This document shows positions 1 to 36,704 of a stretch of 36,704 bases of DNA, piece after piece. Every line of letters starts with the position of its first letter. The first letter of the stretch is position 1. A program made the translations under genes and the position numbers. Location of the stretch: positions 1 to 36,704 of IMG/VR virus record IMGVR_UViG_3300032893_000178; one strand, given 5' to 3'. The stretch is from a virus. The notes under the pieces were generated by a model. That model saw nothing but the letters and a program-made list of their open reading frames with translations. It had not been told where the DNA came from and searched no databases.

Positions 1-156
1 CAGTCCTGTAGCTAGTGCGACACCACCATTATATGTCCAGGCGTAAATTCCGCCTCGACGGGTTGCGCCCAAAGTACCCAATCCGACATCATTACTGGTT
101 GAATATGTTTGATTGACTTGGGCTGTTGTGATTTGTGTGAATCCTGTGAAACTCAT
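1..156 (-). CDS. Partial gene downstream of the major capsid protein; decoration-like N-terminus
   Basis: The ATG at 156-154 is preceded by an AAGGAGT ribosome site, and the frame stays open for 52 codons to the window edge. The peptide starts MSFTGFTQIT and contains LGTLGATRRGGIYAWTY. Such short glycine-rich beta segments are common in small proteins encoded just after phage capsid genes, so a head decoration or minor virion role is a guess from position. It follows the capsid gene by 10 bases. If the genome is circular, the frame continues directly into the coiled-coil frame at 36704-36216, giving one protein of about 214 residues. Confidence 0.75.
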   Translation of the reverse strand, partial: MSFTGFTQITTAQVNQTYSTSNDVGLGTLGATRRGGIYAWTYNGGVALATGL

Positions 157-166
157 AATTACTCCT

Positions 167-1231
167 TTAAGTAGTTGTTACACCGGTTATAACGCCTGAG
201 CGTCGTGGGTTACGGTTAACATAGTTACCGTAGATAGCGATTTGTCGGACATCGCCCAGACCGTTGACTGGCTTAGCTTCTTTGCTAACTTGCCAAGCGG
301 TTGTGACGACTTCCTCTAATGCACCTTTCGTGACCTCTTCACCCATTTGGATGTTGTCACAGTAGGCGATTGAGCTACTAACAAATTCTAAGTGGTTCTC
401 GTTAAGAGTGTAGACTAGACCTGAAGGACATTGGTCGTCCTTAACTACTGGGATGCCCCTGAAGTATTGACTTTCGTAACCAGCCATACCAACTAACTGA
501 GCGTCAACAGCTACACCCATTGGAGTGTAAGGAGTGACACGCAAATTACCTCGTGCGGTGTCGTAGTTGCCACGACTCTTACTCTCAACTAATTTTTCAA
601 TCAGTGTCCAGCAAGTCTTAGTAGTCAGAATCAAGTTAGTTGATTCAAGCTTAGAAGCGGCGGCGCTACACAAGTCAATTTGAGCAGCTAGCGAAGCAAA
701 GGAAATCACATTGCTGGCGGCAGCTGTTACTTGACCGTTAATGTAAGTACCGTAAGTTGTACGGCTCAATCCACCATAGCTTGAGCTGTAAGTTGCGTTG
801 TCGGTGGACAACTGAAGGCCGTCAATAGCCACACCTTGTCCAAGACCATAGAAACGTGAACCAGCAGCAGCGATTAAACTGTTGCGGATAACATCAAACT
901 TTCGTTTGACTAGGTTAATGACCTGAGCTTTAGTCTGGTTAAGACCAAGTTCGGCGTAACCTATAATGACTGAGTCACCAAGACCTTTGGCTTCCCATTG
1001 CAGGTTAACATCCGTAGTGTTATCTGCGGTGTTAAAATTGCCCATTCCTTGAAAGTCAATAGCTGTAGTAACTTCGCTAACCTGAATCGGTTGCTTCTCG
1101 TATACACCCATTTCCCAAGGAGTCACTTTTCCGGTTGCACGTCCAACTAGGACGCTAGAACCGTGAACTGCGTCTACAACGAAGCTGGCAATACGCTGCG
1201 ATGTAGTTGTGATAAGACGACTATAGTCCAA
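167..1231 (-). CDS. Major capsid protein
   Basis: This 354-residue protein follows terminase, portal and the scaffold-like gene in the usual head-gene order. Its mixed alpha/beta composition, the central helix region around residues 95-115 and the beta-rich C-terminus (IAIYGNYVNRNPRRSG) suit a HK97-fold coat subunit, although no single diagnostic motif proves it. The start is a TTG at 1231-1229, supported by a GGAG ribosome site six bases upstream; the next in-frame ATG lies some 40 residues further in. A hairpin terminator lies immediately upstream, so capsid expression may depend on read-through or a separate promoter. Confidence 0.8.
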   Translation of the reverse strand: MDYSRLITTTSQRIASFVVDAVHGSSVLVGRATGKVTPWEMGVYEKQPIQVSEVTTAIDFQGMGNFNTADNTTDVNLQWEAKGLGDSVIIGYAELGLNQTKAQVINLVKRKFDVIRNSLIAAAGSRFYGLGQGVAIDGLQLSTDNATYSSSYGGLSRTTYGTYINGQVTAAASNVISFASLAAQIDLCSAAASKLESTNLILTTKTCWTLIEKLVESKSRGNYDTARGNLRVTPYTPMGVAVDAQLVGMAGYESQYFRGIPVVKDDQCPSGLVYTLNENHLEFVSSSIAYCDNIQMGEEVTKGALEEVVTTAWQVSKEAKPVNGLGDVRQIAIYGNYVNRNPRRSGVITGVTTT

Positions 1232-1252
1232 CTTATACTCCTAACTTTAGTT

Positions 1253-1284
1253 AAATAAAAAACTGCTCAGCAATAGCTGAACAG
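1253..1284 (-). terminator. Intrinsic terminator upstream of the capsid gene (shared-loop family, copy 1)
   Basis: On the minus strand a 9-bp stem (1284-1276 with 1271-1263, one G-U pair) closes a TATT loop and is followed by TTTTTTATTT. It lies between the scaffold-like gene and the capsid gene. The top of the hairpin reads CAGCTATTG, related to the CAGCTAATTG of three other terminators in this window. Confidence 0.8.
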
Positions 1285-1324
1285 CCGTCAGGTACATTGA
1301 ATCACAAAATGTCTAAAATTACAA

Positions 1325-2248
1325 CTAAAGGTCTGAAGTATCGACCGCCCAAATACTCTTAGCTGAACCGGCCTTATATAGCTTTGGTTTCGTACTACTA
1401 GAGCTGGCTGCGCCGCCACCAACCATAGCGCCTCGCTTCTTAATTAACTCAGCTTCTTGCTTGGCTTTAGCCTCAGCTTCACTTTTAGCCGACTGCTTAG
1501 TGAATAGAGTGTAGTAGCTAGTGAATGACCGAATTGGCCGTTTACCCTCAGCGATTAGCTTATCGTTTTCCTGTTTCATAAATGTAAAGACATCATCAAG
1601 GGTTTTAACGGTCGGGTCGGTTGCCCACGCTGCTTCGCCTGGTTTAGCTTTGGGCGCATCTAAAATACCATTATCTATTAAGGTAGCGATTTCGTCATCC
1701 CAACTTTGCAACTGTTCTTGCTCGGCGGCTGTGGCTGCCGCCTGTTCTTCTCGCTCGGCGACTGCTTCCTCATATTCAGCTTGGCGCTCAGCTTGTATAT
1801 CTTTCATCTCACGGATAGTGTCTAAAACTTCGGCTAATTGTTTATCGCTCTTAAAGCGCATTTCATCCGGCATGCCGTCAGCTGTAATCCGAAAAGTCTT
1901 AGTGACTGGATTGCCCTCATCATCTAGTTCAAAAGCTTCAACTTCGGCCCATAAATCAGAGAAGTCTGGCTCCGATATAGGCTCCGCTTCCATTACTTCT
2001 TCGGTTGTTTTTGCCTCATCCGCAACCGGCGCTGATTCCTCTTCTTGAGTTTCTTCTGTTTCCTGATTAGCATCCTCTTCTTGAGCAACTTCAGACTCCT
2101 TTGGTTGACTAAGTTTACTGCCGTTAAAATCTGTTTTAACGGTTGGTTGTTTGCCTAAAATTTTATCGACATAAGCAAGCTCTTCAGACTCGCTTAACTC
2201 TGTTGTTAATTCGTCAGCATTAGGTTGAGCGGTGTCGCTGTTATCCAT
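1325..2248 (-). CDS. Probable capsid scaffolding protein
   Basis: This 307-residue, strongly acidic protein has a Glu/Gln/Thr-rich N-terminal third (about residues 15-95). A predicted coiled coil follows at about 140-190 (QAEYEEAVAEREEQAAATAA), and the C-terminus is basic and Ser-rich. That profile, together with the place between portal and major capsid genes, is typical of phage scaffolds, which line the procapsid interior and are lost at maturation. The ATG at 2248 has an AAGGAG site. There is no visible protease domain, so a fused head-maturation protease is unlikely. The assignment rests on context and composition. Confidence 0.7.
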   Translation of the reverse strand: MDNSDTAQPNADELTTELSESEELAYVDKILGKQPTVKTDFNGSKLSQPKESEVAQEEDANQETEETQEEESAPVADEAKTTEEVMEAEPISEPDFSDLWAEVEAFELDDEGNPVTKTFRITADGMPDEMRFKSDKQLAEVLDTIREMKDIQAERQAEYEEAVAEREEQAAATAAEQEQLQSWDDEIATLIDNGILDAPKAKPGEAAWATDPTVKTLDDVFTFMKQENDKLIAEGKRPIRSFTSYYTLFTKQSAKSEAEAKAKQEAELIKKRGAMVGGGAASSSSTKPKLYKAGSAKSIWAVDTSDL

Positions 2249-2275
2249 AGATTCTCCTTTAATTAAAGTATAACA

Positions 2276-4405
2276 CTATTGCGGTGGTTGGCCCTGACTT
2301 TGTGGTGAGGGTTGAGGTTGCTGCGGTTGCTGAGGTTGTGGTGGAGTTGGGGCTAATTCTTGAGGACTTTGATTGGGCTGGATAATTGTTGAGGTATTGG
2401 TACCGACGTGAGCCATGCCAGCCGTCATCTCTAAGTCATGTAGGGCTGAGGGTTGTAGGCCCTGATTAATTTCCATTTGAGCCTGTACGTCAGGCGGTGC
2501 GTCCCGATAGTTAAATGTCTCTTTAGCTCGGATAGGCGGCATCTTGGTGTTGGGATTGTCAGTTTCCTGCTGGTCTTGCATCTTAGCCATTTTAAGTTTG
2601 ACTTGGCCAATAATTTGTTGGACGAAGTTCTGGACATTCTTCTGCTCGTCAGGCTGAAGCATGTGGTATTTATTGGTGAGCAGGTAAGCGTTGAGGTGTT
2701 TAATGTAGTCATCACTAATGTCATCTCGCTCAACTGGTTTCTTACCGGCAATGACGGCTTGCAAATCTTCTTCAGCTTCACGGTCTTGAATGTTCTTCTC
2801 AGCGTCGTCCATAGCTTGAAATGGTAGGACTTGTTCCTTAACAAACTGGTTGTAGGCTTCTTCGGGGTCGTCAAACAAACCTAACTCTCGGTAAGCTACC
2901 AAAGTAGAGACTTTATTCATCTTAAGCAAGTCCATAATTGCCATGCGTTTTTGAGCACGGTCAATCGGTAAGCTAGTTCCGGCTTTAATACCTATCTTTA
3001 TACCTAGATTCTGGGCAATCTTGGGTTTACTTATAACAATTGAAACGAAGTTGCCGTCATCACCCATATAGTTGTAGTAGTGTTCGTCGGTGAAGTAGCG
3101 GTACATCATCTGAGCTTCTAATTGGTAGAAGCGAGTCATACCAACTTCCAAACAATCCAGTAGGTCAGATTGTCGGCCTTGACCTTGATTTTTTAAGATG
3201 AGGTCTTGAGTAGCGGTGTTCTGATTAGTCTGGTGCCCTTGCATGACATTTGGCGCACCGTAGATGTCCTCAATTGAAGCCTTCAAATCTTGCTTATCCT
3301 CAATAATGTAGGTCGGCATGTTCTGTTGCTGCCAGACCGTGAAGGACTTGTTAACGTCTTGGGTATCAAGTAAGACTCGTTGGATTGGCGAGAAGTGAAT
3401 CTTAGAAACATCTTTTTGGGTAATCGAACCTTTAGCGAAGATTGGTACGCCAGTGCCGCCGTATTTAGCGCTCTCAGCGATAACCTGGCCACGCTTGTTG
3501 TAGTTCTGTTGTAAATACTTAGATTGCTCAGAGAATGAAGTGTGGTCGATGTGAGTCGTGCCGTCATTTAATAAGTTCCACCAAACGAAGGGCATCATTT
3601 GGAACTCAGTTAAGTTCTTACCGCCCTCGTCCCAGTTGGGGTCGTCTATCACACCGAAGCAGTGGTCTTTATAGCGCCAGCCAACAACTAATTTCTTCTC
3701 GTCATCAACGTCTATAAATAACCAATCTTCTTTAATGGTGTACTCGGTTTCACTTAAGCTGACTGGGTTATCAGCTACGCCGAATAGTTCTAAAATCTTA
3801 TCCTTTTGGTCAGGAAATTGTTTAATAAGGTCGCCTGGTGTGCGCTTAAGCTTCTGTGATAGATAATCCGGCTCCTCGTAAAGTGACGAGCGTTTGCCAA
3901 TCATCACTGAATCAGGACTCAGATGTTCAAAGATTATATTGTCTTTAGCTGCGTCATAACGCCACTTACCTATGCCGATACGCTCACCAATTAATAAGTC
4001 TTGAACAACTAATCTAATCTTGTGTTTAGCGTGCTGTTCCTCAGCGTGCATCTGTAGGACATTCTCGAAGTCTTGAGCGAATAATTTATTAATTAAATCC
4101 TTATTGGCTGGTGTTATCTCAGGAGCGGTAATTTGTTCAGTAATAAAAGGTACAATAGTCCTGACAGCTATAAATTGCCTATTATCGGCAAACACTTCTT
4201 GGTAACGGTCATCAACTAACTGCTCTTCAACATACCCAGCTAGGTATTGTTTGCGGTTATCATCTCGAATCGCCTTTAGCCCACGCTTTTTGTTCGTACT
4301 CTTATTAAAAAAGGTTTCGGACTCGTTATGGCGCTTCTTAACAATCTCCAAAAACTCACTAGGTTCGATTAAATCTGTATAAATTTGTTCCAAATCTGGG
4401 GTCAT
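2276..4405 (-). CDS. Portal protein
   Basis: This 709-residue protein lies upstream of the scaffold and capsid genes and downstream of terminase. Its size suits the large portals of short-tailed phages, which form the dodecameric channel for DNA. The C-terminus is a Pro/Gln-rich tail ending in PQPQQPQQPQPSPQSQGQPP, preceded by helical, Gln-rich sequence. The frame also allows a TTG start seven codons earlier (4426), but that TTG lies inside a terminator hairpin. The ATG at 4405 is therefore preferred, with a GAGGAG site about 13 bases upstream formed by the hairpin's 3' arm. Function is inferred from size and context. Confidence 0.75.
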   Translation of the reverse strand: MTPDLEQIYTDLIEPSEFLEIVKKRHNESETFFNKSTNKKRGLKAIRDDNRKQYLAGYVEEQLVDDRYQEVFADNRQFIAVRTIVPFITEQITAPEITPANKDLINKLFAQDFENVLQMHAEEQHAKHKIRLVVQDLLIGERIGIGKWRYDAAKDNIIFEHLSPDSVMIGKRSSLYEEPDYLSQKLKRTPGDLIKQFPDQKDKILELFGVADNPVSLSETEYTIKEDWLFIDVDDEKKLVVGWRYKDHCFGVIDDPNWDEGGKNLTEFQMMPFVWWNLLNDGTTHIDHTSFSEQSKYLQQNYNKRGQVIAESAKYGGTGVPIFAKGSITQKDVSKIHFSPIQRVLLDTQDVNKSFTVWQQQNMPTYIIEDKQDLKASIEDIYGAPNVMQGHQTNQNTATQDLILKNQGQGRQSDLLDCLEVGMTRFYQLEAQMMYRYFTDEHYYNYMGDDGNFVSIVISKPKIAQNLGIKIGIKAGTSLPIDRAQKRMAIMDLLKMNKVSTLVAYRELGLFDDPEEAYNQFVKEQVLPFQAMDDAEKNIQDREAEEDLQAVIAGKKPVERDDISDDYIKHLNAYLLTNKYHMLQPDEQKNVQNFVQQIIGQVKLKMAKMQDQQETDNPNTKMPPIRAKETFNYRDAPPDVQAQMEINQGLQPSALHDLEMTAGMAHVGTNTSTIIQPNQSPQELAPTPPQPQQPQQPQPSPQSQGQPPQ

Positions 4406-4407
4406 TT

Positions 4408-4441
4408 TATATAAAAAGCTCCTCAATTAAGCTGAAGAGCT
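4408..4441 (-). terminator. Intrinsic terminator immediately upstream of the portal start (copy 2)
   Basis: On the minus strand AGCTCTTCA pairs with TGAGGAGCT (nine pairs, one G-U) around a GCTTAAT loop, followed by TTTTTATAT. The 3' arm contains GAGGAG, the only ribosome-binding-like sequence for the portal, so folding could affect both transcription and translation. Confidence 0.75.
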
Positions 4442-4446
4442 GATAT

Positions 4447-4698
4447 TTAGAGTATAGCATATACGACTGGCACGCCACGATAGTAAAATCCCTCAGTAAA
4501 TTCCATTGCTTCATGTAGTGGATTGACTATTTCACTCATCATTGCGCCAGGAGACCCCTTTATGTAGTAACCTTTAGCAAAATTATGAGCATTTTTTAAC
4601 TTATTCCAGTCATCACGACTTAAAACAATCGACTCCATGTCACTATTATAGCCAGCCGGTACGTTGTATTTCTTACTAAACTCTTCAGCAATACTCAC
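4447..4698 (-). CDS. Hypothetical protein, 83 aa
   Basis: No family is recognised. The start is a GTG overlapping the stop of the upstream zinc-ribbon gene (TGTGA), with AAGG eight bases upstream, which points to translational coupling. The protein is a mixed helix/strand sequence with the segment LSRDDWNKLKNAHNFAKGYY and a hydrophobic C-terminus (GVPVVYAIL). It is the last gene before the portal terminator. Confidence 0.6.
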   Translation of the reverse strand: MSIAEEFSKKYNVPAGYNSDMESIVLSRDDWNKLKNAHNFAKGYYIKGSPGAMMSEIVNPLHEAMEFTEGFYYRGVPVVYAIL

Positions 4699-5021
4699 AT
4701 CATAGCCTTTCGTAATTGTTCCTTGCTAAACAAAGCGGCGGCTTGTTTGGGATAAAGCCTAGCGAAGCGAACATTGATTGAGCCGTCGGCATTATATGGT
4801 TGTTGAATATCGGCTTCGTGGTTTTCTAAGTCTATCGTCCGCTGCCAACGAGCATCACCTGAACTGACTTGCACCGGCGATAGCTCATAGCGGCACTCGC
4901 TACAAATCTTCGGGTAATACTTCCCTAGCACTACTAAGCTGGTCACTGCCGGTCGTGTCTTGCAGTTCTCGCAAATATTTACGTCTTTTGGCTCGGCCGA
5001 TGCTGACGATTGGTGGCTCAC
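4695..5021 (-). CDS. Small zinc-ribbon protein, 108 aa
   Basis: Two CxxC knuckles (CENC near residue 17 and CSEC near residue 39) flank a short beta segment, the signature of a treble-clef or zinc-ribbon fold. The remainder is polar and helical, ending KEQLRKAMM. The likely start is GTG at 5021 with GGAG nine bases upstream. The first 122 bases overlap another frame (4900-5136). A structural or DNA-binding role is possible, but nothing more specific can be seen. Confidence 0.6.
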   Translation of the reverse strand: MSHQSSASAEPKDVNICENCKTRPAVTSLVVLGKYYPKICSECRYELSPVQVSSGDARWQRTIDLENHEADIQQPYNADGSINVRFARLYPKQAAALFSKEQLRKAMM

Positions 5022-5136
5022 TTATAACAACTCCGTCATCTTTAGCGTACTCTGGTTGAAAGCCAGGCTCCTCAAAATCGGCATCAATTACTTGAGAGTC
5101 CTCATCATCTTCAAGCAGCTCATCAAAATCACTCAT
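4900..5136 (-). CDS. Acidic hypothetical protein, 78 aa, overlapping the zinc-ribbon gene
   Basis: The ATG overlaps the stop of the 92-aa gene upstream (TATGAGTGA). The N-terminal half is very acidic (MSDFDELLEDDEDSQVIDAD); the C-terminal part is basic and runs in a different frame over the start of the zinc-ribbon gene. It may be a separate small protein. Alternatively, its acidic half may be the natural N-terminus of the zinc-ribbon protein, joined by a +1 shift near the run of four A's at the overlap. Confidence 0.45.
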   Translation of the reverse strand: MSDFDELLEDDEDSQVIDADFEEPGFQPEYAKDDGVVISEPPIVSIGRAKRRKYLRELQDTTGSDQLSSAREVLPEDL

Positions 5137-5407
5137 AACCTTTTTTTATCGGTTTCTCGATATCAGGATAGGTGACTCTAGCCAAACCATCATAGCTACT
5201 CACAGTAGAATTATTAAGTATATCTTTAAAGCCATCTAGCTTAGTGTTATGATAACCAGCCTGATTAGTTACTACAACTTCAACTTCATCATCAACCAGT
5301 GGTTCAAGGTCAGCAAAAGTCTGTACCGGCTTAACGTACTTCTCTAGCATAACTAGCTTGTCGGATAGTTCCTGTATGCCTAGATATTTTCTTAACCATT
5401 TTTTCAT
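5129..5407 (-). CDS. Hypothetical protein, 92 aa
   Basis: The ATG overlaps the groEL stop in a CCATGA junction, so it is probably translationally coupled to the chaperonin. It starts MKKWLRKYLGIQELSDKL, a short basic amphipathic helix, followed by a small beta-rich domain. No family is recognised and no membrane segment is present. Its position directly after groEL leaves open a link to chaperonin function or head assembly, but this is only context. Confidence 0.55.
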   Translation of the reverse strand: MKKWLRKYLGIQELSDKLVMLEKYVKPVQTFADLEPLVDDEVEVVVTNQAGYHNTKLDGFKDILNNSTVSSYDGLARVTYPDIEKPIKKGYE

Positions 5408-6993
5408 GGGTCGCCATTCGCCTTATCCCAAGTTGGGCCGTCTTGGTCGATTGGGTCAACAATCGCTCCAACTGTTAGTAGATAACCAGCTGCGCTGACA
5501 GCGTTCTCAATCGTCTGCGTGACAGCTCTAGTAGCATCATAAACCCCAGCTGCGGTTAAGTCGATAGGCTCGTCAGTTATGTCTCTAAGATTAAATCCAT
5601 AACCAATCGGTGAGTGCTTAACTTGTTCTAAGCGATAGTCTGGACTCTCGGCAGCGTTCTCCATTAGCTTCTTAAATGTATCTTGCAGGGCATCTTTGAA
5701 CATTTTTGAGATAGGTAACTCAGCGGCGTGGACTAACATAGTCGCACCGCCTGGCAGCACACCGTCTGTCATAGCACTTTTAGTCGCCTCGATTGCATCT
5801 TCGACTCGGTATCTTAATTCTTCCATTTCAACTGGTGTTGAACCACCGACATTAACAATCGCAATCTTACCAGTCAATTTAGAGTAGCGTTGCTCCATTG
5901 TGTCCTTGCGATGCGATGAAGTCTCGGTTTTCATAGCTTTTTGAATGGCTGAAGCCCGCTCGACTATATCCTCAGTTAAACCAGCGCCCTTAAAAATAAC
6001 TGCTCTATCTTGATTAGCTTGGACTCTCTCAGCTGAACCAAAATATTTCGGGTTGAGCTGACCATTGTCTAAAACTTCTTTCATATCTTGAGCAGCTGTA
6101 AATGGAATTGAGCCGACATAAGTAGCAATGTCGTCTATAAAGTGGACAGCATCATCGCCGTAAGCCGGTGGTGGGATAACAACTGCGTTGAGCTTACCTT
6201 GTAGTACGTTCAGTAGCAGTGTATTTAGCGCTTCGCTGTTCATCCGTACATCACCAACGATGATTAAGTTCTTATTATCTGAGTTAATCACACCGGACAG
6301 TAATGGAATAATATCAGCATTACTGGCGATTTGCTTATTGGTCACGAAGATTAACGGCCGAGCGTACTCGACTTGCTGGTTAAGGGCGAAGAAGCCCTTG
6401 TCAAAGTAATAACCGTTGACCTTCTCGACATCTAATGTCGGGTAGTTTTGTTCTCGTATCGTAATGCCACCCTCATCGCCAACCTCTTTAATCGTATCTG
6501 ATATAAGAGCACCGATAGCCGCATCGCCCGCTGAAACTGTGGCGACTTCAAGTAATTTGTTTTTGCCATTCTGACTTTCCTTCTTTAAATATTTAATAAT
6601 CTTTTGGCTGTCATCTACTAGTTGTTTTTTTATCAACATACCATTATCACCAGCAGCGATTAAACGGTGGCCTCGCTTATAGAGGTGATAAGCTAAAACA
6701 ATTGTTGCTGTCGTGCCGTCACCGGCGCTGCGATTAGTTTTCTCGCTGGCTTGCCTGAGAATAGCAGCGGCGTTATCTTCAGTCCTATCTTCCAGCACGA
6801 CTCGTTTGGCTACGGTCACGCCGTCTCTAGTAATAGTTGGGTCGCCAAACGGCATGCCTAAGATGACGTTATTACCAGCCGGCCCAAAGGTTGAGCTAAC
6901 AGTTTCGTAAATCTTCTCAGCACCAGCCAGTAAACTAGCTCTAGCGTTGTCGCTGTGAGTTATCTTTTTAATCTCTCTTTTTGGTAAGTCCAT
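5404..6993 (-). CDS. groEL: Phage-encoded GroEL-type chaperonin (Cpn60)
   Basis: Group I chaperonin, 529 residues against about 548 in E. coli; it should form ring complexes that fold proteins with ATP. Visible family motifs are TFGPAGNNV (35-43), the nucleotide-binding ITRDGVTVAKRVVLED (54-69), GDGTTA (91-96) and EGGITI (174-179). The RVEDAIEATKSA segment (396-407) carries the hydrolytic aspartate at 399, equivalent to E. coli D398, and is followed by GVLPGG. The apical domain lies at about 190-370. The C-terminus ends in a polar WDKANGDP and lacks the GGM-repeat tail. It is coupled to a 73-aa gene upstream and sits two genes after a GroES-like gene, inside the packaging/head module. Folding of capsid or tail proteins is the likely job. 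Confidence 0.95.
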   Translation of the reverse strand: MDLPKREIKKITHSDNARASLLAGAEKIYETVSSTFGPAGNNVILGMPFGDPTITRDGVTVAKRVVLEDRTEDNAAAILRQASEKTNRSAGDGTTATIVLAYHLYKRGHRLIAAGDNGMLIKKQLVDDSQKIIKYLKKESQNGKNKLLEVATVSAGDAAIGALISDTIKEVGDEGGITIREQNYPTLDVEKVNGYYFDKGFFALNQQVEYARPLIFVTNKQIASNADIIPLLSGVINSDNKNLIIVGDVRMNSEALNTLLLNVLQGKLNAVVIPPPAYGDDAVHFIDDIATYVGSIPFTAAQDMKEVLDNGQLNPKYFGSAERVQANQDRAVIFKGAGLTEDIVERASAIQKAMKTETSSHRKDTMEQRYSKLTGKIAIVNVGGSTPVEMEELRYRVEDAIEATKSAMTDGVLPGGATMLVHAAELPISKMFKDALQDTFKKLMENAAESPDYRLEQVKHSPIGYGFNLRDITDEPIDLTAAGVYDATRAVTQTIENAVSAAGYLLTVGAIVDPIDQDGPTWDKANGDP

Positions 6994-7214
6994 TAAGTTG
7001 ACACCTCTTCTTTCGGCTTTTCGACTTCAGTAATTGATAGTCGGCCGTCGTTAATTTCATATTTAGTATTAGCTGTGACTGGATAAGCTAAGCGCTCAAT
7101 AGCTACAAAACTCAAATAATTGGACAAAGTATTGTAGTATTGGTCTTGCAGAACTTTTAACATCTGTAGCTCGATTGGTTTTAGGTCGTAATGTTTAGTA
7201 TTGTCTTTAGCCAT
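6993..7214 (-). CDS. Hypothetical protein between groES-like and groEL, 73 aa
   Basis: A small mostly helical protein (LKPIELQMLKVLQDQYYNTL), with a polar C-terminus rich in Glu/Lys. The stop overlaps the groEL ATG (TTAATG), so the two genes are coupled. The ATG has an AGGAAGG site. No family is recognised. Placement inside the chaperonin cassette suggests it travels with it, but no function can be read from the sequence. Confidence 0.6.
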   Translation of the reverse strand: MAKDNTKHYDLKPIELQMLKVLQDQYYNTLSNYLSFVAIERLAYPVTANTKYEINDGRLSITEVEKPKEEVST

Positions 7215-7228
7215 TTAATGCCTTCCTT

Positions 7229-7552
7229 TTATTCATTAACACTTATTAGTCTCCACCAAGGGATTAAGGCATAAGTCTTGCCAGCTTCAACAAACGTCTG
7301 GCCACCTTCGGCGTATTGTTCCCAACGCACTTCCTTACCAATTAAATCATCAAGGTCATTGGCTATGATTTGTAAATCTTCTTCGTCGAATCTAATACTG
7401 GCACTGGCAGTCAAGTGATACTTATGGACCGAAACATCACGCAAAATACCGGTGCTTTTATCTTCGTTTTCGTCAGCTCGGCTGACGCCGTCATATTCTT
7501 TAATAACTTCAATTAGGCAGTTGTTTCCTAAAGGTCTTGTTCTGAGCGGCAT
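7229..7552 (-). CDS. GroES-like co-chaperonin candidate
   Basis: At 107 residues it matches the size of GroES (97) and of T4 gp31 (111). The N-terminus RTRPLGNNCLIEVIKE resembles the GroES start (RPL followed by a beta strand). A polar stretch at 21-34 followed by GIL (35-37) resembles the mobile loop and its hydrophobic contact. The C-terminus (LIGKEVRWEQY, then FVEAGKTYALIPWWRLISV) fits the GroES pattern of VGD/V...Y followed by a final strand that ends in D/R-I-L-A-V. Similarity is weak by eye, but the neighbouring groEL two genes downstream makes the call likely. The ATG at 7552 has a GAGGG site ten bases upstream. Confidence 0.65.
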   Translation of the reverse strand: MPLRTRPLGNNCLIEVIKEYDGVSRADENEDKSTGILRDVSVHKYHLTASASIRFDEEDLQIIANDLDDLIGKEVRWEQYAEGGQTFVEAGKTYALIPWWRLISVNE

Positions 7553-7590
7553 CGCTGTCTATCCCTCTTAATTATTCTGATTGTAACATA

Positions 7591-7845
7591 TCAAACTTCA
7601 ACTCTGTAATACTGTTTACAGTAGTGATTCTTACAACGGGCTTCAAGCACTGCCTGGTCGGCTCGGAGTAAGTCAATTGGTACGCCACCGTCATGGATAG
7701 CTACAAACTTATCACTAATACTCATAAATGGATGTCCACACTCGATACAGAATTGGTCACGATACAACTTCCGGTCGGTGGCTCTATATATAAGAGCAAT
7801 CGGTAATTGGTTGTAGGGTGTCCGAATTGAGACGCTAATTTGCAT
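7591..7845 (-). CDS. Zinc-ribbon protein downstream of terminase, 84 aa
   Basis: Two metal-binding knuckles, FCIECGHPF and CKNHYC, separated by about 30 residues, indicate a zinc ribbon. The open frame reaches back to 7932, but that extension runs over terminase. The ATG pair at 7848/7845 overlaps the terminase stop and has GAGGG at proper spacing for the second ATG, so the short form is preferred. The basic N-terminal half could bind nucleic acid. The exact role is unknown; it may assist packaging because of its coupling with the terminase nuclease gene. Confidence 0.6.
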   Translation of the reverse strand: MQISVSIRTPYNQLPIALIYRATDRKLYRDQFCIECGHPFMSISDKFVAIHDGGVPIDLLRADQAVLEARCKNHYCKQYYRVEV

Positions 7846-8512
7846 CATAACCCTCAGCGTACAAAACACCAGCTTCTTTATACATTTGTCTGGGCGCAAC
7901 TGTTTCCACAACGCCTGAATCATTGGAATCATCGACTGGCTTCTCGGTTTGGTAGAGCTGCCAGGCTCCGGCTAGCGCCATAACTAAGTCATCGTGAGCG
8001 CCTTCTTCAGCCTCAGCTCGTCCGCTTGGTTTAATCACGAAGCTAAATAACTCATTGACAGTTTGTCGGTGATAAACATGGATTAACTGACCCTCAATCG
8101 CATCCTTAAGCTCTTGTAGCATCTTCGGTCTAGTAGCTAGGTTCGTGTCCCAACCTAATTTTCCAGTATCAATCACTCTACCAGTCGGGTCTATATTTTT
8201 CATGGAGTAAATTCTATATTCTCCATAACGGTTAAGCCGAGCTAATCTGTCCATTTCAAAACCGCCGCCGTTCTGACGTTCAAAGGCCACGATTGGCTGC
8301 ACGCCGGTTTCCTGACTAATCTTTTTAAGCTTCTCGTGGATTAGCGGCGTAACGTACGAGCCGGTCACGTTAGCATGGTAGACTTCTGGCACATCCAACC
8401 ATTTGTGAGACAAGAATTGGGCTGCACAATTATCTATCCCACCAGCTGCCATATCGACAAAACAAATAATAAACTCGCCTCGCTGATATGGTCTAAATAG
8501 TTTGAAGCTCAT
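7835..8512 (-). CDS. terL: Terminase large subunit, C-terminal nuclease part
   Basis: This 225-residue frame carries the RNase H-fold headful nuclease that cuts concatemeric DNA. FICFVDMAAGGIDNCAAQF (15-33) supplies the first acidic residue (D20), VAFERQ the second (E78), and GAHDDLVMALAGAW (171-184) the terminal D174-D175. It begins at an ATG within the end of the ATPase frame, with a 20-base overlap in the +1 frame. In most phages both halves form one protein of roughly 500 residues, the sum of the two parts here. Either the halves are made separately by coupled translation, or a frameshift or sequence error divides one gene. Confidence 0.85.
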   Translation of the reverse strand: MSFKLFRPYQRGEFIICFVDMAAGGIDNCAAQFLSHKWLDVPEVYHANVTGSYVTPLIHEKLKKISQETGVQPIVAFERQNGGGFEMDRLARLNRYGEYRIYSMKNIDPTGRVIDTGKLGWDTNLATRPKMLQELKDAIEGQLIHVYHRQTVNELFSFVIKPSGRAEAEEGAHDDLVMALAGAWQLYQTEKPVDDSNDSGVVETVAPRQMYKEAGVLYAEGYDAN

Positions 8513-9308
8513 GGACTCGTTCCCACTCTTGGACTTCTTTTAACATCCTAGCCAGTGCTAGGTTTTCGATATATGTTGCACCGGATGTGATGAACGCTTC
8601 TTCAGGACTCTCTGGATATTCCTGCATAAATAACCGCTCGCCTAACTCACCACGTTTCTTGCCTAAAAACTCAGGGTCGTACATTAATGAAGCTGGTAGG
8701 AATAGCGGTTTAAAGCCGGTCTTGCCCATAACCGTTTCATCCCAATAAGTTTTACCAGCGTTAAACCCGTTAGCGGTGGATTCAATCATAACTTTGCCGT
8801 CTGGTACAACGGCTTGCAGGAGTGAGGCAACGAGTTTATCGAAGTGCGGATAAAATAGAGCTTCAGATAAGTGAGCGTTGGTAATTGTGCGTGACCGGCC
8901 AACCTCAACATTTTGAGCCGTACCTATTATATATTTAGTGTTCCTAGCTGAGTTATGTAGTTCGTACTTAGAATCGTATTTGAGCGGGACTTTAGTATTG
9001 AGCGCTCGTTCATAACTAGCAATAAACCATTTAACCCGTTCGAGTAGTCCCTGAGCATTATCGGCGTTGTCAGCCACAATCACACTAACTGAGTTTTCTC
9101 TAAGTAAAAAATCTAGGGCGAAGACTGCTAATACGAAAGCCGATACACCTTCCTGTCTAGCCTTGAGTGTAAAATCATGGCCGGTGGCGTTGTTAACTAT
9201 ATAATTCTGGGCTGTGTTTAAAATAAACGGGACTTCCACGCCGTCCTTATTAATAATTGTCAGCCGTTTTTCAATTAAGTTTTTATATGGGTCATAAATT
9301 GAGGGCAT
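8493..9308 (-). CDS. terL: Terminase large subunit, N-terminal ATPase part
   Basis: This is the motor domain that pumps DNA into the prohead. Seen are a Walker-A-like ARQEGVS (50-56), a Walker-B/acidic AHLSEA (145-150) and the coupling motif ESTANG (176-181). These are typical of terminases whose P-loop departs from GxxxxGK. The C-terminal portion, with YPESPEEAFITSG, is the usual linker to the nuclease. The frame stops after LQTI, exactly where the nuclease domain should follow in another frame. A TTG start seven codons upstream is possible, but the ATG at 9308 is preferred; it overlaps the small-terminase stop. Confidence 0.85.
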   Translation of the reverse strand: MPSIYDPYKNLIEKRLTIINKDGVEVPFILNTAQNYIVNNATGHDFTLKARQEGVSAFVLAVFALDFLLRENSVSVIVADNADNAQGLLERVKWFIASYERALNTKVPLKYDSKYELHNSARNTKYIIGTAQNVEVGRSRTITNAHLSEALFYPHFDKLVASLLQAVVPDGKVMIESTANGFNAGKTYWDETVMGKTGFKPLFLPASLMYDPEFLGKKRGELGERLFMQEYPESPEEAFITSGATYIENLALARMLKEVQEWERVHELQTI

Positions 9309-9708
9309 TTTTATCTTCTTTACTGACAAATATAAAGTTGTTGGTGGTTGCTTCGTTCTTAATACCTAATAGTCTTAAAGCCCTATCATGGCCTTTGAGC
9401 TGTAATTCAATGTCTTCTACTTCTTCAGCAAAAGCATCTTCGCCTTTACCATGAATCTCTATTTTTTTAGCCCTTAAAGCTTTTGTAACCGGCGCTACAA
9501 TGGTTTCAATATCATTACCTTGTTTTATTAATTCTGCTTGTAGCGCCTCTTGTACATTGACTTTTTTGAGTGTTCGATTTCCTATGGATGCGGCTGACTC
9601 AGGGCTAGAACCATAACCGGCATCAATAGCGGCTTGTTGTTTGGTCTTGCCTTGAGCAATACCTTTGATTAATTTGGCTTCCTTATTAGTCAGTTGTCTC
9701 TGATTCAT
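9292..9708 (-). CDS. terS: Terminase small subunit
   Basis: 138 residues. The N-terminal helix-turn-helix reads LTNKEAKLIKGIAQGKTKQQ followed by AAIDAGYG, a pattern typical of the Terminase_2 type DNA-recognition domain (residues 5-45). An oligomerisation-like helical part follows, then a C-terminus containing a leucine- and charge-rich GHDRALRLLGI segment common to these proteins. It should bind the packaging site and recruit the large subunit. It overlaps the large-subunit ATPase gene by 17 bases, the classical terS-terL order. The ATG start is at 9708. Confidence 0.85.
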   Translation of the reverse strand: MNQRQLTNKEAKLIKGIAQGKTKQQAAIDAGYGSSPESAASIGNRTLKKVNVQEALQAELIKQGNDIETIVAPVTKALRAKKIEIHGKGEDAFAEEVEDIELQLKGHDRALRLLGIKNEATTNNFIFVSKEDKNALNL

Positions 9709-10087
9709 TTAGATACTCACCTAAGTATTTAATGGGGTAGTCAGCTATGGCCATTTGCTGGAGACGGTATTGCCAGCCTTCTCGTATCATTGGTTGGCCT
9801 AAGTACTCATCGCCCGCCTTTCGTTCGCCCCACAGCGCTTTAGCAAAATCATGGTTGAAGATAGTCCAATAAAGTGAGGCATCATATAGCAACGAACCCT
9901 TAGATTTCCAATAAATAGTAATGTCACTATCTAATTGGGTGCCTTTACTGATATTGGTCGTAATCAGCAAGTCATTTTTACAATCTTGCAGTCTTGGCGT
10001 GTGGGGCTGTCCCCAGATTGGATTCCAGCCATTATTAACAGCTTTTTGGATAGCTTTTTCTAAGATAGCGGCTGGCGCTGATTTCAT
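9686..10087 (-). CDS. Hypothetical protein upstream of terS, 133 aa
   Basis: No family is recognised with confidence. It starts MKSAPAAILEKAIQKAVNNG and contains many Trp/Tyr residues (WNPIWGQPH, SLYWTIFNHDFAKALWGE), suggesting a compact alpha/beta protein without membrane segments. Its end overlaps the start of terS by 23 bases. Proteins with the same WTIFNHDFAKALWG-like segment occur as small phage hypotheticals, as far as memory goes, but no function is attached to them. Confidence 0.6.
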   Translation of the reverse strand: MKSAPAAILEKAIQKAVNNGWNPIWGQPHTPRLQDCKNDLLITTNISKGTQLDSDITIYWKSKGSLLYDASLYWTIFNHDFAKALWGERKAGDEYLGQPMIREGWQYRLQQMAIADYPIKYLGEYLNESETTD

Positions 10088-10091
10088 ACTT

Positions 10092-10367
10092 TTATTCTAG
10101 CAGATGTGGATAGTATTTTTTGACAAAGCTCTTATAGTCTCTTGAACCCCTAAGATAGTTGTCCTTATAACAACATGGTACTAGATTGGTTTGTTCATAT
10201 CTTAGTTCGGGGTAGTGTGACCTAATTTTAATATGGTCGAGAGTACACTCAGCTCTAGTCATAGCTACGCCGCAATAGTGACAGTAGTAGTAACCGGCGT
10301 GGTCTGGCGGGTTATTTTTGTACCACAATCTTTTTGTTTTTTGCCAGTGGTTAGAAGCTTTACCCAC
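10092..10367 (-). CDS. HNH endonuclease
   Basis: 91 residues with a complete HNH/beta-beta-alpha-metal core: CHYC (29-32), the catalytic LDHIKIRSH (43-51, D44-H45), TNLVPCC (60-66) and N70 near the end of the helix. The second zinc knuckle is CC followed by YKDN rather than CxxC, a small departure from the norm. HNH nucleases beside terminase genes often assist packaging in phages, by cutting at cos or pac. As a free-standing gene it could also be a homing nuclease. The neighbouring terS two genes downstream favours the packaging role. Confidence 0.85.
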   Translation of the reverse strand: MGKASNHWQKTKRLWYKNNPPDHAGYYYCHYCGVAMTRAECTLDHIKIRSHYPELRYEQTNLVPCCYKDNYLRGSRDYKSFVKKYYPHLLE

Positions 10368-10374
10368 TCTGTTA

Positions 10375-10629
10375 TTATAGCATTTCTAGTGGCTCTAATT
10401 TAGATAAAGGGATAACTAAACAATCTATCTTACCATTACTTTCAGTCTTACAGAGTTTAGCTGTTTCACCTGAAATATAATAAGGTTCGGTCCCCATAGA
10501 AGGTGCCCTAGTAAAGACTATTTTATTGTGGTTTCCGACTTTGTATTTGGCAAGGAGAACATCTTTTGTGCTATATCGTGGTGCCCAGATTTCAAAGTAT
10601 TGGAATTGAGTTTGGTCATCTAATTTCAT
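10375..10629 (-). CDS. Hypothetical protein, 84 aa
   Basis: A mostly beta-strand small protein with aromatic N-terminus (QFQYFEIWAPRY) and a C-terminal hydrophobic stretch (CLVIPLSKLEPLEML). The ATG overlaps the stop of the upstream gene in ATGA fashion. No recognised family. Confidence 0.55.
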   Translation of the reverse strand: MKLDDQTQFQYFEIWAPRYSTKDVLLAKYKVGNHNKIVFTRAPSMGTEPYYISGETAKLCKTESNGKIDCLVIPLSKLEPLEML

Positions 10630-10907
10630 AAACTATTCAATATCTTATTAACTTCTTTGAGGGCTTGGTTATAGCCTTTAGTCCAGCCATATGACTCTAA
10701 AAATCCTTCCTCTTCTTCTTTAGGCATCTTTGCTTTGAACTTTTTGATTTGTTTCTTTAACTGTTTTTTGACATATTTATTAAGTTCTTCTTCGGTAAAT
10801 ACATAACTTATTGTAGTGCTATTATCGACAATGTCGCCAAGTTCTTTAGCCTGTTCGTCAGTCCAGTTGCTTTTATAAAATTGTTTACCTAAGTCTAATT
10901 CTTTCAT
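10626..10907 (-). CDS. Hypothetical lysine-rich protein, 93 aa
   Basis: Highly charged helical protein with a KKQLKKQIKKFKAKMPKEEE segment in the middle and a conserved-looking SYGWTKGYNQAL end. It is coupled by short overlaps to the genes on both sides. No family or membrane segment is visible. Confidence 0.55.
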   Translation of the reverse strand: MKELDLGKQFYKSNWTDEQAKELGDIVDNSTTISYVFTEEELNKYVKKQLKKQIKKFKAKMPKEEEEGFLESYGWTKGYNQALKEVNKILNSL

Positions 10908-11056
10908 GACTTACCTTTTCCAAAGTTTTCCAATTCTTTATCTTGGGCTTGCTGAATGGCTTGTAGCGCCCAGCTAATTTCTTGTTCGCTATCACCAATA
11001 AGTACAGCGTAATGCTTAGATTTTAATATTAACCATAAACTTTTAATTTTCCTCAT
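10904..11056 (-). CDS. Small hypothetical protein, 50 aa
   Basis: The frame is open back to 11158, but the ATG at 11056 has a GAGG site six bases upstream and gives the usual short overlap with the preceding gene. It is therefore taken as the start. The product begins MRKIKSLWLILKSKHYAVLI and continues as a charged helix rich in Gln/Glu. No known family. Confidence 0.55.
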   Translation of the reverse strand: MRKIKSLWLILKSKHYAVLIGDSEQEISWALQAIQQAQDKELENFGKGKS

Positions 11057-11303
11057 TGGAGCCTCTCTTTGAATTGAGCCGTTTAGCCTCAAACCGCTTT
11101 TTAGCTTCTCGCATAGGCTTTGAATGGGTGGCTTGCATATGACCAGCACTGTAACCACGATTGTAAGCTTCCGTTTCAGCTTTTGATATTAGCTGTTCAA
11201 TGGCTTCTAGTATTTCTTGGTGGGCTTCACGATAATCGTATTCAACTGTAATCAAAGCTTGCTGGATTAACTCTCTTAACTCATTAGTAGTGTTTGGTTT
11301 CAT
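11043..11303 (-). CDS. Hypothetical helical protein, 86 aa
   Basis: Almost wholly helical and charged (ELRELIQQALITVEYDYREA), then a Lys/Arg-rich C-terminus (KKRFEAKRLNSKRG) that could contact nucleic acid. The middle part AYNRGYSAGHMQA resembles helices often found in phage early proteins. It overlaps its neighbours at both ends. Function unknown. Confidence 0.55.
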   Translation of the reverse strand: MKPNTTNELRELIQQALITVEYDYREAHQEILEAIEQLISKAETEAYNRGYSAGHMQATHSKPMREAKKRFEAKRLNSKRGSNEEN

Positions 11304-11530
11304 GGTTTTTTACCTGCTAAATATCGTTTAATGGCTTTACAGGCTCGGTCTGTGGGGTAGAAAAAGTCTCTAGCCTCTGTGACAGCTTTAGTTTCACCAC
11401 AAATATCGCAAATACCTTGATGAAAGGTTGACACACTAAAAGCTGACTGACGTGGCTTAGCACCGTATTTCTTTAAGCAAACCAACCAATTAGCCGCCTG
11501 ACCACAATCGCTACATAATTGGCTAAACAT
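11300..11530 (-). CDS. Small zinc-finger protein, 76 aa
   Basis: Two CxxC knuckles (CSDCGQAANW and CDICGETKAV, some 35 residues apart) show a zinc-ribbon. The C-terminus DRACKAIKRYLAGKKP is basic. The segment KAVTEARDFFYP after the second knuckle is typical of short phage zinc proteins. It is coupled to the upstream 41-aa frame. A nucleic-acid or protein-binding adaptor is likely, but the partner is unknown. Confidence 0.6.
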   Translation of the reverse strand: MFSQLCSDCGQAANWLVCLKKYGAKPRQSAFSVSTFHQGICDICGETKAVTEARDFFYPTDRACKAIKRYLAGKKP

Positions 11531-11648
11531 TATTTGACCCTTTCTTGTTAGGTTGGCTCACTGATTGGGCGGATTGGACTGACTCCGTGTTGGCTTCTGA
11601 GTTGGTGGCAACCATGTCGGTACGCTCACTCTTGGCTATAAAACTCAT
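11523..11648 (-). CDS. Small Ser/Asn/Gln-rich protein, 41 aa
   Basis: The ATG at 11648 has an AGAGGG site eight bases upstream, and the frame ends by overlapping the ATG of the zinc-finger gene. It fills an otherwise empty gap in a fully packed operon. The product is low in hydrophobics (SERTDMVATNSEANTESVQS) and likely unstructured. No homology is recognised; it could instead be non-functional leader sequence. Confidence 0.45.
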   Translation of the reverse strand: MSFIAKSERTDMVATNSEANTESVQSAQSVSQPNKKGSNNV

Positions 11649-11925
11649 AACCAGCCCTCTTTAATTTGTCGTTTCTCCACTTGAGCCTAAATCTCCAACG
11701 CTTAGGCACGTCAAGGGTTTCTAATTCTTGTTTGCGGGCTTCTGTGCGATACTCCATCTTTAGCTCACTAGGTGCCACTATCTGTAGTTCTGGTAGTAAT
11801 TCATATATCCAAAGTTGCTTAACAAAACCACCGATAAACAAAGTTGCTTCCCACTTCTCGGCACTTGACTTATCGGCTTGGTTGTTATCAGCTTTAGGTG
11901 TATCTGAGTCTTGCTTATCCGCCAT
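11626..11925 (-). CDS. Hypothetical protein, 99 aa
   Basis: A polar, disordered N-terminus (about 25 residues, Asp/Lys/Asn-rich) precedes a compact domain with WEATLFIGGFVKQLWIYELL and a basic C-terminus (PKRWRFRLKWRNDKLKRAGY). It overlaps both neighbours by short stretches. No family recognised. Confidence 0.55.
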   Translation of the reverse strand: MADKQDSDTPKADNNQADKSSAEKWEATLFIGGFVKQLWIYELLPELQIVAPSELKMEYRTEARKQELETLDVPKRWRFRLKWRNDKLKRAGYEFYSQE

Positions 11926-12292
11926 TCGAAAACCCCCTTTTCTTTAGTTCAGCTTTGGCTCGTTGGCGTTGCTCAGCTCGTAATTTGTCTAAGTAGTGTT
12001 GGCTTACTTCAAATGCAGCATTTTCTTCGTCTTGGTCTGTATAGGTATAACCAGTGTCCTCAGTAGTGTGCACAACTCCACCAACCTCTCCAAAACCAAA
12101 ACTTTCTTCAACACTTCGTAATATAGGTTTAGATGTCTTGTCTACTTCGTCAACCTTAATTTTGGTATCTATAATCTCCGCCACCATATCTTCTACTAAT
12201 GTAGTGAGGGCGTGTTTGGTTAGTTCCCGTGAGCCAGAAACCGTATAAATCACATATTTTAATGCTTCATCTACTGTTAAATCAGCTTTCAT
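11915..12292 (-). CDS. Hypothetical acidic protein, 125 aa
   Basis: N-terminal helical part (MKADLTVDEALKYVIYTVSG), an acidic central part with Asp/Glu/Val runs, and a charged helical C-terminus (DKLRAEQRQRAKAELKKRGF). It overlaps the genes on either side by 4 to 11 bases. No recognised family or motif. Confidence 0.55.
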   Translation of the reverse strand: MKADLTVDEALKYVIYTVSGSRELTKHALTTLVEDMVAEIIDTKIKVDEVDKTSKPILRSVEESFGFGEVGGVVHTTEDTGYTYTDQDEENAAFEVSQHYLDKLRAEQRQRAKAELKKRGFSNGG

Positions 12293-12603
12293 GATTGCTC
12301 CTCTAATGTCTTTAGGCGTTTGTAGGCTGAACTTTCAACTGTCGTAAATTCTTCAAAACCTTTTTTAATACCAATTATTCGACTAATAAACCATTGAATT
12401 TCATCAACCCTCTCAGCCCTGCCGTAACTCTGGATAGCTTTTAGTAGGATATGCTTAAGGTCATGCTTCTCTCTGGCGGTTAAAAGCGAGCCTAGTGTTA
12501 TCTTTGCATCTTCAGGCACAATACTAATTCCTGGGGGTAGATTTTCGCCTAACCTAAAAGTAAATACTTCTTCTTCAATAGTCTGCTCAAGGTCTTTAGT
12601 CAT
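12289..12603 (-). CDS. Hypothetical protein, 104 aa
   Basis: Soluble alpha/beta sequence with segments TFRLGENLPPGISIVPEDAK and GRAERVDEIQWFISRIIGIK. ATGA-type overlap with both neighbours. Nothing diagnostic of function. Confidence 0.55.
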   Translation of the reverse strand: MTKDLEQTIEEEVFTFRLGENLPPGISIVPEDAKITLGSLLTAREKHDLKHILLKAIQSYGRAERVDEIQWFISRIIGIKKGFEEFTTVESSAYKRLKTLEEQS

Positions 12604-12908
12604 TTTTTCATATCCAGATTATCATTAATTTTAACCAACATTTTAATAAACTCTTTTTCGTTACGTTCTTCTTCAGCTTCTAATTCTTTAGAGGCTTCAG
12701 TTATGGCATATTTCATTGCATCAAGGACTTTAAGCCAGCCCTTCATATACTTCAGCTCACGCTCTGCAAAATACCAGTTTTTGTGCCTAAAATCATCATT
12801 GCCTAACTTTTCAACTAGACTTATCTGCTTTTTAACCAAGTCAATATCAACAGCAACATTTATACCTTTATATTCGTAAACTCGCCTAATAAACAAATCT
12901 TTACTCAT
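12600..12908 (-). CDS. Hypothetical helical protein, 102 aa
   Basis: The frame is open to 12974, but the ATG at 12908 has an ideal AGGAG site six bases upstream, so the shorter form is used. The product is a long helical, charged protein (SLVEKLGNDDFRHKNWYFAE, then KELEAEEERNEKEFIKML) probably forming a coiled coil. No family recognised. Confidence 0.6.
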   Translation of the reverse strand: MSKDLFIRRVYEYKGINVAVDIDLVKKQISLVEKLGNDDFRHKNWYFAERELKYMKGWLKVLDAMKYAITEASKELEAEEERNEKEFIKMLVKINDNLDMKK

Positions 12909-12951
12909 ACAATTCTCCTCTCTTCTGCTTCGTCTTTGGGTAGTAGGGTGG

Positions 12952-13056
12952 TCATTTTCTCCGCCTATAAACAAAAGTGTAAATTATTACTCCGAATATA
13001 ATAAATTGGATGACCGCCAATATATAAGGTGCGTACCAAATTACGAAGTCAGCCAC
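12952..13056 (-). CDS. Single-pass membrane mini-protein, 34 aa
   Basis: A GTG start at 13056 overlaps the end of the cytidylyltransferase-like gene and has AAAGGG five bases upstream. The product is one hydrophobic helix (about residues 8-30, YAPYILAVIQFIIFGVIIYT) ending in a positive RRRK tail. That gives an N-out/C-in single membrane segment. It may be a small inner-membrane regulator or superinfection/lysis accessory; function unknown. Confidence 0.55.
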   Translation of the reverse strand: MADFVIWYAPYILAVIQFIIFGVIIYTFVYRRRK

Positions 13057-13531
13057 TTAAGCCCTTTATCTTATTAATAATAGCGGTGCTAGAGTCCGGC
13101 CGCTCGGTTGTATTATAGACCAGCAAGCAGCCTAAATCCCTGATAGACTCACGGCTCGGCTCCCACCGGTCTTGGTTTTCAATATGGTCAGCGAAGATGT
13201 CCGGTTGCAGGGTTTCAATCGCTCTAATCGTTGGAGATTTGCCGTTGTCTGTAAAAGGCGGTAGTAAAAAGGTATAGTCGACCGGCTTCAGAGCGTCAAC
13301 CAAAGTCAACCGGCCGATTTCGTGCCGGATTGGTCGCTCCGGCCCTTTGCGTTCCTTAATCCTTATGTCTGTTGAGACTCCAACAACTAATAAATCGCCT
13401 TGAGCCTTACAATACTCTAATCCCCTAACGTGGCCCTCGTGGACAATATCAAAACAACCACCGGCCAGCACAATCTTATTCCACTTGTTCTCTTTGCGGA
13501 TTATTGGTAAGTAATCGTAATCGACTATCAT
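13049..13531 (-). CDS. Cytidylyltransferase-like nucleotidyltransferase (RfaE2/TagD type)
   Basis: 160 residues, the size of a stand-alone nucleotidyltransferase. The N-terminal signature AGGCFDIVHEGHVRGLEYCK (23-42) contains the HxGH motif (H31, H34) that binds the nucleotide triphosphate. VGVSTD and KGPERPIRHEIGRL (61-74) match the second half of the RfaE2/HldE C-terminal or glycerol-3-phosphate cytidylyltransferase fold. It should transfer CMP or AMP to a phosphorylated sugar or polyol; the substrate cannot be read. It overlaps a HIT-like gene, another nucleotide-binding protein. Virion or cell-surface sugar modification, or nucleotide metabolism, are both possible. Confidence 0.85.
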   Translation of the reverse strand: MIVDYDYLPIIRKENKWNKIVLAGGCFDIVHEGHVRGLEYCKAQGDLLVVGVSTDIRIKERKGPERPIRHEIGRLTLVDALKPVDYTFLLPPFTDNGKSPTIRAIETLQPDIFADHIENQDRWEPSRESIRDLGCLLVYNTTERPDSSTAIINKIKGLSG

Positions 13532-13914
13532 AGAGTAATCTTGCTCCTATCATCGACATATCTAGCTAAGTGTAGATGATAGTGGTTCTTAATGCTGCGT
13601 CGGCTCATAGTGTTTTCAAAGATTAAATGGTATTGGTTCTCTAGCTCGTTAATAGCTTCGTTTAACTCAATTAGCTCAGCTATAGACAGGTCATCTCGTC
13701 TAGCCACTTGGCGTTTACAGACTAACAAATCGTGCTCGGCGTAAATCATGTCGTAAGGAAAGCGGTTAGCGATTAAGAACCAGTGCTTGTAGTTAATTAA
13801 GACCGGTTCTTCATTTAAGGGTCGGATAACACCTTGATGCTTGGCCCGCTGGTAAGCTTGTTCGCTCTCTAATCTGCGAACCGACATTGGGGTTTTGCGT
13901 CTGCTTAATCTCAT
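13528..13914 (-). CDS. HIT-like nucleotide-binding protein
   Basis: 128 residues. The C-terminal HYHLHLARY (111-119) gives histidines 111, 113 and 115 in the H-x-H-x-H triad of the HIT superfamily, nucleotide hydrolases and transferases including Ap4A phosphorylases and GalT. An upstream beta region (VLINYKHWFLIANRFPYDMI) fits the core sheet, and LSIAELIELNEAINELE matches the helix before the triad. Coupling with the cytidylyltransferase-like gene suggests a shared nucleotide or nucleotide-sugar pathway. An ATG at residue 10 (MSVRRLESEQA) is a possible alternative start. Confidence 0.7.
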   Translation of the reverse strand: MRLSRRKTPMSVRRLESEQAYQRAKHQGVIRPLNEEPVLINYKHWFLIANRFPYDMIYAEHDLLVCKRQVARRDDLSIAELIELNEAINELENQYHLIFENTMSRRSIKNHYHLHLARYVDDRSKITL

Positions 13915-14615
13915 TAGAATAACCTAACTACTTCCTTAGCGCTGTAGTTGTAAATATCTTCTAGCGCTCTTAGCATATCTCGCACACGAGAAAAATATTG
14001 TAGATGCTCACCGTATTTTTCTAGCTTATGTAGCATACGGGCATGGTCATAGTTGGGATTCTTCATTAGCTCGATGAAGGCATATATACCCTGCCGTTCT
14101 ATTTGTGGGGTAAGTGCTCTCACATCTGCTATTCTCTCTAACTTTTCTATAATCGGAGCAGTATCTTCAATAATTAAATCACCGTTCTTAAAATCTCTTA
14201 CAAAGTTTTTAGTATCAACTCCAACAACTCGCTTCATTATATTAAATTGTTCGCCGTATTCATCAGCTAGGTTTAAGAACTTATCATAGTTTTTATTACC
14301 TAGCTCCGCAAAACTAGTGGCGTAATCCCTCCAGTTCCAGTTTCTTTGGGCTTGGTTAATACTTCTCACTATCCCGATGTTCAGCTCAGGTTGGATAACG
14401 TAGTAAACCGGCCACTTCAGTTTCTTTAAAGCCGCTACTCGATGCTGGCCGTCAATAATCTCAAAATTCTCGTTAACTATGACTGGAAAACTAGGCGTCA
14501 GGTTGCCTTTTTCAGCCATATGCCTAACTAACTCGTTGGTGTGGGTTTTATCAACCGCCCTGTTACCTGGAATCTGCTTAAACTGTTTGTAATTGGTTGT
14601 CTCTAATACTTTCAT
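13914..14615 (-). CDS. ParB/DGQHR-type phage protein
   Basis: 233 residues. The N-terminal half is a ParB N-terminal-like domain with the signature FEIIDGQHRVAALKKLKWP (about 50-70). ParB proteins bind CTP through this domain; the motif is also the core of DGQHR proteins. The next part (SINQAQRNWNWRDYATSFAE, then LGNKNY) matches a common phage and prophage subfamily whose exact job is unproven. The start ATG has an ideal AAGGAG site inside the upstream 29-aa frame. A partitioning role or DNA-modification/anti-defence nuclease role is possible. Confidence 0.8.
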   Translation of the reverse strand: MKVLETTNYKQFKQIPGNRAVDKTHTNELVRHMAEKGNLTPSFPVIVNENFEIIDGQHRVAALKKLKWPVYYVIQPELNIGIVRSINQAQRNWNWRDYATSFAELGNKNYDKFLNLADEYGEQFNIMKRVVGVDTKNFVRDFKNGDLIIEDTAPIIEKLERIADVRALTPQIERQGIYAFIELMKNPNYDHARMLHKLEKYGEHLQYFSRVRDMLRALEDIYNYSAKEVVRLF

Positions 14616-14701
14616 GCTATCTCCTTATGTTTACAAATTGCTATGTACCCACCGCATTGCTTACAGATAATTAAACCTGTGACTGCGCTACCTCTTGACA
14701 T
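14612..14701 (-). CDS. Tiny zinc-knuckle peptide, 29 aa
   Basis: It runs from an ATG inside the end of the HTH gene to a TGA that overlaps the ParB-like ATG, so it fits the packed operon. The sequence LIICKQCGGYIAICKH gives a CxxC and a C-x-H, enough for one small zinc site. It carries the ribosome site of the ParB-like gene near its 3' end. It may be a real mini-protein or only a coupling leader. Confidence 0.4.
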   Translation of the reverse strand: MSRGSAVTGLIICKQCGGYIAICKHKEIA

Positions 14702-14849
14702 ATCTTCGTCCTTTTAAAACTTGGTAAATTGTGGCTCTACTGACATTGTACTTCTCGGCTATCTTATTAACTGGCCAACCTGTTAAATATAAGTAATAGA
14801 TTTTCTCCTTCTCTTGCTTAGGCCGTCCAATTGGCTGCTTACTTTTCAC
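14688..14849 (-). CDS. Small helix-turn-helix DNA-binding protein, 53 aa
   Basis: A GTG start at 14849 overlaps the stop of the annealing-protein gene, with a GAGG site eight bases upstream. The product reads GRPKQEKEKIYYLYLTGWPV followed by NKIAEKYNVSRATIYQVLKG. This is a clear resolvase-type (HTH_7-like) helix-turn-helix with the recognition helix VSRATIYQVL at about 37-46 and a GRPK minor-groove-hook-like N-terminus. It is probably a small regulator of the phage operon. It has no catalytic domain, so it is not a recombinase by itself. Confidence 0.7.
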   Translation of the reverse strand: MKSKQPIGRPKQEKEKIYYLYLTGWPVNKIAEKYNVSRATIYQVLKGRRYVKR

Positions 14850-15366
14850 TCAGCGCCTCAATAACCTTCTTAGCTTCTTCGACTGTATCTATAGTCCGTT
14901 TACCTAAAATAGTTTCCACTAGGTCAATCTGAGTGTTGTAGCTGTCAACCTTATTGGTTTTCATCAGTTGCCAGACATCTTGTTTAGCTTTAGCCAATTT
15001 CGGGTCAGTACCCTGAGCTTTGTTTATCTCATCGACTGAAGCGACTGAATCAATAACGCCAATTCCCAACATCGCTAGAGCACGTCCTACGGCGCTTGTC
15101 TCGGCGTTTTCGAGTGCAGCCGTCTTATTTATGAAGCCAGCGCCTTTAACAGCTTGTGAGTAGCCTGTGAAAGTCCTAGCAGGGTTTGCCATATCAGGAA
15201 AGACGGTGGCTTTAACTATCACCACATCGCTTAGTGGGTCGCTGATTAAATCGGTCACAATCGAGCCGTTAGGATAATTCTCGTTAAAGTAAATAATCCT
15301 GTCGCTGACTAAAACATATTGTGAGCCTTTAATGTCTATGGCTTTGTCTCTAAGTTGCTTATCCAT
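14839..15366 (-). CDS. Single-strand annealing protein candidate (DdrA/Rad52-ERF-like)
   Basis: 175 residues. The segment GYSQAVKGAGFINKTAALEN followed by AETSAVGRALAMLGIG (69-103) matches the conserved part of phage single-strand annealing/DdrA-like proteins: an SxVN-like strand, then TA-LENAETSAxGRAL. The beta-rich N-terminus (YVLVSDRIIYFNENYPNG) is also like theirs. These proteins anneal complementary single strands in recombination-dependent replication or repair. No exonuclease partner is visible nearby. The ATG start at 15366 is two bases after the preceding gene. Confidence 0.75.
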   Translation of the reverse strand: MDKQLRDKAIDIKGSQYVLVSDRIIYFNENYPNGSIVTDLISDPLSDVVIVKATVFPDMANPARTFTGYSQAVKGAGFINKTAALENAETSAVGRALAMLGIGVIDSVASVDEINKAQGTDPKLAKAKQDVWQLMKTNKVDSYNTQIDLVETILGKRTIDTVEEAKKVIEALSEK

Positions 15367-15368
15367 TT

Positions 15369-15563
15369 TTACTCCCAGCCTTGATAGTCAACAGGTTCTC
15401 TGTCGCCGTCAATACTATTAATATATTCCCAATACGATAACTTAGGTTCTACTTTTTTGGGTACTAAAGTTAGCGCTTCAACGTCCACATCCATGTCGTA
15501 TAGCTCGGCTTGGTCGTAGAGGTCGTCTAAAATCTCGGTTATATCACGAATTTCATCACTCAT
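15369..15563 (-). CDS. Acidic hypothetical protein, 64 aa
   Basis: Very acidic, Asp/Glu/Tyr-rich, with ITEILDDLYDQAELYDMDVD and a C-terminal SYWEYINSIDGDREPVDYQG. It has an ATG start overlapping the gene upstream. The composition resembles phage DNA-mimic or inhibitor proteins, but that is only a compositional remark. Confidence 0.55.
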   Translation of the reverse strand: MSDEIRDITEILDDLYDQAELYDMDVDVEALTLVPKKVEPKLSYWEYINSIDGDREPVDYQGWE

Positions 15564-15684
15564 CTTCGCTCCATAAATCGACTAGTTCCTCTAGCTTATC
15601 AGCCAGCTCGTCAATTATCTGGCTTTCCTTGTCTAGCTCTGCGATTAGTTCTTCTATTTTATCGGTAATCGGTTTAATGTCCAT
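15556..15684 (-). CDS. Small acidic coiled-coil protein, 42 aa
   Basis: The frame could start at 15738, but the ATG at 15684 has a GGAG site six bases upstream and fits the operon overlaps. The product is one long acidic helix with leucine/isoleucine spacing (KIEELIAELDKESQIIDELA), a SlyX-like coiled coil in shape only. It overlaps both neighbours. Function unknown. Confidence 0.5.
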   Translation of the reverse strand: MDIKPITDKIEELIAELDKESQIIDELADKLEELVDLWSEDE

Positions 15685-15931
15685 GTTGTCTCCAATACGC
15701 ACTGTCCTCTTCGGGTGAAGCGTACTCATCAGCTCCAACCGGCATCCGGCAGCGCTTACAGTGCGGTGACTTAATTATGTAATATCTGTCGTCGTCAAGC
15801 TCACGGTGGAATGTATAGACAGTCTTGCCGTGCCCATTGACGCATTTATCGGCATTAGGATAGATGTCAGCTAGAATCTTGGCTGACTTCTTACCTATAT
15901 TTAAATAATCTATTCCTGACTCATCAATCAT
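15674..15931 (-). CDS. First gene of the leftward operon; small protein with a CxxC, 85 aa
   Basis: The ATG at 15931 has an AAAGGA site and is the first gene after the divergent promoter region. It begins MIDESGIDYLNIGKKSAKIL and has a C-terminal HCKRCRMPVGADEYASPEED, where one CxxC and nearby His may hold zinc. As the operon's first gene it is probably made early; the function is not recognisable. Confidence 0.65.
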   Translation of the reverse strand: MIDESGIDYLNIGKKSAKILADIYPNADKCVNGHGKTVYTFHRELDDDRYYIIKSPHCKRCRMPVGADEYASPEEDSAYWRQHGH

Positions 15932-15958
15932 AGTGCTATCCTTTCACTACTAAGCATA

Positions 15959-15987
15959 AGTTTAACACAATTGCTCAGTTAATGCAA
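15959..15987 (-). promoter_or_regulatory. Leftward sigma70-like promoter (proximal)
   Basis: On the minus strand TTGCAT (15987-15982) and TAAACT (15964-15959) are 17 bases apart, about 30 bases before the ATG at 15931. It is the closest match to a promoter for the first leftward gene. Confidence 0.5.
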
Positions 15988-15992
15988 GTATA

Positions 15993-16020
15993 TTTATATA
16001 CTACATAATGTTATTGACAA
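15993..16020 (-). promoter_or_regulatory. Leftward sigma70-like promoter (distal), overlapping the rightward promoter
   Basis: On the minus strand TTGTCA (16020-16015) and TATAAA (15998-15993) are 16 bases apart. Its -35 element shares bases with the rightward -35 element (TTGACA, 16014-16019), so both cannot be bound at once. Confidence 0.5.
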
Positions 16021-16042
16021 TATACTGCTTATGTCGTACAAT
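16014..16042 (+). promoter_or_regulatory. Rightward sigma70 promoter for the plus-strand gene
   Basis: TTGACA (16014-16019) and TACAAT (16037-16042) at an ideal 17-base spacing, followed 33 bases later by the ATG of the 66-aa gene. It is the best sigma70 match in the window. Confidence 0.7.
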
Positions 16043-16074
16043 CTGCCGTTATTAACTTAATTTAAGGATAGTAT

Positions 16075-16275
16075 ATGACACCTTATGAAGCTGACAATCA
16101 GTTCTACATAGAAGATGCTGAACTAAGAGCCGCTATGTATCGTGATAAACGATTAAAGCTTGAAGTCATTGAGCCTCGCACTGAAGAGATTGCCGAGCAT
16201 ATCGGTCAATTAATGTTGGGTGAGGAACACTGGAATCATAAAGCTACAATAGCTCGTAAATTAACTAACGCTTAA
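16075..16275 (+). CDS. Plus-strand acidic hypothetical protein, 66 aa
   Basis: It lies directly behind the strong rightward promoter, and the ATG has an AAGGA site seven bases upstream. The product is charged and helical (EDAELRAAMYRDKRLKLEVI, HIGQLMLGEEHWNHKATIAR), with no DNA-binding motif that can be named. As the only well-supported plus-strand gene, divergent from the long operon, it is a plausible early regulator or host-takeover protein; that role is context-based inference. A structured stretch begins eight bases after its stop. Confidence 0.7.
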   Translation: MTPYEADNQFYIEDAELRAAMYRDKRLKLEVIEPRTEEIAEHIGQLMLGEEHWNHKATIARKLTNA

Positions 16276-16282
16276 TATTTTT

Positions 16283-16496
16283 CCCATTAAGCCACCCTAC
16301 CCTGTGCTTAGTTTTGGCGTGTGTTTAATGGTGACTTTAACGATGACGGTGGCATCTCATAATGGGCATTGTTGGTAGCTCTAGCTTCGTTTTTAATGCG
16401 CCTTGTATACAGGAGCCTATTGCTGTCCACTAAAGCTACCAGCAGTTGACCTGGTTGACGTACAGTTATTTATGACGGTATTTTTGTACCCATAAA
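16283..16496 (+). ncRNA. Candidate structured RNA of unknown class (three consecutive stem-loops)
   Basis: Stem I: CCCATTA (16283-16289) and GCCACC (16291-16296) pair with TAATGGG (16360-16366) and GGTGGC (16348-16353). Stem II: a 12-bp arm, 16369-16380 with 16434-16445, with two U-G pairs that hold only on plus-strand RNA; the minus copy would have A-C mismatches. Stem III: TTTATG-GGTA with TACC-CATAAA (16469-16496), with a two-base AC bulge. An alternative pairing CCATTAA/TTAATGG (16284-16290 with 16325-16331) competes with stem I. No long frame covers it. It is not a tRNA and does not match a class I can name. It may be a 3' element of the 66-aa gene's transcript or an independent RNA. Confidence 0.5.
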
Positions 16497-16588
16497 GCCA
16501 TTATAACATTTAGGTGGCGTATTATCAGAGCCAGGATTATACTCACTATGAGGTAGTCGTGCAAAGTTAAAGTGCTTGCTAGCTAATG

Positions 16589-16616
16589 TTGACATAACTT
16601 TTAAATACGCTATATT
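16589..16616 (+). promoter_or_regulatory. Plus-strand sigma70-like promoter before a terminator
   Basis: TTGACA (16589-16594) and TATATT (16611-16616) with 16-base spacing. An intrinsic terminator starts about 20 bases after the predicted start site, so the default product would be an RNA of roughly 45 bases. Confidence 0.5.
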
Positions 16617-16641
16617 AAGAGTTAGCCAAACAAGTAGCTAG

Positions 16642-16668
16642 ACCGTCCGCAAGGACGGTTTTCTATTT
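16642..16668 (+). terminator. Plus-strand intrinsic terminator
   Basis: ACCGTCC pairs with GGACGGT around a GCAA tetraloop, followed by TTTCTATTT. The perfect 7-bp stem, GNRA loop and T-tract are typical. No A-run precedes it, so it acts on the plus strand only. It lies between a promoter (16589-16616) and three tiny plus-strand frames. Confidence 0.85.
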
Positions 16669-16726
16669 ACCAAACAAGCAGTAAATAGTACTAGTATCTT
16701 AAACCTCACTAGGTTAACATGTCAAT

Positions 16727-16843
16727 ATGACTGACTTAGAAAAAGATAAATTAGTCATTCAAATACTTTTAGAGCAAGAGTTACATTGGAAAGTCCGTGC
16801 TGCCTTGCAAAACCTATACAGAATCTTAAGCTATTGGAGTTAG
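16727..16843 (+). CDS. Tiny plus-strand frame, 38 aa
   Basis: ATG at 16727, stop at 16843. The product is an amphipathic helix (MTDLEKDKLVIQILLEQELH...), charged at the start and Trp/Tyr-rich at the end. The ribosome site is weak (AGG 13 bases upstream). Its stop is one base before the next ATG, and the ribosome site of that gene lies in its end, which supports pairing of the two frames. Confidence 0.4.
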   Translation: MTDLEKDKLVIQILLEQELHWKVRAALQNLYRILSYWS

Positions 16844-16844
16844 T

Positions 16845-16937
16845 ATGTTTGGTTGGATTTTAATTATTGGGTCTATATCGGCGCTAGTTATTTTAGTTTT
16901 TAAAAAATCTGAGGATGATGATAGAGACGACTATTGA
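16845..16937 (+). CDS. Tiny plus-strand membrane peptide, 30 aa
   Basis: ATG at 16845 with an ideal GGAG site six bases upstream. The first 18 residues (FGWILIIGSISALVILVF) form one transmembrane helix, followed by KK and an acidic tail (SEDDDRDDY). This is the layout of small toxin-like or membrane regulator peptides, but no family is recognised. It directly follows the 38-aa frame. Confidence 0.5.
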   Translation: MFGWILIIGSISALVILVFKKSEDDDRDDY

Positions 16938-16961
16938 CAGCTCAACTCACAGTGCTATATT
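16934..16961 (+). promoter_or_regulatory. Possible plus-strand promoter
   Basis: TTGACA (16934-16939) and TATATT (16956-16961) with 16-base spacing, starting at the stop of the 30-aa peptide and about 45 bases before the 54-aa frame. A further TTGACA at 16975 lacks a good -10 element. Confidence 0.4.
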
Positions 16962-17005
16962 TAGCTCACTACTATTGACAGACTCGACCACAGTAGTCCC
17001 TAATT

Positions 17006-17170
17006 ATGAATATTTTTAAGCAATTTACAGCGCTTTCAGACGCTAAAAAACGCTCTAAGGTAATATCTATCTACTTACAGCCCAAAACGCTGCCCAAGCC
17101 CCTGCTTGAAGCTGAGGGTGCCCGTCCTGGCCGCAAAGAACTACGGGCTAGATTGTTCTACCAAATTTAG
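17006..17170 (+). CDS. Possible plus-strand basic peptide, 54 aa
   Basis: A 54-codon frame behind the promoter candidate at 16934, ending in a 4-base convergent overlap with the minus-strand gene at 17167. The product is basic (SDAKKRSKVISIYL, EGARPGRKELRARLF). No ribosome site is visible, so translation is doubtful; it could be chance. If it is not a gene, 16938-17166 holds no other feature that I can see. Confidence 0.35.
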   Translation: MNIFKQFTALSDAKKRSKVISIYLQPKTLPKPLLEAEGARPGRKELRARLFYQI

Positions 17171-17391
17171 AGCGGGTCGGTATCTTTAGCTCTGCCGACG
17201 TGTCTTAGTAAGTCCCGACCGGCAATGTCTGGGACTGGTTTCATAAGCGCTACTTTACCCATTGCTAACTCGTAGTCAACTCGGCGGCGTTCGTATTCGT
17301 CATACTCTAAGAGAGTTTTATCTATATCATCAAAGATTTTCTTATCGGGGTCTTTGATTGGCCGGATGTTTTGGTTTTGTGAAGCTTCCAT
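17167..17391 (-). CDS. Last gene of the leftward unit, hypothetical, 74 aa
   Basis: Charged helical protein (PDKKIFDDIDKTLLEYDEYE) with no recognised family and no membrane segment. Its start overlaps the upstream gene's stop by one base, so it belongs to the lysis-end operon. No terminator with a U-tract is visible after it. Confidence 0.55.
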   Translation of the reverse strand: MEASQNQNIRPIKDPDKKIFDDIDKTLLEYDEYERRRVDYELAMGKVALMKPVPDIAGRDLLRHVGRAKDTDPL

Positions 17392-17594
17392 TAGCCACGC
17401 CGTTCTTGGTCCTCAATAGCTCGCTTGAAGTGAGTCGACATGTATTCTTCGGGTGTTTGGGTGTGCCGCTTAGTGACTAGTTCCAGCGCAAATTCACCTA
17501 AGCCCTTAGCAATGTCCCACCAATTTACAATCTTATTTAAGTTAAAGCCTTTGTCCGGCTCCCAAAACCAATCATAGTTATCACCCTCTTTCAT
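17391..17594 (-). CDS. Hypothetical protein, 67 aa
   Basis: Trp-rich N-terminus (NYDWFWEPDKGFNLNKIVNW) and a charged C-terminal helix (TPEEYMSTHFKRAIEDQERR). The ATG overlaps the stop of the cysteine-peptidase-like gene. It is soluble by composition, with a possible amphipathic helix. Function unknown; it lies among the lysis genes. Confidence 0.55.
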   Translation of the reverse strand: MKEGDNYDWFWEPDKGFNLNKIVNWWDIAKGLGEFALELVTKRHTQTPEEYMSTHFKRAIEDQERRG

Positions 17595-18322
17595 GTTAGT
17601 GCTGCTAAATCTGTTTTCAGGGTAGGTAAATCAAAATTTTCTAAGGATTTGCCGCCGGTTAGAAACTCTGTGGATAAATAGACAACTCCTTCATCCATGT
17701 AAACTCTTAAGAACTTCCAGGTCATTTTTTGGATTTTACCCCAAGAAACAACATAGCAATAAGTCGAGCTATAACCTACAGCTGATACATAGTGGCCACC
17801 GACAATCTTGCCGCCAGGCTTATAATGCCAGGATTGACCGGCGTTAAATTGGTCCATTGCGTAATCTGGAAACTGAAAACCTATGCCGACCGCTCCGAAT
17901 AAGTAAATGGCTTCTTTAACTTCTTGGACATTACCAGGCGTAATAGCGACGTAGGCTCCGACTTTGTGCCTAACACCCTGAGCGTCTATTACACCGGTCT
18001 TTTTTCTATATGAGGCAGCCACTTGCATATCTGTACCGTTATCTGTGTTAGGGTCATTAGGGTTAAAGCCCGTGACCTTGCTGTAGTCGCTTAGTACGCT
18101 TTTATCTGAAAAGACGACGTTCTTTCCGGCTTCGTGATTCCAGCTCATTGTCTCATGCCCTGCACCAGCCCAGACGCAATCTCCATATTGGTCGTTTCCT
18201 AGCATACCCCAAGATAAATCTGTGGCTTTTTCTGAGGTCGGGATAGACGGTAGACTCTTATAGTCAGCGAATTTGAGTTTAACTGAATCTAATCTAGCCG
18301 GTGTTTTACCAAGCTTATACAT
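17591..18322 (-). CDS. Papain-like cysteine peptidase (C1/C39-type fold) candidate
   Basis: 243 residues. NDQYGDCVWAGAGHE (43-57) places the likely nucleophile C49 at the start of a helix. VGGHYVSAVGY (174-184) gives H177 and the following strand, and VVSWGK (191-196) is where papain has NSWG, with the usual Asn replaced. Order and spacing are those of papain-like peptidases. No signal peptide is visible. Close to the holin and CHAP genes, it may be a second lysis enzyme or a virion peptidase. A 110-base intergenic stretch with a three-way-junction fold separates it from the holin gene. Confidence 0.6.
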   Translation of the reverse strand: MYKLGKTPARLDSVKLKFADYKSLPSIPTSEKATDLSWGMLGNDQYGDCVWAGAGHETMSWNHEAGKNVVFSDKSVLSDYSKVTGFNPNDPNTDNGTDMQVAASYRKKTGVIDAQGVRHKVGAYVAITPGNVQEVKEAIYLFGAVGIGFQFPDYAMDQFNAGQSWHYKPGGKIVGGHYVSAVGYSSTYCYVVSWGKIQKMTWKFLRVYMDEGVVYLSTEFLTGGKSLENFDLPTLKTDLAALT

Positions 18323-18371
18323 AATTCAATTCTACACCTGAGTGCTTTTGAGGGGTATTGTACACTCTACA

Positions 18372-18425
18372 ACGCTGCCAGTGGATAGCAGACTGGCCCT
18401 AGTTTTTTAACTAATATTCCAGCGT
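18372..18425. other. Predicted three-way-junction fold in the holin/peptidase intergenic region
   Basis: ACGCTG (18372-18377) pairs with CAGCGT (18420-18425), enclosing CCAGT/ACTGG (18378-18382 with 18392-18396) and TAGTT/AACTA (18400-18404 with 18409-18413, TTTT loop). All 16 pairs are Watson-Crick. No U-tract follows on the minus strand, so it is not an ordinary terminator, and it lacks the hammerhead core. It may regulate expression of the peptidase-like gene. Confidence 0.45.
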
Positions 18426-18432
18426 CCTTATT

Positions 18433-18627
18433 TTAAAGGTTAGTCAGTGTACTAAGTATCAGCTGATAGACGGCCGCCACACCAGCCCAACCAGCCGCAC
18501 TCCAAGCCGCTGAAGTCCAAGTCAAACCAGTCAATTTAAAGTAACCGGCCACCGCCATAACGAACACTAGTAAGGTCCGTTCAGCACCGTGTATTAATTG
18601 TTGTTTGGTGGGCATAGAAAAATTCAT
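18433..18627 (-). CDS. Holin candidate
   Basis: 64 residues with two hydrophobic segments (about 18-33, TLLVFVMAVAGYFKL, and 41-60, WSAAGWAGVAAVYQLILST). They are joined by a short Thr/Trp turn, and the N-terminus is polar. This resembles small two-helix r1t-type holins, which permeabilise the membrane to release endolysin. It follows the CHAP endolysin gene with one small gene between. The AAGGAG ribosome site lies in the end of the upstream 25-aa frame, showing coupling. Other membrane proteins nearby (19385-20155) are alternative holin candidates. Confidence 0.65.
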   Translation of the reverse strand: MNFSMPTKQQLIHGAERTLLVFVMAVAGYFKLTGLTWTSAAWSAAGWAGVAAVYQLILSTLTNL

Positions 18628-18701
18628 TTCTGCTCCTTATTAGGCGACACCTTAGCCGCTAGTTTAAATAATTTTGAACCTAACCAACTTCTAACTTTCA
18701 T
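18624..18701 (-). CDS. Basic amphipathic peptide, 25 aa
   Basis: ATG at 18701 with an ideal AAGGAG site four bases upstream, and an ATGA overlap with the holin start. The product MKVRSWLGSKLFKLAAKVSP is a basic amphipathic helix resembling membrane-active peptides. It may tune holin translation or act in lysis. Confidence 0.55.
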   Translation of the reverse strand: MKVRSWLGSKLFKLAAKVSPNKEQK

Positions 18702-18709
18702 ATAACTCC

Positions 18710-19375
18710 TTACTTAATGATTGCTTCAGTCCCCTTGACCCAGATTGTGCCCTTCCCGAACATCTGCGTATCTATAACAACTGCGTAATCCCCGACCCAA
18801 GCGTCAATCTTGTAGGTTAAGCCTGGCGGAAATTGGTGAGGAGCCAAGACAGCTTTTTGGTCACTAGTATTTGGTCGAAGCAACGAACCGACATAATAAA
18901 GTCGCCAAGTCAGGACACTTGAGGGCAAGAAAACAGTTGACCTAGCTGGCGGTGGTGAAGGTATTGGTGTAGAACCTTTATATCGCCAAATTGCGGCTAC
19001 TCTTGAGGTTGGTATAGCTCGCCAAACACCAATAGCGCTTTTGCCTAGCCCATCGGCACTCCCTGTGGCGTTCTGCTCGAGTAGCCAGATACCTGAAGCA
19101 TCTGAATGGTCAAAAATACCGATATGCCCATAAGGATTGCCTGGCAGTCCGTAAAGAACCACCACATCACCAGGCTGGTAATTATTTACTCTTTCAAAGT
19201 TGCCAGCAAAAGCTGTAGACGGGTGTTGAGCATAGTCTATAGCATTACCATAGACCCCATTAACTCCTAATTCATGGCAGTATTCTTCAATTAAGTCAAC
19301 GCACTGAAAAGCGTAGACATGGTCATAGTCTACTCGTCGGCCATTCCATTCATTTTTGAATTGTGCGTATGTCAT
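18710..19375 (-). CDS. CHAP-domain endolysin
   Basis: 221 residues. The CHAP domain (about 1-130) shows the catalytic C25 in FQCVDLIEEY, the histidine H84 in NPYGHIGIFDH and an acidic/Asn strand LLEQN (98-102). A Pro/Ser linker (135-145) leads to a C-terminal SH3-like wall-binding domain (148-221). CHAP enzymes cut peptidoglycan as amidase or endopeptidase. There is no signal peptide, so export needs a holin, and a holin candidate lies downstream. The ATG at 19375 is nine bases after the preceding gene. Confidence 0.85.
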   Translation of the reverse strand: MTYAQFKNEWNGRRVDYDHVYAFQCVDLIEEYCHELGVNGVYGNAIDYAQHPSTAFAGNFERVNNYQPGDVVVLYGLPGNPYGHIGIFDHSDASGIWLLEQNATGSADGLGKSAIGVWRAIPTSRVAAIWRYKGSTPIPSPPPARSTVFLPSSVLTWRLYYVGSLLRPNTSDQKAVLAPHQFPPGLTYKIDAWVGDYAVVIDTQMFGKGTIWVKGTEAIIK

Positions 19376-19384
19376 ACTATCCCC

Positions 19385-19639
19385 TTAATTTACCTTAGTT
19401 ATTATACAGCTATCGAGTGAGCTAATGACTTTTTGTTGCCGGTTCTCTTGGGTAAAGAACTTCGCCAAACAGAGGTCAAATTTGCGGGTATCAAGCGTGT
19501 TAGCTCTGGCCGCCGCCGTCCGACTATCTATCTTGTGGGTGATATTAACCATGTAGCCGATTGCTAGAATGTTCATAATAACTAGCAGCAACATGCCCGT
19601 CCAAGCGATACGTTCAATTGAGTCTTGAGTAATTTTCAT
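19385..19639 (-). CDS. Small membrane protein with N-terminal helix, 84 aa
   Basis: One strong transmembrane segment (about residues 12-30, AWTGMLLLVIMNILAIGYMV) followed by a charged soluble part with two cysteines. The topology resembles an inner-membrane spanin or accessory lysis protein, but no lipobox is present. It is directly upstream of the CHAP gene. Function inferred only from position. Confidence 0.55.
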   Translation of the reverse strand: MKITQDSIERIAWTGMLLLVIMNILAIGYMVNITHKIDSRTAAARANTLDTRKFDLCLAKFFTQENRQQKVISSLDSCIITKVN

Positions 19640-19641
19640 AG

Positions 19642-19974
19642 TTACTTATTAAAGAATTTTGTAAAAAATCCATATAGTATAGCGTTAAAGATAGCGATAG
19701 CAATCGCCCCTATTATTATAAACTTGGTGGATAATATAGCCTGGTTCTGTTGCAGTTGGCTGTCTTTTTTAATTTGGTTAATCTCAAACTGATTCATCTG
19801 GCCCTCTAACCTGGTTAACCGGCCAGCTTCAAGCACTTCAAATTGTCGGCGTAAATCGTTCACGTTAGTTATCAGCTCCGCTCTAGCTCCTTGAATGTCG
19901 GCCTTCAGTTCAAGCCTTGTGTTATTGAGTAAAGTTGCCAAATTATCGTTGGTCGTGCTCTTACCGTTTGTCAT
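19642..19974 (-). CDS. Coiled-coil protein with C-terminal membrane anchor, 110 aa
   Basis: A helical region (about 10-80, LKADIQGARAELITNVNDLR and following) of coiled-coil type precedes a single transmembrane helix at about 84-104 (FIIIGAIAIAIFNAILYGFF) and a Lys tail. The architecture is close to DUF1640-like or haemolysin XhlA-type phage proteins near lysis genes. It overlaps the 64-aa gene at 19961 by 14 bases. Confidence 0.6.
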   Translation of the reverse strand: MTNGKSTTNDNLATLLNNTRLELKADIQGARAELITNVNDLRRQFEVLEAGRLTRLEGQMNQFEINQIKKDSQLQQNQAILSTKFIIIGAIAIAIFNAILYGFFTKFFNK

Positions 19975-20155
19975 TATTTAACCCCAAGTGATTATGAATT
20001 TCTGTAATTTTCCTCTCATGCTCTCGATGTCGCTTCAGCCAAGCTCTACCCTTCCAAAAGTAAAGTGCGCCTGAAGCGATTATACCAGCCACCCAGTTCG
20101 GCCAGACCGGTACATAAATATCTTCATATACCCACCTGTGGATAAACGGTATCAT
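19961..20155 (-). CDS. Small membrane protein, 64 aa
   Basis: One hydrophobic segment (about 16-33, PVWPNWVAGIIASGALYFWK), a basic stretch (GRAWLKRHREHERK) and a polar tail. It is an accessory holin-like or structural membrane protein candidate in the lysis cluster. It shares a 4-base overlap with the gene before it. Confidence 0.55.
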   Translation of the reverse strand: MIPFIHRWVYEDIYVPVWPNWVAGIIASGALYFWKGRAWLKRHREHERKITEIHNHLGLNNDKR

Positions 20156-20406
20156 TTGATAAACCTCAACCCACCGGCTGAAGCTACTTTAGTTTGTAAG
20201 TTACTCATTTTCTTAGCCGCTTGTTTAGCTAGGACTTTAGCCTTAGCGGGATTAACCATTTTAACTCTAGCTAGACTATCAGCTGCGCCCTTAGCGTGGT
20301 CGGAGAAGTGGGATATATTATAGGTGACGGATTGTGAGGCGTGCTTATTGGTCATAGCTCTATCGGCTGGGGTAGGTGGTACATCAGAGGTAGCGTAAGT
20401 TTTCAT
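20152..20406 (-). CDS. Hypothetical basic protein, 84 aa
   Basis: Soluble, Ala/Lys-rich helical C-terminus (NPAKAKVLAKQAAKKMSNLQ) and a polar N-terminus. The ATG overlaps the preceding stop (AAATGA). Its composition resembles the small basic proteins just upstream (20403-21203), so it may belong with them as a virion or DNA-associated protein. Confidence 0.55.
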   Translation of the reverse strand: MKTYATSDVPPTPADRAMTNKHASQSVTYNISHFSDHAKGAADSLARVKMVNPAKAKVLAKQAAKKMSNLQTKVASAGGLRFIK

Positions 20407-20549
20407 TTACTTAATCCTTTAGCGGCGGTTTTAGCTGAAGCTAGTGGTAGTTTCTTCTTGGGTGTAGCCGCTTCAAATTCAGGTATATACTTCCTTAAAC
20501 TAGGTGTAGCGTAGAACTTAGCTCGTTGGGCTTGGCTCTTGAAGGGCAT
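20403..20549 (-). CDS. Small basic phage protein starting MPFKSQAQRAKFYA, 48 aa
   Basis: ATG at 20549 overlaps the preceding stop (TAATG), and its own TGA overlaps the next ATG. The N-terminus MPFKSQAQRAKFYA is a recurrent start of small phage and plasmid proteins (MPFKS-Q-R-F-A pattern) of unknown function. The rest is Ala/Lys-rich (AATPKKKLPLASAKTAAKG). It is a good candidate despite its size. Confidence 0.65.
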   Translation of the reverse strand: MPFKSQAQRAKFYATPSLRKYIPEFEAATPKKKLPLASAKTAAKGLSK

Positions 20550-20752
20550 TATTTACCTGCCTTTGCCATTGCTGCCATGCGCTTGGCTCCATGCGCCGCT
20601 CGGCCAGCGTTAGCGGCGACGGCCGCACCAATCTTGGCAGCACGCTTCGCTGAGTAGCCCTTTTTTATGTATTGTGAGGCGACACCACCGCTTACATCAG
20701 CGAAACGTGTGCCGGTACCCAATTTGCCTTTCGGCTTATACCCCTTGTTCAT
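20549..20752 (-). CDS. Small very basic KGY-motif protein, 67 aa
   Basis: Starts MNKGYKPKGKLGTG and contains a second KKGYSAKRAAK, then an Ala/Lys/Arg-rich helix (KIGAAVAANAGRAAHGAKRM). The composition is that of a DNA-binding, histone-like or packaged basic protein. Four adjacent proteins share the K-G-Y motif. Confidence 0.6.
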   Translation of the reverse strand: MNKGYKPKGKLGTGTRFADVSGGVASQYIKKGYSAKRAAKIGAAVAANAGRAAHGAKRMAAMAKAGK

Positions 20753-21018
20753 CGTGACCTCGTTATTCTTTTTAGTTTTCGATGTGCGCCAGGAGTCACT
20801 AAACCTGTAACCGCTCGTGAAGCCGCACCACTTAAGAAGTTAAATGTTTTCTTAGCGGCATTTTCTACATGTCTAGCGTCGGCTCGAAAATCTGGTGGTG
20901 AGACTTTTAGCCCTGATGCCTTTGGCCGAGTTTTGGTTGAGTATTTAATTGGCTGAGTTTGCTGATAGCCCTTCTTAAGACCGCCGAACCGCACACCTCT
21001 TAGAACTTTAGGTTTCAT
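20749..21018 (-). CDS. Basic KGY-motif protein, 89 aa
   Basis: Begins MKPKVLRGVRFGGLKKGYQQ and is basic throughout, with a Pro/Ser/Lys stretch and an Ala/Arg-rich helix (FNFLSGAASRAVTGL is the closest thing to a hydrophobic helix). The tail is HRKLKRITRSR. Coupled to both neighbours. Probably binds nucleic acid or acts as a virion component; unproven. Confidence 0.6.
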   Translation of the reverse strand: MKPKVLRGVRFGGLKKGYQQTQPIKYSTKTRPKASGLKVSPPDFRADARHVENAAKKTFNFLSGAASRAVTGLVTPGAHRKLKRITRSR

Positions 21019-21203
21019 AATTGCTCCTCTTCTACATTAGGGTCGTCAACCATACCGCTAATCCTAACGGCGTGGTCGAGCTTCATTTTTTTAAATCGCT
21101 TACTACGGCTGTTAGCCTTATGCCTAGTCGTATAACCTTTGGAGATTATCTTATCCACAGGTACCGGCGCTCTGGGTGTCTGGTAGCCTTTAGTCACCGC
21201 CAT
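21015..21203 (-). CDS. Basic KGY-motif protein, 62 aa
   Basis: The frame is open to 21221, but the ATG at 21203 has GGGGA six bases upstream and overlaps the preceding stop, so it is used. The product has MAVTKGYQTPRAPVPVDKII, then SKGYTTRHKANSRSKRFKKM and an acidic end. Two KGY motifs. Function unknown. Confidence 0.6.
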   Translation of the reverse strand: MAVTKGYQTPRAPVPVDKIISKGYTTRHKANSRSKRFKKMKLDHAVRISGMVDDPNVEEEQL

Positions 21204-21438
21204 TGTCGTCCCCGCTATCATCCGGTGTTACATCTATGACATCAAAAGTAGCCTCAGTTGTACCGTCGTCATTCTGGCGTATGGATTTCTGTTTAACAGT
21301 CACACAGAGGTCGTAAGTTTCGCCAACTTTCCAATTCTTAATATCTTTTAAGTCTTTGGAGCTGAGTGTTAAGGTCGGCGGCAGTACATCAGAGTAAGCT
21401 TTTAGAATAGTCTTGTTTTGAGAGTAGCCTTTTATCAC
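21190..21438 (-). CDS. KGY-motif protein with beta domain, 82 aa
   Basis: Begins MIKGYSQNKTILKAYSDVLP and continues with a beta-rich, less basic domain (VGETYDLCVTVKQKSIRQND), ending in acidic repeats (DDSGDDNGGD). It is the first of the four KGY proteins, directly after the large ejection-type protein with an ATG overlap. Confidence 0.55.
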   Translation of the reverse strand: MIKGYSQNKTILKAYSDVLPPTLTLSSKDLKDIKNWKVGETYDLCVTVKQKSIRQNDDGTTEATFDVIDVTPDDSGDDNGGD

Positions 21439-24092
21439 TGTGCTGCCTCTAATTGCGAGGTATCAATTCCATTACTTATGAGTTGGTCGAGTAGATTATT
21501 ATTAGGTTGGACATAATTGGCCTCAGTTGCTAGAAATTGATGCATATATTGTTGGATTCTATCAGAAATCTTACTCAATTTAATTTGAGCTGATTTTTGC
21601 GTATCTGACGTATTGGGTAATTGGTCTAGTAGCGCTGAAAGCTCAGCTTTAGAAGTACCATAACCAAGAGCCTTAGCTATATCCGGCAGCGCTTGCTGGA
21701 TAGAGGCATTGACATCTGTAATACCCTGTGAGCCAGGTAGACTGAAGCCTAACGGCTTCTTACTTAAGACTTTACTAAATAGACCTTCGCCTGTATTGCG
21801 GGTGCCATTAAAGGCGGCCTGGATAGCTTGTAGCCCATTCATAGCGTCTTTAGCACTTTGTACTTGCGAAGCCGCACCAGAGGTTAAGGGTTTGTTTTGT
21901 TTATCATAGGCTGCTTGTTGAGCATCTTCCTCTTGCTTAGCAATCGTATATAAAGTATGTAAAGTTGTCATATTCTTGCCACCAGTTTGTTGTAGGTCTA
22001 ACATCATAGCTTGAGCTAGTTTATAGCTGGGTATGCCTAAACTATTCTCGGCTGTTTGGGGTTGCTCGGTGCTATCGGCCAAGACACCCTGACTGGGTAT
22101 TTGAGTTTGTGCGGTCTGGTATGGTGGTGCAAGTGCTTCTTGGGGATTTTGTGCTGGTTGAGGTTGCGCCAAGGCTTCGCCAGTAGCTCCGCCTATAGGA
22201 GCAGTCGCATGCTCTAGGGTGGTTCCTATGGCTTTATTGACGGGGCCTGGCAGTTGGCTAGCGACAGCGGTGCCAGTTTGTCCGACAGCTTTAGCAGCCC
22301 CTTTTATCACTTTGCCTGGTATACCTAGGGTGCTACCTATTAGGCCTGGCTGGCCATTGCCCCTATCGAACATTCTTAAGGCTTTATCTTGTGCCGCCTC
22401 AGCTAAAGAATTTATGGCCTGGCTGTGAAAGCTGATTGGGATACCGGTCGCATGAACACGAGCGGCTGTCTGCCCCCCTGCGTTGGCTAACATTTTCTCC
22501 GAATCCATGTGAGTAGAAGACTGTTCTAATAACTGGGCAATATCGGGGTTTGTTTTCTTGAGTGTCCCGTTAATCCCAGTATAGAGGTCGTGAGCCACAT
22601 CAGAGGCCACAGTATCGGCAGCGCTAGGATTAGATATTTTAGCCCAGTTTACATGATTGCCCAATTCTTGCTTGACCCTGTTGAGCTGAATAGCATTGAT
22701 TGTATCGCTGCCATTAGCTTCATTTTGTAGGGCTTTTTTGGCAATTACTACATAATTCTTGACACTTTGAGCTGCTTCGCCTTCAAGATTTGTACCAACA
22801 GATTTTTGGGCTATTTCATCGAAGAATTTCTCTAGATTGGCGACTGAATAAGTCGCTGTGCTACTTGCTAATTTTGCGTTGATTTTATTCTCCATGTCGT
22901 TTATTGCGGGCTGTAAGTAAGTTAATATCTTGTTTATGTTGCTACCCTCAGCGCCTAAATTAAAAAGATTTTCCACGGCTTTATTAACCCTTGGCTCACC
23001 AAACTTATTGATATTTTGTCCAGTATAGCCATTGCCCTGCATACGGAGTTGATGGACTTGAGGTATAGGGGGCACTTTTCCACCCCCATTTTTGATTGTT
23101 TCTAAAGCACGTTTGGCAGCCAACGAATTTGGGTTATCCTGGAGAAATCGTTCAATACCCGATTGATTACCTGTATTCTGAGCATGAAGATTAACCACCA
23201 ACTGAGGGTCATTATGGGCCACAGCGCCTTGCAGTTGTTTATATAGTTCGGGCTGTTGGTGGGCTAGTTGTTCTTCTCCTAGCGTGGCCACACGTCCGTC
23301 GGGCGATAAAAAGTCGCCTTCTTTAGTCATAGTCCAGCCTTCTGGTAGAGTTGAGGTCTGGGGCTTGGGCGCTTCGCCTGGGTTGACCTGTATAGTGCCT
23401 TTAGTATCAGATGCTAGTGCTGGATTAAATTGAGGTGGGGTTGTAGCGACATTTTGAGCAGTAGCAACATTGTCCTGGACATTGATAGGCTTGACTTCCT
23501 TGCCACCGCTCATAACTTTGGGTGCGGCTTTGGCGGCTAATCCTTTCGCAACATAATTGCCCAATAGACCCACTCCTTTTGTCAATGCTCCACCAGTTAC
23601 ACCACTTATAGCTGCACCTTTCAAAATGTCACCTGGGGTTGCGCTTGGTTGAGCGGCGGTACTCAAACCACCAAAAGCAGCGCTCTGGACTGCACCCCGT
23701 TTAGCCGCTATATTCAAAGCTGCTTTTGTGGCAGCTTGTTCGGCCAATTCATCACCAGCAGCCTTAGCGGCTATACCACTAGCTTTTGCAGCATCAAAAG
23801 CTGCCCCACTGGCGGGGTTAATAAGATAAAGCGGCAGCTGTGCACCACTTAAAAGAGTGCCACGATAGCCAATTTTACCTTGAGCCTCAGCTGCATTTTC
23901 AAAAGCTTGACGATTGCCGGTTGCTAAAGCAGCTCCCGCTTTTATAGGATTTTCAAAGACATTTGTAATTGGCTGAATAGCACCGCCGATAATACGTTGT
24001 AATAAGCCAGGTGATGAGGGTGCTTTACTCTGACTTTGAGCGGTTTGTTGATTATAGTCATTAGCCGCACTCATTAAGTCTGCAAAACTCAT
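21435..24092 (-). CDS. Large Ala/Gly/Gln-rich internal virion (ejection-type) protein
   Basis: 885 residues. Ala/Gly-rich N-terminal stretches (about 40-190, with helices such as GAALATGNRQAFENAAEAQG and AAISGVTGGALTKGVGLL) could insert in membranes. Low-complexity Pro/Gln segments and long helical parts follow. That is the pattern of DNA-ejection proteins of short-tailed phages, carried inside the head or tail and released into the host envelope. There is no tape-measure repeat or transglycosylase motif that I can see. Context between tail genes and small basic proteins agrees. Confidence 0.6.
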   Translation of the reverse strand: MSFADLMSAANDYNQQTAQSQSKAPSSPGLLQRIIGGAIQPITNVFENPIKAGAALATGNRQAFENAAEAQGKIGYRGTLLSGAQLPLYLINPASGAAFDAAKASGIAAKAAGDELAEQAATKAALNIAAKRGAVQSAAFGGLSTAAQPSATPGDILKGAAISGVTGGALTKGVGLLGNYVAKGLAAKAAPKVMSGGKEVKPINVQDNVATAQNVATTPPQFNPALASDTKGTIQVNPGEAPKPQTSTLPEGWTMTKEGDFLSPDGRVATLGEEQLAHQQPELYKQLQGAVAHNDPQLVVNLHAQNTGNQSGIERFLQDNPNSLAAKRALETIKNGGGKVPPIPQVHQLRMQGNGYTGQNINKFGEPRVNKAVENLFNLGAEGSNINKILTYLQPAINDMENKINAKLASSTATYSVANLEKFFDEIAQKSVGTNLEGEAAQSVKNYVVIAKKALQNEANGSDTINAIQLNRVKQELGNHVNWAKISNPSAADTVASDVAHDLYTGINGTLKKTNPDIAQLLEQSSTHMDSEKMLANAGGQTAARVHATGIPISFHSQAINSLAEAAQDKALRMFDRGNGQPGLIGSTLGIPGKVIKGAAKAVGQTGTAVASQLPGPVNKAIGTTLEHATAPIGGATGEALAQPQPAQNPQEALAPPYQTAQTQIPSQGVLADSTEQPQTAENSLGIPSYKLAQAMMLDLQQTGGKNMTTLHTLYTIAKQEEDAQQAAYDKQNKPLTSGAASQVQSAKDAMNGLQAIQAAFNGTRNTGEGLFSKVLSKKPLGFSLPGSQGITDVNASIQQALPDIAKALGYGTSKAELSALLDQLPNTSDTQKSAQIKLSKISDRIQQYMHQFLATEANYVQPNNNLLDQLISNGIDTSQLEAAQ

Positions 24093-24100
24093 ATACCTAC

Positions 24101-25096
24101 CTATAACCTACTTAATAAATTGACATACGCACCGACTGGTGTGTATTTCAGGGCATTATTAATTGGCTGTTGCTTCACGGATGTTGGCAACTGACTAACT
24201 AAGAAATTGCCCAGATTAGCTGGGTTAGCTAAGGAACCCTTGCGATTTTTTGTGTCCAAAAGTTGTTGCACTGTGCTTTTATAGCTATTACTGAATAGTT
24301 TGTATTTATCATTATTAAAATAAGCCGCAACCTTAGCCTGGTCAGCCACATTACCCCTAACAGCACTTTGTAAAGTGGCCTTAAAGTCACTAAGAACTGA
24401 GTTGGCGCTGCCCATAAACTTCTGAATAGCTACATTTGCATCAGCAATAGCAGAATTAGCTTGAGCCTTTTGTAAATTAGGTAATTTTTTAGGCGTGGCG
24501 GCCGCATTAACGGCTGGACCAGCGCCACCACCACCAAACAGACTGCTGAGGTCAAGGCCACCACTTGAAGCCGATAGATTAGCCTCTCGTTTCTTCTCAG
24601 CTAAGTCAGCGTTAAATTCTCTAATCTGCTCAGCCGCCGCTGCTGCTGCTTGTTTCTGTTGAGCTTGGAATTGCTCGTAAGAGTTAGCCGCATCATACTG
24701 GTCTTTAAGGCTTTGGTACTTCTGGGCATCACCCTGCATTAAGGCTGAAGCCATTTGATTAGCTAGATTCTCGCTTGTGGATAAATTCTGTTGGGCATTA
24801 GATAAACCAGTTTGCTGCTGGCCTAAATTAGTTAGAATAGGTTGTTGTTCACGGTTAACTAAAGCTTGTCTTTGGGCTTCGGTGGTGAATGTCCCCGATG
24901 TCCGACCGGTCACAGACGGGTCAACGGCGGCCGCTGCATTTTGTAGGTTACTAACTAAACCCTGTAGGTTAGATACCTGGCCTTGAGCACCTTGAACATT
25001 GTACTGATTATTAGCCTGGTTAATATAATCAGTAGCTTGGGGTCGGGTATTAGCATAGTTTTGTAAGGCTGAGTAGGCTTGTGACGCTGATTCCAT
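24101..25096 (-). CDS. Ala/Gln-rich coiled-coil virion protein, 331 aa
   Basis: Helical throughout, with Gln/Asn/Ala-rich coiled coils (QQQTGLSNAQQNLSTSENLA; QAQQKQAAAAAAEQIREFNA) and a glycine patch near the middle. It resembles internal or ejection proteins and works with the 885-aa protein downstream. The frame could start at a TTG (25123) inside the terminator hairpin; the ATG at 25096 with AGGA upstream is preferred. Confidence 0.6.
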   Translation of the reverse strand: MESASQAYSALQNYANTRPQATDYINQANNQYNVQGAQGQVSNLQGLVSNLQNAAAAVDPSVTGRTSGTFTTEAQRQALVNREQQPILTNLGQQQTGLSNAQQNLSTSENLANQMASALMQGDAQKYQSLKDQYDAANSYEQFQAQQKQAAAAAAEQIREFNADLAEKKREANLSASSGGLDLSSLFGGGGAGPAVNAAATPKKLPNLQKAQANSAIADANVAIQKFMGSANSVLSDFKATLQSAVRGNVADQAKVAAYFNNDKYKLFSNSYKSTVQQLLDTKNRKGSLANPANLGNFLVSQLPTSVKQQPINNALKYTPVGAYVNLLSRL

Positions 25097-25104
25097 AATT
25101 TTCC

Positions 25105-25137
25105 TAAATAAAAAGCCTCGCAATTAGCTGCGAAGCC
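25105..25137 (-). terminator. Intrinsic terminator (shared-loop family, copy 3)
   Basis: On the minus strand GCTTCGCA pairs with TGCGAGGC (one G-U) around a GCTAAT loop, then TTTTTATTT. It lies between the triplicated tail genes and the 331-aa gene, whose ribosome site follows immediately. Confidence 0.85.
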
Positions 25138-25152
25138 GTTATGTTCATTTTA

Positions 25153-25869
25153 CTAACTATTAACCGGCAAAACAAGAGCGAAGAAGGTAGCTGAACCATT
25201 AAGGCCACCGTCATCAGCTAGACGTTTAGCGCATACCGGATTAGTGGTTGTTAAATAGCCCATAATACCGAAAAGCGATAGCTGGGCAATATCACTGGGC
25301 TGCAAGCTGGCGGCGGTGTAGCCGTAAAAGTAAGGCGCAATGGATGAAACTGTTGGATTGGGGTCGCCCGAATAACCTACTTTAAGACTAAATAAAGTAT
25401 TGCTTTTATAGAAGGTAACATTAGACGCTACCGAACCCTGGTCAGGTAGTGCGTTCATACCAACCGAAATATAGATATTGGGGTCTGATGCCGAACCGCC
25501 AAAGCTAGAAGTGCAGTAGCCCCATATCCGAGTAATAATGTCGCCCACCGCTGGTGTCCATAACGTAGCACCGGCTCCGCTGTATAAATTCGGTGTATCA
25601 TTATTTATCACAAATGGGCCTTTTATTTTTAAGCGGCTAGGTATACCGGCGTTGACTGATTGGCCAGCTATCGTAATACCAGCAGCGTTAATAACTGTGT
25701 CTCCGGCCACAATCCCTTTTACGGGGTCAAGAGTTGGGCCTTGCGTGCCGACCTGCACCGTCCCCAAAGTAGTACCGGATTCTATTTTGTTAGGATTGAG
25801 TAGGTCAGCGCTGCCACCACCGGTGTCAAAAAATTGCATAGGATATTGGGGTTGGTTAGAGATTGTCAT
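25153..25869 (-). CDS. Receptor-binding/tail-fibre-type protein, paralogue C, 238 aa
   Basis: Third of three tandem paralogues. The N-terminal 50 residues (FFDTGGGSADLLNPNKIESG and VQVGTQGP) are nearly identical to the other two. The C-terminal parts diverge but keep the plan of WTPAVGDIITRIWGYCTSSF, a long beta domain, CAKRLADDGG and a terminal strand. A conserved base with variable head suits a receptor-binding or fibre tip. ATG at 25869 overlaps paralogue B's stop. Confidence 0.65.
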   Translation of the reverse strand: MTISNQPQYPMQFFDTGGGSADLLNPNKIESGTTLGTVQVGTQGPTLDPVKGIVAGDTVINAAGITIAGQSVNAGIPSRLKIKGPFVINNDTPNLYSGAGATLWTPAVGDIITRIWGYCTSSFGGSASDPNIYISVGMNALPDQGSVASNVTFYKSNTLFSLKVGYSGDPNPTVSSIAPYFYGYTAASLQPSDIAQLSLFGIMGYLTTTNPVCAKRLADDGGLNGSATFFALVLPVNS

Positions 25870-26618
25870 ACGCCAAACGGATTATTAGTTAATACGGCCG
25901 CATAAATGACGACTTGCCCACCAGTCCCATTATCTACCACTCGCTTGGCACAAACTTCACCCGAAGTTATAAAATAGCCAAGTGTTTGCAGCTCATTGGC
26001 GTTACCACCCTTAAGTGAGGTGTTAGCACTGCCTGAGTTAAAGCCCCAAAAATAGTTACCAACCACCGCATTAGCGACCGCTCCTGATGTGGCAGTATTA
26101 GGATTACTGTTGGAGAAGTTAGCGACTACAATAGACCTTAGACAGTTATTACGGTGAAAAGTAATATCTGTCGCTGCTACACCTGTATTATATAAAGCGC
26201 CGTCCATGCCTACCGATATATATACTCTAGCGTCGGTGGCAGAAGTGCCAAAACTATGTGAACAATAACCCCAACAGTTAATCAAACTATCGCCCACCAC
26301 TGGTGTCCAAAGCGGGATTCCGGCCGCTGAGTATAAGCCTGAATCAGTGTTGTTGATAGTAAATGGCCCCTTAATAACTAGCGAACTAGTCGGAGTTGGG
26401 TTAAATTTTGAGCCACCAACAAACAACCCACCAGCATTAATAGTGATATTACCGGCCGTTATCTGATTGTTAGTGGGGTCAATCACCGGCCCTTGAGTAC
26501 CGACCTGGACTGGCCCAAGTAAAGTCCCCGACTCTATTTTATTCGGGTTGACTAAATCAGCGCTACTAGTTGTGTCGTAAAAAGTTCTAGGGTAAATGTT
26601 TGGAGCGTTTATTGTCAT
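25866..26618 (-). CDS. Receptor-binding/tail-fibre-type protein, paralogue B, 250 aa
   Basis: Shares the N-terminal module (YDTTSSADLVNPNKIESG, VQVGTQGP) and the WTPVVGDSLINCWGYCSHSF and CAKRVVDNG motifs with its neighbours, and differs most around 130-200. The sequence is entirely beta-rich. Start and stop overlap the adjacent copies by 4 bases. Same structural inference as for paralogue C. Confidence 0.65.
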   Translation of the reverse strand: MTINAPNIYPRTFYDTTSSADLVNPNKIESGTLLGPVQVGTQGPVIDPTNNQITAGNITINAGGLFVGGSKFNPTPTSSLVIKGPFTINNTDSGLYSAAGIPLWTPVVGDSLINCWGYCSHSFGTSATDARVYISVGMDGALYNTGVAATDITFHRNNCLRSIVVANFSNSNPNTATSGAVANAVVGNYFWGFNSGSANTSLKGGNANELQTLGYFITSGEVCAKRVVDNGTGGQVVIYAAVLTNNPFGV

Positions 26619-27328
26619 GCGTGCCTCATAATTAAAGCATAGATAGCCGTCTTGCCAACGTGTCGGACGGCTATCCCACCAGTGGTGTCAAGCTTGGCGC
26701 AAATCGGTGTATTAGTCCGACAAATCGGTGCCATTGGATAAGTGTTAAGTGCGGTGGCAACATTTTGGTCGTTGTGAGAGCGTGTGCCGTAAAAATATGG
26801 GGCCATAGCGGTTGAGCCGCCCGTATCAGCGACAGGGTTGGGGTCAGTTGAGTCAACTATGTCACGCAAATTAATCTCATAGAGTGCATCAGTAATAGTA
26901 TGCTGGCTAAAATTTGAAGAGATATACACGTTAATTGCAGTACCGCCAGCTGAAGCGGCGTAAGATAGTTGCACGGCTGCTAGATGCCAGATAATATCTC
27001 CTACTTGTGGCATCCAGAGCGTGACCCCATTAGCACTGGTTAAATCAGCCATAGTAAAATCTATATACATCGGCCCCAGTGTTTGAAAGTAATAATCACC
27101 AGCAATCGACACACCGCCTAGCGTAAAACCACCGCCGTTAATGGAGATATTGGCTGCCGGTACGGTTATGGCGTTAGAAAAAGGGTCAAGTATTACTCCA
27201 CTACTACCAACTTGGACTTGCCCCATTAAAGTACCGGCCTCAACTTTGTTAGGGTTAATCAAATCAGCTGAGCCACCACCGGTGTCAAAAAAAGCGACTG
27301 GGTAGTTCGTACTACTATTGATTGACAT
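26615..27328 (-). CDS. Receptor-binding/tail-fibre-type protein, paralogue A, 237 aa
   Basis: First of the three copies, with FFDTGGGSADLINPNKVEAG, VQVGSSGVILD, WMPQVGDIIWHLAAVQLSYA and a CAKLDTTGG segment. It is the most divergent copy after residue 70. Directly follows the nozzle-like gene, so the set may attach to the tail tip. Beta-rich, no enzymatic motif. Confidence 0.65.
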   Translation of the reverse strand: MSINSSTNYPVAFFDTGGGSADLINPNKVEAGTLMGQVQVGSSGVILDPFSNAITVPAANISINGGGFTLGGVSIAGDYYFQTLGPMYIDFTMADLTSANGVTLWMPQVGDIIWHLAAVQLSYAASAGGTAINVYISSNFSQHTITDALYEINLRDIVDSTDPNPVADTGGSTAMAPYFYGTRSHNDQNVATALNTYPMAPICRTNTPICAKLDTTGGIAVRHVGKTAIYALIMRHA

Positions 27329-29251
27329 CTAACCCACCGGTCGTTCCATAGGCAGTGGGTCAACCCAGATAAACAGCGAAGTGATGTAGGGTGTCGTCGT
27401 CCCAGTAGTCCCGTCCAGCCCATAGGTTATAACTCGAAAGCGCCGGTCAATTGAGAACACAAGATATTGGCTATTGGCTGTGACTGCTTCGGTAGAATAA
27501 GTGTAATCGGAATCGTCATCAATCTTATACTTTAAAGTAATCGTGCAGTCTGACGGCGCTGGGTCAAAAGTACAAATCATATAACCGGCGTTCTTGTAAT
27601 CGTAGGGTCGTTTATCGTCAAAGACTAGATTAGTTAAAGAGAAGGTAGCAGCTGGACTTGAAGTATTATCTACAACGTCAACGCCGTAACTAGGTGAACT
27701 ACCGTCATCTCGCCACGACATATATAAAGTATCACCGTAACTCTGAATCATACCTAACTTAAGATTATTGGAACCGTTATTATACTTCGTGCCGGTGGAA
27801 ATCGTATAGGAGTAGCCCCAAGACAAAGGGTATTCTCTGGAAATCACCCCAAAAGAGTAAATACCGTGCTTAATATTCTGATTAGTCGTGTAGCTGGGAT
27901 AACCGATTAAAAGTATGCCTCTGTGGACTGTCATCATATTTGGATAAACGTGAGTCGTGTCTGATACGCTTGAGAAGCTGCTATCAGTGCCTCTAATCGT
28001 CCTGATTTTAACCGGCTGGTCAGTTCCTTTAGTTTCGTAGAGCGCCCCATTAGATAGGTGATACTCAGTATTTAAAGTCGAAAACAGCGCCTCTGGACTG
28101 CCCTCTGGAACCGGCCACCAATCGTTGTAAGTTGTACTATAACCGTCCCAAAAAAACAGCGCTCCCTCTTGAAATTGACCAGTGGTACTTCTTTTCTCGA
28201 CACCGATTACAATCATTAAGTTTTTCTGGGCAAAGCCACAAACTTCAAATCCTGGTGGAAAAGTTAATCTATGCCGCTGAAAATCTGAAGTGGTTGGGTT
28301 ATTCTGTAGCGGTTCGTAAGCCGCTAAGTAACGGCCATTACCAATTAAAGTAAACTGCACAAAATTCCCAACAGGATGTAAACCGTTTTGAGTTGGTACA
28401 AGAGCGTTAGCCCACAACTCCATATCGCAATCAACTAACTGACTGGCAGTAGTGGTTGCTACTGAGCCGTCAGCCACTGTTGAGGTGATGTGAAAGTGGT
28501 AAGTTAGAGCCGACCCCGCTCCGCTATCACCTCTTTGGATTCTAATCGGGCTAGAGAATACAAAATAATTAACTTTGTTATTAGATAAGTTAGTATTGGT
28601 AATAGTGACTGAGCCGAGTGAAGTATTAGCGTCATCATGTAGTGTTAGTGTCCAATCGCCCGTACCTCTTGATATGACTTTTACACCTATCTGGTAAATC
28701 GGTTCAATATCTGAAGTAAAGGGCCGCTTATTGGCGTTATTCTCAGTAACTGAAGTCGGCGGGACATAACTGGCTGTCCCGCCCACCTTATAACAAGTAG
28801 ATGAGTTACTTATCCCATTTTGGAACCAGTTAGGCTCAAAAGTCGCCGTACCTGACACTTGTTTAATCCGAGCAACCTTATTTTGTCCAGAGATGTATAA
28901 GTGGTCTACATCCGAGCGGTAAGCCACGCCAGCACCGCCGTTTTCGCCCAGCTCACCGACAGCCGACCAAGTTCCATTAGTAGCTATCTTATAAACCCAG
29001 CCAGCGTCACCAGCGGCGTAACGAATACCTGAAGTTACTTGGTCCATTGCTAAGACTAAATCTTTGACTGTCTCGCTAGTCGCTTCCCTTGTACCAGGTA
29101 AGACTGAAGCTTTACTAGGATTAGTCCGAAAATCCATATGTTCATCGTCGTAGAATTGGGCTTGAGTGCCTAGACGAGTGTCAACCGACTGGCCGCCAAA
29201 GAAGTTATTAAGACCCACCGGCGTAAAATTGTCGTTTTGTTTATTTACCAT
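27329..29251 (-). CDS. Tail nozzle/stopper-type protein, 640 aa
   Basis: A long beta-rich protein with repeated WxY/GxxY strands (DAGWVYKIATNGTWSAVG, RGILLIGYPSY, YPLSWGYSYTISTG) that suggests a beta-propeller or stacked beta-sandwich. It follows the adaptor-like gene, as tail tubular B follows A in short-tailed phages. It would form the distal tail tube or nozzle. No enzymatic motif is visible. The assignment is from gene order and shape. Confidence 0.55.
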   Translation of the reverse strand: MVNKQNDNFTPVGLNNFFGGQSVDTRLGTQAQFYDDEHMDFRTNPSKASVLPGTREATSETVKDLVLAMDQVTSGIRYAAGDAGWVYKIATNGTWSAVGELGENGGAGVAYRSDVDHLYISGQNKVARIKQVSGTATFEPNWFQNGISNSSTCYKVGGTASYVPPTSVTENNANKRPFTSDIEPIYQIGVKVISRGTGDWTLTLHDDANTSLGSVTITNTNLSNNKVNYFVFSSPIRIQRGDSGAGSALTYHFHITSTVADGSVATTTASQLVDCDMELWANALVPTQNGLHPVGNFVQFTLIGNGRYLAAYEPLQNNPTTSDFQRHRLTFPPGFEVCGFAQKNLMIVIGVEKRSTTGQFQEGALFFWDGYSTTYNDWWPVPEGSPEALFSTLNTEYHLSNGALYETKGTDQPVKIRTIRGTDSSFSSVSDTTHVYPNMMTVHRGILLIGYPSYTTNQNIKHGIYSFGVISREYPLSWGYSYTISTGTKYNNGSNNLKLGMIQSYGDTLYMSWRDDGSSPSYGVDVVDNTSSPAATFSLTNLVFDDKRPYDYKNAGYMICTFDPAPSDCTITLKYKIDDDSDYTYSTEAVTANSQYLVFSIDRRFRVITYGLDGTTGTTTPYITSLFIWVDPLPMERPVG

Positions 29252-29254
29252 AAG

Positions 29255-30151
29255 CTACCCCGATATACTAGCTGGCGGGTCGCCTCGCCAGGGGTTGTAG
29301 ACCCTGAATCTAGGTTCGGCACTTATTACCTGGCTCTCAGTAACATTACCATACTCGTCTTTAGCGTTATCAATTGCGCCCTGAAATAGTGATAAAAATT
29401 CAGAAGCACGGTTATCGTTGCCTCTTTTTAAATAATGTCTATACATCGCATAGTCAACTGGGCCTTCTAAATATTCCTCTGGTAAGTCCATAACCTGACC
29501 AATCCTATAAGTTGACCCGCTAGCTGTCGGCCCCTGATAATAATTTTCTAAAACTAAAGTCGTGGCGTTGGTATAGCTGGCAATTCGATAAAAGTTCTCA
29601 TCCGAACCGTCGGTATTCTGGAACCACTGGCCAGCCATTTTAGCTGTAAAAGTCGTTCCCGTACCCGTTAGCGTAGTTGTATTATTGGTTATCGCAATCG
29701 TCCCTGTTGAGTAATCATCCTGAGTCATTTGAACATGTTTAGGTGAGAAAACTAGAGTAATGGCGTTCTCGACCGAACTAGCCGGAGTCGGATAAAGCCC
29801 AAACTCATTATTCCCTCTGACGAAATAGTGGGTTGGCCGTCCTTGAATATTTAACATATTCATCATGCCCCACGCCATTTCATCGGGTATCTGTTCCATT
29901 GGCGGGTTGTAGTTCCCCTGATTAACGTAAACTTCTTTTAACTTGAAAGCATCGCCAGGAAACTGGTAATACTGCTGTCCGGCTACTAGATTTGTCGTCC
30001 TAGAGTGACGGTTATACTCTCTACCTAAAGCAGCTAGAAATTTAGAGGCTCCTATATTCATATCCCGCTTGAATTTAATCAATGAGGTAGCGTCGGTTAA
30101 TCCTGAGATTTGTTGGGCTAAGGATTGCTGGTCACTCCAAGTTATCTTCAT
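29255..30151 (-). CDS. Head-tail adaptor / tail tubular A-like protein, 298 aa
   Basis: Starts with helices (QQSLAQQISGLTDATSLIKF) followed by a beta barrel (NLVAGQQYYQFPGDAFKLKE) and a GTGTTFTAKMAGQWF segment, ending in helices. The helical start, the FPGDAFKLKEVYV-like strand and the DLPEEYLEGPVDYAMYRHYL part (a DUF6682-like pattern) are typical of phage adaptor proteins that sit under the portal. ATG overlap with the fibre gene upstream. Confidence 0.65.
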   Translation of the reverse strand: MKITWSDQQSLAQQISGLTDATSLIKFKRDMNIGASKFLAALGREYNRHSRTTNLVAGQQYYQFPGDAFKLKEVYVNQGNYNPPMEQIPDEMAWGMMNMLNIQGRPTHYFVRGNNEFGLYPTPASSVENAITLVFSPKHVQMTQDDYSTGTIAITNNTTTLTGTGTTFTAKMAGQWFQNTDGSDENFYRIASYTNATTLVLENYYQGPTASGSTYRIGQVMDLPEEYLEGPVDYAMYRHYLKRGNDNRASEFLSLFQGAIDNAKDEYGNVTESQVISAEPRFRVYNPWRGDPPASISG

Positions 30152-31104
30152 TAAGCTGCCTCATACCGAAATTCCACAGTTAAAGTATCACTGGTGGCCC
30201 AAGTCATCGGCACTGAAGAGCTGGCGGCCACATCTTTAACATTAGTTGCGACCTGTTGTGTCCAGGCTTTAGCGGTCGTAGTCGAAGCCCACAGCGCCCT
30301 GATTGTAAACGGAGTGGTGGCGGAGTCGTCATAAGCCACGCCTTGCCCGATACACTCACGGTCAGCCGTGTAAGCCACTGAAGTTACGGGCAGAGAAAAG
30401 GTTAGCGCCCCGCTGACTGAGCTGCTAGACCCGAAAGTAAAAGCGGCTCTACCAAAGACTAATTTACCGATTTGCTGGTAAGACCCAGCTACCGAACCGT
30501 TGCCTGTGGAAAAGTTAGTCCAAGTTGGTGTATAAGAAGTTGAAGCGAATGATGAATCCGTGCCAATCTTACTAGCTGTGATTGCGCCTGAAGCAATCGC
30601 CGAAGAACCAATCGTAGCACTGCTAACAGAGATACCGTAAATCGTACCTGAGTTGGCTGAGGTGTGACCGGCGACTGAATCCACCGTGACTGTGGTGTTA
30701 TCTATCGTACCACCAGTTATAGCGGGACTGGTAAGAGTTTTATTGGTGAGGGTTTGTGTTGCACCAGTCCCGACTAATGTAGTTGAGGCATCAGGCAGGG
30801 TATAGGTTCGGGTCGTAGAGGTTGTGATGCCAGATAATTGAAATTTGGCTTGTTTAGTAGCGTCGCCGTCATCTTGTAGGATAAAATTAGCGTCAAGCAA
30901 AGTAACAGAATTTGTATTGTCTAATGTCTTATTAGTTAGGCTCTGGCTATCTGAAGTAGACACCACTGAACCAGCGGTAATACCTGATATATTATTGGGT
31001 GTGATGTAATAAGAGGCACCGCCTGAAGTATCAAGAATCTCTAACTTATCAGCCGCACGGTCAACCGCTGGTATTGCCGTTAAATCGGAAATCTTACCGG
31101 CCAT
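30151..31104 (-). CDS. Tail fibre/appendage protein, 317 aa
   Basis: Starts at the ATG at 31104, with AAGGAAT upstream, rather than the longer open frame to 31146. The product has two copies of a SQSLTNKTLDN / TQTLTNKTLTSPAIT motif, which occurs in many phage fibre shafts, then a Ser/Thr-rich beta tip (SGALTFSLPVTSVAYTADRE). A host-binding tail fibre is likely. Coupled to the adaptor gene by overlap. Confidence 0.7.
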   Translation of the reverse strand: MAGKISDLTAIPAVDRAADKLEILDTSGGASYYITPNNISGITAGSVVSTSDSQSLTNKTLDNTNSVTLLDANFILQDDGDATKQAKFQLSGITTSTTRTYTLPDASTTLVGTGATQTLTNKTLTSPAITGGTIDNTTVTVDSVAGHTSANSGTIYGISVSSATIGSSAIASGAITASKIGTDSSFASTSYTPTWTNFSTGNGSVAGSYQQIGKLVFGRAAFTFGSSSSVSGALTFSLPVTSVAYTADRECIGQGVAYDDSATTPFTIRALWASTTTAKAWTQQVATNVKDVAASSSVPMTWATSDTLTVEFRYEAA

Positions 31105-31105
31105 T

Positions 31106-31291
31106 TTATTCCTTATCTGTCCATTGAGTTGGTGTTTTAGTAACAATCACAGTATCGTCTAGGACTCTAGTCGTACCATCCTCTTCTAAGCGAACCGTGC
31201 CGTCCTCTTCAAGCCTCTGCACACCAGAGTTGTTGTTATTGGTTGTGCCGGAATCGCTCGGTGTCCAAGTTGTCGCTACTTTATCGGTCAT
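31106..31291 (-). CDS. Small protein with a tandem peptide repeat, 61 aa
   Basis: Contains two adjacent copies of RLEEDGT (VQRLEEDGTVRLEEDGTTRV), then a Thr-rich end. Ends at the ribosome site of the fibre gene. The N-terminal TNNNNSG is low complexity. It may be a short virion linker or chaperone for the fibre; nothing else recognisable. Confidence 0.5.
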   Translation of the reverse strand: MTDKVATTWTPSDSGTTNNNNSGVQRLEEDGTVRLEEDGTTRVLDDTVIVTKTPTQWTDKE

Positions 31292-31554
31292 TTCGGGTCA
31301 GCCCAAACAGTTACATCACAAGAGCCTGAAGCAACAATTCTTACGCCAGTCTTGAAATCTTTATAAGTGTACCTAAGTCCGGTTGTCGGGCTGTCAATCG
31401 TAGCCACGTTAGCTGTCGTGCCGCTAGTACCGTCAATCACCTTAATTGTCCCGCTAGAGGCTAGCGCCCCGCTATTGACCTGAACCCAGACCTCTTTACA
31501 AGCGCCAGTGAAAACCTGTGTTTGAGTGGTATCTGTTATGTAGCTATATGCCAT
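31288..31554 (-). CDS. Small beta-rich structural protein, 88 aa
   Basis: Beta-strand-rich and Thr/Ser/Gly-rich (VFTGACKEVWVQVNSGALAS, then GTSGTTANVATIDSPTTGLR). Resembles small phage tail or decoration components. The ATG at 31554 follows terminator 4 by some 12 bases. No family recognised. Confidence 0.5.
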   Translation of the reverse strand: MAYSYITDTTQTQVFTGACKEVWVQVNSGALASSGTIKVIDGTSGTTANVATIDSPTTGLRYTYKDFKTGVRIVASGSCDVTVWADPK

Positions 31555-31565
31555 AAGTGCTCCTT

Positions 31566-31599
31566 AAAATAAAAAGCCGCACAATTAGCTGTGCAGCCG
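31566..31599 (-). terminator. Intrinsic terminator (shared-loop family, copy 4)
   Basis: On the minus strand GCTGCACA pairs with TGTGCGGC around a GCTAAT loop, followed by TTTTTATTTT. The loop is the same as in copy 3 while the stem sequence differs, with compensatory pairs. Confidence 0.85.
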
Positions 31600-31618
31600 T
31601 TATCCATATAATAGCATA

Positions 31619-33310
31619 TTAACCGATGCCCATTAAAGGCAACATTCCACCGCCGGTTTTAGTTTGGATAGTGAAACTTCTTACTGAACTCCAAGCTCCC
31701 CAAAGTGGATAATTGCCTGTCCTAGCGACGGCTCTAGCCCGCCAATAATAAGTGCTGCCGTTAGTCAAAGCTGATGATGTATAGCCTATCTGGTCGCCCG
31801 AAGCAAACGGGTCAGTATCACCAGGATTAGTAATATCAGCAAAGCCTGAATCTGTTGGTGAGTAAGCCGCCGTTAGGAAAGAGTGAGTAGTATCAGCTAT
31901 AAAACTAGCGATAACAGCGCTCCAAGTTAAAGATGAACCCAAAGTGAATCCCGCTGAATAAGTGCTGGTCGAAGAAACAATCTGAGTCTCGCCGCCAGCT
32001 CGGTTAACGCTGCCCAGCGAATAATTGGCGGCCGTGAAATTACTATACCCTGTCCCCACTCCCAGCGTGTGTGAACTATCAATTTGGGCGTGGGCTAAAC
32101 CGACTAAAACCTGCTTGGCGATTGTGGTCGTGATATTGCCGGAATTAGGGGCATTACTTGTCCCTACAGCGAAGTTATATTGGTCAACTGGAAAGTGGGA
32201 CTTATCTATGTTAGTTAGCTCAAAGATGATTATGGCTCCTGGCGACGTCGTCCCAAAGGTAGCTGTCACGGTCGGGGTCGTCCCGCCCGTGATGTTAGTG
32301 GCGTACCAGACATCTGTAAAGTTACCGCCGTCGGTGTTTATTATGGCTCGTCGATAAGTATTACTCTGGCTATCTGTCACGCCAGTTGGGATTAAACCAT
32401 TTTGCTGCACCACCAGCGCTACTACTGCGTTACCGGTTGTCGTATTGCTGCCGAAAGTAGCGCCTAGAGTTGCAACGGATGAACTAGCGCCAGCCGAAGC
32501 GCCTTGCGAGTATGTCGGGGTTGAAAAAGATGAGAAGTTGGTATCTGAAATCTCTATCTCATAGCTTAAATCGGTCGAGTTGGCTTCCGTTCCTGTGAAG
32601 TTAAGCGTCGGTGTCAGGGTTGTAAAAGTTGAGGCATCGGCGGTGTTTAAAGAGATTGTCGGCAGGGCAGCGGTATTTATTTCAAGTGTGATAGCCCCAA
32701 AAGCCGAAGCTGAAGTTGAACCCCAAGTAATTGTCTTGCCGCTGAAGCCTGAGTTTCTATAAACGCACTCCGCACCGGTAGTCGGTGAGGCGTAGCCGTC
32801 ATCAAAGCCCTCTGTCCAGCCAGTCGGCTGCGTCAAGGTAGCAGGGTTAGTGGCGTTGCCGACAAAACCTAGCGTTATGTTATTAGTGTTAGCGTTGTTA
32901 GTAAAAGCTGGTGCTGGCGTACCGGAGCTAGCTTGGTTGCTTTGGATAGCTGACTGGACTATGGCGTTAATACCCCAGTAAGTCATGCCGGAAATTCTAA
33001 AGACTTGGATAACTGCGCCTGTCGCCGCATCGCCAGGGCAGTTGAAAGTAACCGTCATAGAGGAGTTGGCCGCAAAACCGTCAGATACGAAAGCGTAAAG
33101 CGTATCGCCAGAGGAATTTTTAACCGCTGAAGTAATTAAGTTAAAGCCAATACTCTGCGAGTCGGTCATCGAACCAGGGTCAACCGTCGCTGTGGCTACT
33201 ACAAAAGCGACTAACAAATCACCGGCGGCGGGCGTAAAAGACCCCGACGCATAAGATGTCGTATTAGACGTTGAGGCCGTCGATATGGCGGCGGTGACTG
33301 CGGCTGCCAT
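31619..33310 (-). CDS. Large Ser/Thr-rich beta tail protein, 563 aa
   Basis: Beta-rich throughout. It has two copies of a domain with the pattern ...GDLLVAFVV...VTDSQSxxxN...W (about residues 28-130 and 285-380), each probably a jelly roll or Ig-like fold. A fibronectin-like segment (LNFTGTEANSTDLSYEIEIS) lies between them, and a C-terminal domain (SALTNGSTYYWRARAVAR) follows. Likely a tail appendage or adhesion protein. ATG overlaps the previous stop (TAATG). Confidence 0.6.
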   Translation of the reverse strand: MAAAVTAAISTASTSNTTSYASGSFTPAAGDLLVAFVVATATVDPGSMTDSQSIGFNLITSAVKNSSGDTLYAFVSDGFAANSSMTVTFNCPGDAATGAVIQVFRISGMTYWGINAIVQSAIQSNQASSGTPAPAFTNNANTNNITLGFVGNATNPATLTQPTGWTEGFDDGYASPTTGAECVYRNSGFSGKTITWGSTSASAFGAITLEINTAALPTISLNTADASTFTTLTPTLNFTGTEANSTDLSYEIEISDTNFSSFSTPTYSQGASAGASSSVATLGATFGSNTTTGNAVVALVVQQNGLIPTGVTDSQSNTYRRAIINTDGGNFTDVWYATNITGGTTPTVTATFGTTSPGAIIIFELTNIDKSHFPVDQYNFAVGTSNAPNSGNITTTIAKQVLVGLAHAQIDSSHTLGVGTGYSNFTAANYSLGSVNRAGGETQIVSSTSTYSAGFTLGSSLTWSAVIASFIADTTHSFLTAAYSPTDSGFADITNPGDTDPFASGDQIGYTSSALTNGSTYYWRARAVARTGNYPLWGAWSSVRSFTIQTKTGGGMLPLMGIG

Positions 33311-33525
33311 TACTGGCCTTTACTGAGCTGTTGTAAGAACCAATCTAGGCCGGTTGACATTAAGGGTTGTAAAATTTCGAGCTTGTTTTTTACATCTGTA
33401 ACTTGGCTAACGACAGTCGTATCTTTAATATCGCCTTTATCAATAGCGGTTTGGGCAGCCGTCAAAGTATCTATACAATCCTGCAATTCGCTGCTGATTG
33501 CGTTTAAGAATATGTTGTCTTGCAT
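33310..33525 (-). CDS. Small helical protein, 71 aa
   Basis: Helical and coiled-coil-like (SELQDCIDTLTAAQTAIDKG, VTDVKNKLEILQPLMSTGLD), placed between two large tail proteins. It has an ATG start with a GGAG-like site and overlaps the next gene. Tail-assembly accessory by position only. Confidence 0.55.
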   Translation of the reverse strand: MQDNIFLNAISSELQDCIDTLTAAQTAIDKGDIKDTTVVSQVTDVKNKLEILQPLMSTGLDWFLQQLSKGQ

Positions 33526-33533
33526 TTCATCTC

Positions 33534-35579
33534 CTACTTATTTTGTATAAACTGTGCCGTTATGTAAACCGAAGCTACCGAAGTCACAGTGATTAACTTC
33601 CAAGCTTTATTGGTGGCAGACTGGGTCAAGGGCACCTGGAAAACAATACCCCTCATATCTGTAGCAGGGGCATATCCTGTCCACCTTAAAGTTGTGCCGT
33701 CATCATTATATAACTGGACTACCGTACCGGTTGCCGAGCTATTGGTGAAGGTCAGAGACACTAAATCTAAGTAAGTTGCCGATACAGCTGTGACAATAGT
33801 CGTGGCTGAGGTTGAAGAAGTTATGGTAGTAGATTGGTCGCTGGCTAAATCCCGTATAGTTTGAGGGATAACCACTTGTCGGCCGAACTTATCCACCATT
33901 GCGCCTGTCAAGTTCCCGTCAGAAGCAGCTGAAGGCAGAGAAGTCTTAGCTAGACCGGCTTTGTAATAAGCGTTGGCGGGTACAGCCGAACCGGTAGCGT
34001 CACCAGCTATGACTTGAGCCTTTAGGTTGGTAGCAGTCGACTGCCTAACAAACACATCACCGTCTGCACCCTTAACATCAACCTTACCAGCTGTCGAAAA
34101 AGCCGTACCTAAAGTCCCTAGTAGGTTGCCGTCAAGAGCGAACTTAGCACTGTAGGTAGTTGAATTACTTGTTAAGGCATTACCAGCCCCGTCACGGTTA
34201 TTAACGGTTGCTAATAGATTAGCAGCGGTAGCGTTACGAACAAACACGTCGCCGTCGGCACCCTTAATATCCACTTTTCCTGCGGTGCTAAAAGCCGTTC
34301 CAAGAGTACCAAGTAAGTTAGCGTCTTGAGCGTACTTAGCAGTGTAGGTAGAGGAGTTAGAAGTCCACAGATTTCCAGCCCCGTCAGCGTTACGCACCGT
34401 ACCGATAACTTTTGTCGTCTCAGCACTGAGCGCTACAAGATTAGTCGTACCAGGTGTTGTTTGGTCTATACTAACTTTGCCTATTACATTCGTACCGGCC
34501 GGTAAGGAACCAGAAAAAGAATCAATTATTACCTTGCCCATAACACTGGTGGTGTCGGAGATAGTGTTAGCGACATCTACATTGTAAAAAGCTCGGCCAT
34601 ATAAATAATTAACCACGATGTCGGTATTGGTAACGCTGCCGCTGTTTATCCCTCTAATAGTGCCATTTAGACTATTAATAAGAAGTGTTGACGGGTGTGG
34701 CAATCTTTTGGTGTGAGTCGCTACTAATGTCCCATTAATATAAAAACCGACTTTATCAATGGACACTTCAATATGATAAGTGTTAGTCGAAGAAGTAACT
34801 GCGCTACCTGGTAAGGTTATTGTATTGGTTTCTGATTCGTTGGATGAAGGTGTGGTGGTAGGGTTGTAACCTGTCTCAGTTATTACTTTTGTGTTATCTG
34901 TCCCGCTAAAATGGAACCGTGCGTATTGGATTGCTGTGGCCGTCACATTAGACTCAAAGCCAAAGTATATATCTTGGTTGGCAACCCGTTGGCTAATACT
35001 GAAGTTGGACTCGCCTATTAATGGTGCGGCGGCGGCCACAATATAGGCATAAGTCTCAGCTGATGTATTAGTACCTAATGACATTGTCATTTGGCCACTT
35101 GAAACTGACAATGTCGCACCACTACCCGTGACGGTGCCTAGCTGCTGAGTGTCGTAGGCACCCGTTGCCGAAGTGCCAGGATAAGGAAAGAATAATCGTA
35201 CCGTATTAGCATCAATAATTTCAGCCACTTGAGTTAGCTCGGCCTCAGTATCGGCTGATAACTTTATGAAATCTAAAACAAAAACTGAGTAGCCGATGTC
35301 TGTGCCACTGACTGTCGTGCTGCCATTCGTGAAAGTTGCCGAACCTGGCGAATAATGAAGTGATGCCCCTGTGAAATTAACCCTAACCGAACCATTTTCT
35401 GTAGTAACGCCACCGCTTACAATTAAGGCACCGTTTGGGTCGGTCTGTAAATAATTAATTACGCCAGTAGGTAGTGTGAAGCCTGGAAAAAAATCAGCCG
35501 GAGTCGTGACGATACTAGCGGCCGCCGTGCCGTCGGCATTAATAACTAACTTATTGGTACTATTTAAAGTACCGTCCAT
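33534..35579 (-). CDS. Tail protein with concanavalin-like domain and internal repeats (681 aa from ATG)
   Basis: The N-terminal half is a beta-sandwich with lectin/laminin-G-like features (SNFSISQRVANQDIYFGFES, TYHIEVSIDKVGFYINGTLV; about 130-320). A tandem repeat of about 63 residues follows (around 390-515), then a C-terminal beta domain. The ATG at 35579 is the first start codon in this frame, but typical N-terminal sequence of such proteins (ADNITVTAGTGTTVAADEV) lies just upstream in the same frame, after an amber codon. The real protein may therefore start further up; see 35580-35729. Confidence 0.65.
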   Translation of the reverse strand: MDGTLNSTNKLVINADGTAAASIVTTPADFFPGFTLPTGVINYLQTDPNGALIVSGGVTTENGSVRVNFTGASLHYSPGSATFTNGSTTVSGTDIGYSVFVLDFIKLSADTEAELTQVAEIIDANTVRLFFPYPGTSATGAYDTQQLGTVTGSGATLSVSSGQMTMSLGTNTSAETYAYIVAAAAPLIGESNFSISQRVANQDIYFGFESNVTATAIQYARFHFSGTDNTKVITETGYNPTTTPSSNESETNTITLPGSAVTSSTNTYHIEVSIDKVGFYINGTLVATHTKRLPHPSTLLINSLNGTIRGINSGSVTNTDIVVNYLYGRAFYNVDVANTISDTTSVMGKVIIDSFSGSLPAGTNVIGKVSIDQTTPGTTNLVALSAETTKVIGTVRNADGAGNLWTSNSSTYTAKYAQDANLLGTLGTAFSTAGKVDIKGADGDVFVRNATAANLLATVNNRDGAGNALTSNSTTYSAKFALDGNLLGTLGTAFSTAGKVDVKGADGDVFVRQSTATNLKAQVIAGDATGSAVPANAYYKAGLAKTSLPSAASDGNLTGAMVDKFGRQVVIPQTIRDLASDQSTTITSSTSATTIVTAVSATYLDLVSLTFTNSSATGTVVQLYNDDGTTLRWTGYAPATDMRGIVFQVPLTQSATNKAWKLITVTSVASVYITAQFIQNK
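34047..34410 (-). repeat. Tandem 189-base coding repeat in the tail protein
   Basis: Two adjacent copies (34236-34410 and 34047-34213) encode NADGAG/NRDGAG ... NLLGTLGTAFSTAGKVD ... KGADGDVFVR at a 63-residue period. The codons differ more than the peptides, so the duplication is old and kept by selection. Confidence 0.7.
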
Positions 35580-35729
35580 AATTTTGCCGAAGCCAACTTT
35601 GACTGTTCCTAGTGTCCCGTCAGTAACTTCATCAGCAGCAACGGTCGTACCGGTTCCTGCGGTTACGGTAATGTTATCAGCCGTAAATCTATCCTACTCT
35701 TTCTGGCCTTTTTTAAATTTCGTGTCCAT
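35580..35729 (-). other. Upstream in-frame extension of the tail protein, interrupted by TAG
   Basis: ATG at 35729 starts MDTKFKKGQKE, then TAG (35696-35694), then DRFTADNITVTAGTG...VGFGKI leading in frame into the ATG at 35579. The segment after TAG resembles the common N-terminus of phage structural proteins (ITVTAGTGTTVAADEV). No ATG, GTG or TTG lies between TAG and 35579. The segment is translated only if the amber codon is read through or the start is unusual; otherwise it is a decayed end. Confidence 0.5.
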
Positions 35730-35738
35730 ATACTAAGT

Positions 35739-35864
35739 TTACTGTGGAATGAAAAAAATAAAAAGCGGTATAGAGGTTGAGGAAACTGGTGTGATGTTTT
35801 CAACCGGCACATCAACTAAAGCTAGTTGTCCGGTTAAAAAGTTAAATAAAAATCTTAAAGCCAT
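35739..35864 (-). CDS. Small hydrophobic protein, 41 aa
   Basis: The ATG overlaps the stop of the 112-aa gene (TAATG), and the frame ends ten bases before the ATG at 35729. The product is hydrophobic at both ends (ALRFLFNFLTGQLALVDVPV and PLFIFFIPQ), without a single clear transmembrane span. It fits the packed operon; role unknown. Confidence 0.45.
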   Translation of the reverse strand: MALRFLFNFLTGQLALVDVPVENITPVSSTSIPLFIFFIPQ

Positions 35865-36202
35865 TAGACCGCTACGAAGTGTATATCCGTTATTATATTA
35901 TTTACATCATAGGCAATTGTTAAATTTCCGACAGTTGAACCGTTCTTTTTAACAGCGGCGCTCTGGTAATTATCATTGCCGTCAGGATTGGAAAAACTAA
36001 GTTGGTCAAACGGTACGGGGATTAAAGCATTTTCCATGACCATTTTTTGATTACCAAAGGCATCAACATTAAGACCAGCATCTACTGATAAATCATGTGT
36101 CGTGGGGTCAGCCCATAGAGAAACCGGTGTTGTGCCGTCAGCATTAGAAACGGCGATTAAGCTTGGTTCATTATTCTGGTCAAACCTGGCTCTATCAGTC
36201 AT
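35864..36202 (-). CDS. Phage structural beta protein, 112 aa
   Basis: Begins MTDRARFDQNNEPSLIAVSN and has TTPVSLWADPTTHDLSVDAG, a sequence common at the start of phage head or tail beta proteins (TPVxLxADPxTHxL). It is followed by a C-terminal beta strand region (IAYDVNNIITDIHFVAV). It sits between the coiled-coil gene and the tail protein. Probably a minor virion component; the exact site is unknown. Confidence 0.55.
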   Translation of the reverse strand: MTDRARFDQNNEPSLIAVSNADGTTPVSLWADPTTHDLSVDAGLNVDAFGNQKMVMENALIPVPFDQLSFSNPDGNDNYQSAAVKKNGSTVGNLTIAYDVNNIITDIHFVAV

Positions 36203-36215
36203 CTACTAAATTATA

Positions 36216-36704
36216 TCACTTAGGTGGTAGGAATGATTTTAGCGGTGACTTCATAGCTTCACGCTGAGCTAGGTTTTGTTCTCTAGCCTGTAATTCTTCA
36301 TCCTTAGCCGTTAAAGCCTCGATAGCTCGGCGCTCGTAGTCTTTAAAGGCTTTAATTTGCTGGTCAAGAGCTAGTAAATCGTCATTTAATTGGTTTTTTT
36401 GGGCTTGTTTGCTAGCTATTTCGTCATTTAGGCGCATATTTTCACCAAGTAGTTTTTTAGCTGTCGCTTCAAGCTCCTCAGCTTCGCTCTTGAGGTCTTT
36501 TTTAACACCTTCGATTTGGATATTGTACTCCATTAGTTCTTGTTCAATATTAGACCGCTCAGCCCTCGCTTCGCTAATCTTTTTCTTAAGACCATTCAAG
36601 GTTCTACTGGCTTCGGTTTGTTTCTGAAACAGTAAATCAGTGGCATCTTTAATTCTAACCATTGCATCCGTCTTATACTGGGCCATTTCGCTATCAATCT
36701 CAGC
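36216..36704 (-). CDS. Coiled-coil protein, partial at the right edge (decoration-protein C-terminus?)
   Basis: The frame is open to the window end, and the ATG at 36686 has no ribosome site, so the gene probably starts beyond 36704. The visible 162 codons encode one long coiled coil (SRTLNGLKKKISEARAERSN, ELEATAKKLLGENMRLNDEI, QQIKAFKDYERRAIEALTAK) and a Pro-rich tail ending SFLPPK. If the ends join, this follows the 52 codons at 1-156 in the same frame, making a fusion of beta head and coiled-coil tail. Confidence 0.6.
   Translation of the reverse strand, partial: AEIDSEMAQYKTDAMVRIKDATDLLFQKQTEASRTLNGLKKKISEARAERSNIEQELMEYNIQIEGVKKDLKSEAEELEATAKKLLGENMRLNDEIASKQAQKNQLNDDLLALDQQIKAFKDYERRAIEALTAKDEELQAREQNLAQREAMKSPLKSFLPPK

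Follow-up and report, generated by a model that had tools for sequence, protein, structure and literature searches.

A precedent for a lid that serves phage-protein folding is the T4 co-chaperonin gp31, which acts chiefly on the capsid protein gp23. According to PMC6318259, gp31 replaces GroES during infection, to the advantage of phage-protein folding. The chaperonins of phages EL, OBP and AR9 are divergent GroEL-like proteins, some of them single-ring, which work without a lid (PMC9598537; PMC7185714). Phages having homologues of both GroEL and GroES are already on record (PMC7185714), and soil viral chaperonins have been observed as transcripts and peptides (PMC8390657). In the open-access literature searched, no paper was found that deals with the chaperonins of Saccharibacteria phages, viruses of tiny parasitic bacteria, or that links a chaperonin to a single capsid lineage.

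The window analysed here, that is, the whole 36.7-kb stretch of the viral record IMGVR_UViG_3300032893_000178, carries head and packaging genes on the minus strand, and among them a chaperonin cassette. The reading that we favour, with a probability of about 0.72, is that this cassette encodes a dedicated phage group I chaperonin together with its own lid, which would fold proteins of the virion, the major capsid protein being the likeliest client.

Organization of the cassette and features of the phage GroEL

The gene for a 107-aa protein is followed on the minus strand by a 73-aa gene and by GroEL, with terminase genes before the cassette and, separated from GroEL by a few small genes, the portal gene after it (Table 1). 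The initial annotation had described a groES-like/73-aa/groEL cassette inside the terminase-portal module, and both its coordinates and its gene order were right. Shine-Dalgarno-like sites precede all three cassette genes, the stop codon of the 73-aa gene and the GroEL start codon share one base (TAATG), and the start of the next gene overlaps the GroEL stop codon; thus, the cassette and the following gene read as one operon. The CxxC gene, immediate neighbour of the GroES-like gene on its upstream side, is also present in relatives L001-L004, L013, L014, L016, L017 and L024.

Table 1. Features of the head/packaging region and chaperonin cassette (positions in the window).
Feature	Position	Strand	Basis
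Terminase small subunit	9292-9708	-	Pfam Terminase_2, phrog_51
Terminase large subunit, ATPase half	8493-9329	-	phrog_2 E=1e-10; TerL tblastn matches
Terminase large subunit, nuclease half	7835-8512	-	phrog_24361 E=4e-11; T4-like TerL tblastn matches
CxxC protein, 113-aa ORF, start uncertain	7591-7932	-	neighbour upstream of GroES-like gene, kept in relatives
GroES/Cpn10-like co-chaperonin (predicted), 107 aa	7229-7552	-	AF2 fold, Foldseek, VIA, position before GroEL
Predicted mobile loop, co-chaperonin residues 19-32	7457-7498	-	pLDDT ~56, no secondary structure
73-aa protein, helix + beta-hairpin (predicted)	6993-7214	-	AF2 model; homologues in subclade
Group I chaperonin GroEL, 529 aa	5404-6993	-	Pfam Cpn60, PHROG 5725, catalytic Asp
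92-aa gene, start overlapping GroEL stop (ATGA)	5129-5407	-	same operon
Portal protein	2276-4426	-	phrog_156 E=1e-10
Major capsid protein	167-1231	-	phrog_9953 E=2e-32; lineage with cassette

Several other traits of these genomes were recorded. The terminase large subunit is encoded by two genes overlapping by 20 nt, a split also present in L001-L004, L013, L014 and L016; L024 has a single 538-aa ORF, and the halves in L017 are separated by an HNH-type ORF (1765-2220). Homing-endonuclease-like ORFs of HNH type, named by eye, are found beside or inside the cassette in L001 (9535-10005) and L028 (3505-3999). The window also encodes a 160-aa cytidylyltransferase-like protein (Pfam PF01467; 13049-13531) among small phage genes, and L003 a 262-aa protein (603-1391) composed mostly of short repeats of the type VSGEARVFGEAWV.

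As judged from its sequence, the GroEL is confirmed as a complete, divergent group I chaperonin. The Cpn60 domain is full-length (Pfam PF00118, 147 bits; cut-off 34.3), PHROG 5725 matches residues 9-512 (E=6e-108), PDB GroELs align over residues 9-518, and identity to E. coli GroEL is 31%, calculated with a hand-entered E. coli sequence whose length and key residues were checked. A full-length protein with intact GDGTTA motif and D399 and without a GGM tail had been noticed at the outset, and all of these traits were seen. Indeed, the four catalytic aspartates are kept (D57, D92, D399 and D486, corresponding to E. coli D52, D87, D398 and D495) and are invariant in 43/43 family GroELs, and the nucleotide-binding motif GDGTTA includes D92-A96. 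The protein ends in DKANGDP, and a GGM tail is absent from it as from all 43 family members (0/43), which is not disqualifying since this tail is common yet not universal in group I chaperonins. Between the window and its nearest relative (L001), GroEL dN/dS was about 0.03, with dS near saturation; this ratio was usable only for GroEL, terminase and CxxC genes, since dS had reached saturation in others, among them the GroES-like and 73-aa genes.

Besides the missing tail, two deleted segments distinguish this GroEL from that of E. coli. The helix H/I groove, to which substrate and the GroES loop bind in GroEL, is hydrophobic (I229, L232, L256, L260 and L261, equivalent to E. coli L234, L237, L259, V263 and V264), and the Y203/F204 segment is missing, a deletion found in 13 of the 43 family GroELs. 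Of the E. coli double-ring contacts A109, E434, R452 and E461, E434 is lost from the window GroEL with its inter-ring loop, R452 is replaced by Lys and E461 by Ser; the 424-437 loop is short in 38 of the 43 family GroELs. The loop deletion and both substitutions make a change in ring-ring contacts likely, so that the window GroEL may function as one ring alone or with a second one that is weakly bound.

The predicted co-chaperonin and its probable partnership with GroEL

The 107-aa protein alone gave no significant match in Pfam, PHROGs, PDB sequences or phage tblastn searches. The Pfam Cpn10 model (PF00166) misses it and matches only 3 of 16 relatives, a limit of the sequence model by which the fold itself is not tested. 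With a five-sequence profile, a similar ORF adjoining GroEL was found in six deeper relatives, and the top PDB matches of a 16-sequence profile were all Cpn10 proteins (7ekq, 1.8e-7; 1wnr, 3e-4). Without the remote members L029 and L056, the best match was still a Cpn10, with an E value (0.019 or 0.66) not significant alone. Because the strong profile match leans on these two sequences, the assignment of the 107-aa protein rests on structure and gene order; rows L029 and L056 were also part of the AlphaFold input alignment.

In its predicted structure, the 107-aa protein has the GroES/Cpn10 fold, in agreement with the GroES-like character proposed for it initially. The AlphaFold model (pLDDT 85.2, pTM 0.77) is a Cpn10 beta-barrel with Cpn10 strand order and an extra helix at residues 57-68. 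Residues 19-32, between strands 11-18 and 33-40, are modelled as unstructured (pLDDT ~56) at the position of the GroES mobile loop. In a Foldseek search against the PDB, ranks 1-33 were all Cpn10/GroES proteins (best E value 3.5e-4, probability 0.98-1.00), the next matches having probabilities of 0.1 or less, and the best matches in a viral structure library were mostly viral GroES proteins. The comparison with GroES and T4 gp31 that had been proposed was run with VIA-align, giving Z scores of 7.5-9.3 for Cpn10 proteins (9.3 for 1p3h) and 7.4-7.7 for gp31.

A GroES-like fold could be put to a different job, for instance as a capsid or head-neck component. The barrel is also the fold of the 'GroES-like' domains of medium-chain dehydrogenases, and the profile of the closer relatives alone is, as stated above, not significant against Cpn10. 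Nevertheless, these dehydrogenase domains reach Z scores of 6.3 and below, exceeded by the 7.4-9.3 of Cpn10, the disordered loop lies at the right place, the gene has a fixed position beside GroEL, and most GroEL-bearing outer relatives have a Cpn10 recognised by Pfam (see next section), all of which makes such a role very improbable and speaks for a chaperonin lid.

The cassette recurs across dozens of viral contigs, and this conservation, together with the low dN/dS of GroEL, excludes chance. The GroES-like gene precedes GroEL from the nearest relative (L001, 80-86% protein identity) to the farthest ones. An iterated GroES profile applied to 30 freshly fetched GroEL loci matched exactly 30 of 1,364 ORFs, each of the 30 being directly upstream of GroEL and on the same strand. 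Over fresh and earlier loci, drawn from the best 80 of 177 relatives in the first scan, the pair is adjacent in 37/38 relatives, and the 38th begins at the contig end. In the inner set of capsid-bearing relatives defined in the next section, the GroES-like gene and GroEL were never found apart.

The mobile-loop core of the window protein is GVSR, in which V-S-R replaces the hydrophobic I-V-L of E. coli GIVL, and the loops of other family members also depart from an I-V-L-type tripeptide. The GroES and GroEL distance matrices agree closely (r=0.948; 0/5,000 permutations as high), an agreement that could come from co-inheritance alone. A Trp in the lid loop of L026, L027, L028, L030 and L180 is accompanied in each case by a Trp at GroEL groove position 264 (E. 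coli numbering), found there in no other family member; as these five relatives are one clade, the pairing perhaps reflects one event, and as a hint at lid/groove co-evolution it is only suggestive.

These observations bear on whether the two proteins might work apart, the phage GroEL being lid-independent like those of EL, OBP and AR9 and the GroES-like protein capping host GroEL in the manner of gp31. The characterised chaperonins of those three phages need no co-chaperonin (PMC9598537; PMC7185714), and a GroEL without the Y203/F204 segment and the inter-ring loop fits this possibility. It is nevertheless rather unlikely, given that the genes are neighbours in nearly every relative, that the mobile loops are unlike those fitting host GroEL and change together with the phage GroEL, and that the lid-contact residues of helices H and I remain hydrophobic. 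A phage GroEL acting with its own lid is therefore preferred.

In the GroEL phylogeny suggested by the initial annotation, the window and 11 other sequences form a phage-only clade (support 0.985), apart from the sampled enterobacterial, enterococcal and marine phage GroELs, with the TM7-phage group placed beside it with weak support (0.76). Phages do capture host genes, and the locus could be a host groESL operon that was picked up recently and has no function; moreover, the tree was built without cellular Patescibacteria GroELs. The depth of the phage-only clade indicates that GroEL was not recently taken from a host, and with strong purifying selection and retention of the cassette in dozens of phages such a capture is scarcely conceivable, leaving an inherited phage chaperonin pair as the reading pursued here. 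Candidate prophage copies were discarded: two scans of genome contigs gave none, the sole match, L059 (a Methanoperedenaceae MAG), being an ordinary cellular groES-groEL.

The third gene of the cassette behaves differently. Homologues of the 73-aa gene precede GroEL in L001-L003, L013, L014, L016, L017 and L024, and L004 has one after the GroES-like gene on a contig ending before GroEL. A profile search of deeper relatives returned no homologue except for one weak, downstream match. The small gene linked to the pair in the initial annotation does lie beside it within the window's own subclade; its confinement to this subclade makes the 73-aa protein an accessory, and the idea that it is a core part was dropped. 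The AF2 model predicts a helix (residues 13-40) and a beta-hairpin (pLDDT 83, pTM 0.54), a fold search of the PDB with this model gave no match, and the protein is perhaps, as a guess, an adaptor or a protein that helps assembly.

Association with one capsid lineage

When the phage collection was searched by tblastn with the major capsid protein, only the TM7 phage MG269973 and MW202566 matched, and the same two were the only matches of the portal protein among 50,697 annotated phage records. Both encode a GroEL, immediately preceded by a small gene, against a background of 276/50,697 records in which GroEL was matched at all.

The reverse test started from IMG/VR records of at least 19 kb with a related capsid protein (inner set, n=42); the first scan for relatives gave the best 80 of 177, so that all counts describe the sampled part, in which related genomes are not independent observations. 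Within these best 80 of 177 relatives, Cpn60 was above the cut-off in 38/42 capsid-family records, the other four being fragments of 21-25 kb, and GroEL was present in 27/27 records of at least 30 kb, a clade that includes the Saccharibacteria/TM7 phage. Thus, the GroEL-GroES pair, regarded initially as a rarity, is instead a hallmark of this capsid lineage, near-obligate in the inner set. A sampled outer set of distant capsid relatives of at least 30 kb had GroEL in 15/22 and a Pfam-recognised Cpn10 in 14/22. Seven of them (L188, L204, L210, L213, L230, L231 and L243) have the capsid family without Cpn60, so that an absolute dependence of this capsid on a chaperonin of its own is no longer claimed. 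In the capsid tree, every member of the half to which the window and the TM7 phage belong has GroEL, and six of the seven GroEL-less outer relatives cluster in one part of the other half.

Gene order around this association is variable. In the window's group, cassette and capsid gene share a strand, the cassette being upstream; in most other relatives the two are on opposite strands, either close together or 16-20 kb apart. The capsid link thus survives rearrangement, which argues for function over mere neighbourhood. The co-occurrence could also arise because these genomes descend as wholes from a common ancestor.

Phage chaperonins are frequently classed as auxiliary genes, and the pair might serve in general stress or in host takeover, keeping the proteome of the infected cell folded. 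Transcription and translation of soil viral chaperonins during infection (PMC8390657) are compatible with such a service. However, the cassette's place among the head genes, seen in the window's clade, and its near-fixed tie to one capsid lineage point to virion proteins. Candidate Phyla Radiation (CPR) bacteria have been reported to retain GroEL/GroES (PMC12641178), and a general chaperone would be less needed in such a host; if the hosts are Saccharibacteria, as only the kinship with the TM7 phage indicates, the phage pair would have a specialised role and would not make up for a missing function. A general role is thus unlikely, and the capsid protein is probably the client of a dedicated system. 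The folding of capsid or tail proteins, as first suggested for this locus, is plausible and is strengthened by the capsid association.

Proposed function and comparison with known systems

In the working model, the phage GroEL would form an ATP-driven ring whose hydrophobic helix H/I groove binds a non-native virion protein; a heptamer of the GroES-like protein would then cap the ring via its mobile loop, and the client would fold inside the capped ring before being freed for assembly. Owing to the deletion of the ring-ring contact loop, the ring might act singly or with a weak second ring. Two points count against the model: the substrate contacts equivalent to Y203/F204 are lost, and the mobile loop lacks the hydrophobic I-V-L. 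A more specific version, doubtful but worth stating, holds that the GroEL ring is single or loosely paired, that the lid loop is unfit for host GroEL, and that capsid protein, lid and barrel evolved jointly as a single module for assembly in a ~40-kb phage lineage including a Saccharibacteria phage.

The capsid-linked conservation suggests a folding machine needed to build the virus particle. Why phages carry a whole chaperonin system although their hosts have one is now testable in this capsid lineage, since the pair occurs in every near-complete inner genome among the best 80 of 177 relatives and GroEL is absent from 7/22 outer ones, providing natural with/without comparisons. Neither Pfam nor PHROGs recognises the lid; the number of phage GroEL-GroES pairs is thus probably underestimated, and lids may have been overlooked for some phage chaperonins regarded as 'lid-free'. 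With its changed loop and groove, the system is a possible orthogonal chaperonin pair, and the relationship to a Saccharibacteria phage suggests that phages infecting such minimal cells may come with a folding apparatus of their own.

The system resembles cellular GroEL-GroES in the GroES-then-GroEL order, both folds (the lid's as predicted), the four aspartates, the hydrophobic helix H/I groove and the predicted disordered mobile loop. It differs in the low GroEL identity, the deletion of the E434 loop and the Y203/F204 segment, the lack of a GGM tail, the GVSR lid loop, the extra lid helix predicted by the model and the third gene placed in between. With T4 gp31 it shares a phage-encoded lid of GroES fold with little sequence similarity to GroES, and the gp31 loop shows that mobile-loop sequence can vary; whereas gp31 serves phage-protein folding with host GroEL, the window phage encodes a GroEL too. 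In contrast to EL, OBP and AR9, a Cpn10-fold gene is kept beside the window GroEL, as known here from the genes. Flavobacterium immuto phages (MW353176) also have adjacent co-chaperonin and chaperonin genes, but their genomes are of 160 kb, the pair follows the DNA polymerase, the GroES is annotated and the GroEL lies elsewhere in the tree. TM7 phage DolZOral124_53_65 (MG269973) has the same capsid and portal families and carries an unrecognised GroES-like gene, annotated as hypothetical, directly before GroEL; its GroEL is of 480 aa, its cassette is close to the capsid gene but on the other strand, and no 73-aa gene was seen between the two genes. Phage GroEL-GroES pairs are therefore known, and what is new here is a lineage in which the inter-ring loops are shortened, the mobile loops are altered and the link to the capsid is near-obligate.
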